Source of the DNA: Wenzhouxiangella sp. XN24
GTDB taxonomy: Bacteria; Pseudomonadota; Gammaproteobacteria; Steroidobacterales; XN24
NCBI RefSeq assembly: GCF_011064545.1
Contig: NZ_JAAMFG010000034.1
Location: forward strand, 434,001-498,000
Reading direction: 5' to 3'
DNA length: 64,000 bases
The notes under the pieces were generated by a model. The model was not told the origin of the DNA, did no database searches, and was given only the letters and a program-made list of their open reading frames with translations. Shown here piece by piece: positions 1 to 64,000 of this stretch. A program made the translations under genes and the position numbers. Position 1 is the stretch's first letter. Each line of letters opens with the position of its first letter.

Positions 1-21
1 AACGGCCAAGGGAGCCCCTCC

Positions 22-1449
22 ATGGACCACGCCAGGATCATCGCTTTGACGGACCAGATCTGGGACGAGACCATCGTGCCGACGCTCTGCGATTACGTCC
101 GTATTCCCAACAAGTCGCCCAACTTCGATCCGGACTGGGAAAAACACGGCTACATGGACGAGGCGGCCGAACTGCTGGCCGAGTGGTGCCGGCAGCAGCC
201 GATCGCCGGCATGTCCGTGGAGATCGTGCGTCTCGAGGGCCGCACCCCCGTGCTCTTCATCGAGGTGGCGGGACAGAACGACGACACCGTCCTGTTGTAC
301 GGCCACCTCGACAAGCAACCGGAGTTCGACGGCTGGAGCGACGGGCTGTCGCCGTGGGAGCCCGTGATCCGCGACGGCAAGCTCTATGGCCGCGGCGGCG
401 CCGACGACGGCTATGCCGTGTTCGGCTCCTTGACCGCCATTCGCGCATTGCAGGACCAGGGCATCCCGCATGCCCGGTGCGTGATCCTGATTGAGGGCTG
501 CGAAGAGAGCGGGAGCTTCGACCTGCCGCACTACATAGATCATCTCGAGGACCGGATCGGCACGCCGAGCCTGGTGGTATGCCTCGATGCGGAATGCGGC
601 AACTACGACCAGCTCTGGTGCACGACGTCCCTGCGAGGCAACCTGGTCGGCACGCTCAAGGCGTCCGTGCTCACCGAGGGCGTGCATTCGGGCGGTGCGA
701 GCGGCATCGTGCCCTCGAGCTTCCGCGTCATGCGCCTGCTGCTGGACCGCATCGAGGATCCGGCCACGGGGAGCAGTCCGCTGGCCGAACTGACCGGGGA
801 GATCCCGTCCGCGCGACACGAACAGGCCGTCGCCGCAGCCGCCGTGCTGGGCGAAGGGGTCCATCGCCGTTTCCCCTGGGCCGGAAACACGCGCCCGGTG
901 GCGACCGACCCGGTGGAACTGCTGCTGAACAACACCTGGCGGCCGACGCTGTCGGTCACGGGCGCGGACGGCCTGCCCGCCAGCGGATCCGCCGGCAACA
1001 CGCTGCGGCCGTGGACGGCGCTCAAGCTGTCTTTCCGTCTCCCGCCGACGGTCGACCCCGAGGCGGCCGCCAGCGCGGTGAAGCGCACGCTGGAGACCGA
1101 TCCGCCGCTCGGCGCAGAGGTCGAATTCGAGGTGGATTCCGCCATGGGCGGCTGGAACGCGCCGCCCGTGGCGCCCTGGCTCGCCGATTCCATGCAACGC
1201 GCTTCGCAGGCGTTTTTCGGCAAGCCTGCGCTGTACATGGGCACCGGCGGCAGCATTCCCTTCATGGGCATGCTCGGCGAGAAATTCCCCGGCGTACAGT
1301 TCCTCGTCACGGGCGTGCTCGGACCCAACTCGAATGCGCATGGCCCCAACGAGTTTTTGCACATCGCCAAGGGCAAGCGGGTCACGGCCTGTGTCGCCCA
1401 GGTGCTCGCGGATCATTTCGAACGGGAGAAGGTCGCGGTCGCCGCCTGA
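22..1449 (+). CDS. M20 family metallopeptidase (carnosinase-like dipeptidase)
   Basis: A 475-residue zinc peptidase of the M20 family, most like the carnosinase/CNDP-type dipeptidases; it probably hydrolyses short peptides in the cytoplasm, since no signal peptide is visible. Likely metal ligands are His95 and Asp97 in GHLD, Asp128 in GRGGADDG, Glu161/Glu162 in EGCEESG, Asp189, and His440 in NAHGPNEF near the C terminus. The dimerisation (lid) domain lies at roughly residues 205-330. The ATG is preceded by a GGAG ribosome site. The gene is convergent with the NERD gene, 23 bases away. The exact substrate cannot be read from the sequence. Confidence 0.9.
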   Translation: MDHARIIALTDQIWDETIVPTLCDYVRIPNKSPNFDPDWEKHGYMDEAAELLAEWCRQQPIAGMSVEIVRLEGRTPVLFIEVAGQNDDTVLLYGHLDKQPEFDGWSDGLSPWEPVIRDGKLYGRGGADDGYAVFGSLTAIRALQDQGIPHARCVILIEGCEESGSFDLPHYIDHLEDRIGTPSLVVCLDAECGNYDQLWCTTSLRGNLVGTLKASVLTEGVHSGGASGIVPSSFRVMRLLLDRIEDPATGSSPLAELTGEIPSARHEQAVAAAAVLGEGVHRRFPWAGNTRPVATDPVELLLNNTWRPTLSVTGADGLPASGSAGNTLRPWTALKLSFRLPPTVDPEAAASAVKRTLETDPPLGAEVEFEVDSAMGGWNAPPVAPWLADSMQRASQAFFGKPALYMGTGGSIPFMGMLGEKFPGVQFLVTGVLGPNSNAHGPNEFLHIAKGKRVTACVAQVLADHFEREKVAVAA

Positions 1450-1472
1450 GGCTTGCCGGTCCTCGCATCACC

Positions 1473-2021
1473 TCAGAGTGCGCGGACCGAGGACTTGAGC
1501 GTGTCCCAGGCGCCCGCCATCTTCTGCGGCGGCCGGCCGGTGCAGGCCGGGAACTCCGCGAGCAGGTCGTCCTGCAGCAGGACGCCGGGCGGGCGTGAAC
1601 CGGCAATTTCCACGGCGCCCACCAGCAACACGCGCCCGGAAACCGGAACCGTCGGCACGATCGCATGCACGGCGTGACGCCTCGCTCTCAGGCCGGGCAT
1701 GGGATTCTCGATCACTTTGCGATGCACGCCATCGAGTACGGTCCAGCGATCCAGCTGTTCGCCCCAGAACAGGGTGCCCGCGGCCCGTCGTACCTCCAGC
1801 ACCAGGATGCCCCGCTGCGTCAGCAGGGCGAGATCGACGTGGATCTCGCCGTCCACCTCGTCCGGCACGACCACGTCGCGGAGCTGTTCCCAGGCAATCT
1901 TGCGCAGCAGGCGATCGAGGCGATGGCGGCGACGACGCACGAGCAACACGGCGGCCGCCAGCGCGAACAACAGGCAGGCCGCGCCGAGGCCGAGCAGCCA
2001 CGACGCGGACGTCGGGTTCAC
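1473..2021 (-). CDS. membrane-anchored NERD-domain protein
   Basis: A 182-residue protein with one N-terminal membrane segment (about residues 8-28), a basic stretch, and a nuclease-related (NERD) domain from about 45 to 160. The core pattern is visible: HVDLALL with Asp63, then GILVLEVR with Glu76. The position that is usually Lys in the family's E-V-K motif is Arg78 here, so nuclease activity is uncertain. The GTG start overlaps the stop of the upstream rarD gene by four bases (GTGA), so the two are translationally coupled. The cellular role is unknown. Confidence 0.7.
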   Translation of the reverse strand: MNPTSASWLLGLGAACLLFALAAAVLLVRRRRHRLDRLLRKIAWEQLRDVVVPDEVDGEIHVDLALLTQRGILVLEVRRAAGTLFWGEQLDRWTVLDGVHRKVIENPMPGLRARRHAVHAIVPTVPVSGRVLLVGAVEIAGSRPPGVLLQDDLLAEFPACTGRPPQKMAGAWDTLKSSVRAL

Positions 2022-2926
2022 GACCCTTCGCTCGCCGCAGCAAGGCGCCGCAATTTACGCCGCATCGCCACGCTGTCGATCGTAAACACCGTCAGTGCAC
2101 TCCAGATCAATACGAACGTGATGGCCCATGCGGGCGTGAAAGCCTCGCCATAGACCAGCGTCGCCAGCAGAAAGGTCAAGGTCGGGCCAAGGTACTGAAA
2201 AAAGCCGATCGTGATCAAGGGCAGGCGCCGCGCCGCTTCCGCGAACCACAGCAGGGGCAGCAAGGTCACGGGCCCGGCCAGCACGAGCAGCAGCGAGGTC
2301 CGCAGGTCCAGGCCGAAAGAAGAGGTTCCCTGGAGGACGAACCAGGCGAGTGCGAGTACCGCGAGCGGCGCGACGAGCAGCGTCTCGACGAACAGGCCGG
2401 CCATGGGATGCAGTCCGAGGCGCTTGCGGATCAGCCCGTAGAAGCCGAAGCTGAACGCCAGCGTGAGCGAGATCCAGGGCAGCCCGCCCAGTTCGAAGGC
2501 CAGGCTCGCGGTGCCGAGGGTCGCGAGCGCCACGGCCAGGGCTCGCCCGCGCCCGAGGCGCTCGCCGAGAAACAACATGCCGAGCAGGACGTTCACCAGC
2601 GGATTGATGTAATAACCCAGGCTGGTCGACATCACCTGGTCGTTGACCACCGCGTAGATGTAGACCAGCCAGTTGGTGCTGACCAGCGCCGCGGTAAGCG
2701 CCAGTTTGCCCAATGTCGCCGGGCTCGCCACGGCCGACCTCACCGCCGGCCAGGCCCTTACCAGGCTCACGAACACGGCGCCGAACACGACACTCCAGAC
2801 GATCCGGTGCGCCAGCACTTCGACCGGTGGAACATGCGGCAGGAGCTTGTAATAGATCGGGGTCAGGCCCCAGAAGCCAAAGGCCGCGAACGCGTAGAGC
2901 ACGCCCGCCCGTCGCTCATCGGGCAC
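2018..2926 (-). CDS. rarD: RarD/EamA-family transporter
   Basis: A 302-residue integral membrane protein of the EamA (drug/metabolite transporter) superfamily, RarD type. It carries about ten hydrophobic segments in two repeats, beginning near residue 10 after GVLYAFAAFGFWGLTPIYYK, which matches the family's N terminus. The reading frame is open further upstream, but that extension is Arg-rich and overlaps thrB. The GTG at 2926, four bases past the thrB stop, gives a normal RarD start. The substrate is unknown; RarD was named for chloramphenicol sensitivity. It probably forms an operon thrB-rarD-NERD. Confidence 0.8.
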   Translation of the reverse strand: MPDERRAGVLYAFAAFGFWGLTPIYYKLLPHVPPVEVLAHRIVWSVVFGAVFVSLVRAWPAVRSAVASPATLGKLALTAALVSTNWLVYIYAVVNDQVMSTSLGYYINPLVNVLLGMLFLGERLGRGRALAVALATLGTASLAFELGGLPWISLTLAFSFGFYGLIRKRLGLHPMAGLFVETLLVAPLAVLALAWFVLQGTSSFGLDLRTSLLLVLAGPVTLLPLLWFAEAARRLPLITIGFFQYLGPTLTFLLATLVYGEAFTPAWAITFVLIWSALTVFTIDSVAMRRKLRRLAAASEGS

Positions 2927-2930
2927 CGGC

Positions 2931-3863
2931 TCAGTCTCCGGGGACGAGGTGCGCGCCGGGCGCGTCCGGGCTGGAGACCCACGTCTCGCTCGCGACGCCC
3001 CGCGTGCGGAAACTCTGCTCGAAAGCCGCGGCGACCGCCGCCGACTGCGCCGTCCGGGTCCAGGCGAACACCGAAGGCCCGCTACCGGAGAGCGAGCCAC
3101 CGAGTGCGCCGGCCGCACGCGCCGCCGTGAGCGCCTGGGCCGCGCCGGGCACGAGTTCCGCCCGCTGCGGCCAGATGATCTCGTCCTGCAGGCAACGGAC
3201 CACCTGGTCGAGATCGTCGCGCAGGCAGCCGGCGACGAAGCCGGCCAGCCAGGCGGACTGGCGCACCCAGGCCGCCAGGGGTACCTCGGGCGCCAGGATG
3301 CGCCGGGCGTCGCGGGTGCGCACCTCCAGCGCCGGGTGACACAGCACGCAGGTGATCCCCGCCGGCACGGGCAGACGGGTGCATCGGGGCGGCATCCCGG
3401 GTTCGGTCATGACCAGGCCCCCGAGCAGCGAAGCCGCGGCATTGTCGGGGTGGGCCGAACCACTGGCTGCGTTCTCGCCTTCCATCGCGTACTGCAGCAG
3501 AAGGGATGGGTCCAGACCCAGTTCCCACAGGGCGTCGGCCGCCACCACGGCAGCGACGGCCGAAGCCGCAGACCCGCCCATGCCGGAGCCCAGGGGAATG
3601 CCCTTGTGAAGTGTCACGTCGATGCCGTCGGTCACGCCGTGATCCGCTGCCATCCGCAACAACGGCCGGGTCGCGGAATTGGCTTCCGGAGCGCGCGGCA
3701 GGTCGGTGACCAGGCCTCCCACGCCGACCAGCCGGATGCCGGGGGCGCTGCGTCTTTCGAGCCGGACCGAATCGCCCACGCCGGCGATCGCGTGCCCGAG
3801 GACGTCGAAGCCGACGCCGACATTGCCGACCGATGCGGGCGCAAATGCGGTGACGCTATCCAT
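2931..3863 (-). CDS. thrB: homoserine kinase
   Basis: A 310-residue GHMP-family kinase that phosphorylates L-homoserine to O-phosphohomoserine for threonine synthesis in the cytoplasm. The ATP-binding loop PLGSGMGGSAAS is at about residues 90-101, and the N-terminal APASVGNVGVGFDVLG is typical of ThrB. The start is set at the ATG at 3863 because the upstream open frame has no family similarity. No thrA or thrC lies next to it. Its leader of about 135 bases holds a terminator-like hairpin (separate entry), which suggests attenuation. Confidence 0.9.
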   Translation of the reverse strand: MDSVTAFAPASVGNVGVGFDVLGHAIAGVGDSVRLERRSAPGIRLVGVGGLVTDLPRAPEANSATRPLLRMAADHGVTDGIDVTLHKGIPLGSGMGGSAASAVAAVVAADALWELGLDPSLLLQYAMEGENAASGSAHPDNAAASLLGGLVMTEPGMPPRCTRLPVPAGITCVLCHPALEVRTRDARRILAPEVPLAAWVRQSAWLAGFVAGCLRDDLDQVVRCLQDEIIWPQRAELVPGAAQALTAARAAGALGGSLSGSGPSVFAWTRTAQSAAVAAAFEQSFRTRGVASETWVSSPDAPGAHLVPGD

Positions 3864-3921
3864 CGCGATTCCCGGACCATGACGAGTGGGGCGACGCTCG
3901 GTGCGCGCTCCGCGGGGCCTG

Positions 3922-3948
3922 AAAAAAAGAACCCGCCACGAAGGCGGG
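3922..3948 (-). terminator. intrinsic-terminator-like hairpin in the thrB leader (candidate attenuator)
   Basis: On the minus strand, CCCGCC-TTCGT-GGCGGG (3948-3932) is followed within three bases by a run of seven T (3928-3922). It lies 59 bases upstream of the thrB ATG. No minus-strand gene ends nearby (ppk faces the other way for more than 2 kb), so this is probably a leader terminator and not the end of another transcript. AGGCGG, read on the minus strand at 3991-3986, is complementary to CCGCCT in the left arm (3947-3942) and could act as an anti-terminator. No Thr/Ile-rich leader peptide is visible. Confidence 0.5.
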
Positions 3949-4004
3949 ATCAAGTCGCGGCAACTTATTCGTTATTGGTCTACAGCCGCCTGCGATTTCC
4001 GGCC

Positions 4005-4033
4005 AGATTACCCCCCTTTACGGGGGAATGCAA
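4005..4033 (-). promoter_or_regulatory. candidate sigma70-type promoter for thrB
   Basis: On the minus strand TTGCAT (4033-4028) and TAATCT (4010-4005) are separated by exactly 17 bases. Each box matches the consensus only partly. Transcription would start near 3998, giving a leader of about 135 bases that includes the terminator-like hairpin. The spacer itself contains a CCCCC/GGGGG hairpin. Confidence 0.3.
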
Positions 4034-4105
4034 TCGGCCGGCGCTCCCTCTCAACTTTTGGCGCCGAGTCCGGCAAGATGGGGCCATAAGCGAGGAACGA
4101 ATCCC

Positions 4106-6280
4106 ATGGCCCAGACCGCAGAATCCACCCCTTCCCCTGCCTCCGAGGCCTCGGGAAAAATCGATCTCACCGCGCCCGAGTGGTACCTGAACCGGGAGCT
4201 CACGTGGCTGGCGTTCAACCGCCGGGTGCTGAACGAGGCCGAGGATGAACGCACCCCGCTGCTCGAGCGCGTGAAGTTTCTCGCCATCGTGAGCTCCAAC
4301 CTCGACGAGTTTTTCATGAAACGCGTCGGAGGTCTCAAGCAGCAGCTGGGTGCAGGGGTCCAGGAGTTGTCCGTGGACGGCCGGAGCCCGGAGCAGCAAC
4401 TCCGGGAATGCGAGGCGGAAGTCCGCGCCATCAAGGAGCGCAAGGACGACCTGTTCCCGCAACTGCACGCGTTGCTCAATGCGGCCGACATTCACCTGAG
4501 CCGTTATGCGGAGCTCGACAAAACGGCGCAGGCGACCTTGCGCGAATGGTACCTGGAAAACATTTATCCGCTGCTGACACCCATCGGCATGGATCCCGCC
4601 CATCCGTTCCCGTTCATTTCCAACCTTTCGCTCAACCTGCTGGTCACGGTCAACCAGCCCGACGGCGCCCGGGGACCCCGCCTGGTGCGCATCAAGGTCC
4701 CGGTGGGTGGTGGCATCCCGCGTTTCATCCGGATCGGCGAAAGCGCGCACTTCGTCCCGCTAGAGGACATCATCGCGTACAACCTCGACAAGCTGCTGCC
4801 GGAACTCGAGATCCAGCGCTGGGACCTCTTCCGGGTCACGCGGAACGCCATCGTCGAACGCTACGAGGAACAGGCCAACGACCTGCTCCAGGTCATCGAG
4901 GCGGAACTGCGCGACCGCAAGTTCGCGCCCACCGTCCGGCTGGAGGTGAGCGACGGCATGCCCCCCGTGCACCGCGGCATGCTCGCGGCCGAACTCGGTC
5001 TCGACGAGGCCACCGACGTATTCGAGGTCGATGGCCTGATGCAGCGTCGCGACCTCATGGAACTGCTCGCGCTGGACCGCCCGGATCTCAAGGATCCGCC
5101 CCATCATCCCATCGAGCACCCCAAGCTCATGGACGCGCCGAATATCTTTCACCTGATCCGCAACAGCGGGCCGATCCTCCTGCAGCACCCCTACGAGTCA
5201 TTCGCCACCTCCGTGGAACGTTTTCTACGGGAAGCCAGCCAGGATCCCAAGGTGCTTGCGATCAAGATGACGCTCTACCGCACGGCGCGCAAATCGAAGA
5301 TCATCGAATACCTGATCGATGCGGCGGAGAACGGCAAGCAGGTGGCCGTCGCCGTGGAACTCAAGGCACGATTCGACGAAGAGGCGAATGTGCGCTGGGC
5401 CAATTCGCTGGAAGAAGCCGGCATCCATGTCTCCTACGGCGTCATCGGCCTCAAGACGCATGCCAAGGCGATCTTCGTCCTGCGCAGGGATTATGACGGC
5501 TTGCGGCGCTACGCCCACCTCGGCACCGGGAATTACCATGCCGGCACGGCGCGCCTCTACAGCGATCTCGGGCTGCTGACCAGCGACCCGGTGCTGGGCG
5601 AGGACCTGACGGAGCTGTTCAATTTCCTCACGACCGGCTACGTCGCCAACCGGCGTTACACCAAGCTGCTCCCCGCGCCGACCAACCTCAAGCGCGCGTT
5701 ACTGGAAAAGATCGCGCGCGAAATCGCGCTGCACAGCCCGGAGAACCCGGGCCTGATCCGCTTCAAGACCAATGCGCTCGAGGATTCCGAGATCGCCCGG
5801 GCGTTGTACCGCGCGTCCATGGCGGGCGTCCAGGTGGAACTGATCGTGCGCGACAGCTGCAGGCTGCGCGCCGGAGTCCCCGGCTTGTCGGAGAACATCC
5901 GCATCATCAGCATCGTCGGCCGCTTCCTGGAGCATGCGCGTATCTACTATTTTCGCAACGGCGGCGACGAAGAGTATTTCATCGGTTCCGCGGACTGCAT
6001 GAAGCGCAACCTCGAGGCGCGCGTGGAGACCATCGTCCCCGTCGAGGACCCGGAATGCCAGGGCATGCTGCGCGAGATTCTCGATATCCAGCTGCGGGAT
6101 CGGCGCAGCGCCTGGGACATGCAACCGGACGGGCAGTACGTGCAACGCCAGCCGGGCGAAGGCGACGATCCGCGCAGCGCGCACGAGATCCTGATCGAGC
6201 GGGCGCAGAAGCGCGTCCGCGCTTCCGGCCGGAAAAAACTGCATGGACGGGACAAGCGCCGCGGCCGCCTGCTGAGTTGA
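4106..6280 (+). CDS. ppk: polyphosphate kinase 1
   Basis: A 724-residue polyphosphate kinase that reversibly transfers the gamma phosphate of ATP to inorganic polyphosphate, usually at the inner membrane face. The N domain begins with YLNRELTWLAFNRRVLNEAED and contains SSNLDEFFMKRVGG. The phospholipase-D-like C domains contain the autophosphorylated-histidine region IGLKTHAKAIFVLR and the HLGTGNYH motif. The ATG at 4106 is chosen because it follows a GAGGA ribosome site (about 4091) and leaves a short non-conserved head. It stands alone, divergent from thrB; no ppx is adjacent. Confidence 0.95.
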   Translation: MAQTAESTPSPASEASGKIDLTAPEWYLNRELTWLAFNRRVLNEAEDERTPLLERVKFLAIVSSNLDEFFMKRVGGLKQQLGAGVQELSVDGRSPEQQLRECEAEVRAIKERKDDLFPQLHALLNAADIHLSRYAELDKTAQATLREWYLENIYPLLTPIGMDPAHPFPFISNLSLNLLVTVNQPDGARGPRLVRIKVPVGGGIPRFIRIGESAHFVPLEDIIAYNLDKLLPELEIQRWDLFRVTRNAIVERYEEQANDLLQVIEAELRDRKFAPTVRLEVSDGMPPVHRGMLAAELGLDEATDVFEVDGLMQRRDLMELLALDRPDLKDPPHHPIEHPKLMDAPNIFHLIRNSGPILLQHPYESFATSVERFLREASQDPKVLAIKMTLYRTARKSKIIEYLIDAAENGKQVAVAVELKARFDEEANVRWANSLEEAGIHVSYGVIGLKTHAKAIFVLRRDYDGLRRYAHLGTGNYHAGTARLYSDLGLLTSDPVLGEDLTELFNFLTTGYVANRRYTKLLPAPTNLKRALLEKIAREIALHSPENPGLIRFKTNALEDSEIARALYRASMAGVQVELIVRDSCRLRAGVPGLSENIRIISIVGRFLEHARIYYFRNGGDEEYFIGSADCMKRNLEARVETIVPVEDPECQGMLREILDIQLRDRRSAWDMQPDGQYVQRQPGEGDDPRSAHEILIERAQKRVRASGRKKLHGRDKRRGRLLS

Positions 6281-6319
6281 CGATCGGGGCGCTCTTGCCG
6301 GGGCGGCAGCCGCGCCGGC

Positions 6320-6775
6320 CTAGAAGTCCATCAGCATGTTGCCGTTGCGAGCAAGCTTGTGTTTTTCGTTCTCGGTGCGCTCCCGCAGGCTTTCGAACAG
6401 CGTCTTCTGCTCGGGCGTGCCGCTCTTCGCAGCCAGCCGCGCGTAAAGCTGTTCGAACCACTCGGCGATCTCCAGGCCGAGTTCCAGCAGGTCGTCCGGC
6501 GGCGCCGCGGCATCCAGTCCGTCCCTGAGGCGCGCACGCACCTTGCTGTCGTCGATCGTGAACGGATCCCATTCCTTCAGCGCGGGATCGTCGGAATCGT
6601 GGGCAAAGCTGCGCACGGCTTCCGCGAGCCTGATCTCGCGGCCGGCCATGTAGTCCAGCAACAGTCGCGAGCGCCGCTGCGCCACTTCTTCGCCGAGCTT
6701 GGCATAGGCATGGGCGATGTCCTCGTGAAAACGTTCCACGAAATGCAGCACCTCGCCGGTCTGGTCGAATCTCAT
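6320..6775 (-). CDS. conserved helical protein of unknown function, last gene of the nqr operon
   Basis: A 151-residue protein predicted almost wholly helical and rich in Glu, Arg and Leu, with no signal peptide or membrane segment. Helices run about residues 6-58 (HFVERFHEDIAHAYAKL) and 78-143, ending ERTENEKHK. The spacing of Glu and His faintly recalls ferritin-like bundles, but no complete metal-binding motif can be shown, so no function is assigned. The ATG at 6775 is 16 bases after the CBS gene, so it appears to be the ninth gene of the nqr transcript. It is convergent with ppk. Confidence 0.6.
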   Translation of the reverse strand: MRFDQTGEVLHFVERFHEDIAHAYAKLGEEVAQRRSRLLLDYMAGREIRLAEAVRSFAHDSDDPALKEWDPFTIDDSKVRARLRDGLDAAAPPDDLLELGLEIAEWFEQLYARLAAKSGTPEQKTLFESLRERTENEKHKLARNGNMLMDF

Positions 6776-6791
6776 CGCTGCCCTCCCGCAG

Positions 6792-7202
6792 TCACTCGGA
6801 CTGCCCCGCCATATCCTGGAACGCCCTGAGAACATCCCGCAGGCTGATATTGCCGACGACGCGGTTGTGTTTCATGACCGGCACGCCGCGGTTGTAGAAA
6901 TGGCCATCCCGCTGCAACAGACGCGCGATGTCCATGATGCTGTCGTCGATGTCGGCCACCTCGAATTCCGTCGCCATGAAGTCGCGGACCACGCCGCCGC
7001 GTGAGCCGTAGTAGCCGGCCTGCATGGCCGGCTCCAGGCAATCTTTCTCCGCGATGACGCCGACGAGATTGCCCAGTCGATCCACCACCGGACCACCGGA
7101 AATCCCTTTCTCGATCATCAACGCGACGGCCTCCAGCACATCCATGTCCGGGAAAAAGCGGGTGAGGTTGCTGGACATGTAGTCGCGCACGAGCACGCCC
7201 AT
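6792..7202 (-). CDS. CBS-domain protein in the nqr operon
   Basis: A 136-residue protein made of little more than two CBS domains (about residues 6-58 and 73-130), the Bateman module that usually binds adenosyl ligands such as AMP, ATP or SAM. Typical CBS strings are VVDRLGNLVGVIAEKDCL and GVPVMKHNRVVGNISLRDVL. The ATG at 7202 is chosen over the open upstream frame, which is Arg-rich and overlaps nqrM. It starts 11 bases after nqrM, so it is probably cotranscribed with the sodium pump. A sensory role towards NQR is inference only. Confidence 0.8.
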   Translation of the reverse strand: MGVLVRDYMSSNLTRFFPDMDVLEAVALMIEKGISGGPVVDRLGNLVGVIAEKDCLEPAMQAGYYGSRGGVVRDFMATEFEVADIDDSIMDIARLLQRDGHFYNRGVPVMKHNRVVGNISLRDVLRAFQDMAGQSE

Positions 7203-7213
7203 GGTGATATTCC

Positions 7214-7399
7214 TCAGTTCGCCGCGCGACGCCGCGCGCAGGGACGACGGCAGGCGCCGCCACAATCGGAGTCCACTCCGGCCACGCGATTCAACCCGCC
7301 GCAACTGCCTTCGATCCGGGGGCGGCCGCACATGACGCCGATCGCCATCGCGCCGATGGCCGTCGCGAAGATGAGAAAAGAGAGTACGAACACGGCCAT
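7214..7399 (-). CDS. nqrM: Na+-NQR maturation protein NqrM
   Basis: A 61-residue protein with one N-terminal membrane segment (residues 2-22) and a Cys-rich tail: Cys24, Cys33 in GSCGGL, then Cys46, Cys50 and Cys54. This size and pattern match NqrM (formerly DUF539), which is needed to deliver iron for the Cys4 iron centre shared by NqrD and NqrE. It starts three bases after the nqrF stop, the usual location for nqrM. The basic C-terminal tail is slightly longer in Arg than usual. Confidence 0.9.
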   Translation of the reverse strand: MAVFVLSFLIFATAIGAMAIGVMCGRPRIEGSCGGLNRVAGVDSDCGGACRRPCARRRAAN

Positions 7400-7402
7400 C
7401 GA

Positions 7403-8623
7403 TCAGCCTCCGAAGTCATCGAGCAGAATGTTTTCCTTCTCCACCCCGAGGTCCGACAACATCTTCAGCACCGCCTGGGTCATCATCGGCGGACCGCAGA
7501 TGTAGTACTCGATATCCTCCGGCGCGGGATGATCGCGCAGGTAATTCTCGTGCAGCACCTCGTGGATGAACCCGACATCCCCCTGCCACTCGTCCTCGGG
7601 CAAGGGATCCGACAACGCGATGTGCCAGCTGAAGTTCTCGTGCCTGGCCGCGAGTGCTTCGAATTCCTCGTGGTAGAACATCTCCCGCTTGCTGCGTGCC
7701 CCGTACCAGAAACTCATCTTTCGTTCGCTGTCGAGCCGCTTGAGCTGGTCGAAGATGTGCGCCCGCATGGGCGCCATCCCCGCGCCACCGCCGATGAACA
7801 CCATCTCGGCCTTCGTGTGCTTGGCAAAGAACTCCCCGTAGGGTCCGGAGATGGTCACCGTATCACCCGGCTCGAGGCCGAAGATATACGAGGACATGAT
7901 CCCCGGCGGCACGCCCGTCATGCGGGGCGGCGGTGTCGCGACGCGCACGTTCAGCATCACGATCCCTTTTTCGTCCGGAAAGTTGGCCATCGAGTACGCC
8001 CGCATCACCGGCTCTTCCACCTCCGACTCGAGGTCGAACAGGTTGAAACGCTCCCAGTCCTCGCGGAACTGTCCCGGGATGTCGAAATCCGCGTACTTGA
8101 TGTGATGCGGCGGGCATTCGATCTGGATATAGCCTCCGGCACGGAAATTCAGCTCTTCGCCGGCGGGCAGTTCCAGCACCAGTTCCTTGATGAAGGTCGC
8201 CACGCTGCGGTTCGAGCGCACGCGGCACTGCCAGCGCTTGATGCCGAACACCTCGCGCGGCACCTCGATGCGCATGTCCTGCTTGACGACGACCTGGCAG
8301 GACAAGCGCTCGCCGGCCGACGCTTCCCGCTTGTTGATATGCGAGGTCTCGGTCGGCAGGATCACGCCGCCGCCTTCCTGGACGCGCACCTTGCATTGCC
8401 CGCAGGTGCCCCCGCCACCGCAGGCCGAGGCGACGAAAAGCTTGGCGTCGGCGAGCGCGGAGAGCAGCTTGGTGCCGACGGGCGCCGCGATCGTCTTCTC
8501 ATCGTTGATGAAGATGTTCACCTGTCCGCTGGCCACGAGGCGCGAACGCGCCGCGAGGATGATGAACACCAGCGACATGACGATCAGGGTGAACAGGAAT
8601 ACGCCGAGTCCGATTTCCAGCAT
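7403..8623 (-). CDS. nqrF: Na+-translocating NADH:quinone reductase subunit F
   Basis: A 406-residue entry subunit that oxidises NADH and passes electrons through FAD and a [2Fe-2S] cluster. An N-terminal membrane helix (about residues 3-24) is followed by a plant-type ferredoxin domain with ligands Cys68, Cys74, Cys77 and Cys109. Next comes the FAD domain containing RAYSMANFP, then an NADH-binding domain with [15 protein letters not shown] and YICGPPMM. The full length fits the family. It ends nine bases downstream of nqrE in the operon order A-B-C-D-E-F. Confidence 0.97.
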
Positions 8624-8632
8624 GGCCCCGCC

Positions 8633-9241
8633 CTACACCTGGATCCCGGAGAATGCCATGAAGGCCATCGCCATCAGGCCGGTGGAAATGAACGTGATCC
8701 CGAGGCCTTGCAGCCCGTCCGGCACATCGCTGTATTTCAGCTTCTCCCGGATCCCCGCCAGCGCGACGATCGCCAGCGCCCAGCCCACGCCGCTGCCGAT
8801 CCCGTAGGTCACGCTCTGGGCAAAATCGTAGTTCCGCTCCACCATGAAGAGGCTGCCGCCGAGAATGGCGCAGTTGACGGTGATCAGCGGCAGGAAGATG
8901 CCCAATGCCGAATACAGGGCGGGGAAGAAGCGGTCGAGCGTCATCTCGAGGATCTGCACCATGGCGGCGATCACCCCGATGTAGGTGATCAGGCCGAGAA
9001 AGGACAGGTCCACCTGGGGCAAGCCCGCCCAGTCGAGCGCGCCGGGACGCAGGATGAACTGGTAGATCAGGCTGTTGGCCGGCACGGTGATGGCCTGCAC
9101 CACCACCACGGCGAGGCCCAGCCCGATGGCGGTCTCCACTTTCTTCGATACCGCCAGGAAAGTGCACATGCCGAGGAAAAACGCGAGCGCCAGGTTCTCG
9201 ATGAAGACCGCTCGCAGGAAAAGGCCGATGAGTCCTTCCAT
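8633..9241 (-). CDS. nqrE: Na+-NQR subunit E
   Basis: A 202-residue integral membrane subunit with six hydrophobic helices. Together with NqrD it forms the channel-like core that holds an intramembrane iron centre; Cys26-region (LGMCTF) and the later VNCAILGG supply the expected cysteines. The ATG at 9241 overlaps the nqrD stop (ATGA), giving translational coupling. Confidence 0.95.
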
Positions 9242-9900
9242 CACAGCGCCTCCGTGCGGTGCACGACATGGATCTGGTATTCGGGTTTCTCCACCTGTGC
9301 CGGCTTCCAGGTCCGGATCGCCCAGATCATGAGCCCGATGATGAAGAACGCGGAGGGCGCGAGCAGCATGAGCCCGTTGGGCAGGTACCAGCCCCCCTCG
9401 CTGGCGAGGGGGAGGATCTCGATGCCGAACAGCTTCCCGGAACCGAACAGTTCGCGGAAGAACGCCACCACCAGCAACACCAGCGCATAGCCGATGCCGT
9501 GCCCGATGCCGTCGAGCACGCTGGGGCCGACCGGGTTGCTGGAGGCGAATGCCTCGGCGCGTCCGAGCACGATGCAGTTGGTGATGATCAGGCCGACGAA
9601 CACGGACAGCTGCCGGCTGATGTCGTAAGCGAAGGCCTTGAGAAACTGGTCGACGAGAATCACGAGCGAGGCGATGATCGTCATCTGGATGATGATGCGG
9701 ATGTTGCCCGGCATGTGATTGCGAATCATGCTGATGGCCGCACTCGAGGCGGCGATGACGAAAATGAGCGCCAGGCCCATGATCAACGACGGAATCATCT
9801 GGGTCGTCACGGCCAGTGCCGAGCACACCCCCAGGATCTGCAGGGTGATGGGGTTGCGGTCGATGACCGGTTCGAGAAGTATCTTGCCCGTCGTGTTCAT
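9241..9900 (-). CDS. nqrD: Na+-NQR subunit D
   Basis: A 219-residue membrane subunit with about six helices, paired with NqrE in inverted topology. The cysteines LGVCSALAV and [13 protein letters not shown] are the expected ligands of the shared iron centre. The ATG at 9900 overlaps the nqrC stop by four bases, so the upstream open frame, which has no membrane-protein character, is not used. Confidence 0.95.
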
Positions 9901-10718
9901 GCGCCCTCCTCCTGCAGCCGGACGAGAAACGGCTTGAAGCCGTCCTCGCCGAGCCAGTACTTGACCATGTTGCTGACGCCGTCGGCGGTCAGCGTCGCGC
10001 CGGAAATCCCGTCGATCGCCCAGTCCGCCCATTCGTCGCCCGGACCGACGCTGCCGCGGACCACCTGGAGCCGCACGTCGCCTTCCGGCCCGTAGACCCG
10101 CTTGCCGACCCAGCGCTCGAGCCAGCGGGGATTCTCGATCTCGCCGCCGAGTCCCGGGGTTTCCGCATGCTGGTAGAACGTCAGGCCGAGCACTTCCTGG
10201 CCGTCACCGGACAAGGCCAAAAATCCGTACATGGTCGACCACAACCCGTAGCCGTGCACCGGCAAGATGACTTTTTCCACTTCACCGCCGGATTCCACCA
10301 GGTACACCGGCGCATACTTCGGCTTCCGCCCGATCCCCGCGATGTCGTTCCAAGGCTCGATCGCGCGGCTGAGATCGGGATCGCGCGACGCGATCCGCTG
10401 GTCGTAAGTGGACGGATCGAAGGCCTCGCTGAACTCCCCGGTGTCGAGTTCGACCAGCCGGGGTTCGACGCCCGCGAACAGTTCCTCGATCGAGCGTTCC
10501 GGCTCCATCAGCCCCGCCACTTCCAGGATCCGCGCCTTGCGCGCCAGCTCCACGTTGCGCATCTGCAGTGGTTTCAGCAGCACCGCGGAGGACGACACGA
10601 GCACCGAGCACACCAGCGAAAGAGTCACCGTGACCAGCAGCATCTTGGCGATGCTGTCGTTCGGCAGCGCCGCGAGGCGGCCGAACAGGCCGGTCGGATT
10701 CCGGTTTTGCTCAGACAT
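9897..10718 (-). CDS. nqrC: Na+-NQR subunit C (covalent FMN protein)
   Basis: A 273-residue subunit with one N-terminal membrane helix (about residues 25-47) and a large periplasmic domain. FMN is attached covalently through a phosphoester to a threonine in the SGAT motif; here that is Thr242 in DGISGATLT. Attachment needs the flavin transferase ApbE, which is not in this window. It overlaps nqrB at its start and nqrD at its end. Confidence 0.96.
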
Positions 10719-11925
10719 AGTGGCGCGCCCTCTTGCGCACGTTGGCCCGCACGACGAAATAGTCGATCAGGGGGGCAAACACGTTCGCCAGCAGGATCGC
10801 CAGCATGATCCCCTCGGGAAACGCGGGATTCACCACGCGGATCAACGCCGTGAGGATCCCTATCAATGCACCATAGATGTATTTTCCCCTGGACGTCATG
10901 GAGGCGCTCACCGGGTCGGTCGCCATGAACACGAGGCCGAAAGCGAAGCCCCCGGCCAGGGCATGCCACTGCCAGGGGAGGTGCAGGTAGGGATTGCTGT
11001 CCGGTCCCGCGACGACATTGAACAGCAGCACCGTGGCGACGAGTCCGGCGAAAACGCCGAGCATGATGCGCCACGACGCGACGCGCGTGTACAGCAGGAA
11101 GACCGCACCGATGACGCAGGCGAAAGCCGACTCCGCGCCGATCGTGCCGGGCAGAAAACCCATCCAGAGGTCCGACAACGTGTATCCCGCCGCCTGGATG
11201 GCCTCTAGCCCGCCCTGGGGCGCGAGAGCCAGCGGCGTGGCGCCGGTGAACCCGTCCACCGTCACCCAGACATCGTTGCCCGAGTTCTGCGCCGGGTAGG
11301 CGAAATACAGGAAGGCCCGGCCGGTCAGGGCGGGGTTGAGGAAATTCTTTCCGGTGCCGCCGAAAATTTCCTTGCCGATGACGACCGCGAAACTGATCCC
11401 GAGCGCCACCTGCCACAGCGGAATCGTCGGCGGGAGGATCAGCGTGTAGAGCATCGAGGTGACCAGGAAGCCTTCGTTGACCTCGTGGTTGCGGGTCACC
11501 GCGAACACCACTTCCCAGAACCCGCCGGCGACCAGCGTCACGATGTACACGGGCAGGAAATACAGGAAGCCGTGCCAGAAACAGTCGAGGAGGCTGTCCG
11601 GGTCGTAGCCGATGCCGGCAGTCGCGAGCACGGCACCCCGCCAGCCGTCTGCCCCGGCGATGCCCATCTCGGCCATGGCCAGGTTGGCCTGCAGGCCGAT
11701 GTTGTACATGCCGAACAGCGCGCAAGGCAGCACCGCGATCACGACGTAGGTCATGACACGCTTGAGGTCGATCGCATCGCGCACGTGCGGCGCGCTGCGC
11801 GTCACGTCGGCGGGCGTGTACAGAAACGTGTCCAGCATCTCGTAGAACGCGCCGAACTTCTCGAAGCGCCCGCCGCGCGTGAACATGGGCTCGATGCGGT
11901 CCAGGAACTTGCGCAAGCCCTTCAT
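10711..11925 (-). CDS. nqrB: Na+-NQR subunit B (covalent FMN and riboflavin subunit)
   Basis: A 404-residue membrane subunit with about ten helices, the main sodium-translocating and quinone-reducing part of the pump. The covalent FMN threonine is Thr230 in DGFTGATPLAL. The ATG at 11925 is used because it overlaps the nqrA stop (ATGA) and matches the family N terminus [15 protein letters not shown]. The longer upstream frame is only overlap with nqrA. Confidence 0.96.
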   Translation of the reverse strand: MKGLRKFLDRIEPMFTRGGRFEKFGAFYEMLDTFLYTPADVTRSAPHVRDAIDLKRVMTYVVIAVLPCALFGMYNIGLQANLAMAEMGIAGADGWRGAVLATAGIGYDPDSLLDCFWHGFLYFLPVYIVTLVAGGFWEVVFAVTRNHEVNEGFLVTSMLYTLILPPTIPLWQVALGISFAVVIGKEIFGGTGKNFLNPALTGRAFLYFAYPAQNSGNDVWVTVDGFTGATPLALAPQGGLEAIQAAGYTLSDLWMGFLPGTIGAESAFACVIGAVFLLYTRVASWRIMLGVFAGLVATVLLFNVVAGPDSNPYLHLPWQWHALAGGFAFGLVFMATDPVSASMTSRGKYIYGALIGILTALIRVVNPAFPEGIMLAILLANVFAPLIDYFVVRANVRKRARHYV

Positions 11926-13280
11926 CAGCCTTCCTTTTCGATCTGTTCGAGGCGAGTGCGCAGCACGGGGCCGTAGTCGTACTTGCCCGGGCACACGAAG
12001 GTGCACAGGGCGAGATCCTCCTCGTCGAGCTCGAGGGCCCCCAGTCGCTGGGCTTCGTCCGTGTCGCCGACGACCAGCGCACGCAGCAGTTGTGTCGGCA
12101 GGATCTCCAGCGGCATCACGCGCTCATAGGAACCGATGGGCACCATGGCCCGCGGGCTGCCGTTCTGGCTGGTATTCAGGGCGAATCGCCGTGCGGCGGA
12201 GCTGAAACTGGACAGGAAGGCACGCGTCACGGAGACCTTTTCGCCGCCGGGCCGCAACCAGCCGATGAACTCTCGCTGCCGGCCTTCGGCGATGACCGTC
12301 ACCTGCTGGTGGTAACGGCCGAGATAGCCGGCCCAGCCGGTGGCGCGATAACCGGACCACACCGAGCCCGACAACACGCGGCACTCGATACCCTCCTCGA
12401 TCTCGCCCTGCACCAGCGGCTCGATGTGCGCGCCAAGCCGCGTCCGCAACAGGCGCGGCCGTTTCACTGCCGGGCCGCCGAGCGACACGACGCGGCTCGG
12501 GTCCAGCCGGCCGGTGGTGAACAACCGCCCGACGGCAATCACGTCCTGGTAACCGAGATGCCAGACGCTGCGCTCGGCGCTCACCGGGTAGAGGAAATGG
12601 ATATGGGTGCCGACCAGGCCGGCCGGATGCGGCCCGGTGAATTCCGCGACCTGGATCCCGGGCATGTTCCCGGGCACCGGGATCTCGCTGCCCGCGGCGG
12701 TGCAGACGAAGGTCTGCCCGGTCGTGAGGCGCGACAACACGCTCACGCCGTTGACGAAATCCTCCCGTGACTCGCCGATCACGACCGCCGGATCGGGCGC
12801 CAGCGGGTTCGTGTCGGTCGCCGTGATGAACAGCGCGTGGGGGGTCGTCGCGGGATCCGGCACCTTGCTCCAGGGTCGGGTGCGCAAGGCGCACCACAGC
12901 CCGGAACGGGTCAGGTTGCCGATCACGAGGTCGCGGTCCAGGCCGGCCAGCTCGTCCGGATCCCAGCGGTCGAAGACCTCCTCGTCCTCGCCCTCCAGCC
13001 TGATGATCACCGACTGCAGGACACGCCGCGCCCCGCGCAACACGGTCGTCACGACACCTGAGCCCGGCGAGGTCACCGTCACGCCCTCGCGGCGCCGGTC
13101 ACTGAACAGCGGTTGCCCGAGCCGGACGCGATCGCCTTCCTGAACGTGCATGGAGGGGCGCAGGTCGAGGTAATCGCGTCCGAGCACCGCCACGGCTGCA
13201 GTCGGACGCGCCGGCTCGATGACTTGCTGCGGAACGCCCTCGAGAGGAAGGTCGTAACCACGACGGATTCTGGTCGGCAT
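11925..13280 (-). CDS. nqrA: Na+-NQR subunit A
   Basis: A 451-residue cytoplasmic subunit without membrane helices, thought to take part in quinone interaction and assembly. The start [15 protein letters not shown] at 13280 matches the family; the open frame upstream does not. It is the first gene of the operon. The intergenic region 13281-13422 carries a TATACT box on the minus strand (13357-13352) but no convincing -35 box was found. Confidence 0.95.
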
Positions 13281-13422
13281 GCGGGGCCTGTTCAGCTGTG
13301 GTGACCGGCACCGGACATGCGAACCCGATGCCCAAATAAGCTTTACAGGCGAGTATAACCGACCGACGTTTCGATGTGGCACCGGGGCGGACCCGGGCCG
13401 GGCGGCCCGGCGCGATTCCGGC

Positions 13423-14544
13423 TCAGTTATCGCCCACGGGCAGGTGCGTAAAGCCTTCCGGAGAGCCGAGCCCGAGCCGGTCCCGGCGCACGGCGGGGGG
13501 ACTTTGCACATACAGCGCAAGCAGGTCGCCGAGCGCCTGCAGCGCACGCAGGTGGCAACGCTCGTAGCCATGGGTCGCATCGGTGCCGAAACACACCAGC
13601 GCAGTGCGGATGTCGTTGCCCGCCTCGATGGCGGACGCGCTGTCGCAGCGGTAATGGCGGAACACGTCGCGCTGGTGCCGGATGCCGTAGTCGTTGCACA
13701 GGTCGAGCAGCTTGTGTGTCAGGTGATAGTCGAAAGGTCCGGCCGAATCCTTCATGCATATCGTGACCCCGAACTCGTCACCGGCCTGCACCGGCGCGAC
13801 GGGGCCGGTATCCACCGTGACCATCTCGGCCACGTCGCCATGCAACACGGCCGAGGCGCCGGAGCCGACCTCCTCGCTGATGGTGAACAGCAGGTGGCAA
13901 TCCACCGGCAAGGGCGTCTTGCTCTCGACGAGGGCCTTGGCGACGGCCAGCACCGTAGCGACGCCGCCCTTGTCGTCGAGGTGGCGCGAGTTGATGAAGC
14001 CCGATTCGGTGATCTCCGGCTGGGCGTCGACCGCGACGAAATCACCCCGATTGAGACCGAGGCGCAACAGGTCGGCGCGGGTGAAGCATTCCTCGTCGAG
14101 CCGCAACTCCACCGAATCCCAGCTGACCGGCAGGCTGTCGATCTCGAGGTCGTAGGCATGGCCCGAGGCCTTCACCGGCAGAATGGTTCCCCGGTACGTG
14201 CGTTCGTCGGTGTACACGGTGACCCGTGCGCCTTCGGCGAAGCGGCTCGACCAGGTGCCGATCGGCAGCAGCTCGAGCCGCCCGTTGTCCTTGAGGCCGG
14301 CGGTGATGGCGCCGATGGTGTCCAGGTGCGTGACGATCGCCCGGTCGGGACTGCCCTGCGCACCCTTGAGATCGGCGCGGATCGCGCCGCGCCGCGTGAT
14401 CTCGGTGGGAATGCCCAGCGCCTCCAGGCGCCGCAGCGTACAGCGCACGGCCTCGTCCGTGAATCCCGCCGGGCTGGGGATCCGCAGCAGCTCCATGAGC
14501 ACTTCCTGGAGATAATCGAGATCAATCGACAGTGGCGTCATCAT
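13423..14544 (-). CDS. M42-family peptidase of the NAGGN osmoprotectant system
   Basis: A 373-residue M42 (glutamyl aminopeptidase-like) metallopeptidase. Likely metal ligands are His73 in VTHLDT, Asp190 in SRHLDDKGG, Glu225 in the ISEEVG motif with Glu224 as the catalytic base, Asp245, and a histidine in ATHGYERCH. It overlaps the ngg stop by 23 bases. This subfamily is found with the N-acetylglutaminylglutamine amide genes; a role in breaking down or processing the dipeptide is likely but is inferred from context. Confidence 0.85.
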
Positions 14545-16282
14545 TCACCTGCACGGTCTGGGGAAAGAGGAAATCCACGAACCGCTCGGCCGTGGGTTGC
14601 GGTTCATGGTTTGCGAGCCCGGGGCGTTCGTTGGCCTCGATGATCACATACTCGTCGCCGGCCGGGTCGGGCACCAGCAGGTCGAGCCCGACCACAGGGA
14701 TGCTGAGCGCCCGCGCGGCACGCTCTGCGACGGCGCGCAGCGCGGGCGAGAGCGCGTCGGTGACGTCGTGGAGCGTGCCGCCGGTATGCAGGTTCGCGGT
14801 GTCGCGCACCTGCAGGGTCTCACCGAGCGGCAGGACGTCCTCGAGCGCATGGCCCTGGCGCACGATGCACCGGGTGGTCTCCCCGTCCAGCGGGATCCTG
14901 CTCTCGCCGCCGGTGGCCGCCGCACGCCGGCGGCTCTGTTTCTCGATCAGGGTGCGGATATCGTGCTGGCCGTCGCCGGTGATCTCGGCGGGCCGCCGCA
15001 GCGCCGCAGCGACCACCTCGTAATCGATGAGCACGATGCGCAGGTCCTCGCCCTCGGCGAAGGCCTCGAGAATCACTTGCGATCCGGTCCGGGCCGCGGC
15101 CTCGATGGCGGCGACCATGTCCGCGGGCTCCGTGATATCGACGGCCACGGCGTTGCCCTGCTCCCCGCGCGCCGGCTTGACCACGATGCGGCCGTGCTCG
15201 CGCAGGAAGGCCTCGTCTGCATCGGCCTCGCCGGCCATCCGTTGCGCCGGCACCTCCAGCCCCACCGCAGCCAGCACCTTGCGAGTGATGCGCTTGTCGT
15301 CACAGCGACTCATGGCGATGGCGCTCGTCAACTCGGTGAGCGACTCCCGGCAGATGATGCTGCGGCCGCCCAGCGTCAACGCGAAATACCCCTCCTCGGC
15401 ATCCACGAGTTCGACCCCGATGCCCCGGCGCCGCGCCTCGTCGACGAGGATCCGCGCATAGGGGTTGAGCGCGTCATAGGTTTCCGGACCGACGAACAAC
15501 GGCTCGTTGATCGCGTTCTTGCGCTTCATGGAAAACACCGGGACACGCTCAAAGCCCATCTTCTCGTAGAGCCGGATCACCGCCTCGTTGTCATGCATGA
15601 CCGACAGGTCCATGAAGGCCCGTCCACGCGCGGAGTAATGATCGGCCACCAGGGCGACCAGGGCACGGCCGATGCCCGGCTGGGCCGCCTGCGGATCGAC
15701 GGCCAGGCACCACATGCTGGAACCTTTCTCCGGATCGCCGAAGGCGTGGACGTGATCGACACCGGTCACCGTCCCGATGATGTGGCCGCTCTCCTCGTCC
15801 TCCGCAACGAAAAAAGACAGGGTCCGGGACTTGCGGCGCGCCATGATGAAATCCGGGTCGGGCGGCACCATCCGGCGGCTGTTCAACAGGTTGTAGATGG
15901 CTTCCGCATCCTTCCGGTCCCGCAGGCGGCGCACGCGGAATCCGCGCGGCTGCACGCGCGCCGAGAGATACTTGTGGAACCACAGCCGATAGGTGTGGGA
16001 GGGATCGAGAAACAGTTCCTGCGGCGCCATCGCCAGCACCACGTGCGGATCGCGCAGGTACAGGCCGATATCGCGCCGGCCCGGCTCCTCTTCCAGCAGG
16101 GTGCGGGCCAGTTCGGCGTTGTCGCCGAAAGTGTGCGCGAAGACCAGCCGGCCCCAGCCGCAATCCACGACGGCATTCGGCTTGAGCGGCATTCCCTTGT
16201 GGCGCGGATCGTCCTCCCCGAAACCGCGCAACGTGGCCGACCCCTTGCGTTCGAGGCGGTGACGCGATCTGTCGGAAGTCAT
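14522..16282 (-). CDS. ngg: N-acetylglutaminylglutamine synthetase (GNAT plus ATP-grasp)
   Basis: A 586-residue two-domain enzyme. A GNAT acetyltransferase domain (about residues 115-255) has the acetyl-CoA loop VDPQAAQPGIGRA. An ATP-grasp ligase domain (about 300-575) contains VVKPARGEQGNAVAVD, VVGLDLLV and the metal-binding VIIEANERPG. Together they are predicted to acetylate glutamine and join a second glutamine in the osmolyte N-acetylglutaminylglutamine amide. The ATG at 16282 follows a strong GGGGGAAG ribosome site; the longer frame upstream overlaps asnO. Confidence 0.92.
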   Translation of the reverse strand: MTSDRSRHRLERKGSATLRGFGEDDPRHKGMPLKPNAVVDCGWGRLVFAHTFGDNAELARTLLEEEPGRRDIGLYLRDPHVVLAMAPQELFLDPSHTYRLWFHKYLSARVQPRGFRVRRLRDRKDAEAIYNLLNSRRMVPPDPDFIMARRKSRTLSFFVAEDEESGHIIGTVTGVDHVHAFGDPEKGSSMWCLAVDPQAAQPGIGRALVALVADHYSARGRAFMDLSVMHDNEAVIRLYEKMGFERVPVFSMKRKNAINEPLFVGPETYDALNPYARILVDEARRRGIGVELVDAEEGYFALTLGGRSIICRESLTELTSAIAMSRCDDKRITRKVLAAVGLEVPAQRMAGEADADEAFLREHGRIVVKPARGEQGNAVAVDITEPADMVAAIEAAARTGSQVILEAFAEGEDLRIVLIDYEVVAAALRRPAEITGDGQHDIRTLIEKQSRRRAAATGGESRIPLDGETTRCIVRQGHALEDVLPLGETLQVRDTANLHTGGTLHDVTDALSPALRAVAERAARALSIPVVGLDLLVPDPAGDEYVIIEANERPGLANHEPQPTAERFVDFLFPQTVQVNDDATVD

Positions 16283-16337
16283 GTTCTTCCCCCCGGGGAC
16301 GGTGTCCCGCTGGTGGTCGGCTGTGCGCCAGGTCCCG

Positions 16338-18107
16338 TCACAGGCCGTGTGTCTGCATCCAGAGTTCGAATACCGCGATCTGCCATAGCTTAGAGCCGCG
16401 TAACGGCGTGAGATGCTGTTCCGGCTCGGACAGCAGTTTTTCCACGTAGTCGCGTCGGAACACGCCGCGCTCGCGCGCCGGACGGCTCGACAGCGCATCG
16501 CGGACCATCTCCAGGCTCTCGCCACGCAGGTATTTCAGCGCCGGCACGGGAAAATAGCCTTTCGGCCGATCGATCACGCCGTCCGGGATCACGCGCCGGG
16601 CCGCCTCCTTCAGCACGCCCTTGCCCTCCTGGGCGAGCTTCAGTCGCGCCGGGCATCGCGCCGCGAGTTCGACCACCTCGTGATCGAGAAACGGCGTGCG
16701 CGCCTCGAGCCCCCAGGCCATCGTCATGTTGTCCACGCGTTTCACCGGATCATCCACGAGCATGACCGTGGTATCGAGATGCAGCGCCTTGTCCACGGGC
16801 GCCTCGGCTTGCGTGTCGGCGAAGCGGGCTGCCACGAAGGCCCGGCTATGGTCATCGCCAACCAGCCCGGGCTCGATCGCCTCCGCGAAGCCGGCGTGGT
16901 CGCGATCGAAGAACACCCGCGCGTAGTCCGCCACCGGGTCGGTGCTGTCCAGCAGGGGCGGATACCAGTGGTAACCGCCGAAAACTTCGTCTGCCCCCTG
17001 CCCGCTCTGCACCACCTTGACGTGCTTGGAGACTTCGCGAGACAGCAGGTAGAAGCCGATGTTGTCGTGGCTCACCATCGGTTCGGACATCGCGGAGAAG
17101 CAGCCCGGGAGATGCTGGAGAAGCGTGGCGGAATCGATGAACACCTGGTGGTGCTCGGTACCGAACGTCCGCGCGACCAGGTCCGAGTAACGGAACTCGT
17201 TGCCTTCCTCCTTGCCGACGTCCTCGAAACCGACCGTGAAGGTATTCAGGTGCGGCACGCCCTCGCGCGCGAGCAGCCCCGTGATGAGGCTGGAGTCGAG
17301 CCCGCCGGAGAGCAGCACGCCCACCGGGACGTCGCCCGTCAGGCGCCGCCGCACCGCGACGCGCATCGATTCGAGCACGGCATCCTCCCATTCGCGATCC
17401 GTCTGCGGATCCCCCTCCCGCGGGCCGAACTGCAGCGACCAGAAAGCCTGCTCGCGGATCCGTCCGTCCGCCTCGATGCGCATCCAGTGTCCCGGCGGAA
17501 CCTTGCGCACCGCAGACAACAACGTGTGCGGGGCCGGGACCACCGAATGAAAACTCATGTAGTGATGCAAGGCCGCGGGATCGACTGCATGGCTCGACAA
17601 GCCGTCGCGAACCAGCGCCGGCAGCGTGGAGGCGAAGCGGAAAGCCCCGCCGTCGAGGGTGTAATACAACGGCTTGATGCCCAGCCGATCGCGCGCCAGG
17701 AACAGCCGGCCCGACTCGTGCTCGCGAATGCAGAACGCGAACATGCCCATGAAATCGTCGAGACAGCGTTCGCCCCAGGCATGGTAGGCCTTGAGGATCA
17801 CTTCGGTGTCGCTGCGGGAATAGAAACGGTAGCCCAGTTCGCCGAGGCGCCTGCGCAACTCGTCGTGGTTGTAGATGCAGCCATTGAAAACGATGGTCAG
17901 GCCGAGTTCCTGGTCGCGCATCGGCTGCGCGCCGCGCTCGGACAGGTCCACGATCGCCAGGCGACGATGGCCGAGCGCAACGGGACCCTGCGACACCAGT
18001 CCGTCGTCGTCCGGTCCGCGCGCGCTCATCAGGTCGAGCATCCGTTGCACGCGACCGATATCGGCCCCGGCCCCGTCGAAGCGCATTTCGCCGGCAATGC
18101 CACACAT
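16338..18107 (-). CDS. asnO: N-acetylglutaminylglutamine amidotransferase (asparagine synthase-like)
   Basis: A 589-residue asparagine-synthetase-B-type enzyme. The N-terminal class II glutaminase domain begins MCGIAGEM, with Cys2 the nucleophile after Met removal. The synthetase domain holds the ATP pyrophosphate loop SGGLDSS (about residues 267-273). In NAGGN clusters it amidates the dipeptide to give the final osmolyte. The ATG at 18107 must be the start because Cys2 has to be exposed, and AGGAG sits just upstream. It is the first gene of the operon, 55 bases before ngg. Confidence 0.92.
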   Translation of the reverse strand: MCGIAGEMRFDGAGADIGRVQRMLDLMSARGPDDDGLVSQGPVALGHRRLAIVDLSERGAQPMRDQELGLTIVFNGCIYNHDELRRRLGELGYRFYSRSDTEVILKAYHAWGERCLDDFMGMFAFCIREHESGRLFLARDRLGIKPLYYTLDGGAFRFASTLPALVRDGLSSHAVDPAALHHYMSFHSVVPAPHTLLSAVRKVPPGHWMRIEADGRIREQAFWSLQFGPREGDPQTDREWEDAVLESMRVAVRRRLTGDVPVGVLLSGGLDSSLITGLLAREGVPHLNTFTVGFEDVGKEEGNEFRYSDLVARTFGTEHHQVFIDSATLLQHLPGCFSAMSEPMVSHDNIGFYLLSREVSKHVKVVQSGQGADEVFGGYHWYPPLLDSTDPVADYARVFFDRDHAGFAEAIEPGLVGDDHSRAFVAARFADTQAEAPVDKALHLDTTVMLVDDPVKRVDNMTMAWGLEARTPFLDHEVVELAARCPARLKLAQEGKGVLKEAARRVIPDGVIDRPKGYFPVPALKYLRGESLEMVRDALSSRPARERGVFRRDYVEKLLSEPEQHLTPLRGSKLWQIAVFELWMQTHGL

Positions 18108-18316
18108 CAGAAACAGCTCCTCAGGGCTTCGGCTCTCGGCCACGCCCCGTCCAAAGAATGGGTCAGAATCGAATCGTTCGCCTGCTCAATCGGCCACTTG
18201 CCCTGGCGGGCAAATCCACGCGACCCCGGGAGGATCGCAACGACCGGCGGGCGGTCTGGTCCGGCACGCATCATCGGCTTGGGTGCCGCGCGGGCGACGG
18301 TCTCCAGCGAGTGTTT

Positions 18317-18345
18317 TTTACCGCCCACACCCTAACATGTAGACT
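18317..18345 (+). promoter_or_regulatory. candidate sigma70 promoter for the crotonase gene
   Basis: TTTACC (18317-18322) and TAGACT (18340-18345) are separated by 17 bases, each matching four of six consensus positions. Transcription would start about 25 bases before the ATG, leaving room for the AAGGG ribosome site at 18361-18365. On the opposite strand TTGAAA (18356-18351) and TAGGGT (18333-18328), also 17 apart, could serve asnO. Confidence 0.4.
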
Positions 18346-18374
18346 GTATCCTTTCAAATCAAGGGCTTCCACGC

Positions 18375-19247
18375 ATGCCACCTGACGCATCCACATCGGG
18401 CCCGGAGACCGTGTCGGCCAGCCGGAGAGGCGCCGTCACCCTGATCACGCTGGATCGGCCGGACGCGAGGAATGCCGTCGATCCGGCGACGGCCTTCGCG
18501 CTCTATCGCGCGATCGTAGCTTTCGAAGCGGATGACGAGGCGGCGGTCGCCGTCCTGGCGGGCGCCGGCGGCAGCTTCTGCGCCGGTTTCGACCTGAAGA
18601 CGCTCTCCCGGGGCGAGGCCGCGGACTGGCTGGCGCAACTGCATTTCGGCGAGACCGGACAGCCGCCGCTCGGTCCCATGGGTCCGACACGCCTGCGCCT
18701 CGGCAAGCCGGTCATCGCGGCGATCGCGGGTGCAGCGGTCGCGGGTGGCATGGAACTCGCACTGTGGTGCGATATGCGCGTGATGGAACGGGATGCCTGG
18801 ATGGGGGTCTTGTGTCGTCGCTGGGGCGTGCCGCTGATCGACGGCGGCACGGTGCGCCTGCCGCGGCTCGTCGGGCAGGGCCGTGCCCTCGACCTGGTCC
18901 TCACCGGGCGCCGAATCGAAGCCGCCGAGTGCCATGCCATCGGCCTGTGCGACAGGGTCGTGGCACCCGGGGACGCGGTGGATGCAGCCATGGCGCTGGC
19001 CGCGGAACTCGCCGCTCTGCCGCAGGCCTGCCTGCGCGGCGATCGTGCGGCCGCCCGCTTCGGTGCGTTCAGCGACGAGGAAGCCGCCCTGCGCGCCGAG
19101 TTCCAGGCCGGTCTCGATGTCCTGCGCGCAGACGGCTTGCGCGGTGCGGCGGCCTTCGCCGCCGGCGCGGGCCGTCACGGTGCCCCGGGCGATGACGCCG
19201 ATGGTGCCGGCGGCGGCGCGGCAGTCAGGCCGCGTGATCCGCCCTGA
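18375..19247 (+). CDS. enoyl-CoA hydratase/isomerase (crotonase) family protein
   Basis: A 290-residue crotonase-fold protein. The two oxyanion-hole segments are GGSFCAGFDLKTL (about residues 65-77) and AIAGAAVAGGMELALWCDM (about 116-134). Family members hydrate, isomerise or hydrolyse acyl-CoA thioesters; the substrate cannot be told here. The C-terminal tail after residue 255 is Ala/Gly-rich and not conserved in character. It lies alone on the plus strand between the NAGGN operon and the ATP-grasp operon, and its end overlaps the convergent ligase gene by 23 bases. Confidence 0.85.
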   Translation: MPPDASTSGPETVSASRRGAVTLITLDRPDARNAVDPATAFALYRAIVAFEADDEAAVAVLAGAGGSFCAGFDLKTLSRGEAADWLAQLHFGETGQPPLGPMGPTRLRLGKPVIAAIAGAAVAGGMELALWCDMRVMERDAWMGVLCRRWGVPLIDGGTVRLPRLVGQGRALDLVLTGRRIEAAECHAIGLCDRVVAPGDAVDAAMALAAELAALPQACLRGDRAAARFGAFSDEEAALRAEFQAGLDVLRADGLRGAAAFAAGAGRHGAPGDDADGAGGGAAVRPRDPP

Positions 19248-20196
19248 AACCCCGGCGCGCCATGTCACGCGCCAGCGCCACTCGCTCGAGCGGTGTATGC
19301 GCACGCTCCCCGAGAGGATCGAAGGCCTCGGTACGCCGCCGCAGGCCGTCCCCGTTGGCGATCTGCACGTTCAGGCCCGGACGCGCGTTGAGCTCCAGCA
19401 GCAGCGGGCCGCGTTCCGCATCCAGCACGATATCCACGCCGAGATAGCCGAGGCCCGCCAGCTCATAGCAACGCGCGGCCATGTGCAGCGCTTCTTTCCA
19501 GTGGGGAATCGTCCGGCCCGAGATCCTCGCGCCGGTGTCGGGATGCTCGTCGAGCACGATATTGCCGGGGGCCACGGCGGGCAGGGTCAAGCCGGTGGCG
19601 ATATCGATCCCGGCACCCATCGCGCCCTGGTGAAGATTGGCTTTACCGTCGGACTGGCGGGTCGGCAGCCGCACCATCGACATGATCGGAAAACCGCGGT
19701 AGACGATGATCCGGAGGTCGGGGACCCCCTGGAAACTGACCTCGTCGAACACCGGGTCGAAGCGCACCCGGTATTCCACCATCACCTGGTCGGGCAACCC
19801 CCCGAGACTGAACTGGCCGCTCAGGGCGTTGGTGATGTGGTGTTCCATGTCCGCCTCGTCGAGCAGCCGTCCGCCCGCGGTGCGGTAGCGGCCCTTGCGC
19901 TGCTCCATGATCACCAGGATGCCGTCACCCTGGCTGCCGTGCGCCGGTTTCACGACAAAGCCGGGCTTGCCGGCGATCATGCCGGCGAGATCCCGGATTT
20001 CGTGCGGCGTCGAAAGCTGGCCATAGAGTTCCGGCACCGGGACGCCATGCAGGATCGCCCGCTCCTTGGTCAGCAGCTTGTTGTCCACGATCGGGAAATT
20101 GCGGCGCGGATTGAGCGGCATGATGTAATCCGCATTGCGCCGATTGATGCCCATCACCCCGGCCGCCTGCAAGGCGCGCCAGCGTCGCCGGATCAC
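19225..20196 (-). CDS. alpha-L-glutamate ligase-like ATP-grasp protein (RimK-related)
   Basis: A 323-residue ATP-grasp ligase related to RimK and cyanophycin-type ligases, expected to form an amide bond to an amino acid such as glutamate. Visible ATP-grasp parts are GFVVKPAHGSQGDGILVI (ATP-binding lysine), VEYRVRFDPVFDEVSFQGVPDLRII, and the metal-binding LLLELNARPGLNVQIANGDG. The GTG start at 20196 overlaps the stop of the membrane gene (GTGA), so the two are translationally coupled. The longer open frame upstream is an Arg-rich shadow of the membrane gene. Acceptor and donor are unknown. Confidence 0.85.
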   Translation of the reverse strand: MIRRRWRALQAAGVMGINRRNADYIMPLNPRRNFPIVDNKLLTKERAILHGVPVPELYGQLSTPHEIRDLAGMIAGKPGFVVKPAHGSQGDGILVIMEQRKGRYRTAGGRLLDEADMEHHITNALSGQFSLGGLPDQVMVEYRVRFDPVFDEVSFQGVPDLRIIVYRGFPIMSMVRLPTRQSDGKANLHQGAMGAGIDIATGLTLPAVAPGNIVLDEHPDTGARISGRTIPHWKEALHMAARCYELAGLGYLGVDIVLDAERGPLLLELNARPGLNVQIANGDGLRRRTEAFDPLGERAHTPLERVALARDMARRGFRADHAA

Positions 20197-21716
20197 TTGC
20201 CGCCTCCGGCGAGCGCGCGGAACCGCAGCAGTTCGGTGAGGCGGTAGCCGGTGTAGCGCCCGAGCAGCAGGATCGCGGCGAGCACCACCAGCAGCGTCTC
20301 CGGAAACACCAGCAGGAAGTATCGGACGGCGGGCATGATCATGACGAGGTAGATCACGGCGGCCGCGACCAGCGTGCCGATCCCTTCCTTGATGGCTTCG
20401 GCCGGGCCGCGCTCCTCCCAGAGGATCGACATGCGCTCGATGGTCATCGCGATGATCACCATCGGGAACAGGGCGACCGACAGTCCCACCTCGATGCCGA
20501 GGCGGTGCGTCACGATGCTGACCAGCGCCATCAACAACACGACGACGGTCAGCACGGCCGCGAGGCGCGGCACGAGAAGCAGCCGCAGCCGCTCGAGATA
20601 GAAGCGGATCGACAGGCCCGCCGCGACGATCAGCACGAACAGCACGATCCCGTTCAGCAACTGTGTCTCGCGAAACGCCATCGCGACGAGCACCGGCATG
20701 AAAGTACCGAAGGTGCTGATTCCGACCACGTTGCGCAACAGCACCACGAGGAAGGCGCCGAGCGGCACCAGCAGGAGAATGGAATAGAGCGACTGCGTCT
20801 GGAGCGGCAGGTTCAGCAACGAGAAATCGACGATCCGCGGATGATCCCGCTGGGCGCGGAACTCGGCGACACGCAAAGCGTCTTCGATCGTGTAACGCAT
20901 CGAGAAACTGACCCGCGGCGAGCGGGCCCCTTCGACCTCGAGCACCCGCTCCCCGCTCCAGGACCACACCAGCGTGTTGGCCGGCAATCCGCGCCGGCCC
21001 TCGCGCGGATCGAAATAGAGCCATTCGCTGCCGTTGTGGACCATGATCCAGAATTCGAGCTCGGCATCGCGACGGTCGTCAGCGAGGCGCAGCGCCTGGA
21101 TCACCTGCGCGGGAATGCGCGCCGAATGCAGAATCTTGATGACCAGGTCGGCCTGCGCCGCGGGATCGGGCCGCGCCCCGGTGAACAGGCGCACCGCACC
21201 TTCCGTCCCCTGTGCGACGCGGATGGCACCGGCCGCGAACGTGGCGATATCGGCAGACTCCTGGCGCACGCGGGTCACCAGCTCGTCGAGGGCCGATGCC
21301 TCGGGTTCCTCGAGTCGCGGTACCGGCGGAAACCCCGGCACCGGCCGTTCCGGCTGGTGGGTCCGGTCCCGGAACAAGGTCACGCGATAGTAGAGCGCCT
21401 GTTCGCCTCGCGCCCGGCGCAGGGACCAGACAGCGCGACGGGACTCCCCTTCTCCCTCGAGCGCCAGGCCGTAACCGCGCGAGATGAATTGCTCGTCGAA
21501 AATGCGAAAGCCCGGGGGCTCGGACGGCAGACCGAAGCTCGCCTTCACCGGCCCGGCGGTGCTCCGGCTGAAGGCGACGCGCGCCTCCACGGTCCAGGTG
21601 TCCGCGTCGCGATCCGCGCTGAGGGGAAAGCCGAGCACCTGCCATTTGAAGACGAAGAAACCCGTGCCGATCACGCTCAGGACCAGCACGAGGATCAACA
21701 GGTGCCTCAGTCTCAC
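20193..21716 (-). CDS. inactive transglutaminase / 7TM membrane protein
   Basis: A 507-residue membrane protein. One N-terminal anchor (about residues 5-27) is followed by an exported domain (30-310) containing a transglutaminase-like fold region (TRVRQESADIATFA through WLYFDPREGRRGLP) without an obvious catalytic Cys. About seven membrane helices follow (roughly 320-500). This matches the inactive-transglutaminase/UUP1-type family found between a retropepsin-like protease and an ATP-grasp ligase. It overlaps both neighbours by four bases. The function is unknown; it may bind a peptide outside the membrane. Confidence 0.82.
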   Translation of the reverse strand: MRLRHLLILVLVLSVIGTGFFVFKWQVLGFPLSADRDADTWTVEARVAFSRSTAGPVKASFGLPSEPPGFRIFDEQFISRGYGLALEGEGESRRAVWSLRRARGEQALYYRVTLFRDRTHQPERPVPGFPPVPRLEEPEASALDELVTRVRQESADIATFAAGAIRVAQGTEGAVRLFTGARPDPAAQADLVIKILHSARIPAQVIQALRLADDRRDAELEFWIMVHNGSEWLYFDPREGRRGLPANTLVWSWSGERVLEVEGARSPRVSFSMRYTIEDALRVAEFRAQRDHPRIVDFSLLNLPLQTQSLYSILLLVPLGAFLVVLLRNVVGISTFGTFMPVLVAMAFRETQLLNGIVLFVLIVAAGLSIRFYLERLRLLLVPRLAAVLTVVVLLMALVSIVTHRLGIEVGLSVALFPMVIIAMTIERMSILWEERGPAEAIKEGIGTLVAAAVIYLVMIMPAVRYFLLVFPETLLVVLAAILLLGRYTGYRLTELLRFRALAGGGK

Positions 21717-22273
21717 TCAGCGAGCTCCGCGAGATCACACTTCGGCCTGCTGGTGAACGTCAGGTCCGGATCGACGATCACTGCACTCCGCATGGCGCTG
21801 CGGCCGATCAGCAGTGGATAGATCAGCTGCTTGCGGGAGGTGAGGTTGACTTCCACCTCACGGACCAGGTGTCCCAGGCAGAGCCGCATCCTCACGACCG
21901 GCCTGCGGACGGGCGGGCCCTCGTGCTGCCGGATGCGGACGTTGCGCACCAGCGGGCGCTCCAGGGTGACGTACTCGTCGGTCGCGGGATCGCGGACGTC
22001 GAAGCGGACATAGCGCGCATCGCCGCGCCGGAAACGGACGATATTGTGCGCATCGAGCGAACTGGTCAGCGCGCCGGTATCCAGACGCGCCTTGAGGCTG
22101 AGCCCCTCCGCGGAGATCACGACCCGCTCGACATAGCCGAAAATCGTCTTGCCGGGATCGCGTGCGCCCGCCTGCGATGCGCCGGCGAGCACGAACACGA
22201 GAAGCAAAGACACCTGTACCAGGCTTCGTCTCAAGCGCTTGCCTCCTGGGAATGCGCGCCGCGTTCGACGCAT
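21713..22273 (-). CDS. RimB-like retropepsin-fold protease, predicted exported
   Basis: A 186-residue protein with a basic N terminus and hydrophobic signal sequence (about residues 18-38, ending SQAGA), followed by a retropepsin-like domain. The active-site motif LDTGALTSSLDA has DTG at residues 65-67. The family is often labelled ATP-dependent zinc protease, but the DTG motif points to an aspartic protease fold. Its end overlaps the 7TM gene (ATGA). It starts the operon, about 34 bases downstream of tRNA-Lys. The target is unknown; opposition to the ligase (cutting what the ligase joins) is inference. Confidence 0.82.
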   Translation of the reverse strand: MRRTRRAFPGGKRLRRSLVQVSLLLVFVLAGASQAGARDPGKTIFGYVERVVISAEGLSLKARLDTGALTSSLDAHNIVRFRRGDARYVRFDVRDPATDEYVTLERPLVRNVRIRQHEGPPVRRPVVRMRLCLGHLVREVEVNLTSRKQLIYPLLIGRSAMRSAVIVDPDLTFTSRPKCDLAELAE

Positions 22274-22307
22274 TGCAGGAAAGTATAGACGCGCGGATCA
22301 GCAGGGA

Positions 22308-22383
22308 TGGTGGGCCGCCTGGGACTCGAACCCAGAACCATCGGATTAAAAGTCCGGTGCTCTACCAATTGAGCTAACGGCCC
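22308..22383 (-). tRNA. tRNA-Lys (TTT)
   Basis: A 76-base tRNA with encoded CCA. The acceptor stem GGGCCGT pairs with GCGGCCC, the anticodon loop is CTTTTAA, and the T loop is TTCGAGT. The top pair of the anticodon stem is a C-A mismatch (CCGGA against TCCGA). It is transcribed leftwards between queC and the retropepsin gene. Confidence 0.97.
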
Positions 22384-22438
22384 CCTGTTTCACCCCGCCG
22401 GCGGGTTTCCGTGGGCGCGACAGTTTAGCTGATGCGGG

Positions 22439-23134
22439 CTAGTCGCGGTATCGCGTCGGATCCGGCACGCCCGCGGCGACGAATCCCGCCTGCCGCAGGC
22501 GACACGAGTCGCATACGCCGCAGGCCCGCCCGTCGGCGTCGGCCTGGTAGCAGGACACCGTGAGGCCGTAGTCCACGCCCAGCGCGATCCCGCGCCGGAT
22601 GATATCCGCCTTGGTGGCCTCGAGCAGGGGCGCGTGGATCTCCAGCGGCGCGCCTTCGACCGCCCGGCGCGTCGCAAGCCCGGCGAGGCGCCGGAAGGCG
22701 GCGATGAACTCGGGCCGGCAGTCCGGGTAACCGGAGTAATCGACGGCATTGACGCCGATGAAGAGGTGGCCGGCGTCCAGGACCTCGGCGACCCCCATGC
22801 CGAGGGCGAGAAACACCGTATTGCGCGCCGGCACATAGGTGGACGGAATCCCGGTGGTCGGCGTTTCAGGGACCGCCATGCGCGCATCCGTCAGGCTGGA
22901 GCCCCCGATCGCGCCGAGGTCGATGGCGACGACCCGATGGGAGCGCGCGCCCAGTGCCGCGGCGATGCGTGCCGCCGCCTCCAGTTCGGTCTCGTGGCGC
23001 TGTCCGTAGCGAAAGCTCAGCGTGTGGCATTCGTAGCCTGCCGCGAGCGCCTGGGCCAGCACGGTCGTCGAATCCAGCCCGCCCGAGAGCAGCACGACCG
23101 CGCGCCGGTCATGGTCTTCAGCGTCCCGGTACAT
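22439..23134 (-). CDS. queC: 7-cyano-7-deazaguanine synthase
   Basis: A 231-residue PP-loop enzyme that converts 7-carboxy-7-deazaguanine to preQ0, using ATP and ammonia, in queuosine synthesis. The ATP loop SGGLDST is at residues 17-23. The zinc site is Cys195 with Cys205, Cys208 and Cys211 near the C terminus. The ATG at 23134 overlaps queE by 17 bases; the longer frame upstream is a queE shadow. queD is not in this window. Confidence 0.95.
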
Positions 23135-23792
23135 CGCCCCACAGCACCTTGTGCAACTGCAGCTGGAAGCGCACCCCCAGCCCGTCCGCCAGGATCCAGT
23201 CCGCCAGCTCGCCCGCCGGCAACTGGCCCCAGGACGGTGAAAAGAGGACCTCGCAACGCGCACCGAGTTCGTGGCGCCGGACGAACTCCCGCGACCACTC
23301 GTAGTCCCCTCGATCACAGATCACGAACTTCGCGCAGTCGCGGGACCGCAGATGCGCCAGGTTGTCCGGCAGGTTGCGTGCCACCTCCCCGGATCCCGGG
23401 GTCTTGACGTCCATGACCCGTTGCGCGCGCGGGTCGAGCACGGAGATATCGAGTGCGCCGCTCGTCTCCACGGAGACCTGCAGCCCGGCATCACACAGGC
23501 GGGTCACCAGTGCGGTGCACCCTCGCTGCGCCAGCGGTTCACCGCCGGTCACGCAGGCATGCCGCGTGCCGTGGGCTTCGACCTCGGCGGCGATGGAGGC
23601 GATGGAGCGCCGCTCGCCGCCGTGGAATGCGTAGGCCGTGTCGCAATAGCCGCAACGCAACGGGCAGCCCGTCAGCCGCACGAAAACGGTCGGCCAGCCC
23701 ACGCTGCTCGCTTCGCCCTGGAGCGAACAGAATATTTCTGTGATGCGCAGCGACTGCTCAGCCGGATCCGCATCGCGGGCAACGCTGGCCAT
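23118..23792 (-). CDS. queE: 7-carboxy-7-deazaguanine synthase (radical SAM)
   Basis: A 224-residue radical-SAM enzyme that contracts 6-carboxytetrahydropterin to 7-carboxy-7-deazaguanine. The [4Fe-4S] ligands are Cys43, Cys47 and Cys50 in [10 protein letters not shown] (CxxxCxxC), after the typical [20 protein letters not shown]. The glycine-rich VTGGEPL follows at about residue 82. It begins six bases after the cpoB stop and overlaps queC, as in many gammaproteobacteria where que genes follow tol-pal. Confidence 0.95.
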
Positions 23793-23798
23793 GGCTCG

Positions 23799-24587
23799 CT
23801 AGCGGCGCTCCGCGCCCATCCTTTCCAGTCGCTGGGTCGCCAGGCGGGCCGCGGTCGACTCCGGGTAACGCTCGACGACCGCCGTGAGCGTGGCGCGCGC
23901 ATCGGCCCAGCGCTCCAGTTCGTACTCGCAGAAGCCCGCCTTCAGCAGCGCGTCCGGTGCCTTGCGCGAGTCCGGATACTGCTCGAGCATGAGACGGAAG
24001 GTCTCGAGGGCCGTCTCGAACTCCCGATTGACGTAGTGCGTCTCGGCGAGCCAGTAGCGCGCGTTATCGGCCAGCTCACTGTCCGGAGAGTCGATGAGGA
24101 ACTGCCTGAAGCCCGCCTCGGCCTGTTCGTAGCGTCCCTGGCGCAAGAGCTCCAGGGAGGCCTGGTAAGACGACTGCACGGGCTCGGCGGTCGACGGCAG
24201 GGTGCCCGTGGAAGGCACGGTCTCGCCGACCGGTGCCAGCCCGGGCGCCGTGTCGCCGCTCCGGGTGCGGCGCTCGAGCGACTGCAGGCGCTGGTCGAGG
24301 TCCAGGTACTGGTCGCGCTGGCGAGTGACGCCGCTCTCGGCCTCGTACTGCAGTGCCTCGGTCTGGCCGCGCAGCTCACGCACCTCGTCGCGCAGCACCG
24401 CAAGCTCATTGGCGATCCGCAGCAGGCTTTCATTGCGCACGACGCGCTCGATGGAAGCGACGCGACTGTCCAGCTCGTCGAGCTTGATCAGCACGGGATC
24501 TTCTTCCGGCGGCACGGCGCAACCGGCCACCCCGAGCCCCATGACGAGGAAGAGCGCGCCACGGGTGAATCTCTGCGGAATATTCAT
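23799..24587 (-). CDS. cpoB: cell division coordinator CpoB (YbgF)
   Basis: A 262-residue exported protein of the Tol-Pal operon that links peptidoglycan synthesis with outer-membrane constriction. The N terminus has a signal with a lipobox-like LGVAGC; classical CpoB is periplasmic, so a lipid anchor here is possible. A coiled coil (about residues 40-110) is followed by a Pro/Thr-rich linker and TPR repeats (about 140-258). The ATG at 24587 overlaps the pal stop. Confidence 0.92.
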   Translation of the reverse strand: MNIPQRFTRGALFLVMGLGVAGCAVPPEEDPVLIKLDELDSRVASIERVVRNESLLRIANELAVLRDEVRELRGQTEALQYEAESGVTRQRDQYLDLDQRLQSLERRTRSGDTAPGLAPVGETVPSTGTLPSTAEPVQSSYQASLELLRQGRYEQAEAGFRQFLIDSPDSELADNARYWLAETHYVNREFETALETFRLMLEQYPDSRKAPDALLKAGFCEYELERWADARATLTAVVERYPESTAARLATQRLERMGAERR

Positions 24588-25126
24588 CGCAGGTAAACGA
24601 TTTCCACGCGGCGGTTCATCGCCCACGCTTCATCATCGCTGCCGGACATGGCGGGCTGCTCCTCGCCATAGCTGACCGTTATGATCTGGTCGCCGCGCAC
24701 GCCCTGGAGCATCAGCGCCTGGCGCACGGACTGGGAGCGACGCTCGCCGAGCCCGATGTTGTATTCACGCGACCCCCGCTCGTCGGTGTGCCCCTCGAGC
24801 CGCACCACCTGGGCCGAATCGTTCACCAGCCGGTCGGCATGTGCGGCGATGGTGTCGCTGTACTCCGGACGGATCGAAGAGGAATCGAAGTCGAAGTAGA
24901 TCACGCTCTGGTCGATCACGGCCTCGGGCGCATCGATGGCGCCGAACTCCCCGTCCAGTGGGCGCCCGTCGCCGAACAACTCGTCCTCCGTGAGCGGCTG
25001 GGTGACGAATTCCTCATCCGTCGGTTCGACCACGCCGGCGGCCTCTTCGTCCGGCTTGGTCTGGCGCGCGCACCCGGCGAACAGCGCCGCGGCGACGATC
25101 AGGATGGCTAGTTTTTGCATGGGCAT
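24584..25126 (-). CDS. pal: peptidoglycan-associated lipoprotein Pal
   Basis: A 180-residue outer-membrane lipoprotein. The lipobox LFAGC places the lipidated Cys at residue 19. An acidic linker leads to an OmpA-like peptidoglycan-binding domain (about 68-178) with YFDFDSSSIRPEY and LEGHTDERGSREYNIGLGERRA-like core residues. It binds TolB and tethers the outer membrane to the wall. The first ATG follows GAGGAAAA; a second ATG two codons later is possible. Confidence 0.96.
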   Translation of the reverse strand: MPMQKLAILIVAAALFAGCARQTKPDEEAAGVVEPTDEEFVTQPLTEDELFGDGRPLDGEFGAIDAPEAVIDQSVIYFDFDSSSIRPEYSDTIAAHADRLVNDSAQVVRLEGHTDERGSREYNIGLGERRSQSVRQALMLQGVRGDQIITVSYGEEQPAMSGSDDEAWAMNRRVEIVYLR

Positions 25127-25208
25127 GTCGTGATTTTCCTCGTCGGTTCGGTCCGGCGCCCTCGCCGGCCCGGGATTCGGGTGCTGAAGACTATGTTAAC
25201 CCTTCGAT

Positions 25209-26510
25209 TCATCGCGCGTAAGGCGACCAGACCGGCTCGCGGACGTCACCTTCGGTACCCGCGATGCGTTGGCGCACCCGGCCGTCGCTGGACACGGCGG
25301 CCAATACGCCCCGGCCGCCCTCGCGGGTGGCGAAAATGATCATGCTGCCGTTCGGGGCGAAACTCGGCGACTCGTCCTGCTCCCCGTCGGTGAGCACACG
25401 CAACCCGCCACGCCGCAAGTCCATGATGGCGATCCGGTAGTTATCACGCACGCGATGGACCATGGCCAGCTGCTCGCCGTCCGGAGACACCCGCGGACGG
25501 GCGTTGTAATTCCCTTCGAAGGTGACGCGGCGCGGGCTGGAACCGTCCAGCGTCACGCGATAGACCTGCGGGCCGCCGGCGCGGTCGGACGTGAAATAGA
25601 GGCTGCGGCCGTCGGGCGACCAGGCCGGCTCGGTGTCGATGGCAGGATGCCGGGTCAGCCGGTCCAGTTTGCGGCCCGAGAGCGTGAGCACGTGGATGTC
25701 GAGATTGCCATCCACCCCGCCGAGCACGAGCGCCAGGCGGGTGCCGTCCGGCGACCAGGCCGGCGCGCCGTTGATTCCGGGTGCCGAGGAAACGGCCACC
25801 CGGCGTCCGGTCGCCAGCTCCTGGACGAAAATCCGCGACACGCCGGTCTCGAAGGACACATAGGCGATCCGCCGCCCGTCGGGCGACCAGGTCGGCGACA
25901 TGATCGGCCGGGCCGACTCGGCGATCACGCCGGCCCGGGCGCCGTCCGCATCCGACAACCATAAGCGGTAAAGAGACTTCTCATCGGCCCGGTCGACGGT
26001 GACATAGGCGATGCGTGTCGAGAATATCCCCGGGACGCCGGTGAGCTTCTCGAAGATCATGTCCGCGATCCGGTGCGCCGCACCGCGCAGGTTGTCGGCC
26101 GAGACCGGCAGGTTGTACGCCATCAGCGACTGGCCACGAAACACGTCGAACACGTGGAACTCGATCTCGTAGCGCCCCGCGGCGCCCGGCTTCACCCGAC
26201 CGATCACCACGATGTCCGTATCCAGGAGACGCCAGTCCTCGAGCCGGACCTCCTCGGGCCGGGTCGGGCGCGACACCATGTCGCGCCGCTCCATGGGCTC
26301 GAAGCGCCCGCTGAACGCCAGGTCGGCCTCGATGACCCCCGCGACGTCGATGGCGGGGGCGCCGTCGCCTTCGTAGGCGAACGGCACGATCGTGATGGGC
26401 ACCGCCTCGCTCACGCCGCGGGTGATCTCGATGCGCAGCTCGGCGTGGCTCGCGACGGCGGCCAGCAGCAGCACGAGGCCGGCGAGTCTTGCGGTGATCG
26501 TATGGCTCAT
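25209..26510 (-). CDS. tolB: Tol-Pal system periplasmic protein TolB
   Basis: A 433-residue periplasmic protein with a cleavable signal (cut after ASHA), an N-terminal alpha/beta domain (about residues 28-165) and a six-bladed beta propeller seen as repeated SPDGxxIAY motifs (SPTWSPDG, APAWSPDG, EPAWSPDG, RPRVSPDG). The ATG at 26510 gives a normal signal peptide. A TTG at 26522 overlapping the tolA stop is an alternative start, but its ribosome site would be too close. Confidence 0.95.
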   Translation of the reverse strand: MSHTITARLAGLVLLLAAVASHAELRIEITRGVSEAVPITIVPFAYEGDGAPAIDVAGVIEADLAFSGRFEPMERRDMVSRPTRPEEVRLEDWRLLDTDIVVIGRVKPGAAGRYEIEFHVFDVFRGQSLMAYNLPVSADNLRGAAHRIADMIFEKLTGVPGIFSTRIAYVTVDRADEKSLYRLWLSDADGARAGVIAESARPIMSPTWSPDGRRIAYVSFETGVSRIFVQELATGRRVAVSSAPGINGAPAWSPDGTRLALVLGGVDGNLDIHVLTLSGRKLDRLTRHPAIDTEPAWSPDGRSLYFTSDRAGGPQVYRVTLDGSSPRRVTFEGNYNARPRVSPDGEQLAMVHRVRDNYRIAIMDLRRGGLRVLTDGEQDESPSFAPNGSMIIFATREGGRGVLAAVSSDGRVRQRIAGTEGDVREPVWSPYAR

Positions 26511-26518
26511 GGGCAGGT

Positions 26519-27445
26519 TCAATCCTCGGGTTTGAAGTCAAAGACAATGGTACGTTCGAAAAGTGCCGGGTCGGGCGGGCGCGGCAGCGGCGAGGCGCGT
26601 TCGACTGCGGCGACGATGGAGCGGCGCACCGCCTCGTCGCCATTACAGCGCACGATCTCCGTGTTCACCACCTGCATGCCCGGGATCAGCTGCACCCGCA
26701 CCTCGCAATCGAGGCCGGGCCGTGCCGACGGCGGACGGTTCCAGTTGCGCGCCACCTGGTCCTGGATGGCGCCGAGCCACAGGGCGTACTCGGACGACTG
26801 CTGCAGGGCCATGCGCCGTTGCTCCGCCTCGATCTGCGCCGCAAGCTCCTGCTGGCGCTGCGCCTGGATCCGCGCCTCCTCGGCCTTGCGAGCCGCTTCG
26901 GCACGCGCGGCCTCCTCCGCCTTGCGCCGGGCTTCCGCCTCGGCCTTGGCCCGCGCCTCCGCCTCCGCCCGGGCGCGCGCCTCCGCTTCCTTGCGGGCCT
27001 GCTCCGCCTTGCGGGCCGCTTCCGCCTGCCGGGCTTCCTCCGCGCGCTTCGCTTCCGCCGCGCGTTCGGCCGCGGCAGCCGCTTCCCGTTCGCGCGCCTC
27101 TCTTTCGGCCGCCGCTTTTGCCTCGGCCGCCTGCTGTTCGCGCTGGCGCTGGATCTGTGCCTGTCGCTCCCGTTCGGCCTCGGCTGCCCGGCGCGCCTCT
27201 TCCTGGCGTTGCCGTTCGGCCTCCTCCCGGCGGCGTTGTTCCGCCGCGAGCGCCTCGTCGCGGCGCTGCTCGGCGGCGCGCAGGTCCGCCTCGCTGACGG
27301 CCACCGCCTGCACGGGCGGACGCGCCACGGGTTCCACCGGCCGTTCCGCCTGTGGCAGGCCGACGACCAGCGCCGCGATCAGTGCCGCGTGCATGAGCGC
27401 CGCAGCCAGCAGGCCCAGCGCATGTTCCCGGGCGAACTCCAGCAC
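26519..27445 (-). CDS. tolA: cell envelope integrity protein TolA
   Basis: A 308-residue inner-membrane protein. One membrane helix (about residues 10-30) is followed by a long Ala/Glu/Arg/Lys helical domain (about 45-205) of AEAERERQAQ-type low complexity that spans the periplasm. The C-terminal domain (about 210-306, containing YALWLGAIQDQVARNW and CEVRVQLIPG) contacts TolB/Pal partners. The GTG start lies three bases after tolR. It transmits proton-driven motion from TolQR. Confidence 0.93.
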   Translation of the reverse strand: MLEFAREHALGLLAAALMHAALIAALVVGLPQAERPVEPVARPPVQAVAVSEADLRAAEQRRDEALAAEQRRREEAERQRQEEARRAAEAERERQAQIQRQREQQAAEAKAAAEREAREREAAAAAERAAEAKRAEEARQAEAARKAEQARKEAEARARAEAEARAKAEAEARRKAEEAARAEAARKAEEARIQAQRQQELAAQIEAEQRRMALQQSSEYALWLGAIQDQVARNWNRPPSARPGLDCEVRVQLIPGMQVVNTEIVRCNGDEAVRRSIVAAVERASPLPRPPDPALFERTIVFDFKPED

Positions 27446-27447
27446 CG

Positions 27448-27897
<450 letters not shown>

Positions 27898-27900
27898 GGC

Positions 27901-28587
27901 TCAGCTCTCCACGGCACGGCGCGCGTGCCGCTGCAGGATGGTCGAGAACTCCTCGACGAAAGTGTCGTAGCGGCTCTCGATGCGCCCGACGGTGTCCGCA
28001 TAGCGATTGTAGGCGATGACCGCCGGGATGGCGGCGAACAGCCCCATCGCGGTGGCGATCAGCGCCTCGGCGATGCCGGGCGCCACCATCGCGAGCGTGG
28101 CCTGCTGCACGTTCCCCAGCGCGATGAAGGAATTCATGATGCCCCAGACCGTGCCGAACAGCCCGACGTAGGGGCTGGTCGAGCCGACCGTAGCCAGCAT
28201 CGCGAGGTTCTGTTCGAGCCGGTCGGCCTCGCGCATCTGGGAGACCAGCATCGCGCGGCGGGAGCCCTCGACGATCTGGCTCGCCTGCAGGTCGTCCTGC
28301 TTGCGCAGGCGGCTGAATTCCCGGAAGCCCGCCTCGAAGATGCCGGACATGCCGAGCTTGCCTTCCGGCTTTCCGGCGAGCCGCTTGTACAGACCGTTCA
28401 GGTCGCCGCCCGACCAGAATTCCTTCTCGAAATTCTCGGCATTGGCGCGCGCCTGGCGCAGCACCCGGCGCTTCTGGATGATCACGGCCCACGAGGCCAC
28501 CGACGCCAGCAGCAACAGCAGCATGACCAGCTGGACGACGAGACTCGCGTCCAGTACCAGTCGGGCGATCGACATTTCATTCTGCAT
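27901..28587 (-). CDS. tolQ: Tol-Pal system protein TolQ
   Basis: A 228-residue MotA/TolQ/ExbB-family protein with three membrane helices (about residues 12-36, 135-160 and 170-195). The conserved channel segment LATVGSTSPYVGLFGTVWGIM precedes the second helix. It surrounds a TolR dimer and uses the proton gradient to drive TolA. It lies six bases after ybgC. Confidence 0.96.
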   Translation of the reverse strand: MQNEMSIARLVLDASLVVQLVMLLLLLASVASWAVIIQKRRVLRQARANAENFEKEFWSGGDLNGLYKRLAGKPEGKLGMSGIFEAGFREFSRLRKQDDLQASQIVEGSRRAMLVSQMREADRLEQNLAMLATVGSTSPYVGLFGTVWGIMNSFIALGNVQQATLAMVAPGIAEALIATAMGLFAAIPAVIAYNRYADTVGRIESRYDTFVEEFSTILQRHARRAVES

Positions 28588-28593
28588 GCAGGT

Positions 28594-29007
28594 TCACTCC
28601 GGGAATAGATGCGCGGGCAGCGGCCTGGGTCGCATGCTGTCCGCATCGAGACATGCTGCAGTGACCCGGGCGCTGCACAACAGTTCCCCGTCGGGGCCCC
28701 CGCGATGGATCGCCTGGCGAAACACCATGCTGGCTCGCCGCAGTGTTTCGAGCTCGACGGTGACGACGAGCGCGTCTTCGAAACGGGCCGGCCTGTGGTA
28801 GCGGATCTCGACCGCCGTGATGGCGAACAGAAGGCGCTGCGACTCGAGCAACTGCACCTGCGAGACCCCGAGGTGGCGCAGCCACTCGCTACGCGCCCGC
28901 TCGAGGAACTTCAGGTAGTTGGCATAGTAGACCACGCCGCCGAGGTCCGTGTCCTCGTAGTAGACGCGCACGGGCCATTCGAAGCGCGCGGTCACGGTCG
29001 GGCCCAT
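28594..29007 (-). CDS. ybgC: acyl-CoA thioesterase YbgC
   Basis: A 137-residue hot-dog-fold thioesterase of the 4-hydroxybenzoyl-CoA thioesterase type, the usual first gene of tol-pal operons. The active-site string YYEDTDLGGVVYYANYLKFLERARSEWLR carries the catalytic Asp. The ATG at 29007 lies directly after ruvB, and the longer open frame has no family similarity. Its physiological substrate is not settled; a link to phospholipid metabolism is known for the family. Confidence 0.93.
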   Translation of the reverse strand: MGPTVTARFEWPVRVYYEDTDLGGVVYYANYLKFLERARSEWLRHLGVSQVQLLESQRLLFAITAVEIRYHRPARFEDALVVTVELETLRRASMVFRQAIHRGGPDGELLCSARVTAACLDADSMRPRPLPAHLFPE

Positions 29008-29008
29008 G

Positions 29009-30070
29009 TCAACTCGAACCGTCGTCGCCCTGCTGGAACAGCGAGAGCGTTTCCGGGTCGAGGACGCGGGCCGGCGCCGGCAGGCCGAAATGCAGGTACG
29101 CATGTCGCGTCGCCATGCGGCCGCGCGCGGTGCGCATCATCAGGCCCTGCTGGATCAGGAAGGGCTCGAGCACGTCCTCGATCGTGCCGCGCTCCTCGCC
29201 GATGGCGGCGGCCAGGCTGTCCACGCCGACGGGACCCCCGTCGAATTTCTCCATGATCGTCAACAGGAGGCGGCGGTCCATGACGTCGAAGCCGCGCGGG
29301 TCCACGTCCAGCATGTCCATCGCCGCGGTCGCCACGCCCGCGTCGATCTGCCCGTTGCCTTCGACCTGGGCGAAATCACGCACGCGGCGCAGCAGGCGGT
29401 TCGCGATGCGCGGCGTGCCGCGGGAGCGGCGGGCGATCTCGTGGCTGCCCTGCGGATCGATCTCCACGTCGAGGATGCCCGCGGAGCGGGTCACGATCCG
29501 CCCCAGCTCCGCGTCGTCGTAGAACTCCAGGCGCTGCACGATGCCGAAGCGATCCCGCAGCGGGGAGGTCAGCAACCCGGCGCGCGTGGTAGCGCCCACC
29601 AGGGTGAACGGCGGCAGGTCGATCTTGATCGAGCGCGCGCCGGGCCCCTCGCCGATGATGATGTCCAGCTGGAAATCCTCCATCGCGGGATAGAGGATTT
29701 CCTCCACCACCGGGCTGAGCCGATGGATCTCGTCGACGAACAGCACGTCGCGCGGCTCGAGGTTGGACAGGATGGCGGCCAGGTCGCCGGGGCGCTCCAG
29801 CACCGGGCCCGAGGTATGCCGGAGGCTGACGCCCAGCTCGTTGGCGACGATATGGGCCAGGGTAGTCTTGCCGAGCCCCGGCGGACCGAATATCAGCACG
29901 TGGTCCAGCGCCTCCTCGCGCTGGCGTGCTGCCTTGATGAAGATTTCCATCTGCCGCCGGACGGAAGCCTGGCCGACGTAGTCTTCCAGCAGGCGCGGCC
30001 GGATCGCCCGGTCCAGCGCCTCGTCCTCGGCGCCGGCGGCGGCTGTCACCACGCGGTCATGTTCGATCAT
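29009..30070 (-). CDS. ruvB: Holliday junction branch migration DNA helicase RuvB
   Basis: A 353-residue AAA+ motor that drives branch migration of Holliday junctions with RuvA. Walker A GPPGLGKT is at residues 62-69 and Walker B VDEIH at about 112-116. The C-terminal winged helix contains [16 protein letters not shown] and ends with the typical PRGR-like segment [15 protein letters not shown]. It lies three bases after ruvA. Confidence 0.97.
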
Positions 30071-30073
30071 GGT

Positions 30074-30664
30074 TCACCTCGCCGCCGCCTGCAGGGCCGC
30101 CCGGATCAGTCCCTCGGTGCTTTGTGCCGGATCGGCCACGAGCTTCAGGAGACGCTGGGCCTCCTGCGGACGATACCCCAGCGCCACCAGTGCGCCGAAT
30201 GCCTCGTCGCTCGCGGATCCTTCGACGCCCGCCGGCATCGACTGGACGAGCGCCGAGCCCGCCTGTTCCAGGCGGTCACGCATCTCGACGATCAGCCGGT
30301 CGGCGGTCTTGCGCCCGACGCCGGGGATCCGCGTGAGCGAGGCGGCATCGGCCCCTTCCACGCAGCGCACGAACGCTTCCACGCTGATCCCGGAAAGGAT
30401 GGCCAGCGCGATGCGTGCGCCGACGCCGCTGACCTTGATGAGACTGCGAAACAGTTGCCGCTCGGCCTCGCTGGCAAACCCGTACAGCACATGCGCGTCC
30501 TCGCGCACCAGCAGGTGGGTCAGGATTCGCACGGGCTGGCCCGTTTCCGGCAGCTGGTAGAACGTGGACATCGGCGCCTCGAGTTCGTAACCCACGCCAC
30601 CGACGTCCACCAGCAGCTGCGGCGGATGGCGCGCGACCAGCGTACCGTTCAGAAACCCGATCAT
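30074..30664 (-). CDS. ruvA: Holliday junction DNA-binding protein RuvA
   Basis: A 196-residue protein with an N-terminal OB fold (residues 1-65), two helix-hairpin-helix motifs in the middle (LIKVSGVGARIALAIL and LTRIPGVGRKTADRLIVE), and a C-terminal RuvB-contact domain after an acid linker. It forms the tetramer that holds the four-way junction. Its start overlaps the ruvC stop by four bases. Confidence 0.96.
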   Translation of the reverse strand: MIGFLNGTLVARHPPQLLVDVGGVGYELEAPMSTFYQLPETGQPVRILTHLLVREDAHVLYGFASEAERQLFRSLIKVSGVGARIALAILSGISVEAFVRCVEGADAASLTRIPGVGRKTADRLIVEMRDRLEQAGSALVQSMPAGVEGSASDEAFGALVALGYRPQEAQRLLKLVADPAQSTEGLIRAALQAAAR

Positions 30665-31179
30665 CCCGTTCCCCCGGCGAGCGCGGCCCGCAACGCCCGG
30701 CCCTTGCGCAATTGAGCATGACAGATCGCCACGGCCAGGGCGTCCGCGGCATCGGCAGCCAACGGGCCGCGGACCGCCAGCAGCTTGCGCACCATGTGCG
30801 CCACCTGCACCTTCTCTGCGGCGCCGCTGCCGGTCACGGCCAGCTTGACCTCCCGCGCGGCATACTCGTGCACCGGCGTCGGCCGCAGGAAGGTCCCGCA
30901 GAGCGCGGCCGCGCGGGCCTGTCCCAGCTTCAGCGCACTGTCCGCGTTGCGATGCATGAACACCCGTTCCACGGAAATCTCGTCCGGCTGGTACTGATCC
31001 ACCAGCCGCGTCGCTCCTTCGAAGATGATCCGCAGGCGATCCGCCATCTCCCCGCCACGGGTGCGTATGCAGCCGCTCGCCAGGTAGCGCATCGCCCGGC
31101 CCTCCACGACAATGACGCCGAAGCCCGTGACCTGCGAGCCGGGATCGATGCCGAGGATGGTCAGGGCGCCCGTCACCAT
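30661..31179 (-). CDS. ruvC: crossover junction endodeoxyribonuclease RuvC
   Basis: A 172-residue RNase-H-fold nuclease that resolves Holliday junctions. The first catalytic Asp is in LGIDPGSQVTGFGV, Glu in ISVERVF, and the C-terminal pair in AADAADALAVAICHA. Length fits E. coli RuvC (173). It starts 18 bases after yebC in the order yebC-ruvC-ruvA-ruvB. Confidence 0.96.
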   Translation of the reverse strand: MVTGALTILGIDPGSQVTGFGVIVVEGRAMRYLASGCIRTRGGEMADRLRIIFEGATRLVDQYQPDEISVERVFMHRNADSALKLGQARAAALCGTFLRPTPVHEYAAREVKLAVTGSGAAEKVQVAHMVRKLLAVRGPLAADAADALAVAICHAQLRKGRALRAALAGGTG

Positions 31180-31197
31180 CCGCTGCCCGGCCGGGCC

Positions 31198-31941
31198 TCA
31201 GGCTCCCACCAGCACATCGTCGGACAGTTCGGCGTTGCTGTACACGTCCTGCACGTCGTCGAGATCCTCGAGCATTTCCAGGAGCTTCAGCACCTGGTCG
31301 GCTTCCTCGCCGTCCACCGCCACGCCCGTCGCGGCCCGCATCGTGACCTCGGCCTCTTCCGGGGCCAGGCCGGCCTGGTCGAGCGCCTCGCGCACCGCCT
31401 CGAAGTCCGCCGGCGCGGTGATCACGTCCAGCGAGCCGTCTTCGTTCGGCACGATGTCCTCTGCGCCGGCCTCGAGCGCCACGTTCATCAATTGCTCTTC
31501 ACTCGTCCCGGACGGGTAACTGAGCACCCCGCAATGCTGGAACAGGTAGGCCACGCTGCCGTCCGCACCGAGGTTTCCGCCGCACTTCGTGAAGGCGTGG
31601 CGCACCTCGCCGACGGTGCGATTGCGATTGTCGGTGAGGCATTCGACCAGCACCGCGACGCCGCCGGGCGCATAGCCTTCGTAGCGGACTTCCTGGTAAT
31701 CGTCGCCGTCGGTCTCTCCGCTGCCCCGCTTCCAGGCCCGGTCGATGGTGTCTTTCGGCACACTGGCCGCTTTCGCCTTGTCGATCGCGAGCCGGAGGCG
31801 CGGATTCATCGCCGGATCGGCGTCGCCGGCGCGCGCCGCGCTGGTGATCTCCCTGATCAGCTTGGTGAAGATCTTGCCGCGTTTCTTGTCCTGGGCGCCC
31901 TTGCGATGCTTGATGTTCGCCCACTTGCTATGGCCTGCCAT
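31198..31941 (-). CDS. yebC: YebC/PmpR-family DNA-binding regulatory protein
   Basis: A 247-residue protein of the YebC family (TACO1-like), beginning with the hallmark [20 protein letters not shown]. Family members act as transcriptional regulators, and some promote translation through proline stretches. It heads the ruv operon, a common arrangement. Confidence 0.95.
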
Positions 31942-32009
31942 GAGGTCCCCGCAGGATGTCTAAAGCGATCGATTCTAGCGCCGGCGCGGAAATACCGTCC
32001 ATGCGCGCC

Positions 32010-32567
32010 TCAGAAACGCAGCCGCAATCCGACATGCAGTCCCGTGTCCATGGTCAAGCGCGGCCCCACCTCGAAATCCGCCTTGATCCCGCGGACGCCC
32101 ACGTAAACCTCGCCGTTGCGCAACACGCTGTAGCCGGCCCAGGCAGTGTATTCCCAGTAGGTCGTGACATCACCGAAAGACAACACATCGGGCGCATAAT
32201 AGGCGCTGCCGCCGACGGAGAAGCGGTTGTATTCCGGGAAGGTGTAAGTGACGAAGCCGCCGATCGGGAGCGCGGCGCCGCTGTCATTCGAGCCGATGTC
32301 GGCATCGATCGCCAGCAACCGGCCGCCGAGACCCGCACGCAATGGCTCGCGACCGCCGGTCGCCGCCCCGGTAACATGCAGGCCAGCGCCGAGGACGTTG
32401 CCCTTGTCCTGGTGATGGAACCAGGAAGCGTCCACGACGAGGTTGTTCGACAGGTCGAAATCCGCGGTGATCCGGGCCGCCTTGTTGTTGACGTTGAGGT
32501 CGATCCCGTTGGCCAGGGCCAGCGGCGAAATCGAGAACAGCACCATGAACCACAGGCATCGCGTCAT
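32010..32567 (-). CDS. YfaZ-family outer membrane protein
   Basis: A 185-residue protein with a signal peptide (cut after LALA, about residue 19) and alternating beta-strand patterns ending in a C-terminal aromatic residue (GLRLRF), as expected for a small outer-membrane barrel. It resembles the YfaZ family. The ATG at 32567 follows a perfect GGAGG. Its role is unknown. It is divergent from relA across about 75 bases of AT-rich sequence. Confidence 0.75.
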   Translation of the reverse strand: MTRCLWFMVLFSISPLALANGIDLNVNNKAARITADFDLSNNLVVDASWFHHQDKGNVLGAGLHVTGAATGGREPLRAGLGGRLLAIDADIGSNDSGAALPIGGFVTYTFPEYNRFSVGGSAYYAPDVLSFGDVTTYWEYTAWAGYSVLRNGEVYVGVRGIKADFEVGPRLTMDTGLHVGLRLRF

Positions 32568-32642
32568 CACTGGACCTCCAAATAACATTAAGAAATTACT
32601 GCTAGGCTCGGTATTATATATGGAATTCTGGAAGTTTACTTA
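32568..32642. promoter_or_regulatory. AT-rich divergent promoter region of yfaZ-like gene and relA
   Basis: This 75-base stretch is far richer in A and T than its surroundings. On the plus strand TTAAGA (32588-32593) and TATTAT (32612-32617) with an 18-base gap could form a relA promoter. GGAAG near 32630 would be its ribosome site. The ribosome site GGAGG of the leftward gene also lies here. Confidence 0.35.
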
Positions 32643-34769
32643 GTGGAACAGCTTCCCGACAGCGGGTCCGGCACAGCCGGGATCCTTGCGCAAGCCAGCG
32701 CCGAAGCCGAGGCGCTTGCGCATGAAGGACACGAGGCCTCCGCCCGACGCGGCCTCGCGATCGCCGCGCTGCTGGAAGAGATCCGCGCGGAACCCGAGAT
32801 CCGTGCCGCCGCGATACTTTACCCGTTGGTGGAGGCGGGAGCGATCACGCCGGATGCCGTCGAAAAGCGCTTCGACGCCATCATGCGGCGAAGGGTCGAG
32901 GAAATACAGCGTCTCGGCTCTTTCGGCCTGCCGGAGAACTGGCACCCGGGCAATGCCTTGCCGCCGCCCCAGGCCGAGACCCTGCGCAAGATGCTGCTCG
33001 CGATCGTCGCCGACGTGCGCCTCGTGCTGGTGCGCCTCGCCGACCAGCTGCATCGGCTGCAGTCCGCGCGCGACGCCGGGGCCGAGCAACGGGAACGCGT
33101 GGCGACGGAAACCCGCGAGATCTTCGCACCGCTCGCCAACCGGCTGGGCATCTGGCATTTCAAATGGCAGATGGAAGACCTGGCGTTCCGGCACCTGGAA
33201 CCGGAGACTTACCGCGGCATCGCGCTGTACCTGAAGGAAACGCGCGAGGACCGGGAAGAACGGATCGAGGAAGTCCTGCGGCTGCTGCGCGAGGAGCTGG
33301 CCAGGACGGGGATCAACGGCGACATCGAGGGGCGACCCAAGCACATCTACAGCATCTGGAAAAAGATGCGCCGCAAACACGTCGGCATCGAGCAGGTGTT
33401 CGACATCAGCGCGGTGCGCGTGCTGGTCGACACCGTGCCGGAGTGCTACGCGGTGCTCGGACACGTCCACAGCCTCTGGCCCTACATCTCCGGCGAGTTC
33501 GACGATTACATCGCCAACCCCAAGGGCAATTTCTACCGCTCGCTGCACACCGCGGTCATGGGTCCCGGCAACGAGCCCCTCGAGATCCAGATTCGCACCC
33601 GGGAGATGCACGAGCATGCGGAACTCGGCGTCGCGGCGCACTGGCGCTACAAGGAAGGGGGTCGCGGCGATCCCGCCTTCGAACAGAAGATCAACTGGCT
33701 GCGCCAGCTCATCGCGCCCGGGGAGGACACCGAGACCGACCGGGACCTGCTCGACCAGCTGCGCACCGAGATCTTCGAGGACCGCGTCTATGCATTCACG
33801 CCGGCCGGCGACGTCGTCGATCTTCCGGCCGGGGCGACGCCGCTGGACTTCGCCTACCAGGTGCACACCAACATCGGGCATCACTGCCGCGGCGCCCGGG
33901 TCAACGGGCGAATCGTCCAGCTCACCCATGTGCTGAAGAACGGCGACAAGGTGGAGATCCTCACGGCGAAAAACGCGCACCCGAGTCGGGACTGGATCGC
34001 TCCGCAGGCGGGTTATCTCGTTTCGCCGCGCAGCCGCAGCAAGGTCCGGTCCTGGTTTCGCCAGCAGGACCAGGAGCAGAACCGCCGCTCCGGCAAGCAG
34101 GCGCTGGAGAAGGAGCTGGCGCGACTGGGACTCGAGGTGGATCTCGAACCGGTGGCAAAACGCTTCGGGCTCGGCGGCCAGGAACAGCTGTGGCTGGCCG
34201 TCGGCGCCGGCGACCTGACCATGCCGGCGGTGATCGCCGCCTGCGAGCGGGAGAATCCCTCACCGTTGCCGACGGTCACCGAGGAGGTCCAGGTCAAGGC
34301 GCGCAGGCCGACCTATACGGAGGCGGCGGTGTCGATCTCCGGCGTCGGCGACCTGATGACCAACTTCGCCCGTTGCTGCCGTCCCCTTCCGCCGGAACCG
34401 ATCGCCGGCTACATCACGCAGGGCCGCGGGGTGTCCATTCACCGGGCCAACTGCAAGAACTTCATGCGGCTCCAGGCGCAGCATCCCGAGCGCATCATGG
34501 AAGTCGCATGGGGCGGCAAGGCGCACGCCAGCTATCCGGTCCAGATCGTCGTCGAAGCGTGGGACCGGACCGGCCTGATCCGGGATATTTCCGCCACGCT
34601 CGCGGACGAGAAGATCGACATCAACTCGATGACGTCCCGCATCGAGCGCGTGACCCATGTCGCGACCGTGGACATCACGGTGGGCATCGACAGCCTCGAG
34701 CATCTCAGCCGCCTGATGAACCGCATCGGGCGGCTGCCCAACATCACTTCGGTGCGGCGCAAGGCCTGA
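32643..34769 (+). CDS. relA: GTP pyrophosphokinase RelA, (p)ppGpp synthetase
   Basis: A 708-residue long RelA/SpoT homolog of the monofunctional RelA type. The HD hydrolase domain (about residues 20-175) lacks the HDxxED metal motif, so hydrolysis is not expected. The synthetase domain has Asp254, EFDD at 285-288 (the acidic signature of RelA) and Glu315. TGS (about 390-450), a zinc-finger-like Cys pair and ACT (about 635-705) domains follow. It makes (p)ppGpp in response to uncharged tRNA on ribosomes. The start is GTG. Confidence 0.93.
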   Translation: MEQLPDSGSGTAGILAQASAEAEALAHEGHEASARRGLAIAALLEEIRAEPEIRAAAILYPLVEAGAITPDAVEKRFDAIMRRRVEEIQRLGSFGLPENWHPGNALPPPQAETLRKMLLAIVADVRLVLVRLADQLHRLQSARDAGAEQRERVATETREIFAPLANRLGIWHFKWQMEDLAFRHLEPETYRGIALYLKETREDREERIEEVLRLLREELARTGINGDIEGRPKHIYSIWKKMRRKHVGIEQVFDISAVRVLVDTVPECYAVLGHVHSLWPYISGEFDDYIANPKGNFYRSLHTAVMGPGNEPLEIQIRTREMHEHAELGVAAHWRYKEGGRGDPAFEQKINWLRQLIAPGEDTETDRDLLDQLRTEIFEDRVYAFTPAGDVVDLPAGATPLDFAYQVHTNIGHHCRGARVNGRIVQLTHVLKNGDKVEILTAKNAHPSRDWIAPQAGYLVSPRSRSKVRSWFRQQDQEQNRRSGKQALEKELARLGLEVDLEPVAKRFGLGGQEQLWLAVGAGDLTMPAVIAACERENPSPLPTVTEEVQVKARRPTYTEAAVSISGVGDLMTNFARCCRPLPPEPIAGYITQGRGVSIHRANCKNFMRLQAQHPERIMEVAWGGKAHASYPVQIVVEAWDRTGLIRDISATLADEKIDINSMTSRIERVTHVATVDITVGIDSLEHLSRLMNRIGRLPNITSVRRKA

Positions 34770-36197
34770 CTACTTGTTGATGCCGTGAATCGCCTTGCCG
34801 TCGGCGGCGAGGGCCGCCTCGTGGATCGCTTCGGAGAGGGTCGGATGCGCGTGCACCGTGCGCTGGATATCCTCGATGCTCGCCTGGAATTCCATGGCGA
34901 CCACGAGCTCCCCGATCAGCTCGCCGGCCATCGGCCCGATGACGTGCGCGCCGATGATCGAGTCGTCCCGCCGGTTCGCGACCAGCTTCACCATGCCCGC
35001 GGCCTGCTCCAGCGCCTTGGCCCGCCCGTTGGGCGCGAAGGGGAAGGTGCCGACCTTGTAGTCGATGCCCGCTTCCTTGGCCTGGGCCTCGGTCTTGCCG
35101 ACCCAGGCGATCTCGGGCGCCGTGTAGATGACCGAAGGGATCACCTCGTAATTGACTTCGGCAATCTTGCCGGCGATCAGGTCGGCCACCATCACGCCCT
35201 CCTCGGTGGCCTTGTGCGCCAGCATCGGCCCCCGCACGAGGTCTCCGACCGCCCACACGTTCTTCACCCCCGTGCGGCACTCGTGGTCCACCTTGACGAA
35301 ACCGCGCTCGTCGATCTCGACGCCCGTCCCCTCGCCGAGCAGCCCCTCCGAGCTGGGCCGGCGCCCCACGCAGACGATCAGCTTGTCGAATGTGAGCTCC
35401 TGGACCTCGCCCTTTTCCTCGAACCTGACGGTCACCCCGTCCTTGCCGGCGCTGGCGCCCTGCACCTTGGCGCCGAGCCGGATGTCCAGTCCCTGCCTCT
35501 TGAACTGTCGTTGCGCTTCGCGCGCGATCTGCGCGTCCGCCATCCACAGGAAGCTGTCCATGGCTTCGAGAATGGTGACCTCGGCGCCGAGACGTTTCCA
35601 GACGCTGCCGAGCTCCAGCCCGATCACGCCGGCGCCGATCACGCCGAGCCTGGCCGGCACCGCGTCGAATTCCAGCGCCCGCCAGGAGTCCACGATCTGC
35701 TTCTCGTCGAAGGGCGCGCTCTTGAGCTCGATCGGCCGGGAACCCGCCGCGAGCACCACGTGGGTCGCCGTGAGGGTCTGCGCATTCCCGTCGGGATCCG
35801 TGAACTCGACCTGGCCGTCGCCGAGGTACCGGCCGCGACCCTGCATGCCGGTGACCTTGTTCGCCTTGAACAGCTGGCCGATGCCGCCGGTGAGCTGCTT
35901 GACGATCCCCGCCTTGCGCTGCTGCATCTGTCCCAGGTCGAGCTCGACGCCCGCGGCGCGGATGCCATGCACCTCGAACTCGTGTTGCGCCCGGTGGAAC
36001 AGCTCGGATGACTCCAGCAGCGCCTTAGAGGGAATGCAGCCCGCGTTGAGGCAGGTGCCGCCGAAGGCGCGGCTGCCGTCGTAGTTCTGCCAGTCGTCGA
36101 TGCAGGCGGTACGCAGTCCATGCTGCGCAGCACGGATCGCCGCGGGATAGCCCCCGGGGCCACCGCCGATCACGATCACGTCGAAACTTTCGCTCAT
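34770..36197 (-). CDS. lpdA: dihydrolipoyl dehydrogenase (E3)
   Basis: A 475-residue FAD flavoprotein that reoxidises dihydrolipoyl groups of the 2-oxoglutarate dehydrogenase complex with NAD+. The FAD motif GGGPGGYPAAIRAAQ is near residue 11. The redox pair is Cys49 and Cys54 in GGTCLNAGCIPSKAL. The C-terminal active-site pair is His451 and Glu456 in HPTLSE. It directly follows odhB (18 bases) and is convergent with relA, the two stops abutting. Confidence 0.96.
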   Translation of the reverse strand: MSESFDVIVIGGGPGGYPAAIRAAQHGLRTACIDDWQNYDGSRAFGGTCLNAGCIPSKALLESSELFHRAQHEFEVHGIRAAGVELDLGQMQQRKAGIVKQLTGGIGQLFKANKVTGMQGRGRYLGDGQVEFTDPDGNAQTLTATHVVLAAGSRPIELKSAPFDEKQIVDSWRALEFDAVPARLGVIGAGVIGLELGSVWKRLGAEVTILEAMDSFLWMADAQIAREAQRQFKRQGLDIRLGAKVQGASAGKDGVTVRFEEKGEVQELTFDKLIVCVGRRPSSEGLLGEGTGVEIDERGFVKVDHECRTGVKNVWAVGDLVRGPMLAHKATEEGVMVADLIAGKIAEVNYEVIPSVIYTAPEIAWVGKTEAQAKEAGIDYKVGTFPFAPNGRAKALEQAAGMVKLVANRRDDSIIGAHVIGPMAGELIGELVVAMEFQASIEDIQRTVHAHPTLSEAIHEAALAADGKAIHGINK

Positions 36198-36215
36198 CTT
36201 GTTACCCGGTATGTG

Positions 36216-37478
36216 TTACAGCTGGATCAGCAGGCGGGCCGGATCCTCGAGACTTTCCTTGACGCTGACCAGGAACTGCACGGCCTCGCGGCCGTCGATG
36301 ATCCTGTGGTCATAGGTCAGGGCGATGTACATCATCGGCCGCACACGGATCTCGCCGTCCACCACCATGGCGCGGTCCTGGATCTTGTGCATGCCGAGGA
36401 TCGCACTCTGCGGCGGGTTGATGATCGGGGTGGACATCAGCGAGCCGAACACCCCCCCGTTGGTGATCGTGAACGTGCCGCCCGTCAGGTCGTCCACGCC
36501 GATCTTCCCGTCGCGGGCCCGCGCGGCGTACTCGCCGATGTTGCGCTCGATGTCGGCGAAGCTCATGACGTCCGCATCCCTCAGGACCGGGACCATGAGG
36601 CCGCGATCCGTCGAGACCGCGACCCCGATGTCGTAGTAGTCGTGGTAGATGAGGTCACTGCCTTCCACGGACGCGTTGACGACCGGGAACTTGCGCAGGG
36701 CCTCGATGGCCGCCTTGACGAAGAAACTCATGAAGCCGATGCGCACGCCGTGCTTCTTCTCGAAGCTGTCGCGATAGCGCTTGCGAATGTCCATCACCGC
36801 GCCGAGGTCCACCTCGTTGAAAGAAGTGAGCATGGCGGCCGTGGCCTGGGCCTCGACGAGCCGCTCCGCGATCCGGGTCCGCATCCGGGTCATGGGAATG
36901 CGCCGCTCTTCGCGGGCGCCGCGGGCCGCAGCACCCGGCTTCGACGGAGCGGCGGCGGCCTCGCCCGCGCCGGGCTTGCCGGCCGGCCGCTCCAGGAAAT
37001 CCATGACATCCGCCTTGGTGATCCGGCCGTCGCGCCCGCTGCCCCGGATGTCGGCGGGATCGAGCCCGTGCTCGTCCACGAGCCGGCGGACCGACGGGCT
37101 GAGCCGGCCCGCGGCCTTGCCCGGCGTCTCCTCGCCCTCGTCGCCTTCCTCCTCGTCGGTCGCAGCCCCGGCCGCGTCATCGGCGCTCGCGGCGCCCGCG
37201 GCCGCCGCCGGCGCCGCGGTTTCCGCCTTGCCGCCGGCCTCGCCTTCCTCGAGGATCGCGAGAATCTCGCCGGCAGTCACGGTGGTCCCGTCCGAGATGC
37301 GGATTTCCTTGAGGACTCCGTCGGCCGGCGCGGGCACCTCGAGGACGACCTTGTCGGTCTCCAGGTCCGCGAGGTTTTCATCGCGGCTGACCCGGTCGCC
37401 GGGCGACTTGTGCCATGCGACCAGCGTCGCGTCCGCGACCGATTCCGGCAGCTGCGGCACCTTCACTTCCATGCTCAT
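36216..37478 (-). CDS. odhB: 2-oxoglutarate dehydrogenase E2 (dihydrolipoyl succinyltransferase)
   Basis: A 420-residue E2 core subunit. The lipoyl domain has Lys43 in LETDKVVLEV. A long linker (about 80-125) is Ala-rich and strongly acidic (DEEEGDEGEE). The E3-binding domain is about 128-166, and the catalytic domain ends with DHRIIDGREAV (His391, Asp395). Its ATG overlaps the odhA stop (ATGA). Confidence 0.95.
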   Translation of the reverse strand: MSMEVKVPQLPESVADATLVAWHKSPGDRVSRDENLADLETDKVVLEVPAPADGVLKEIRISDGTTVTAGEILAILEEGEAGGKAETAAPAAAAGAASADDAAGAATDEEEGDEGEETPGKAAGRLSPSVRRLVDEHGLDPADIRGSGRDGRITKADVMDFLERPAGKPGAGEAAAAPSKPGAAARGAREERRIPMTRMRTRIAERLVEAQATAAMLTSFNEVDLGAVMDIRKRYRDSFEKKHGVRIGFMSFFVKAAIEALRKFPVVNASVEGSDLIYHDYYDIGVAVSTDRGLMVPVLRDADVMSFADIERNIGEYAARARDGKIGVDDLTGGTFTITNGGVFGSLMSTPIINPPQSAILGMHKIQDRAMVVDGEIRVRPMMYIALTYDHRIIDGREAVQFLVSVKESLEDPARLLIQL

Positions 37479-40324
37479 GCTTTTTTCCTGGTAGCTTTCT
37501 TAGAATTCGAACGACGGCCGGCGGTCTTCGTGCCGGCCAAAGCGGCGTCCACGAGCGCTTCCTGCTGCTGATTGTGCAACTGATAGTAGCCGGCGGCCGG
37601 CGCGGCTGCGCCCTTCCGTCCCGCGTAGAACAGCTGGTGCCCGTTGTGCAGCGGTTCCTGCAGGCGATGCCGCACCTGGTACCAGGCGCCCTGGTTCTGG
37701 GGCTCCTCCTGGCACCAGACGACGTCGCGCAGCGCCGGATACTCTTCGATCAGCGCGGCATAGCGCCGGATCGGGAAGGGATAAAGCTGCTCGATGCGCA
37801 CGATGGCGACATCGTCGAGCTCGCGTTTGCGGCGCTCCTCGAGCAGGTTGAAGTACACCTTGCCGCTGCACAGGACGAGGCGGTTCACCTTGGCCGGATC
37901 GATGGCGTCGATTTCCGGCACGATGCGCAGGAAGCGACCCTCCGACAGCGCCTCGAGCGGCGAGACGGAGAGCTTGTGGCGCAACAGGCTCTTGGGCGTC
38001 ATGACCACGGTCGGCTTGCGGAAGTTGCGGACCATCTGGCGACGTATGAGGTGGAACATCTGCGCCGGCGTCGAGGGCACGACAACCGACATGTTGTGCT
38101 CGGCGCACAGCTGCAGGAAACGCTCCAGTCGCGCGGAGGAATGCTCGGGACCCTGGCCCTCGTACCCATGCGGCAGGAACAGCATCAGCCCGCAGTAGCG
38201 ACCCCACTTCGTCTCGCCGGAGCTGATGAACTGGTCGATCACCACCTGTGCGCCATTCACGAAGTCGCCGAACTGCGCTTCCCAGATGACCAGGGTGTCG
38301 GGGTTGGTCGTGGCATAACCGTACTCGAAGCCGAGCACCGCCTCTTCCGAGAGCAGCGAGTCGGTGATCATGAAGCGGCGCTGGTCGGCCGAGACATGAC
38401 TCAACGGCACGTAGGGTTCCCGGCCGTGCTGGTCGTGCAACACCGCATGGCGATGGAAGAACGTGCCGCGGCCGCTGTCCTGGCCCGTCAGGCGGATGTC
38501 GAAACCCTCCGTCAGCAGGCTGGCATACGCCATCGTCTCGGCGAATCCCCAGTCCATCGGGATCTCGCCGTTCGCCATGCGCCGCCGGTCGGTCATGATG
38601 CGCTCGACACGCGGATGAAGCGTGTGCTCGGGAGGCAAGGTGACGATCGCCTCGGCGTACTGCGCAACCTGCTCCGCGCTGATCCGGGTGCGCACGGGCT
38701 GGCTGAAGTTCACTTCGTCGAATCGCGTCCAGTCCACGGTGAACTTGTTGCCGACGAAGCCCAGCGAGCTGGACACGACCCGTCCTTCGTCGAGGCCCTG
38801 GCGGTAGGCGTCGACCATGGCCTGGGCTTCGTCCGCGCTCACCACCCCGGCTGCGGCCAGGCGCTCGACGTAGATCTGCCGCACCGTCGGATGGTTGCGC
38901 ACCACGGCATACATGCCGGGCTGCGTGGCGGCCGGCTCATCGGCCTCGTTGTGTCCGTGGCGCCGGTAGCACACCAGGTCGATGACCACGTCCTTGCGGA
39001 AGCGCTGGCGATAATCGAAAGCAAGCCGTCCGATCAGGGCAACGGCGTCCGGGTCGTCGCCGTTCACGTGGAAAATCGGTGCTTCGATCATCTTCGCCAC
39101 GTCGCTGCAATGCGGCGTGGAGCGGGCATCCTTCGGATGGCTCGTGGTGAACCCGATCTGGTTGTTGCAGATGACGTGCACCGTCCCGCCCGCCGCGAAG
39201 CCGCGCGCCTGCGACATCTGCAGGGTCTCCATGACCACGCCCTGGCCCGCGAAAGCCGCGTCGCCGTGGATGAGGATCGGGAGGACCGTCGAGCCGTCGG
39301 TATCCTCGCGACGGTCCTGGCGAGCGCGCACCGAGCCGACTACGACGGGATTGACGATCTCGAGATGCGACGGGTTGAACGCCAGGGCGACATGCATGTG
39401 GCCGCCGGGCGTCTTGATGTCGGACGAGAAACCGAGATGGTATTTCACGTCGCCCGAGCGGCGCTGCACCTGGGGATCGTAGACACCCTCGAATTCAGAG
39501 AACAGCTCTTTCGGCGGCTTGCCGAGCACGTTGACGAGCACGTTCAGCCGCCCGCGATGCGCCATGCCGATGACGACCTCTTCCATGCCCTGGGCGCCGG
39601 CCTGCTGGATGATGTCGCCCACCAGCGGGATCATGCTCTCGCCCCCTTCGAGCGAAAACCGCTTCTGGCCCACGTAGCGCGTGTGCAGGTAGCGTTCGAT
39701 ACCCTCGGCGCCTGTCAGGCGCTCGAGGACATGGCGCCGCTCGGCGGCATCCAGCGTGCCGCCCGCGGCCGCCTCGAAGCGCCGCTGCAGCCACAGGCGC
39801 TCCTCGGTGTCCGTGATGTGGCCGAGCTCCGCGGCGATCGTCCCTCGGTACACCTGCTCGAGGCGCGCCCGGATCTCGCGGAACTTCAGCCGGTCGGCGC
39901 CGCCGAAGCCCGCCGTGGCGAACACGGTCTCGTCGTCCGCCGGACCGAGTCCGTGGAAAGCCGGATCGAGTTCGGGCAAGGGCTGGGGGCCGATGAGCCC
40001 GAGCGGATCCAGCCGGGCCAGCCGATGACCCCGCAGGCGGTAGGCCTCGATCAGCCGCAGCACCGCCGCCTGCTTGTCGAGGATACCCTCCGGCAAGCCG
40101 CCGCCGACTGCCCGGGGCTGCAAGGCCCGCGCTGCGAATTCCTGTTCCACCGGACCGCGCGGGACGTCGCCGCCGCCGTTCGCGATCCCGTCGAACCATT
40201 GCCGCAGGGCCGGCTCGACGGCCTCCGGGTCCTCGAGATACTGCTCGTAGAGCCCTTCGACATAAGAAGCGTTGCCGCCGAAGAACGGGCTGCTCGCGTA
40301 GCGGTCCTGCAGTGATTTGCTCAT
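37475..40324 (-). CDS. odhA: 2-oxoglutarate dehydrogenase E1
   Basis: A 949-residue thiamine-diphosphate enzyme that decarboxylates 2-oxoglutarate in the TCA cycle. The N-terminal E2-contact region YLEDPEAVEPALRQWFDG, the ThDP/Mg segment HVNGDDPDAVALIG and YRRHGHNEADEP are visible. The ATG at 40324 (MSKSLQDRYASSPFFG) matches the family; the open frame upstream does not. It heads odhA-odhB-lpdA. Confidence 0.96.
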   Translation of the reverse strand: MSKSLQDRYASSPFFGGNASYVEGLYEQYLEDPEAVEPALRQWFDGIANGGGDVPRGPVEQEFAARALQPRAVGGGLPEGILDKQAAVLRLIEAYRLRGHRLARLDPLGLIGPQPLPELDPAFHGLGPADDETVFATAGFGGADRLKFREIRARLEQVYRGTIAAELGHITDTEERLWLQRRFEAAAGGTLDAAERRHVLERLTGAEGIERYLHTRYVGQKRFSLEGGESMIPLVGDIIQQAGAQGMEEVVIGMAHRGRLNVLVNVLGKPPKELFSEFEGVYDPQVQRRSGDVKYHLGFSSDIKTPGGHMHVALAFNPSHLEIVNPVVVGSVRARQDRREDTDGSTVLPILIHGDAAFAGQGVVMETLQMSQARGFAAGGTVHVICNNQIGFTTSHPKDARSTPHCSDVAKMIEAPIFHVNGDDPDAVALIGRLAFDYRQRFRKDVVIDLVCYRRHGHNEADEPAATQPGMYAVVRNHPTVRQIYVERLAAAGVVSADEAQAMVDAYRQGLDEGRVVSSSLGFVGNKFTVDWTRFDEVNFSQPVRTRISAEQVAQYAEAIVTLPPEHTLHPRVERIMTDRRRMANGEIPMDWGFAETMAYASLLTEGFDIRLTGQDSGRGTFFHRHAVLHDQHGREPYVPLSHVSADQRRFMITDSLLSEEAVLGFEYGYATTNPDTLVIWEAQFGDFVNGAQVVIDQFISSGETKWGRYCGLMLFLPHGYEGQGPEHSSARLERFLQLCAEHNMSVVVPSTPAQMFHLIRRQMVRNFRKPTVVMTPKSLLRHKLSVSPLEALSEGRFLRIVPEIDAIDPAKVNRLVLCSGKVYFNLLEERRKRELDDVAIVRIEQLYPFPIRRYAALIEEYPALRDVVWCQEEPQNQGAWYQVRHRLQEPLHNGHQLFYAGRKGAAAPAAGYYQLHNQQQEALVDAALAGTKTAGRRSNSKKATRKKA

Positions 40325-40421
40325 TGAGGGGCTTGGGCCTTGAAATGGATGAGCCTGGAGACGCATTCTAAGCGAAGCGCCCGGTGGTTGGAACGCAAGG
40401 CCCGGCGCGGAGGCCCGATCG

Positions 40422-41060
40422 ATGCGATTTCTGCTCGTGCTGCTGTCACTGGCGCTGGCTGCCGGCACATTTCCGGCCGCGTCCATGGACCTCCGCCCCG
40501 AGGAACATGGGCTGCGATACACCGGCCGTGAGGGCGGCACCCCGGTCAGCGTGGAGATCACGCTGCGCGAACGAAGAGATGGCGCCCTCGACTATGTGCA
40601 CTGGGTCACCCCCACGGGCTGGAGAGGCTGGTTTGGCGAGCCGACGGTGACCCGCGTGCGCTACCGCTACGAGGAAGAACGCCTCGAACTCTCGGGTTTC
40701 GTCGAGGACGACGTGCTGCGATCGCCGGACATCGCGCCCGCCGAGATGGCGCCCGGAACGCTGGACAGCCTGGGCATCCGGCTGCGGGCCCGCGGCGATA
40801 TCGCGCGGGGCACCGAAAAGGCGACATACGACGTGTGGCACGAAGGCCGGCTGGAACAATGGGTCCTGCAGGTCGCCGGGCCGGAACGCGTGACCACGCC
40901 TGACGGAACCTACGACGCGCTGCGCTTCCGCCTCGGCACGGAGAGCAAATGGATCGAGGGCTGGTCGGTGCCTCTGCTGCTGTTCCATTTCGCCCGGATC
41001 GAGCGCTGGGAAGACGGGCGCAAGGTCGCTGAGCTGGCGCTGGAGGACAAGGAACTCTAG
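40422..41060 (+). CDS. secreted DUF3108-like protein
   Basis: A 212-residue protein with a signal peptide (residues 1-20, AAG-TFPA) and a beta-rich body resembling DUF3108 proteins: YTGREGGTPVSVEITLRER near the start and an RVTTPDGTYDALRFRL segment. It is probably periplasmic, function unknown. It is divergent from odhA with 97 bases between and convergent with tRNA-Arg. Confidence 0.7.
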   Translation: MRFLLVLLSLALAAGTFPAASMDLRPEEHGLRYTGREGGTPVSVEITLRERRDGALDYVHWVTPTGWRGWFGEPTVTRVRYRYEEERLELSGFVEDDVLRSPDIAPAEMAPGTLDSLGIRLRARGDIARGTEKATYDVWHEGRLEQWVLQVAGPERVTTPDGTYDALRFRLGTESKWIEGWSVPLLLFHFARIERWEDGRKVAELALEDKEL

Positions 41061-41111
41061 CCAGCCGCTGCGGGAGTCGGCGGCTGGATGCGGAGAGAAG
41101 GCAGCCTGGTG

Positions 41112-41184
41112 CGCCCCGGGCAGGATTCGAACCTGCGACCTACCGCTTAGGAGGCGGTCGCTCTATCCCCTGAGCTACCGGGGC
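41112..41184 (-). tRNA. tRNA-Arg (CCT)
   Basis: A 73-base tRNA. The acceptor stem GCCCCGG pairs with CCGGGGC, the anticodon stem ACCGC/GCGGT is perfect, and the loop CTCCTAA gives anticodon CCT. The T loop is TTCGAAT. CCA is not encoded directly after the discriminator; a CACCA string begins one base later. Confidence 0.95.
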
Positions 41185-41219
41185 CGGGGGCCTGCATTGT
41201 GCCATCGGGGCGGACTTGC

Positions 41220-42257
41220 TCACAAACGCGCATCGCCATGCGACTCCCGGGATTCCGCGGCCTCACTCCGCAGTCGGGCCCGATACGCCGCCGGCCCGAT
41301 TCCTTCGCGACGCAGGAACAGGCGGCGCAGGTTTTCCGGGTTGCCCAGTCCGACCACCGACGCGATGCGCTGCAGGCTGAGGTCGGCGTCGGCCAGCAGG
41401 CTGCGTGCGGCCTCGTAGCGGGCGCGTTCGACGAACTTCTTCGGCGTGACGCCGAACTCCTCGACGAAGCAGCGGCTGAAATGCCGGGTGCTCATCCCCA
41501 TGCGCGCGGCCAGTGCCTCGATCGACAAATCCTCGTCCAGGTGCTGGACCAGCCAGGTGGCCAGGCTGCGGAACCGACCATCGGCACAGCCCGCCCCGGC
41601 GGCAAGCAGGACACTGATCTGCGGCGGCGCTGCCGGTCGTTTCAGGTACATGACGAGTTGCTCGGCGACCTCGTTCGCCAGCTTGCGGCCCCAGTCCTCT
41701 TCCACCATGGCCAGCGCCATGTCCATTCCCGCCGTCACGCCGGCCGAGGTCCACAACTCTCCGTCCCGCACGTACACGGCGTCGGGGTCGATCCGGGCCG
41801 TCGGGGCCAGGGCCGTCAGTTCCCGCAGAAACGCCCAGTGCGTGGTCACGGACCGTCTCTCCAACAACCCCGCCCGCGCCAGCAACAATGCACCGCTGCA
41901 CACGGAACCGAAACGACGCGCGAGCGACATGCCCCGCGGCAACCAGTCCAGCAGGTCGCGCTCCCGGAGCGCATCCCGCACGCCGGCCCCGCCGGCCACG
42001 AGCAGGGTGTCGACGGTACCGAGCGTCTCCCAGGGGCGCGCGCCGATGAACGCCAGGCCCGACGAACTGGTGAGGGGTCCGTCATGCCGGGCCAGCAGCA
42101 GCGTCTCGTAGGCCGGCGCGACCACCAGGCCGTGGCGCTGCAGGAGTCGCGACGCGCAGGAAAACACCTCGAGCGGACCGGCGACATCGAGCACCTGCAC
42201 GCCGTCGAAGCCGAGCATGGCGATGCGCCGGGAATGGGAAGGGGCTGGTTCCTGCAT
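41220..42257 (-). CDS. GlxA-family transcriptional regulator (DJ-1/PfpI plus AraC HTH)
   Basis: A 345-residue regulator. An N-terminal DJ-1/PfpI amidotransferase-like sensor domain (about residues 12-185, with the nucleophile-elbow region FGSVCSGALLLARAG) is joined to a C-terminal AraC-type double helix-turn-helix (about 235-335) with MGMSTRHFSRCFVEEFGVTPKKFVERARYE-like core. Such proteins often activate amine or dehydrogenase genes. The target is unknown. It sits between tRNA-Ala and tRNA-Arg, all transcribed leftwards. Confidence 0.88.
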   Translation of the reverse strand: MQEPAPSHSRRIAMLGFDGVQVLDVAGPLEVFSCASRLLQRHGLVVAPAYETLLLARHDGPLTSSSGLAFIGARPWETLGTVDTLLVAGGAGVRDALRERDLLDWLPRGMSLARRFGSVCSGALLLARAGLLERRSVTTHWAFLRELTALAPTARIDPDAVYVRDGELWTSAGVTAGMDMALAMVEEDWGRKLANEVAEQLVMYLKRPAAPPQISVLLAAGAGCADGRFRSLATWLVQHLDEDLSIEALAARMGMSTRHFSRCFVEEFGVTPKKFVERARYEAARSLLADADLSLQRIASVVGLGNPENLRRLFLRREGIGPAAYRARLRSEAAESRESHGDARL

Positions 42258-42394
42258 GGCACGTCCGTCCGCTGACACATCACGGAGTTTGCCACAGGGT
42301 GCGCCCTGTCCATCGTCCGGGCGACGGAGGATAATGACGCAAGGTCGCCGCGTCGGGCCGAACCGAAGGCGACCGGAAGAGCGCGAGGTGGGGA

Positions 42395-42470
42395 TGGTGG
42401 AGCCGATCGGAATCGAACCGACGACCTCCTGGGTGCGATCCAGGCGCTCTCCCAACTGAGCTACGGCCCC
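42395..42470 (-). tRNA. tRNA-Ala (CGC)
   Basis: A 76-base tRNA with encoded CCA. The anticodon stem CCTGG/CCAGG holds the loop ATCGCAC, giving anticodon CGC. The acceptor stem GGGGCCG/CGGCTCC contains the G3-U70 pair, the alanine identity element, and the discriminator is A. It lies just upstream of the divergent GNAT gene. Confidence 0.97.
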
Positions 42471-42495
42471 CACGACAAGCAGGGAATTGTATTGC

Positions 42496-42954
42496 ATGGA
42501 ACTCGTCATCCGCAACGCCGAAGACACCGACTGGGCGACTATCGCCGAGTTCAATCGCGCCCTGGCCGCGGAGACCGAAGACAAGGCGCTCGACTGGGAG
42601 ACGCTTGCCGGCGGGGTGCGCAAGGTGCTCGCAGACGACGGCAAGGGACGCTATTTCGTAGCCGAAACGGGCGGACGCATCGTCGGCATGACCATGGTCA
42701 CCTACGAATGGAGCGACTGGCGCGACGGCTGGATCTGGTGGATCCAGAGCGTCTACGTGAGTCCCGACTCCCGCGGCTGCGGCGCGTTCGGGCGGCTCTA
42801 CCGTCACGTCCTGGCGAACGCCCGCGAGGCCGGCGTCGGCACGGTCAGGCTCTATGTCCTCGGCAGCAACACCCGGGCGCGCGCCATCTATGAGAAGCTC
42901 GGCATGCACGAGACGGGCTATGCCGTGCTCGAGACCGCCACCGCCACGGACTGA
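42496..42954 (+). CDS. GNAT family N-acetyltransferase
   Basis: A 152-residue acetyltransferase with one GNAT domain over nearly its whole length: IRNAEDTDWATI at the start, strand beta4 IWWIQSVYVSPDSRGCGAFGRL (acetyl-CoA loop) and ARAIYEKLGMHETGYAVLE at the end. The substrate is unknown. The ATG at 42496 is preferred over a TTG three codons upstream. It probably forms an operon with bcp (18 bases apart). Confidence 0.87.
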   Translation: MELVIRNAEDTDWATIAEFNRALAAETEDKALDWETLAGGVRKVLADDGKGRYFVAETGGRIVGMTMVTYEWSDWRDGWIWWIQSVYVSPDSRGCGAFGRLYRHVLANAREAGVGTVRLYVLGSNTRARAIYEKLGMHETGYAVLETATATD

Positions 42955-42972
42955 ACGCCACCGGAGAAAGCG

Positions 42973-43440
42973 ATGCTCACACCCGGCGAACGCGCCCCCG
43001 ATTTCACCCTCCCCGACCAGGACGGCCAGCCGGTCACGCTCAGCCAGTTGCTGGCCGAAGGCCCGCTCGTGCTCTATTTCTACCCGGCGGATTTCACGCC
43101 CGGGTGTACGAAGGAAGCCTGCACCATCCGCGACATGCACGACGAGATCGCCTCGGCCGGCATGCGGGTGGTGGGCATTGCCCCGCAGGACGCGGCGAGC
43201 CACGCCCGCTTCAGGGAGAAGCACGCCCTGCCCTTCACGCTGTTGTCCGACGCCGACAAGCGCGCGATCCGTGCTTACGGCGTGGACGGGCCGCTCGGCG
43301 TCGGCGTGCGCCGCGCGACATTCCTGATCGGCGCCGACGGAGAAATCCTGGACGCCGTCAGAGCCGACCTGCGCATCGGGCGTCACGAGGCTTTCATCCG
43401 TGAGGCCATTGCTGCGGGGCCCGCGGGCGGCTGCGACTGA
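42973..43440 (+). CDS. bcp: peroxiredoxin, Bcp type
   Basis: A 155-residue thiol peroxidase of the bacterioferritin-comigratory (PrxQ) type. The peroxidatic Cys45 and resolving Cys50 lie in FTPGCTKEAC, the usual atypical two-Cys spacing. It reduces hydrogen and organic peroxides with thioredoxin; trxB is also encoded in this window. Confidence 0.94.
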   Translation: MLTPGERAPDFTLPDQDGQPVTLSQLLAEGPLVLYFYPADFTPGCTKEACTIRDMHDEIASAGMRVVGIAPQDAASHARFREKHALPFTLLSDADKRAIRAYGVDGPLGVGVRRATFLIGADGEILDAVRADLRIGRHEAFIREAIAAGPAGGCD

Positions 43441-43451
43441 CGCGGCCGGTC

Positions 43452-43868
43452 TCAGTCGCCGATGACCGTCACCGTGAGGCGCCGGCGATGCGGCGCGTGG
43501 CGATGTTCCCAGACATAAATGCCCTGCCAGGTGCCCAGTCCGAGGCGGCCCGCCGTCACGGGAATCGACAGGCTCGTCGCGGTCAACATGGTGCGCACGT
43601 GGGCCGGCATGTCGTCCGGACCCTCGTCGTCGTGTTCGAAGGCCGGGTCGCCGTCGGGTGCCAGGCGTGACAGGACGCGCTCCAGGTCGCGCCGAACGGC
43701 CGGATCGGCGTTCTCGGTGATCAGCAGCGACGCGCTGGTATGATGAATGAACACGTGCAAAAGGCCGGTCGCGACGCCCGAGGAACGCAGGCAGGCGGCG
43801 ACCTCAGCGGTCACTTCGACAGTGCCGCGGCCTTGGGTGGCGATCTCTAGACTGGACTGGTAAGCCAA
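43452..43868 (-). CDS. yjbQ: YjbQ-family protein (secondary thiamine-phosphate synthase)
   Basis: A 138-residue UPF0047/YjbQ protein with the conserved FIHHTSASLLITEN and GTWQGIYVWEHR motifs. YjbQ can substitute weakly for thiamine-phosphate synthase, but its main role is uncertain. The start is a TTG at 43868 supported by AGGAG seven bases upstream. It is convergent with bcp and divergent from hemG. Confidence 0.9.
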   Translation of the reverse strand: MAYQSSLEIATQGRGTVEVTAEVAACLRSSGVATGLLHVFIHHTSASLLITENADPAVRRDLERVLSRLAPDGDPAFEHDDEGPDDMPAHVRTMLTATSLSIPVTAGRLGLGTWQGIYVWEHRHAPHRRRLTVTVIGD

Positions 43869-44004
43869 GACCTGCTCCTACACGTGCAGATGATGGTGTT
43901 GATTCTAGCCCGCCGCGAGAATCACTTGGGAAAACCCGCATGGCGACCCTCCGACGGAGCGTGCACGATGCGCTGACAAGGAACGAATGCATGGAGATTG
44001 CGCG

Positions 44005-44544
44005 ATGAAATCCGTACTGCTGCTCTACATGAGCCAGGGCGGCCACACGGCCCGTATCTGTCGCAGGATCTGCGAGAGCATCGCGGCCAGCGGCGGCCGC
44101 GGCGAAATGATGGATATCACGGAAGCGACGCGCGAAGGGGTCTCGTGGGACGACTACGACGTGCTGGTGCTCGGCGCACCGGTGTTCTACGGCACCTACG
44201 ACAAGTCCGTGTTCGAATTCATCACCGCCTACCGGGACAAGCTGGAAACGAAACCCAACGCCTTCTTCAACGTGTCCGTGGTTGCGCGCACGCCCGAAAA
44301 GTCCACGGTCGAGGGCAACCGCTACATGCAGAAATTCCTCGAGCTCTCGCCCTGGAAGCCGGGCGACCTCAAGGTGTTCGCCGGCAAGGTGGATTATCCG
44401 TCATGGGGCTGGCTGGACACGCTGGCGATCCAGATGATCATGAAATACACCAAGGGCCCGACCGATCGCACGGCCGTGATCGACTTCACCGACTGGGATG
44501 ACGTCTCGGCTTACGGCCGGCACCTGCTGACGCTGGCCGGTTAG
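44005..44544 (+). CDS. hemG: flavodoxin-like protoporphyrinogen oxidase HemG
   Basis: A 179-residue long-chain flavodoxin. The FMN loop is LLYMSQGGHT near the N terminus, with the second loop GAPVFYGTYDKSVFEFI. The later strings VVARTPEKSTVEGNRYMQKFL and YPSWGWLDTLAIQMIMKYTKG...DRTAVIDFTDW align with HemG, which oxidises protoporphyrinogen IX with menaquinone at the membrane. The ATG at 44005 follows GGAG. Another flavodoxin function cannot be excluded. Confidence 0.82.
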   Translation: MKSVLLLYMSQGGHTARICRRICESIAASGGRGEMMDITEATREGVSWDDYDVLVLGAPVFYGTYDKSVFEFITAYRDKLETKPNAFFNVSVVARTPEKSTVEGNRYMQKFLELSPWKPGDLKVFAGKVDYPSWGWLDTLAIQMIMKYTKGPTDRTAVIDFTDWDDVSAYGRHLLTLAG

Positions 44545-45173
44545 TAGCGCAGGGTCAGCAGGCGCGTGCCGCGCAGCCGTGAATAGCTGATCACCCACAG
44601 GCCCGAATAATCCTCGGCTTCCACGACGCCGATCTTCACGCCCAGCCTGTCGGCGACAGCTGGCACGGTGTTGCTGTGCCCGACCACGAGGACGACCTCC
44701 CCCCGATGCCGCCACTTCAGGCGCCGAACCAGCCGGGAGATTTCGTCGGCCGGGATCTCCCTGGGCTCCACGCCCGCGGCCCGGGCCACGGGCATTGCCG
44801 TCTCCCGGGTCCGGCGTGCCTCGCTGACATAGATGGCATCGATGCCCGTGCGCTCCAGCATCTCGGCCAGGCGAGCGGCGTGTGCCTGCCCCTGCGCCGT
44901 CAGGCCGGGATCATCGGGTGCAGACACGTGTTCCGCATGGCGCACGAGAACCACCGTGGTCGTGCCCCACGAAGCGAAGAGCCAGGCGAGCAAGACCACC
45001 AGCCCGAGACCGGAAACGATCGCCATGGCCAGCGGCGTGTAAAGCGGCCTTCGACGCAATCCGCGATGGTCTTTCTTCAGCTTGGCGTCCTCAATGACCG
45101 TCCTGTCCGTCGCGCTGGGTATTTCGCTCGCGTTCCCGCTCTGCCACGACAGAGTACTCGCCTTCGATGACAT
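44541..45173 (-). CDS. membrane-anchored histidine phosphatase (SixA/PGAM-like)
   Basis: A 210-residue protein with one membrane helix (about residues 48-68) and a histidine-phosphatase domain. The catalytic RHG-type motif is LVRHAEH (His79) and the second active-site histidine is His166 in VVGHSNT. The predicted start at 45173 overlaps the upstream membrane gene by 83 bases; a downstream ATG exists but would trim the region before the helix. The substrate is unknown. Confidence 0.78.
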   Translation of the reverse strand: MSSKASTLSWQSGNASEIPSATDRTVIEDAKLKKDHRGLRRRPLYTPLAMAIVSGLGLVVLLAWLFASWGTTTVVLVRHAEHVSAPDDPGLTAQGQAHAARLAEMLERTGIDAIYVSEARRTRETAMPVARAAGVEPREIPADEISRLVRRLKWRHRGEVVLVVGHSNTVPAVADRLGVKIGVVEAEDYSGLWVISYSRLRGTRLLTLRY

Positions 45174-45450
45174 CCTCGCGACGCCGTGACGCCTCTCCCG
45201 GTCCGGCGCCCGCCTTGCCCTGCCTCTGCCTGATGGCTTTCTCGATCTGGCGCTTGGCCCACCAGATGCGCGCGGCCAGCACCGCCGTGCCGACCAGGAA
45301 GAACCCCAGGGCAGCGAGAAAAAACACGGCGCCGAGGAATGCGGCTGCCACCAGCGCGGCCACGGCCGCGATGCTGAACAGGATCCGCGCCACGATGCCC
45401 CGCGGGGAACCGGGACCCGGACCGCCTATCTGGATTCGATACTGTTGCAT
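45091..45450 (-). CDS. small membrane protein of unknown function
   Basis: A 119-residue protein with two adjacent hydrophobic segments (about residues 18-62), followed by a basic and charged tail (RRREDVIEGEYSVVAEREREREN-like). The ATG at 45450 (MQQYRIQIGG) is chosen over a longer frame. It overlaps the histidine phosphatase start by 83 bases, which suggests cotranscription. No family was recognised. Confidence 0.55.
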   Translation of the reverse strand: MQQYRIQIGGPGPGSPRGIVARILFSIAAVAALVAAAFLGAVFFLAALGFFLVGTAVLAARIWWAKRQIEKAIRQRQGKAGAGPGEASRRREDVIEGEYSVVAERERERNTQRDGQDGH

Positions 45451-45567
45451 GTCTCTAGTGTAACCAATCGTGCCGAACGCGCAGGACATTCCGCAGAGCG
45501 CGCCGGTCGGCGGCTTGCGAACCTTGCAGTTCCGGCCGCCCCTGCCGACAATGCCCCGGACCGGCGC

Positions 45568-45657
45568 GGAGAGGTGGCAGAGCGGTTGAATGCACCGGTC
45601 TTGAAAACCGGCAACGGGGCGACCCGTTCGGGGGTTCGAATCCCCCCCTCTCCGCCA
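45568..45657 (+). tRNA. tRNA-Ser (TGA)
   Basis: A 90-base class II tRNA with encoded CCA. The acceptor stem GGAGAGG pairs with CCTCTCC and the discriminator is G. The anticodon loop CTTGAAA gives TGA. A long variable arm (about 45612-45627) precedes the T arm GGGGGTTCGAATCCCCC. Its T arm is copied in inverted form downstream (see repeat entries). Confidence 0.97.
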
Positions 45658-45703
45658 TCACTATCAAGCAGGGCCGTACCGGGGGGGGATTTGAACCCCC
45701 GAA
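45648..45703 (+). repeat. tRNA-Ser 3'-end direct repeat, copy 1
   Basis: The last ten bases of tRNA-Ser plus 46 bases of 3' flank. The same stretch recurs at 45763-45819 with one substitution and one extra G in the G run; the offset is 115 bases. Within it, 45682-45703 is an inverted copy of the tRNA-Ser T arm (45627-45648), matching at 21 of 22 positions. Confidence 0.85.
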
Positions 45704-45762
45704 GAGATAATCTCAGGTTCGAAGCCGCAGGCGGCGGCCCGCAGGGCCGACTCATCCCCCCG

Positions 45763-45819
45763 CTCTCCGCCATCACTATCAAGCAGGGCCGTGCCGGGGG
45801 GGGGATTTGAACCCCCGAA
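45763..45819 (+). repeat. tRNA-Ser 3'-end direct repeat, copy 2
   Basis: Second copy of the 56-57 base repeat, containing the acceptor 3' strand CTCTCCGCCA, the flank TCACTATCAAGCAGGGCCGT, and another inverted T-arm copy at 45798-45819. There is no tRNA body in front of it. The spacer 45704-45762 has no gene; it includes the palindrome GAGATAATCTC. Confidence 0.85.
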
Positions 45820-45859
45820 CAAGAAAACCTGGCCGGATCAAGCAACAGCAGGCAACACG

Positions 45860-45875
45860 GGGGCTCACGAGCCCC
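45860..45875. other. short perfect hairpin after the broken toxin gene
   Basis: GGGGCTC-AC-GAGCCCC forms a seven-base-pair inverted repeat, six pairs if a four-base loop is required. It has no T run on either side, so it is not a typical intrinsic terminator. It lies seven bases beyond the stop of the toxin pseudogene on the minus strand. Confidence 0.35.
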
Positions 45876-45881
45876 GACTTG

Positions 45882-46298
45882 TCATGATTGCCACGGGTCG
45901 ATCACCTTGATACCGCATCCCGCGAAATCGGCCACGTTCCGGGTCGCTACACCGGCCCCCATCGACCTTGCAATCGCAGCGATTTGTGCGTCGAATTGAG
46001 AAATGGGTCGACCCGACTGGCGGCGCGCTACCGCGATTTCAGCATAAGTAGGCGCCGCGAGACTGCTGAACGGGAGAATTCTCCCGGCGAAGTCCTCTTC
46101 GAACATGGCCTCGGCCGCGGCTTCGATAGCATCTCTACGACTTCGGGGAAGCAGCAGCACGCCGTGCAAAATCTCCGCCTGCGTCACGGTCGTGATAAAC
46201 AGATTAGCGGCCGACTATGTCGCCACCCAATTCGTGACCCTGGCCTCCGGCGCTGCCCTCATCAACTCCGACGGGACGGTGGTATGCGGGACAATCAC
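45882..46298 (-). pseudogene. broken FitB/VapC-type PIN-domain toxin
   Basis: Translating from the GTG at 46298, which overlaps the antitoxin stop (GTGA), gives VIVPHTTVPSELMRAAPEARVTNWVAT, then a TAG stop at 46217-46215 (codon 28). The same frame then continues SAANLFITTVTQAEILHGV and the rest of a PIN domain to 45882. Typical family members begin MIVLDTNVVSELMR, so the first catalytic Asp is His here and the Asn is Thr. Later acidic positions (ISQFDAQIAAIA, TRNVADF) remain. The toxin is therefore probably inactive. A GTG at 46187 could start only the C-terminal half. Confidence 0.8.
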
Positions 46299-46543
46299 GG
46301 GTTCGGCTGCGGTGGTTCTCGCACCAGTTCACGCACCGGAAATTCCAGGTCAACGCCGCCCAGCGCCGCAAAACGATCGTGTACCGCTGCAGCCAAATTG
46401 CGTGGCAATGTCGGCTCTGCATCCAGCGCTTCTCGCAGGATATTCCGCGCCTCCTCCTCCATCGATCGCCGCCGATGAGCGGCCCGGACTCGGAGTCGTT
46501 CTTTCGTCTCATCATCAAGATTGCGAATCGTGATGCTCGCCAT
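46295..46543 (-). CDS. FitA-like ribbon-helix-helix antitoxin
   Basis: An 82-residue protein. The N-terminal strand MASITIRNLDDETKERLRVRAA and following helices (HRRRSMEEEARNILREAL) form a ribbon-helix-helix DNA-binding domain; the C-terminal part would wrap the toxin. GGAGG stands directly before the ATG at 46543. It normally represses its own operon. It looks intact while its partner toxin is broken. Confidence 0.8.
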   Translation of the reverse strand: MASITIRNLDDETKERLRVRAAHRRRSMEEEARNILREALDAEPTLPRNLAAAVHDRFAALGGVDLEFPVRELVREPPQPNP

Positions 46544-46589
46544 GGCCACCTCCGCCATCCCGGGTGGATCAGGCCCTCGCCCGGGGTTC

Positions 46590-47168
46590 TCAGTCCTCCC
46601 ACCCCCAGGGCGCAGGCGGCGCCTCCACTTCCCGGCTGAGATCGAAATCTACCTGGAACACGCGAGGCGTCCCCAGCCGCCACAGCCCGTAGGTGAACTT
46701 GTCACCCGGAAACACCCGCATCACCCACACGTTCGAGAACGCCGGCTCGATCATCCGGCGGGTCGGTTCATGCGCCGGGAAATATTGCTCGTTCGCCCGC
46801 CCCGCGTTGGTCGAGCTGCCGCCGTACATCGTGACCTCGTCCGGCGAGCCGTCCTCGTGCCGGTGATCGTGTTCGAGCCGGATCCGGTCGCCGACCCGCG
46901 TCAGCACCCACGTCCGGGAAAGGTCTCCGCCGACCACGAAGGGGATGCGGATCTGCGTGTCCGAACACTCGCGCACATGCATGACCAGCGCCTGGTCCGC
47001 GAAGCTGTCCTCGCCCTCCGGTTCCAGGACCAGTTCACCGGCGAACGCCTTGCCGCACAGGCTGGACAGGTTTGCCCAGTACTCGTCTGCCGGCCCGGCA
47101 TGGCTCGCGGCCGGCGCCAACTGGAGGCCGGCGCCCAACAACAACAGAGGCATCAAAGTCAGGCGCAT
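46590..47168 (-). CDS. secreted protein of unknown function
   Basis: A 192-residue protein with a signal peptide (residues 1-24, cut near ASHAG) and no further membrane segment. The body contains two cysteines (SLCGKAF and RECSDTQ) that could form a disulfide, and a conserved-looking LEHDHRHEDGSPDEVTMYGG segment rich in His, Asp and Glu. No family was recognised. The ATG at 47168 follows GGGAGAA. It is divergent from the YccA gene across a 101-base region with a palindrome. Confidence 0.7.
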   Translation of the reverse strand: MRLTLMPLLLLGAGLQLAPAASHAGPADEYWANLSSLCGKAFAGELVLEPEGEDSFADQALVMHVRECSDTQIRIPFVVGGDLSRTWVLTRVGDRIRLEHDHRHEDGSPDEVTMYGGSSTNAGRANEQYFPAHEPTRRMIEPAFSNVWVMRVFPGDKFTYGLWRLGTPRVFQVDFDLSREVEAPPAPWGWED

Positions 47169-47193
47169 CGCGTTCTCCCGAATTACTGTCAAA

Positions 47194-47208
47194 TGGAACT
47201 TAGTTCCA
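47194..47208. promoter_or_regulatory. perfect 15-base palindrome in a divergent promoter region
   Basis: TGGAACT-T-AGTTCCA is a perfect inverted repeat with seven-base arms around one central base. It lies 26 bases upstream of the secreted-protein start and 62 upstream of the yccA start, where an operator would be expected. The protein that might bind it is unknown. Confidence 0.45.
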
Positions 47209-47269
47209 AACCGTCGGTCATGATACGCTGGAGTTTCTTTGAATCCCCAGCTTTGGAGGTCGATCGTCC

Positions 47270-47953
47270 ATGCAACCAGTCCGTTCAGCCTATCCCGGCG
47301 TCGCCGGCACCGTCCATGCGGGTGTCGAGGACACCAGCAAGGTTCTGAAGAACACCTACCTGCTGCTGGCCGCCACGCTGTGGTTCAGCGCTGCCGCAGC
47401 CGGGGTCGCGATGGTCACCGGCATGCCGCCGCTCAATCCCTTCATCGTCCTGGCGGGCTACTTCGGCCTGTTGTTCGCGACCATGAAAACCCGCAACAGC
47501 GCCATGGGCCTGTTGTTCGTGTTCGCCCTCACGGGGTTCATGGGCCTCACCCTCGGGCCGATCATCAGCCTGTACCTGACCATGCTGCCCAATGGCAACG
47601 AGGTGGTGATGACCGCCCTGGGCACCACGGGCGCGGTGTTCGTCGGGCTGTCCGCCTACGCCATCAAGAGCAAGCGGGACTTCAGCTTCATGGGAGGCTT
47701 CCTCCTCGTGGGCATTCTCGGCGCCTTCATCCTCGGCATCGTCGCGCTGCTGTTCAACATGCCGACGCTCTCCCTGGCCGTGTCCGGGATGTTCGTGCTG
47801 GCCATGGGCGGACTGATCCTCTACCAGACCAGCGAGATCGTGCGCGGCGGCGAGACGAACTACATCATGGCCACGGTCACGTTGTACGTGAGCATCTACA
47901 ACCTGTTCACGAGCCTGCTGCACCTGCTCGGGGTATTCGGCGGCGACGAGTAA
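47270..47953 (+). CDS. yccA: Bax inhibitor-1/YccA family membrane protein
   Basis: A 227-residue inner-membrane protein with seven predicted helices and the family's C-terminal signature YQTSEIVRGGETNYIMATVTLYVSIYNLF with its buried acidic residues. YccA interacts with the FtsH protease in E. coli; family members act as calcium-leak channels. The ATG follows GGAGG. A strong terminator follows the gene. Confidence 0.92.
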   Translation: MQPVRSAYPGVAGTVHAGVEDTSKVLKNTYLLLAATLWFSAAAAGVAMVTGMPPLNPFIVLAGYFGLLFATMKTRNSAMGLLFVFALTGFMGLTLGPIISLYLTMLPNGNEVVMTALGTTGAVFVGLSAYAIKSKRDFSFMGGFLLVGILGAFILGIVALLFNMPTLSLAVSGMFVLAMGGLILYQTSEIVRGGETNYIMATVTLYVSIYNLFTSLLHLLGVFGGDE

Positions 47954-47979
47954 GCGCTCCCGTTTACGGCATAATGACG

Positions 47980-48015
47980 GGCGGCGGACGCACTGCGTGT
48001 CCGCCGCCTTTTTTT
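47980..48015 (+). terminator. Rho-independent terminator after yccA
   Basis: GGCGGCGGAC (47980-47989) pairs perfectly with GTCCGCCGCC (47999-48008) around a nine-base loop that can pair further (GC-rich), followed by seven T (48009-48015). It is the clearest intrinsic terminator in the window and separates yccA from the NUDIX gene only 20 bases beyond. Confidence 0.9.
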
Positions 48016-48035
48016 GTCCTGGAGATGGGTCTGCC

Positions 48036-48665
48036 ATGCACGGCTTTAAACGCAAGGAACTCAAGCACGCGCCCGCTGCGCGGCCCGACGGGTCTCCGCT
48101 GGCCGAGACGCCGTGGCGCCGCGACACGCGTCTCGAACGTTTCGCGAACCCGTTCTTCTGCATCTTCGAGGACCAGGCCTGGAATCGTCGCGCCGACCGG
48201 CATTTCGACTACGGCATCGTGTCGTTTCGCAACCGCGCGGTGGGCATCCTGCCGCTCGAACCTGACGGCCGGGTCTGGCTGGTGGGACAACACCGCTATG
48301 CGACCGGCGAGTTCTCCTGGGAACTGCCGATGGGCGGCGTGCCGCCGGAAATGACGCTGCTGGATGGCGCGAAGAAGGAACTCAAGGAAGAAACGGGACT
48401 GTCCGCGGATTACTGGGAACCGCTATTGCCGCTGGTGCACCTGTCGAACTCCGTGACAGACGAAGCGGGGGCGGTGTTCCTCGCGCGTGACCTGCACGAA
48501 GGCGCCATGGCGCCCGAAGCCAGCGAGGAGTTGTGGGTCATCACCACGCCGCTGGAGGACGCCGTCGCCGCCGCGCTCGACGGCCGGATCACCGACTCGT
48601 TGACCGTAGCAGGGCTGCTGGCGATGGCGGCGCGAACGCGCGATGCCTCCGCGGCAGGCGGCTGA
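48036..48665 (+). CDS. NUDIX hydrolase
   Basis: A 209-residue NUDIX protein. The NUDIX box is ELPMGGVPPEMTLLDGAKKELKEETGL (core KELKEETG), preceded by VGQHRYATGEFSWELP as in ADP-ribose or GDP-mannose pyrophosphatases. It probably cleaves a nucleoside diphosphate linked to another group; the substrate is unknown. The ATG at 48036 follows GGAG and lies just after the yccA terminator, so it may need its own promoter. Confidence 0.85.
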   Translation: MHGFKRKELKHAPAARPDGSPLAETPWRRDTRLERFANPFFCIFEDQAWNRRADRHFDYGIVSFRNRAVGILPLEPDGRVWLVGQHRYATGEFSWELPMGGVPPEMTLLDGAKKELKEETGLSADYWEPLLPLVHLSNSVTDEAGAVFLARDLHEGAMAPEASEELWVITTPLEDAVAAALDGRITDSLTVAGLLAMAARTRDASAAGG

Positions 48666-48713
48666 CACCCGACCCAGTCGCCGCCCGGCGCCTGCAGAGC
48701 GTCGCCTCGTACC

Positions 48714-49187
48714 TCAACGCCGCCAGCAGTCGTTCCCAAGCGTACCTTCCGCGGTCTGCACCCCGGCCTGCGTGAGCGTGAACGACGTGCAGCGCGCGTC
48801 CGATGCCTGCGGGCTGCCGGCCGCAGGGGTCGCGACCAGGGTGAACTGGTTGGCCGCGGGGAAGTTGGCGGCGATGTCGTAATGGCCTTCCGGCGAGGTC
48901 GCCGGAACGTTACATGCCGCATTGTTATAGGCATTGAACTGCGTGAAGCAGCGTTCCAGCTGCTGCGCCACGTTCAACAGGCCGCTGGTGGCGTCGGCAC
49001 GCCGCGCCTGGCGGACCTGCTCGGTGTAGGCGGGATAGGCGATCGTTGCGAGGATGCCGATGATCACCACCACGATCATCACCTCGATGAGCGTGAAGCC
49101 GAGTTCCGGCCTGGATCGCGGGTGGGGCACGGCGACGCCGCCACCGGCCCGCGACTCAGCCGCAGACGATTCGAATGACTTGGACAC
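48714..49187 (-). CDS. pilE: type IV pilin PilE
   Basis: A 157-residue minor pilin, last gene of the pilus operon. The prepilin cleavage site is ELG|FTLIEVMIVVVIIG with Glu at +5, followed by the N-terminal helix and a C-terminal domain with cysteines that could form the D-loop. The GTG at 49187 is preferred because GGAGGAG stands six bases before it. This gives a long leader of about 30 residues; a GTG at 49130 would give a shorter leader but has a weak ribosome site. Confidence 0.85.
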   Translation of the reverse strand: MSKSFESSAAESRAGGGVAVPHPRSRPELGFTLIEVMIVVVIIGILATIAYPAYTEQVRQARRADATSGLLNVAQQLERCFTQFNAYNNAACNVPATSPEGHYDIAANFPAANQFTLVATPAAGSPQASDARCTSFTLTQAGVQTAEGTLGNDCWRR

Positions 49188-49210
49188 GTCGCTCCTCCAC
49201 TGCCGCTGTA

Positions 49211-52200
49211 TCATCGCAGCTGCTGCCATGACTGGCGTCCGCCGAGGCCTTCCTCGCCGAGACCCTTGATGAATTCGCCCTCACCCGTGTAGAGGAACTC
49301 CGGCGGATCGCCCGAACTGTCCGCAGGTGTCAGCACGGTCGGGCGCTCGCCCTGGCCCCACTCGACACCTGACACGGGTCCGTCGGTCGTCATGTCGTCG
49401 CCGTCGTAGAGCCCGTCACGATTCAGATCGAAGACGCTGAAGTCGGTGCGCCCGCCGGTGATCAGGTCCACGTCGATCAGGAAGCCGCGCCGGCCGGAAC
49501 CACAGGGGTTCTCGTCGGGGATCAGCGTGCTGAAACGCACCCGCCGCTGCAGCGGGCCGGTCGGGAACGTGGCATCGGTGATGACGCGCTCGCCGGCCTC
49601 CTGGTCGAGATCCAGCCGCCAGCCCTTGTGGACCAGCGGATCGATCGGGTTTTCGGAGACCACCCGGACATTCACCACCTCGCCGCCGAAGGTCTCGACG
49701 GACTGGGAATCGATGGTCTGCTCCAGGAGCTGCGTGCGGGTGACGCCCGAGACGCCGCTGACGGTATCGAGCACGCCGTACAGGCTCTGCACCTGGGTCA
49801 TGCCCTGGTCCGTCGTCCGGAAATAGCTCCCCGTACCGAAAGACACGACGACCTCGGCGCTGTTGGCCGGATTGAGGGCCACCACCGGGCTCGTCGTGAT
49901 CGGCTGGCGGATCCCGCCGGCGTCTGTCGCCGTGAAGATCGACGTGACACTCGTGGCCCAGGTGGACGGCTCGCCGGAGACGTCGAAACGCCAGAGGTTG
50001 CCCTCGAGATCACCCGCGTAGATCCGGTTGGCGACGAGATTGCTCGCCGGCCAGTCCGTGACCGCGGGGGCCGCGAGGCCATTGGGCCCGGCATGCGGCG
50101 TGTCGATCACCTGGATCAGGCTGCCAGTCTCCAGGTTGACGATGAACAACATCGCGCGATCGCTGGCCCCGTTGTAGCCGTTACCGAACACCGCGGCGAG
50201 GGTGCCGTCTTTCATCCTGACGATCGCCGGCGGACCGACGTTCTCGCCGAGCTCGGGGTGCGTGAACTCCCACATGATGTCGCCCGCGTCGAAGCTTCCC
50301 GGCTCCGTCACGTCGAGCGCAAACACCGTCCGCCCCCCGGCCCCCATCCCGCCGACGAGCACGGTCTGGTCGATGCCGTAGATCGACAGGTCGGCGACCG
50401 TCACCGTGCCATCGACGTAGTAGCGGTGGGTGTAATTGGGGTCCGTCAGACGTACGAGCGGCGAGAAATCGTTGCCGGGTTCCGGCGCGAGGAGCTCGCT
50501 GGGCACGTAGGCGAACAACTCGTCTCCTGTTTCCGCATCGAACGCGTGCAGCATCCCGTCGTTGGCGCCGACGTAAAGCACACCGGCCTCGAATTTCGGG
50601 TTCGAATTGACGATATCACCCAGCAACCTCGGCGAGCCGGAGTTTGAGCGATCGCGGAACGTCGTGGATTCCTTGCCGCGCAGCCAGTCCACGCGGGCAC
50701 TGCCGAGCCCGTCGTTGACGTTGCCCGTGTCGTGGCTCAAGGCGTCCTGCTGAGTCGCGCTGAGATTAGAGAAGAGGAAGGGCACCCCTTCGCCCGTCGA
50801 ATCCTTCACGGTGACGATATTGCGTGCGGCGTGTCCCTTGAGCACCAGCCGTTCCTCAGCGTCCCAGGCGAACCCGCCGAGCGTGCCGTCGTCCTTGACG
50901 TTGCGCGCGTCGAGCCGTCCCGACCAGTCGCCGCTGCGGAAACCGGCCGTGTACAGCAACGTGTCCGTCTGCAGCACTGCGGAGCTGGTGGCCGCAGAGG
51001 TCGCGCTCGTGTCGAGACGCGCGCCGATCGCCGCAAGAATCTCCGCAAAGCGCACCCCGAGCTGGGCCGGGACGTTGACGTCCAGCATCACGCCGCGACC
51101 GTTCAACGTGGCGTGCCACAGGTCGTCCACGTTGGTGGGATTGCGCTGCGGGAAACTGGTGGGCCAGGTCGGCGGATTCGCGTAGGGATCTTCCGTGGCC
51201 GCCTCGTCGATCCTGAACACCGTGCCCGGCGCACCGAGCGTCACGGCATACAGGTTGACATGCAGGTCCGGGTTGCAGTCCAGCGAGGGATGCGGATCGT
51301 CGCCGCTGCAGGCCGCCGCCAGGGGCACCTCTCCCGTCGGCAGGTCGGGCCGCGGGTTGTCGAGGTACAGGGCCGCCGCGATGTCGGCCATGGTGTTCGA
51401 CACCCCGTCCGCGAATGGCGAGCCCATGATGCCGTCGCGATTGCCGACGCCCGGGTTCCACGGATTCGAATAACCGTCGGTGAAGAGTACGCCGAAATTC
51501 AGCTGGCAGGACTCGAGGATGGGGGCGCTGGTACCGGTGCGCGCGAACTGGCCGCGCATGTGGTTCACCGCCTGCTTGTTCGGGGTGCCGCCGGTGCCGA
51601 GATAGTCGAAATAGACCTCGTTGAAAAACGCGTCCCGCTCGCTTCCGACCGACAGGTCACGCATCGGCACGTTAATCCGGTTGTTGATCCGGTATGAGCC
51701 GACGCGAAAAGCATTCAAGTCCTGGAAAGCCACGCCGATGGCGCCGCGCGAGGCCAGGTGGCGCTTGCGGTAGTAGGTGAACCAGTTGGCAAAGTTCTGG
51801 ATGGCCGCATCGTAGGCCTCCGGCGTCACGAAGTGGTGGGGCCGGATTTCATAACGCACCAGCGGCGTGCCGTCCGGTCCCTGACCATCGATGACGACAT
51901 CGGCGCCGCCCGGCATGCGGGCCGGATCGTAGCCGTAACCCGCGGGCAACGGCGTTGACTCGGGCAGGAAAAAAGTGGCGGGGAAATAGCTGATCGGCAG
52001 GCCGATGCCGCCGCTGTCATCGTCCCCAGCCGCAATCGTCTCGTCCGCAGGCGTGGGCACCCAGTCGACTCCATTCCACATCACCGTGCCGGCCGGGATC
52101 ACCATGCCGTCGAAACCGCGGAATACATGATTGTTGGCTCGCTCACGGCGATCGACCGTCAGGTTGAACCTTGCGGTGCCACGGACCGGGTCGGTCTGCG

Positions 52201-52747
52201 CGTTGGTCGGATCCTGGTTCGCGAAGGTGTAGCTGCCGAGATCGGGCCACGGATCATACGTCGTGGCCGGATCGAAATAGGAGAAGTTGTATTCGGGGGA
52301 ACGGACATAGGCGAACTGGCCAATCGGCGGCACGGCGTAATGGTCATTGTTATTGTCGGCGTACTGACGCCGCCCGTCGGTGATTCCAGTGCCGTTGGGG
52401 AACAGGTAGGTGAACTTTTTCCAGGTCCGGTTGGCGCCACCGCCGATATTGAAATTAATGACCCCGGCTTCCACTGCGTCGCTCTGGTTACGACCCGTGA
52501 AGGACTCGTCGCCGGTATGCCACCAGGCCGCACCGTCGTTGGCGCGCATCAGGATCTCGCCGTCCATCGAACCCGAGTCATCGACCGCCAGCAACAGCGC
52601 CGGCGGCACCGGCGGCAGCACGAACAACGGCGAGTCGGCTACGGGTACCGCGTGGGCCGAGCTGAAAGTGAGCAACGAGAACATGAAGGCCGCGCCGAAA
52701 TGCTGCGCGCGTCGTTTCATTGAACGGATCGGGTTCGACAGACTCAT
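49211..52747 (-). CDS. pilY1: type IV pilus assembly/adhesion protein PilY1
   Basis: A 1178-residue secreted protein. The signal peptide (about residues 1-33) is followed by a von Willebrand A-like domain with the MIDAS start DDSGSM (about 57-62), a long middle region, and a C-terminal PilY1 beta-propeller (from about 690). Near the C terminus DLNRDGLYDGDD (about 1107-1118) is an EF-hand/dockerin-like calcium loop, as known to control retraction in Pseudomonas. The ATG at 52747 follows AGGAG; an earlier ATG overlapping the pilX stop would make the signal too long. Confidence 0.92.
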   Translation of the reverse strand: MSLSNPIRSMKRRAQHFGAAFMFSLLTFSSAHAVPVADSPLFVLPPVPPALLLAVDDSGSMDGEILMRANDGAAWWHTGDESFTGRNQSDAVEAGVINFNIGGGANRTWKKFTYLFPNGTGITDGRRQYADNNNDHYAVPPIGQFAYVRSPEYNFSYFDPATTYDPWPDLGSYTFANQDPTNAQTDPVRGTARFNLTVDRRERANNHVFRGFDGMVIPAGTVMWNGVDWVPTPADETIAAGDDDSGGIGLPISYFPATFFLPESTPLPAGYGYDPARMPGGADVVIDGQGPDGTPLVRYEIRPHHFVTPEAYDAAIQNFANWFTYYRKRHLASRGAIGVAFQDLNAFRVGSYRINNRINVPMRDLSVGSERDAFFNEVYFDYLGTGGTPNKQAVNHMRGQFARTGTSAPILESCQLNFGVLFTDGYSNPWNPGVGNRDGIMGSPFADGVSNTMADIAAALYLDNPRPDLPTGEVPLAAACSGDDPHPSLDCNPDLHVNLYAVTLGAPGTVFRIDEAATEDPYANPPTWPTSFPQRNPTNVDDLWHATLNGRGVMLDVNVPAQLGVRFAEILAAIGARLDTSATSAATSSAVLQTDTLLYTAGFRSGDWSGRLDARNVKDDGTLGGFAWDAEERLVLKGHAARNIVTVKDSTGEGVPFLFSNLSATQQDALSHDTGNVNDGLGSARVDWLRGKESTTFRDRSNSGSPRLLGDIVNSNPKFEAGVLYVGANDGMLHAFDAETGDELFAYVPSELLAPEPGNDFSPLVRLTDPNYTHRYYVDGTVTVADLSIYGIDQTVLVGGMGAGGRTVFALDVTEPGSFDAGDIMWEFTHPELGENVGPPAIVRMKDGTLAAVFGNGYNGASDRAMLFIVNLETGSLIQVIDTPHAGPNGLAAPAVTDWPASNLVANRIYAGDLEGNLWRFDVSGEPSTWATSVTSIFTATDAGGIRQPITTSPVVALNPANSAEVVVSFGTGSYFRTTDQGMTQVQSLYGVLDTVSGVSGVTRTQLLEQTIDSQSVETFGGEVVNVRVVSENPIDPLVHKGWRLDLDQEAGERVITDATFPTGPLQRRVRFSTLIPDENPCGSGRRGFLIDVDLITGGRTDFSVFDLNRDGLYDGDDMTTDGPVSGVEWGQGERPTVLTPADSSGDPPEFLYTGEGEFIKGLGEEGLGGRQSWQQLR

Positions 52748-52806
52748 CACGATACTCCTCGGCATCGGCAGCGCGCCGGGACCAGGCTCGACTCGGCCGG
52801 GACGCA

Positions 52807-53307
52807 TCATTGCGGCGGCTCGAAGGTGGATTGCAGCACGACGATCGCGCCGTCACTGCCGCCCGCGCCCCGCGCGGTCACGGGATAGATGCGGCGGAAA
52901 TCCGGTGGCAGCTGGATCCCCACGCGTCGCAGGCTCGGCGGCCCCACATAGAACTCGGGTTCCGACGCTAGCTGGCCGTCCAGTCCCGCGACGGTCCCGG
53001 TCGGCAGCCCCCCGGTAGCGACGGTGCCATCCCACGCAAGCGGATCCGGCAACAGCGTATTGCCATCGGCGATGACCTGGTTGCCGAGCGTCAACAGCCA
53101 TGTTTCGCCGGCGCGCAGCGCCGCCTCCGCCGACTGGAACGCCATGTTCCGGTCACGCAGGTTGCCCGCCATGCGTTCCTGCATGTTGCTGCCCTGCATG
53201 GCCGAGACGCCGAGCAGCGTCATCAGCAGCAGGAAAATGAGTGCGATCGCCAACGCGGAGCCGCGCTGGCTGCGCCGGGTCGCGAAAACTTGGCTGTTGC
53301 ATGTCAT
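52807..53307 (-). CDS. pilX: minor pilin PilX
   Basis: A 166-residue minor pilin with cleavage expected at QRG|SALAIALIFLLLMTLLG and the family signature MAGNLRDRNMAFQSAEAALRAGE. The usual Glu at +5 of mature pilins is not present. It primes pilus assembly with PilV, PilW, FimT/FimU and PilY1. It lies 12 bases after pilW. Confidence 0.88.
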   Translation of the reverse strand: MTCNSQVFATRRSQRGSALAIALIFLLLMTLLGVSAMQGSNMQERMAGNLRDRNMAFQSAEAALRAGETWLLTLGNQVIADGNTLLPDPLAWDGTVATGGLPTGTVAGLDGQLASEPEFYVGPPSLRRVGIQLPPDFRRIYPVTARGAGGSDGAIVVLQSTFEPPQ

Positions 53308-53319
53308 CGATCTTGATCC

Positions 53320-54279
53320 TCAGGGAAGCCGGTTGCGGAGCCCGACGGTGGTCGTCAGCACCTGCCGATAGCGGTTGTCGCCCACCGCCACGGCCACACC
53401 ACGGAAGTTGACCGGCTGCGGACCGCCCGTCACGTTGTCCTCGTTGCTGACCAGCAGCAGGCTGATCCGCAGGCTGCGCACCAGGTTCCAGTCGGCCACC
53501 GCCGCAGCATCGACGTAGGCGTCCGGCGCGCCGTTGTTGTCGAGATCCACGCCATAGCGGATCCACAGGTCCTCGACGCCGTCGACCAGTTCCTGGTCCA
53601 GCACGGCGGCCCCGAATTCGCGGCGCCAGAGCGCCGGGTCGCCACTGGCGCCAGCACGGATGTAATAGGACACCTCGCGGAAACGGCTGACGACCGTTCC
53701 CTCGAGATAGGCCTTGGTGAGCGGTGCATGCGGCGTCAACGCAGGCCCCGCACCGACGCCATTGACGCGGAACAGGTCGACGTTATTGCAATCGGCGATG
53801 CCCACGATGTCGTTCAGCGCAAGGCCGTCGGGATTCGCATCCAGGCTGACCACGTCGGCGGCGCTGCCCATGTCCACGGCGACCCGTGTCGCATTTGGCG
53901 AGAGCATCCGCAACGTCAGAACATCGGTGCCTGCGACCGCGCCGAGGGCCGGGCCGGCCGCCGGCACGTCATTGATGTAATTGTCTACGGAATAGGCGAC
54001 GGCCACCGGTGCGATCACGCGCGGCGTCACGCTGATCAGGCTGGTGCAACCCGCGTAGCCCGCGATCCGCGCGTCGCGGCTGATCACCTCGATGGCATAG
54101 CGGCCGTTTTCCTGCACGCGCGCCAGCGCATCCTGGAAACGATAGGTCTGCTGCGTGCCGACGAAGATCTGGATCACCCCGGCGATGAGGATCAGGCTGA
54201 CCACCAGTGCGACCAGGATCTCCACCAGCGTCAGGCCGCCCTGGCGGCGCGTCGTACCAAAGGGGTTCATCGCCATCAT
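53320..54279 (-). CDS. pilW: minor pilin PilW
   Basis: A 319-residue minor pilin, the largest of the set, with the processing site RRQGG|LTLVEILVALVVSLILIAG and Glu at +5. Mature proteins begin with Leu instead of the usual Phe. The conserved RFQDALARVQENGRYAIEVISRDARIAGYAGC follows the helix. The ATG at 54279 overlaps the pilV stop (TGATG). Confidence 0.88.
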   Translation of the reverse strand: MMAMNPFGTTRRQGGLTLVEILVALVVSLILIAGVIQIFVGTQQTYRFQDALARVQENGRYAIEVISRDARIAGYAGCTSLISVTPRVIAPVAVAYSVDNYINDVPAAGPALGAVAGTDVLTLRMLSPNATRVAVDMGSAADVVSLDANPDGLALNDIVGIADCNNVDLFRVNGVGAGPALTPHAPLTKAYLEGTVVSRFREVSYYIRAGASGDPALWRREFGAAVLDQELVDGVEDLWIRYGVDLDNNGAPDAYVDAAAVADWNLVRSLRISLLLVSNEDNVTGGPQPVNFRGVAVAVGDNRYRQVLTTTVGLRNRLP

Positions 54280-54779
54280 CACAGCTGCGTCTCGAAGCGG
54301 AAGCCCATGAGGTTTAGCCCGTCCGCGGTGCATTCGGCCGGGGCGCCCGCGACGCCCTCGCCGCGCGTATCGTCCCAGCACACCACGACGGTCAGGTTGC
54401 GTCCGGCGACGAGGACTTCTCCCGTGCCCGACGGCAGGCTGTCCTGCAGCGCCGTACGCCATTCATTCAGGTCGGTCTCCGGCAGCGTGCCGGCCGCCGG
54501 GATCGCCGCGCCTGCAGTGATGTTGTAGGCGCCGGCCACCAAGGCGGCTTCCCGGTTGGCGCGCACCCGGTCCGCCATGTCATAAGCCAGGTTGGTCGCC
54601 TGGGAACGCAGGTACGCGCTGTTGTTGAACTGCAGCGAAACACCCTGCAGGCTGGCGAGCCCGATCAGGCCGATTGACAGCACGAGCACGGCGACCAGCA
54701 CCTCGATCATGGTGAAGCCGCCCTGCCGCCTGGCGCCGCGGCAGGCCATCGCAGAGAAAGATCCGCGTCCGTCGTTCAT
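54279..54779 (-). CDS. pilV: minor pilin PilV
   Basis: A 166-residue minor pilin with the site RRQGG|FTMIEVLVAVLVLSIGLIGLA and Glu at +5, then the typical FNNSAYLRSQATNLAYDMADRVRAN. The ATG at 54779 overlaps the fimT stop by four bases (ATGA), so it is preferred over a TTG two codons earlier. Confidence 0.88.
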   Translation of the reverse strand: MNDGRGSFSAMACRGARRQGGFTMIEVLVAVLVLSIGLIGLASLQGVSLQFNNSAYLRSQATNLAYDMADRVRANREAALVAGAYNITAGAAIPAAGTLPETDLNEWRTALQDSLPSGTGEVLVAGRNLTVVVCWDDTRGEGVAGAPAECTADGLNLMGFRFETQL

Positions 54780-55279
54780 AGGCAATCCACTCTCGTCACG
54801 AGGGCGCGACCCGCCATGTTGACGGCCACATCGCGTCCCTGGTCTTCGCCGCAGTTCGGCATCCGGTGTTGGAAACCCCCTGCCGCCATCACGTCACCCA
54901 GGGGCTGGAACCTTACGTTCGCGGGGCCGGTCAGGGTCGCGTTGCCCGCCAGCCCGCGCCAGGCCCGGATCGGCGCTCCGTCCACCACGGGTGCGCCCGC
55001 CCCGCCCGAGTCGAGGAACACGATCCAGCCATCTTCCCATTGCGTGCCGCCGGTGCAGCTCGCCTGGTCGGTCGATGGGCACATCGAAACTCGCGCGCCA
55101 CGCTTGACCGCCTCGCTGCGCGCCAGGTTCAGCGCGGTGACGAGTTCGTTCGACTGGGTCGCGGCGCGATTGTTGAGCACGATATCGCGAAAGCCGGGTA
55201 CGCCCAGCGACAATATGATCGCCGCCAGCAACAGCGTGATCATCAGTTCGATCAGGGTAAATCCGCGGACTCGTTTCAT
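54776..55279 (-). CDS. fimT: minor pseudopilin FimT/FimU (GspH family)
   Basis: A 167-residue pseudopilin that opens the operon. The short leader MKRVRG is cleaved before FTLIELMITLLLAAIILSLGVPGF, and the conserved NELVTALNLARSEAVKRGARVSMCPS follows. The GspH/FimT domain covers the rest. The ATG at 55279 matches the family; the long open frame upstream does not. Confidence 0.88.
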   Translation of the reverse strand: MKRVRGFTLIELMITLLLAAIILSLGVPGFRDIVLNNRAATQSNELVTALNLARSEAVKRGARVSMCPSTDQASCTGGTQWEDGWIVFLDSGGAGAPVVDGAPIRAWRGLAGNATLTGPANVRFQPLGDVMAAGGFQHRMPNCGEDQGRDVAVNMAGRALVTRVDCL

Positions 55280-55345
55280 GAGCGTGATCCTAGGGAAGCC
55301 CGCAAGCGAGTTCACGGGATTTCCGACGAGTGGCACATATCCGGG

Positions 55346-55355
55346 GACAACCGGT
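55346..55355 (-). promoter_or_regulatory. possible AlgR-like site upstream of the pilus operon
   Basis: The minus-strand decamer ACCGGTTGTC matches eight of ten positions of the Pseudomonas AlgR box ACCGTTCGTC. It lies 67 bases upstream of the fimT start in the 110-base gap to serS. AlgR controls the equivalent fimU-pilVWXY1Y2E operon in Pseudomonas. A single partial match is weak evidence. Confidence 0.2.
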
Positions 55356-55389
55356 GGTTTTCGGCACTTGAACCCGGCCAAAAATGCGC

Positions 55390-57999
<2,610 letters not shown>

Positions 58000-58003
<4 letters not shown>

Positions 58004-58419
58004 GCGCCCTGCCCGTCGAACCCGAGCCGCCGTTCCACGTGGCGGCACCAGTTGCCCGGGATCGCCAGCGCCGCCAGGGTGCCCGCGGCCACGCCGCCCG
58101 CGTTGGCGGCCATGTCCAGCCATTCGCTCGCCCTCGAGGCGACCAGCAGGCCCTGCGCGAGCTCGATGGCGGCCCCGAGGAGCAGCAGGCCAAGGACGAA
58201 ACGCGGCCATTTCCTGCGCCCCGAAGCACCAACAAAAACAAAGGCCAGCGCCGCGTAAGCGAGAAAGTGCATGAGCTTGTCGGAGACCTGCGCTGCGGCC
58301 GCGGGCACGGACGGGACGAGACTCCCGACGGCCACGGTGAGTAACATCAGCCAGCCGAGCGCCAGCCAGAGGGGGCGATAACGCGGCAACGTCTCAGAAT
58401 CCATCGTCGCGGATGACAT
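58000..58419 (-). CDS. VanZ-like membrane protein
   Basis: A 139-residue protein with four hydrophobic segments and the VanZ-like pattern: [47 protein letters not shown]. Function unknown; the family includes a teicoplanin-resistance protein. It lies between lolA (26-base overlap) and rarA (4-base overlap), where many gammaproteobacteria have no gene. An ATG five codons later is possible. Confidence 0.8.
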
Positions 58420-59059
58420 CGGCTCCGGGCGGCGGCGTGAACACGAACAGCGCCGGATCGAGCGGGCCGTTCACCACCACGTCGCTGAAGCGGATCACCG
58501 TGGTCTGGCCCAGCGCATCGAGCAGTTCCATCGTCGCCAGCGTCCCGTCGGCGAAGCCGACGCGCACGCCGCCGAAATCCGCGCCCTCGGAGCGCGGGGC
58601 GAGCTCCACCCAGTCGAACCCGTCCTCCTGGTAGGCCGCACCGATCCGGAAGGAGTCCTCCAGCTCGCCCGTGCCCGACAGGAGCATCGCGGGCGTCGCC
58701 GACAGCCCGTCGTCGAGCCGCCGCACCGTCACCTGTTCGAGATCCGGATCGAACAGCCACAGGTGCTCGCCGTCCGCGACCACCAGTTGCGGCGCCGGGC
58801 GGGTGTAGTCCCAACGGAATCGCTCCGGCCGGTGCAGGTAGAAGCGCCCTTCGCTAACCTGGCTCCGCCCGCTGTCCGCCTCGAGCAGCACCTGGCTGAA
58901 GCCCGCTTCGAACGTGACGGTGTTCGCGAGAAAAGCACGCAACTGGGCGGGCGCCGTCCCCTCGGCCGGATCGTCCGCCTGCTGCGCGTGGGCGCTCGGG
59001 CCGGGACCCGTTAGCGCGGCCCAGGCCAGCAGGGCGATCGCGATCAATGTGCGTTGCAT
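58394..59059 (-). CDS. lolA: outer-membrane lipoprotein carrier protein LolA
   Basis: A 221-residue periplasmic chaperone that carries lipoproteins from LolCDE to LolB. The signal peptide (cut after SAHA) is followed by the open-barrel fold with TFEAGFSQVLLEADSG, GRFYLHRPERFRWDYTRP and VADGEHLWLFDPDLEQVTV. The ATG at 59059 gives a normal signal; the large open frame upstream is a shadow of ftsK. Confidence 0.94.
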   Translation of the reverse strand: MQRTLIAIALLAWAALTGPGPSAHAQQADDPAEGTAPAQLRAFLANTVTFEAGFSQVLLEADSGRSQVSEGRFYLHRPERFRWDYTRPAPQLVVADGEHLWLFDPDLEQVTVRRLDDGLSATPAMLLSGTGELEDSFRIGAAYQEDGFDWVELAPRSEGADFGGVRVGFADGTLATMELLDALGQTTVIRFSDVVVNGPLDPALFVFTPPPGADVIRDDGF

Positions 59060-59106
59060 AAAGGACACTCCGGGTTGGACAGCCGAGCGGAAGGGAAAAT
59101 TCCCGC

Positions 59107-61407
59107 TCAGTCGCGCGGTGGCGGCGGCGCCAGCACTTCGCGGCTGCCGTTCGACTGCAGGGGACCGACCAGGCCGGCCTCCTCCATGGTCTCGACGAGG
59201 CGGGCCGCGCGGTTGTAACCGATCTTGAGGCGACGCTGCACGCCGGAGATCGAGGCCTTGCGGGTCTCGGTGACGATACGCACCGCCTCGTCGTACAAGG
59301 CGTCCTCTTCGCCGTCCTCTCCGCCGCCGCCGCCGGCCTGTGCCGACAGGCCCGGGATCGGCTGTGACGGCCCCTCCAGGACCTCGTCGAGGTAGACGGG
59401 CGCGCCGGCCGCCTTGAGATGCTTGACCACCCGGTGCACCTCGGCGTCCGAGACGAACGCGCCGTGCACGCGCTGCGGCACGCCCGTGCCCGGGGGGAGG
59501 AACAACATGTCGCCGTGCCCGAGCAGGCTCTCCGCACCCATCTGGTCGAGGATGGTCCGCGAATCCACTTTCGCCGAGACCTGGAAGGCGATGCGTGACG
59601 GGATATTGGCCTTGATCAGCCCGGTGATCACGTCGACCGACGGCCGCTGGGTGGCGAGGATCAGATGGATCCCCGAGGCCCGGGCCTTCTGCGCGAGGCG
59701 GGCGATCAGTTCCTCGACCTTCTTCCCCACCACCATCATCATGTCGGCCAGCTCGTCGACCACGACCACGATGTAAGGCAGCGGCTCGAGGAACGGCGCC
59801 TCCGCGCCTTCGATGTGCTCCTCGGGCTTGAAGAAGGGATCGCGAAGCCGCTCGCCGCGCTGTTCGGCCTCTTTCAGCTTGCGGTTGAAGCCGCCGATGT
59901 TGCGCACGCCGAGCGCGGCCATCAGCCGGTAGCGCCGCTCCATCTCCGCCACGCACCAGCGCAGGGCATTGGCGGCCTCCTTCATGTCGGTCACGACCGG
60001 CGCCAGCAGGTGGGGGATGCCCTCGTACACCGACAGCTCGAGCATCTTGGGATCGACCATGATCACGCGCACCTGGTCCGGCGGCGCCTTGTACAGCAGC
60101 GACAGCACCATCGCGTTGATCGCGACGGACTTGCCCGAGCCGGTCGTGCCGGCGATCAGCAGGTGGGGCATGCGCGCCAGGTCCGCGACGATCGGCAGGC
60201 CGCCGATATCCTTGCCGAGCGCGAGCGCCAGCGGCGACTTCATCTCGTCGTAGGCGCGCGAGGCGAGGATCTCCCCCAGCGTCACCAGCTCGCGCGACTC
60301 GTTCGGAATCTCGAGCCCGACGGTCGGCTTGCCGGGAATCACCTCCACCACCCGCACGGCGATGGCGGACAACGCCCTCGCCAGGTCCTTGGCGAGGTTG
60401 CTGATCTGGCTGACCTTGACGCCCGGCGCGGGCGACAGCTCGAAGCGGGTCACGACGGGACCGGGATGCACGGCCACGACCTCGACCTCGACGCCGAAGT
60501 CGCGCAGCTTCAGTTCGACGAGGCGCGACATGGCCTCGAGCGCATCATCGGAATAGCCGCCGACCTTGGGGGCGGCATCGTCGAGCAGCCCCAGCGGGGG
60601 AATCTCGCCGGGCGTGGGCGTACCGAACAGGGGCGCCTGGCGCTCCTTCTCGACACGTTCGCTGCGCTCGACCGGCGGGATCACCGGCTCGATGCGGGGC
60701 GGCGCCTTGCGCACCACGCTCTGCTTGCGCCGCTCCACCGATTCCTGCCGCGCCTGCGCCGCCTTGCGGCCGGCGATGCCGTCGCGCACGGTCTCCACGG
60801 CGCGCTGGACCGTACCGACGGCCGCGAGCGTGAGCCGCCCGACGCGGTCCATCACCGCGAGCCAGGAGACGCCGAGGAACAACGACACGCCGGCCAGCCA
60901 GAGCGCCAGCAGCAGCAGGGTCGCCCCGAGGAAGCTCAGCACGGACTGCAGGCCGAAGCCCGTAAGCTGGCCCACGATGCCGCCGGCGGTCTCCGGCAGC
61001 CCCTGGCCGGCGAAATGCAGGCTCGCGAGGCCGCAGCTCGTCGCCAGCATGACGAAAAAGCCCGCGATCCGCAGCCCGAAGACGCGCCCCGGCGGCGCCG
61101 CGTTCTCGGTCCGGGTACGCAACGCCAGCCAGCCGGTCGCCGCCAGCAGCACCGGGAAAAGGTAGGCCGCATGGCCGAACAGCACGTAGAGAAAACTGGA
61201 GATCCACGCCCCGACCGGGCCCGCGGCATTGTTCACGTCGCCGCCCGCGCCGGTGGAGGCGAAGCCCGCATCGCCGGGGTCATAACTGGCGAGCGCCCAC
61301 AGCAGGATGAGCGCCAGCGCCCAGCCGATCCACAGCACGCCCTCCCGGACCGCCCGGCCGACGGGCAGCCCGGTGATGCGCGGCTTGCTCTCGCTCGCCT
61401 TAGCCAA
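59107..61407 (-). CDS. ftsK: DNA translocase FtsK
   Basis: A 766-residue divisome protein. Four N-terminal membrane helices (about residues 22-185) are followed by a short linker (no long Pro/Gln stretch as in E. coli), the alpha-beta motor with Walker [12 protein letters not shown] and Walker [12 protein letters not shown], and the C-terminal gamma winged helix (about 695-760, [21 protein letters not shown]) that reads KOPS sites and activates XerD. Length matches the shorter FtsK type. Confidence 0.96.
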
Positions 61408-61460
61408 TTAAAGAATCCACGCGAAGTTAGAATCCCAAGTCAATGTTTTAAATGCCAAAG

Positions 61461-62519
61461 CTACTTCAATAACGCAGGATGTACAACCTGCCCGCCGGCA
61501 ACATTGACGCCCTTTTTCAGCGACGGGACCTCCTCCCAGTCACCCGCCGCGAGGCGCATCGCATAGGGCGCGATCGCCGCCGACAAGGCCTGCGACGAGG
61601 TCCGCGGCACGGCGCCCGGCATGTTGGTGACCGTGAAATGCACCACGCCGTGCGTGACGTATGTGGGATCGGTCCAGGTCGTCGGCCGCGTGGTTTCGAT
61701 GCAGCCGCCCTGGTCCACCGAGATATCGGCGACCACGCTGCCGGGCTGCATGGCCCGGACCATCTCTTCAGTGACGACGTGCGGCGCGCGCTCGCCGGTG
61801 ACCAGCACCGAGCCGATCACGACGTCGGCGTCGGCCACCGCCTGGGCCACGTCGGCGGAGTGCGGATACAAGCCCGTGACGTTGGGACCGATCGCGCGGG
61901 CGGCGACGAGCTTGTCGCGGTCCATGTCGAACACGATGACTTCCGCGCCGAGCCCGGCGGCGATGATCGCGGCGTTACTCCCCGCCACGCCCCCGCCGAG
62001 GATCACGGCCTTGCCGCGTTTCGCCGCCGGGACGCCGCCGAGCAGGATGCCCTTGCCGCCCTGGGGCTGGTGCAGCAACTGGGTCGCCACCTGCATCGAC
62101 AGGCGTCCGGCGATATCGCTCATCGGCGCCAGCAGCGGCAGCCGGCCGCGCTCGTCCTCGACGGTCTCGAACGCCACGGCGGTGCAGCCGATTTCGCACA
62201 GCCGGCGGGTCAGCTCCGGCAGGGCCGCGAGGTGCAGGTAGCAGAACAACAGGTGCTCCGCGCGGAGGTGCGCGAGGTCGCCCTCGACCGGCTCCTTGAC
62301 CTTGACGATCATTTCTCCCCGGCCGTAAACCGCCGCCGCGTCCGCGACGATCTCGGCGCCCACCGCGACGAAGGCCTCGTCCGGATAGCCGCTCTTCGCG
62401 CCGGCGGAAGTCTCGATGAAAACTTCGTGGCCGGCCCGCACCAGTTCGGCGCAGGCGGACGGGATGAGGCCTACCCGGCCCTCGAGGGCCTTGATCTCGC
62501 GGGGGACGCCGATACGCAT
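61461..62519 (-). CDS. ald: alanine dehydrogenase
   Basis: A 352-residue NAD-dependent enzyme that interconverts alanine with pyruvate and ammonia. The N terminus [26 protein letters not shown] and the nucleotide-binding [29 protein letters not shown] are typical, and IKVKEPVE- and HLAALPELT-like segments carry the catalytic Lys and His. The ATG at 62519 matches the family. It lies between ftsK and divergent trxB, the place of lrp in E. coli. Confidence 0.94.
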
Positions 62520-62564
62520 GATGACTCCTGGGGGAAAGTGCCGACCCGACCGCTCCGTCGCGCT

Positions 62565-62593
62565 TTGCCGGAGCCAGCCGCTTCTCATAACAT
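62565..62593 (+). promoter_or_regulatory. candidate sigma70 promoter for trxB
   Basis: TTGCCG (62565-62570) and TAACAT (62588-62593) are separated by 17 bases, each matching four of six consensus positions. The start point would be about 22 bases before the trxB ATG at 62623. The 103-base region also serves the divergent ald gene, but no clear leftward promoter was found. Confidence 0.35.
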
Positions 62594-62607
62594 AGGGGAA
62601 ACACTAA

Positions 62608-63615
<1,008 letters not shown>

Positions 63616-63626
63616 GGTCGCTGAGC

Positions 63627-64000
63627 ATGACCGTGCGAGTACTGTCTTCGCTGGCGGAGATCCCGCGGTCCTCGTGGGACGGGCTCGCGCGCGGCGGCAA
63701 CCCCTTCCTGGAATGGGCTTACCTGGAAGGACTGGAACGCAGCGGCGCCGCCTGCGAGGCCAGCGGCTGGCTGCCGAGACACCTGGTCATCGAGGACGCC
63801 GGGCAAGTACTCGCGGCCCTGCCGCTTTACCTGAAAGCGCACTCCTGGGGCGAATTCGTCTTCGACTTCGCCTGGGCCGACGCCTACCGCCAGGCGGGCG
63901 TGCCCTATTACCCCAAGCTGGTCGCCGCCGTGCCGTTCACCCCGGTGCCGGGTGCACGGGTCCTCGCCGTTCCCGGCATGGACCTGGCGACTGCCGGGGC
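63627..64000 (+). CDS. FemAB/GNAT-like protein, truncated at the window edge
   Basis: The first about 124 residues of a protein that continues beyond the window. It starts MTVRVLSSLAEIPRSSWDGL and has NPFLEWAYLEGLERSGAACE and LPLYLKAHSWGEFVFDFAWADAYRQAGVPYYPKL, the N-terminal pattern of the peptidogalycan biosynthesis/recognition (FemAB-like, DUF482) GNAT family. The start lies 12 bases after trxB, so the two are probably cotranscribed. Function uncertain. Confidence 0.75.
   Translation, partial: MTVRVLSSLAEIPRSSWDGLARGGNPFLEWAYLEGLERSGAACEASGWLPRHLVIEDAGQVLAALPLYLKAHSWGEFVFDFAWADAYRQAGVPYYPKLVAAVPFTPVPGARVLAVPGMDLATAG

Follow-up and report, generated by a model that had tools for sequence, protein, structure and literature searches.

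A retropepsin, transglutaminase-like membrane protein and ATP-grasp ligase operon of the rlo type, and its relatives with a transglutaminase active site

Known systems and the layout of the window locus

The rlo operon was characterised in 2025 in Pseudomonas aeruginosa (Lormand et al. 2025, PMC12239564), and in Pseudomonas it influences salt-free growth, biofilm, beta-lactam sensitivity and cell shape. Its three genes belong to one pathway; loss of all three RloA proteins abolishes growth without salt, and removal of RloB or RloC restores it (PMC12239564). Pseudomonas RloA cleaves runs of at least eight glutamates in vitro and also cuts a Glu tail attached to a protein, and its R114A and R137A mutants show the strongest loss of polyglutamate cleavage and are non-functional in vivo (PMC12239564). 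Polyglutamate chemistry is shared by RimB-RimK, whose protease and ligase are homologous to RloA and RloC; RimK and RimB are reported to yield poly-alpha-glutamate (PMC11957791). RimB, however, has neither a signal nor a Cys pair, RimK carries an extra N-terminal domain, and the system has no RloB.

We analysed a window of 64,000 nucleotides (the whole stretch of DNA under study) from Wenzhouxiangella sp. XN24, in which three co-directional minus-strand genes run from 22273 to 19225. These are rloA (21713-22273, 186 aa, ATG start), encoding an RloA-type secreted retropepsin-like aspartic peptidase of family PF05618; rloB (20193-21716, 507 aa, GTG start), encoding an N-terminal helix, an inactive transglutaminase-like domain and about seven membrane helices; and rloC (19225-20196, 323 aa, GTG start), encoding a RimK-related ATP-grasp ligase that lacks the RimK N-terminal domain. 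The same three families occur in the same order in P. aeruginosa and P. fluorescens, and with rloA, rloB and rloC in this order on a single strand the window trio is an rlo-type operon. We use the term rlo-type for the genes, and do not apply the strict NCBI names RloA3 and RloB, because their products score below the NCBIfam cut-offs, at 127.8 bits against 210 for RloA3 (NF052264) and 487.7 against 900 for RloB (NF052267).

Both junctions are GTGA overlaps of exactly four bases on the minus strand, at 21713-21716 between rloA and rloB and at 20193-20196 between rloB and rloC. Exact overlaps are present in only part of the relatives and thus do not amount to a conserved signature. Downstream of rloC lies a convergent enoyl-CoA hydratase gene. 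A consensus scan of the locus returned no promoter, and three terminator-like sites against 1.9 expected, from which no terminator can be read. The source genome carries a single RloA-type gene; its RimB-type gene is a separate one, close to a RimK-like match (G000:C28). Pseudomonas rlo, in contrast, has three redundant RloA proteins. PF14401 was rejected as the family of the trio's ligase, the match being another RimK-like gene outside the trio (G000:C24:19159).

Features of the three proteins

RloA matches PF05618 at 5.9e-36 and the solved structure 9g58 at 1.1e-23. Its predicted signal sequence spans roughly residues 1-37 (22163-22273, minus strand), a basic and then hydrophobic stretch ahead of the protease domain, and was judged on hydropathy (12-residue mean 2.86). 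The DTG catalytic motif with Asp65 lies at 22073-22081 on the minus strand, within DTGA at residues 65-68, and Cys132 and Cys179 form the Cys pair. In order to compare the substrate-contacting residues, P. aeruginosa RloA numbering was carried over through the P. fluorescens RloA/9g58 sequence. The window protein has Arg at the positions equivalent to R92, R114 and R137, and Arg63 at that of K46, thus keeping the polyglutamate-coordinating set and sharing with the Pseudomonas enzymes an exported DTG retropepsin with a Cys pair and polyglutamate-contacting arginines. Given these kept active-site and substrate residues, the window copy would be expected to cleave polyglutamate. It is not a cytosolic RimB-type protein, having both signal and Cys pair and scoring 69.3 bits against a cut-off of 200. 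Hydropathy sorting of 125 protease stretches, in which some genes are counted twice, gave 41 with a hydrophobic N-terminus, 35 with a Cys pair and 32 with both; the N-terminus is invisible in five operon proteases (L004, L007, L009, L012 and L025), where the stretch begins late or the frame is extended. One homologue, L009 of genome G179, has DPG instead of DTG.

RloB matches PF14400 (3.7e-42) and PF14402 (2.7e-101), and its structure model has a mean pLDDT of 90.9. Residues 38-279 of the model match 3isr with a Z of 15.1; PF14402 (338.7 bits) and the model place the 7TM_transglut membrane domain at residues 257-502 (20211-20948, minus strand). Both the catalytic Cys and the His of the transglutaminase are gone from the window protein, as expected of rlo-type RloB, and the dead domain, which would lie in the periplasm, is joined to about seven helices here, as in Pseudomonas. 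In the alignment none of 32 distinct classical RloB sequences has a Cys in the catalytic column (the set holds 33, the window being counted twice as WIN and L022; L063 and L064 of G033 were excluded). Active domains once read in G055 (L067, from a Pfam Transglut_core match) and assumed in G132 (L068) were withdrawn, the alignment lacking the Cys in both. Fold comparison links the membrane domain to NqrD/RnfA only weakly (Z 8.3 over 124 residues), at a level that common helical arrangements also reach, and profile comparison does not support kinship (hhalign probability 0.3%).

RloC matches PF14397 best (7.8e-90), followed by RimK (2.7e-8), and scores 426 bits for TIGR02291 against a cut-off of 314.2, a family to which P. 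aeruginosa RloC is assumed to belong. Its ELNARPG motif (residues 268-274) lies at 19375-19395 on the minus strand. It falls outside the RimK subfamily TIGR00768 (46.5 bits against 143.4), and the similarity starts at RimK residue 87. Since RloC lacks the RimK N-terminal domain, its substrate may differ from that of RimK. A preliminary description of this DNA, made from the letters alone, had called an exported DTG retropepsin-like protein, an inactive transglutaminase-like domain followed by about seven helices, a RimK-related ATP-grasp ligase with ELNARPG, and four-base overlaps at the two junctions; each of these calls agrees with our results. It had asked in addition that the ligase have the ATP-grasp fold, and here HMM comparison, in which RloC matches ATP-grasp families, comes out in its favour.

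Gene coupling and the transglutaminase-active sister branch

In order to see whether the trio recurs, as the preliminary description had claimed, we examined 185 genomes of the class, the source genome included. TIGR02291 matches lay directly downstream, on the same strand, of 36 of the 40 PF14402 matches, and PF05618 directly upstream of 31 of them, again on the same strand; this adjacency exceeds chance and upholds the claim. RloB and RloC were found in the identical 10 of 19 relatives, and two genomes of the same genus have neither. No RloA-type gene was found in three genomes that have RloB-RloC (G167, G120 and G191), which excludes a strict need for RloA wherever the pair occurs and shows that RloA is dispensable in some lineages. 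RloA-type proteases are also present in class genomes that have no PF14402 match, clearly in G015 and G085 and less clearly in G070, G133, G154 and G174.

A sister branch of RloB that has the transglutaminase Cys, and no RloA at its locus, is new in this analysis. The counts that follow refer to the best 80 of 91 such loci, which were picked by patterns around the transglutaminase His and Asp; conservation of these two residues is largely by construction, while the Cys lay outside the patterns. Cys was present in all 80, RloC adjoined RloB or was fused to it in 79, and RloA was at none. A TPR protein was detected by HMM at 67 of the 72 loci with room for one, and a predicted outer-membrane barrel-family protein downstream at 46 of 64 with room, leaving 18, Kangiella and Henriciella among them, where none was found. 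Overall, 48 of the 80 loci have a downstream barrel match, five of these being weak, and two (L117 and L130) have a match upstream of rloB. Besides RloB, RloC, the TPR protein and the barrel family no ORF family of at least 110 aa recurs in more than six of the 80. RloB-RloC fusions account for 24 of the 80 and, together with G181, form one clade of 25; in the fusions the ligase is attached to the RloB C-terminus. Two Aliikangiella loci (L126 and L142) combine a fused RloB-RloC with TPR and barrel genes.

In the tree the transglutaminase-active proteins form a separate clade with support 1.0; the tree contains two duplicate pairs, since some sister-branch contigs repeat class-sample ones (L073, L075 and L078 are the contigs of L062, L065 and L063). 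The loci are spread over several diderm phyla, and related ones are not independent. Many come from metagenome bins, and some of these may reflect binning errors or gene transfer, an example being bins named Nitrospirota with 53-63% identity to the gammaproteobacterial query. The sister-branch RloB-RloC core, adjacent or fused, is homologous to that of the window but differs in having Cys and His, in lacking a retropepsin at the locus, and in the added TPR and often barrel genes. The window RloB has another residue in the Cys column and no TPR gene downstream, which places it outside this group. A specific likeness of the barrel to AlgE was rejected, general porins and an Mtr barrel scoring equally well or better in Foldseek. 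We found no paper on transglutaminase-active RloB-RloC-TPR-barrel operons, in a literature search that did not cover the Iyer 2009 amidoligase comparison.

A proposed chain, made, passed outward and trimmed

A likely role for the trio, a stress operon of a recently described kind, is to build a glutamate-rich envelope chain and cut it back. In the mechanism that we propose, cytoplasmic RloC would use its ATP-grasp chemistry to link glutamate-type residues, yielding an anionic chain that is either free or held by a carrier. RloB, its C-terminal end facing the ligase and its dead transglutaminase domain the periplasm, would pass or present this chain to the periplasm, where exported RloA would cut it and so limit its amount or length. 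The chain may affect turgor and wall homeostasis, and an uncut chain would stop growth in dilute medium. We give this mechanism an even chance of being right. The Pseudomonas rloA triple mutant regains salt-free growth once rloB or rloC is deleted, as would be expected if RloB and RloC make what RloA removes, and our observations add the conserved active-site and substrate residues, the gene coupling and the fusions. Against the mechanism weigh the missing RimK N-terminal domain of RloC, the three RloB-RloC genomes in which no RloA-type gene was found, the RloA-type proteases in genomes with no PF14402 match, the DPG homologue, the weakness of the NqrD/RnfA match of the RloB membrane domain, the 18 sister-branch loci with no barrel downstream, and the scores under the NCBIfam cut-offs. 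A transport role for RloB is suggested by gene layout: RloB and RloC adjoin at nearly all the loci examined, a fusion clade exists and in the sister branch an apparent outer-membrane exit often follows, so that the two look like one synthesis-and-export unit. The preliminary description had the ligase adding Glu-like residues and the exported side sensing or trimming the product; addition and trimming fit the work on Pseudomonas RloA (PMC12239564), with a poly-Glu-type chain the presumed product of RloC. Its statement that no substrate is established holds for the substrate in vivo but not in vitro, where polyglutamate of at least eight residues is cut; it called the families correctly but missed the published rlo operon and the transglutaminase-active relatives.

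Removal of a Glu tail from a protein by RloA (PMC12239564) would also suit a reversible cycle split across the inner membrane, in which RloC polyglutamylates a specific protein or lipid bound to the membrane or in the periplasm, RloB holds this substrate and RloA removes the tag. RimK and RimB are reported to do likewise on the ribosomal protein RpsF (PMC11957791). Such a cycle is rather unlikely, since with the ligase in the cytoplasm and the protease in the periplasm the tag has to cross the membrane, and no further ORF family that might be an acceptor recurs in more than six of the best 80 of 91 sister-branch loci, although an acceptor need not adjoin the operon. We consider it unlikely that the RloB-RloC core works on something other than glutamate, for example by forming amide bonds on a precursor of a polysaccharide or of peptidoglycan, with polyglutamate cleavage as a side activity that RloA shares with RimB. 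PF14397 is named sugar-transfer associated ATP-grasp, one sister-branch barrel has a weak hit (5.9e-6, far below cut-off) to EpsL, which belongs to the outer membrane and is encoded at a polysaccharide locus, and the effects on beta-lactam sensitivity and cell shape suggest the wall (PMC12239564). Against this, RloA point mutants that cut polyglutamate poorly do not function in vivo either (PMC12239564), and with no further neighbour family in more than six of the same 80 loci, family recurrence reveals no shared glycosyltransferase.

Dead enzyme domains frequently act as sensors, and the RloB domain keeps its fold (3isr) while the catalytic Cys is absent from all 32 classical sequences. RloB might read a periplasmic peptide and control RloC while RloA destroys the ligand, the phenotypes arising through cytoplasmic amide metabolism and not export. 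This relay, close to the view in the preliminary description, leaves unexplained both why TPR and barrel genes so often come after the sister-branch core and why that branch has a catalytic-type transglutaminase site, and is decidedly unlikely.

Returning to a chain that is made and moved outward, synthase-dependent exopolysaccharide export (alginate with AlgK/AlgE, PNAG with PgaA) combines an inner-membrane synthase, a TPR protein and an outer-membrane barrel. The sister-branch layout resembles it, with a candidate inner-membrane synthase, a TPR protein and a barrel, and with an ATP-grasp amide ligase where the glycosyltransferase would be; in the window operon, by contrast, both the TPR gene and the barrel gene are missing. 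The predicted outer-membrane barrel so often found beside distant RloB and RloC relatives suggests that the chain crosses membranes. We tentatively propose, with more doubt than confidence, that RloB-RloC is the core of previously unrecognised Gram-negative envelope machines, which would assemble a chain of amino acids in the cytoplasm and carry it outward. The window branch would keep this chain periplasmic and trim it with the retropepsin, and the sister branch would process and release it by means of an active transglutaminase domain and a TPR scaffold, often joined by an outer-membrane barrel of 16 strands. If true, bacteria have a poly-amino-acid secretion route with an architecture like that of the polysaccharide routes, an amide-ligase counterpart to exopolysaccharide secretion. 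Comparison of RloB-RloC loci offers a testable answer as to what the two proteins make. The poly-gamma-glutamate synthases PgsBCA/CapBCA also supply the envelope with a Glu polymer, through a ligase tied to the membrane, and are set apart from rlo by another ligase family, membrane partner and linkage. In Shewanella vesiculosa, over-vesiculation is reported when an inactive-transglutaminase 7TM gene is disrupted (PMC12096838), which counts in favour of the proposed chain mechanism.

Genes and proteins of the rlo-type operon

On the minus strand of the window, from 22273 to 19225, lie rloA, rloB and rloC, which encode a protease (186 aa), a membrane protein (507 aa) and a ligase (323 aa) and are joined at both junctions by a four-base GTGA overlap. 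The three-gene arrangement of the preliminary description was thereby confirmed, and its families were matched by profile: RloA to PF05618 (Pfam profile search, 5.9e-36; solved relatives 9g58 (1.1e-23), 2pma and 9g59), RloB to PF14400 and PF14402 (Pfam), and RloC to PF14397 (7.8e-90) and TIGR02291 (426 bits, exceeding the cut-off of 314.2). These are the same parts as those of the rlo operon in the available portion of PMC12239564, which describes it as widely conserved in Gammaproteobacteria, and the window trio is a further instance of this already published kind. As reported in that portion, three redundant RloA proteases of P. aeruginosa are required for growth without salt, for a normal cell shape, for biofilm and for tolerance of beta-lactams; RloA depends on its catalytic Asp, cleaves stretches of 8 or 10 Glu but leaves those of 6 or fewer uncut, and gives no rescue in its R114A and R137A versions.

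The paper's K46, R92, R114 and R137 were located on the letters of 9g58, at -2, +44, +66 and +89 relative to the catalytic Asp. At these positions window RloA carries Arg63, an aligned Arg, Arg124 and Arg146, and the RloA cysteine pair is aligned by its Cys132 and Cys179. In the alignment of window RloB, the transglutaminase Cys and His are absent and the Asp is retained. RloC aligns with RimK, the ligase of the related RimB/RimK pair, only from RimK residue 87 onward, so the RimK N-terminal domain is absent from it; the VVK...GxG, DxR, NLHxG, GVDI and ExNxxPG stretches are retained. The only PF05618 gene of the window genome besides rloA is of RimB type and lies close to a RimK-like match at G000:C28. 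A further ATP-grasp gene of RimK-like type, encoding an N-terminal RLAN domain, was observed at G000:C24:19159-19596 (L001).

The RloB model, built on a 42-row alignment (mean pLDDT 90.9, pTM 0.80), has one N-terminal helix, a beta-rich and transglutaminase-like region, which resembles 3isr, the structure of a bacterial cysteine protease (Z 15.1, rmsd 3.5 over 220 residues), and a membrane part made of helices that are broken. This membrane part resembles NqrD with Z 8.3 over 124 residues; profile comparison gave a probability of 0.3%, leaving kinship unsupported, and the modelled resemblance may be no more than a common helix arrangement. Two matches to the Rnf-Nqr family (PF02508), whose fold the RloB membrane part weakly resembles, occur at 8642-9885 of the window.

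Upstream of the trio are a tRNA-Lys gene (22308-22383), queC, a radical SAM gene which we read, from its position and our own inspection, as queE, a TolA-binding TPR gene and an OmpA-family gene. Downstream, a convergent enoyl-CoA hydratase gene (18375-19247) overlaps the 3' end of rloC by 23 bases (19225-19247). A pattern scan found no sigma-70-type promoter pattern for the operon.

Co-occurrence of the three genes

Among 185 genomes of the class, window genome included, PF14402 was present in 39 (40 matches); the corresponding numbers of genomes are 90 for PF05618 and 32 for TIGR02291 above its cut-off. Directly downstream of PF14402 stood a TIGR02291 match in 36 of the 40 cases, some of them under the cut-off, and directly upstream on the same strand stood PF05618 in 31. 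The protease accompanied 31 of the 33 strongest matches, which are classical, with a dead transglutaminase domain; the exceptions are genomes G167 and G120, in each of which the sole PF05618 gene looks RimB-type. RloB and RloC were found in the identical 10 of 19 relatives (window genome counted), and the protease adjoined them in all but G167 and G191 (8/10). From these neighbour and relative counts we conclude that RloB and RloC travel as a unit, which RloA usually joins. The dependence of RloA on RloB is looser: G015 and G085 have an RloA-type protease but no PF14402 match, and G070, G133, G154 and G174 are less clear cases. Of 299 genomes of the phylum, 48 have PF14402, including 15 that do not belong to the class.

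Pairs of rloB and rloC without rloA were observed at loci L248 (G167), L297 (G191) and L070 (G120), and the order common to G167 and G191 reads as pepP-ubiH-rloB-rloC. RloB and RloC are both missing from two genomes of the same genus as the window; the single PF05618 gene in each encodes 155-158 aa, a length like that of the RimB-type gene of the window genome. At L009 (G179) the RloA homologue in the operon position has DPG replacing DTG and, from its sequence, is likely inactive. Long N-terminal extensions are present on the RloA homologues of L009, L004, L007, L012 and L025. L068 (G132) and L067 (G055) encode dead-transglutaminase 7TM proteins of a third kind, with no TIGR02291 ligase; the G132 gene and an RloA-type gene stand head to head, a few kb from a RimK-like gene.

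A sister branch with the transglutaminase cysteine

A diverged RloB together with the ligase occurs at four loci of the class sample (G101, G033, G071 and, fused, G181), and both of the diverged RloB proteins scanned (G101, G181) showed a Pfam transglutaminase core. Searching named genomes with four proteins of this kind gave 123 pattern matches and 91 relatives, of which the best 80 were kept (L073-L152); the locus counts of this section refer to these. By bin or isolate names, their hosts include Gammaproteobacteria, Ghiorsea and Mariprofundaceae, Hyphomonadaceae and relatives, Campylobacterales, Myxococcota, Deltaproteobacteria, Nitrospirota, Spirochaetes and Bacteroidota, with Kangiella, Aliikangiella, Marinifaba and Anaeromyxobacter among the isolates. 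Example operons are L126:7890-13850 and L123:7917-13490.

The catalytic-column Cys is present in 80/80 of these proteins versus 0/32 distinct classical RloB; His (80/80) and Asp (68/80) were both shaped by the search patterns. In an unrooted tree of 117 sequences, which leaves the first state undecided, dead and active RloB are separated with support 1.0. The ligase adjoins or overlaps RloB in 79/80 (L108 ends there) and is fused to it in 24, and all 25 fused proteins of the tree fall in one clade. A TPR-profile match comes directly next in 67 of the 72 loci with room, 63 of the 67 proteins having a hydrophobic N-terminus; most are 595-761 aa, three are near 1000 aa and a few are cut short.

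Farther downstream, 48 of the 80 loci (5 of them with weak matches) encode a protein of a third family, about 400 aa long; among loci with 3.5 kb of room the count is 46 of 64, and the 18 with none downstream include Kangiella and Henriciella loci. Two loci from Spirochaetes, L117 and L130, have weak matches on the upstream side instead. The AlphaFold model of the G101 member has 16 long strands (mean pLDDT 92.5, pTM 0.86), and an outer-membrane barrel is predicted; its top Foldseek match is the Mtr complex barrel, followed mostly by porins, and its only NCBIfam match is EpsL (5.9e-6, under cut-off). Clustering of neighbouring ORFs recovered RloB/RloC in 80 loci, the TPR group in 72 and the third family as one group of 37 and smaller ones of 7 and 4; all other ORF families occur in 6 loci at most. 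In weighing the mechanism proposed below, the results on TPR genes, fusion and the Cys count for most, more than the barrel count. A fused RloB-RloC with a TPR gene and no downstream barrel-family match was observed at L138, L147 and L148 (Kangiella) and L134 and L135 (Henriciella). No paper on the transglutaminase-active RloB-RloC-TPR-barrel operons, which occur in several diderm phyla, was found in the literature searched, and the available part of PMC12239564 does not mention the transglutaminase-active branch.

Proposed chain processing and mechanism

A dead transglutaminase normally goes with a retropepsin at the locus (31/33 classical matches), and an RloA-like match was found at none of the 80 sister-branch loci. 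From 45 of the 80 sister-branch loci, 44 host genomes were covered by a genome-wide PF05618 search: 25 had no such gene, and the other 19 gave 24 matches, of which 4, in 3 genomes, had a hydrophobic N-terminus. G033 carries both dead and active RloB, and its retropepsin stands beside the dead one. This contrast, between groups that also differ in phylogeny, is suggestive only, though consistent with two alternative processing routes for one kind of periplasmic chain.

In the mechanism judged most likely, RloC would, from its family, carry out ligation in the cytoplasm; the available part of PMC11957791 reports that poly-alpha-glutamate is made by RimK with RimB. Adjacency, fusion and the sister-branch genes suggest that the chain may be handed over via RloB, and RloA would then cut it in the periplasm, as the cleavage of polyglutamate shown in vitro for Pseudomonas RloA suggests (PMC12239564, available part). 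Left uncut, a periplasmic polyanion would pull in water and ions in dilute medium, which might be why growth fails without salt and is rescued by loss of RloB or RloC. In the part of PMC12096838 available, Shewanella vesiculosa over-vesiculates when its inactive-transglutaminase 7TM gene is disrupted, which fits an envelope role. What makes the operon interesting is this comparison across genomes, by which the role of RloB and RloC becomes directly testable.

RimB-type domains were also observed in open frames of 467-513 aa at L284, L285, L288 and L292, from Henriciella, Hyphomonadaceae and Maricaulis genomes, and at L274 and L278, as expected for RimB-RimK hybrids.
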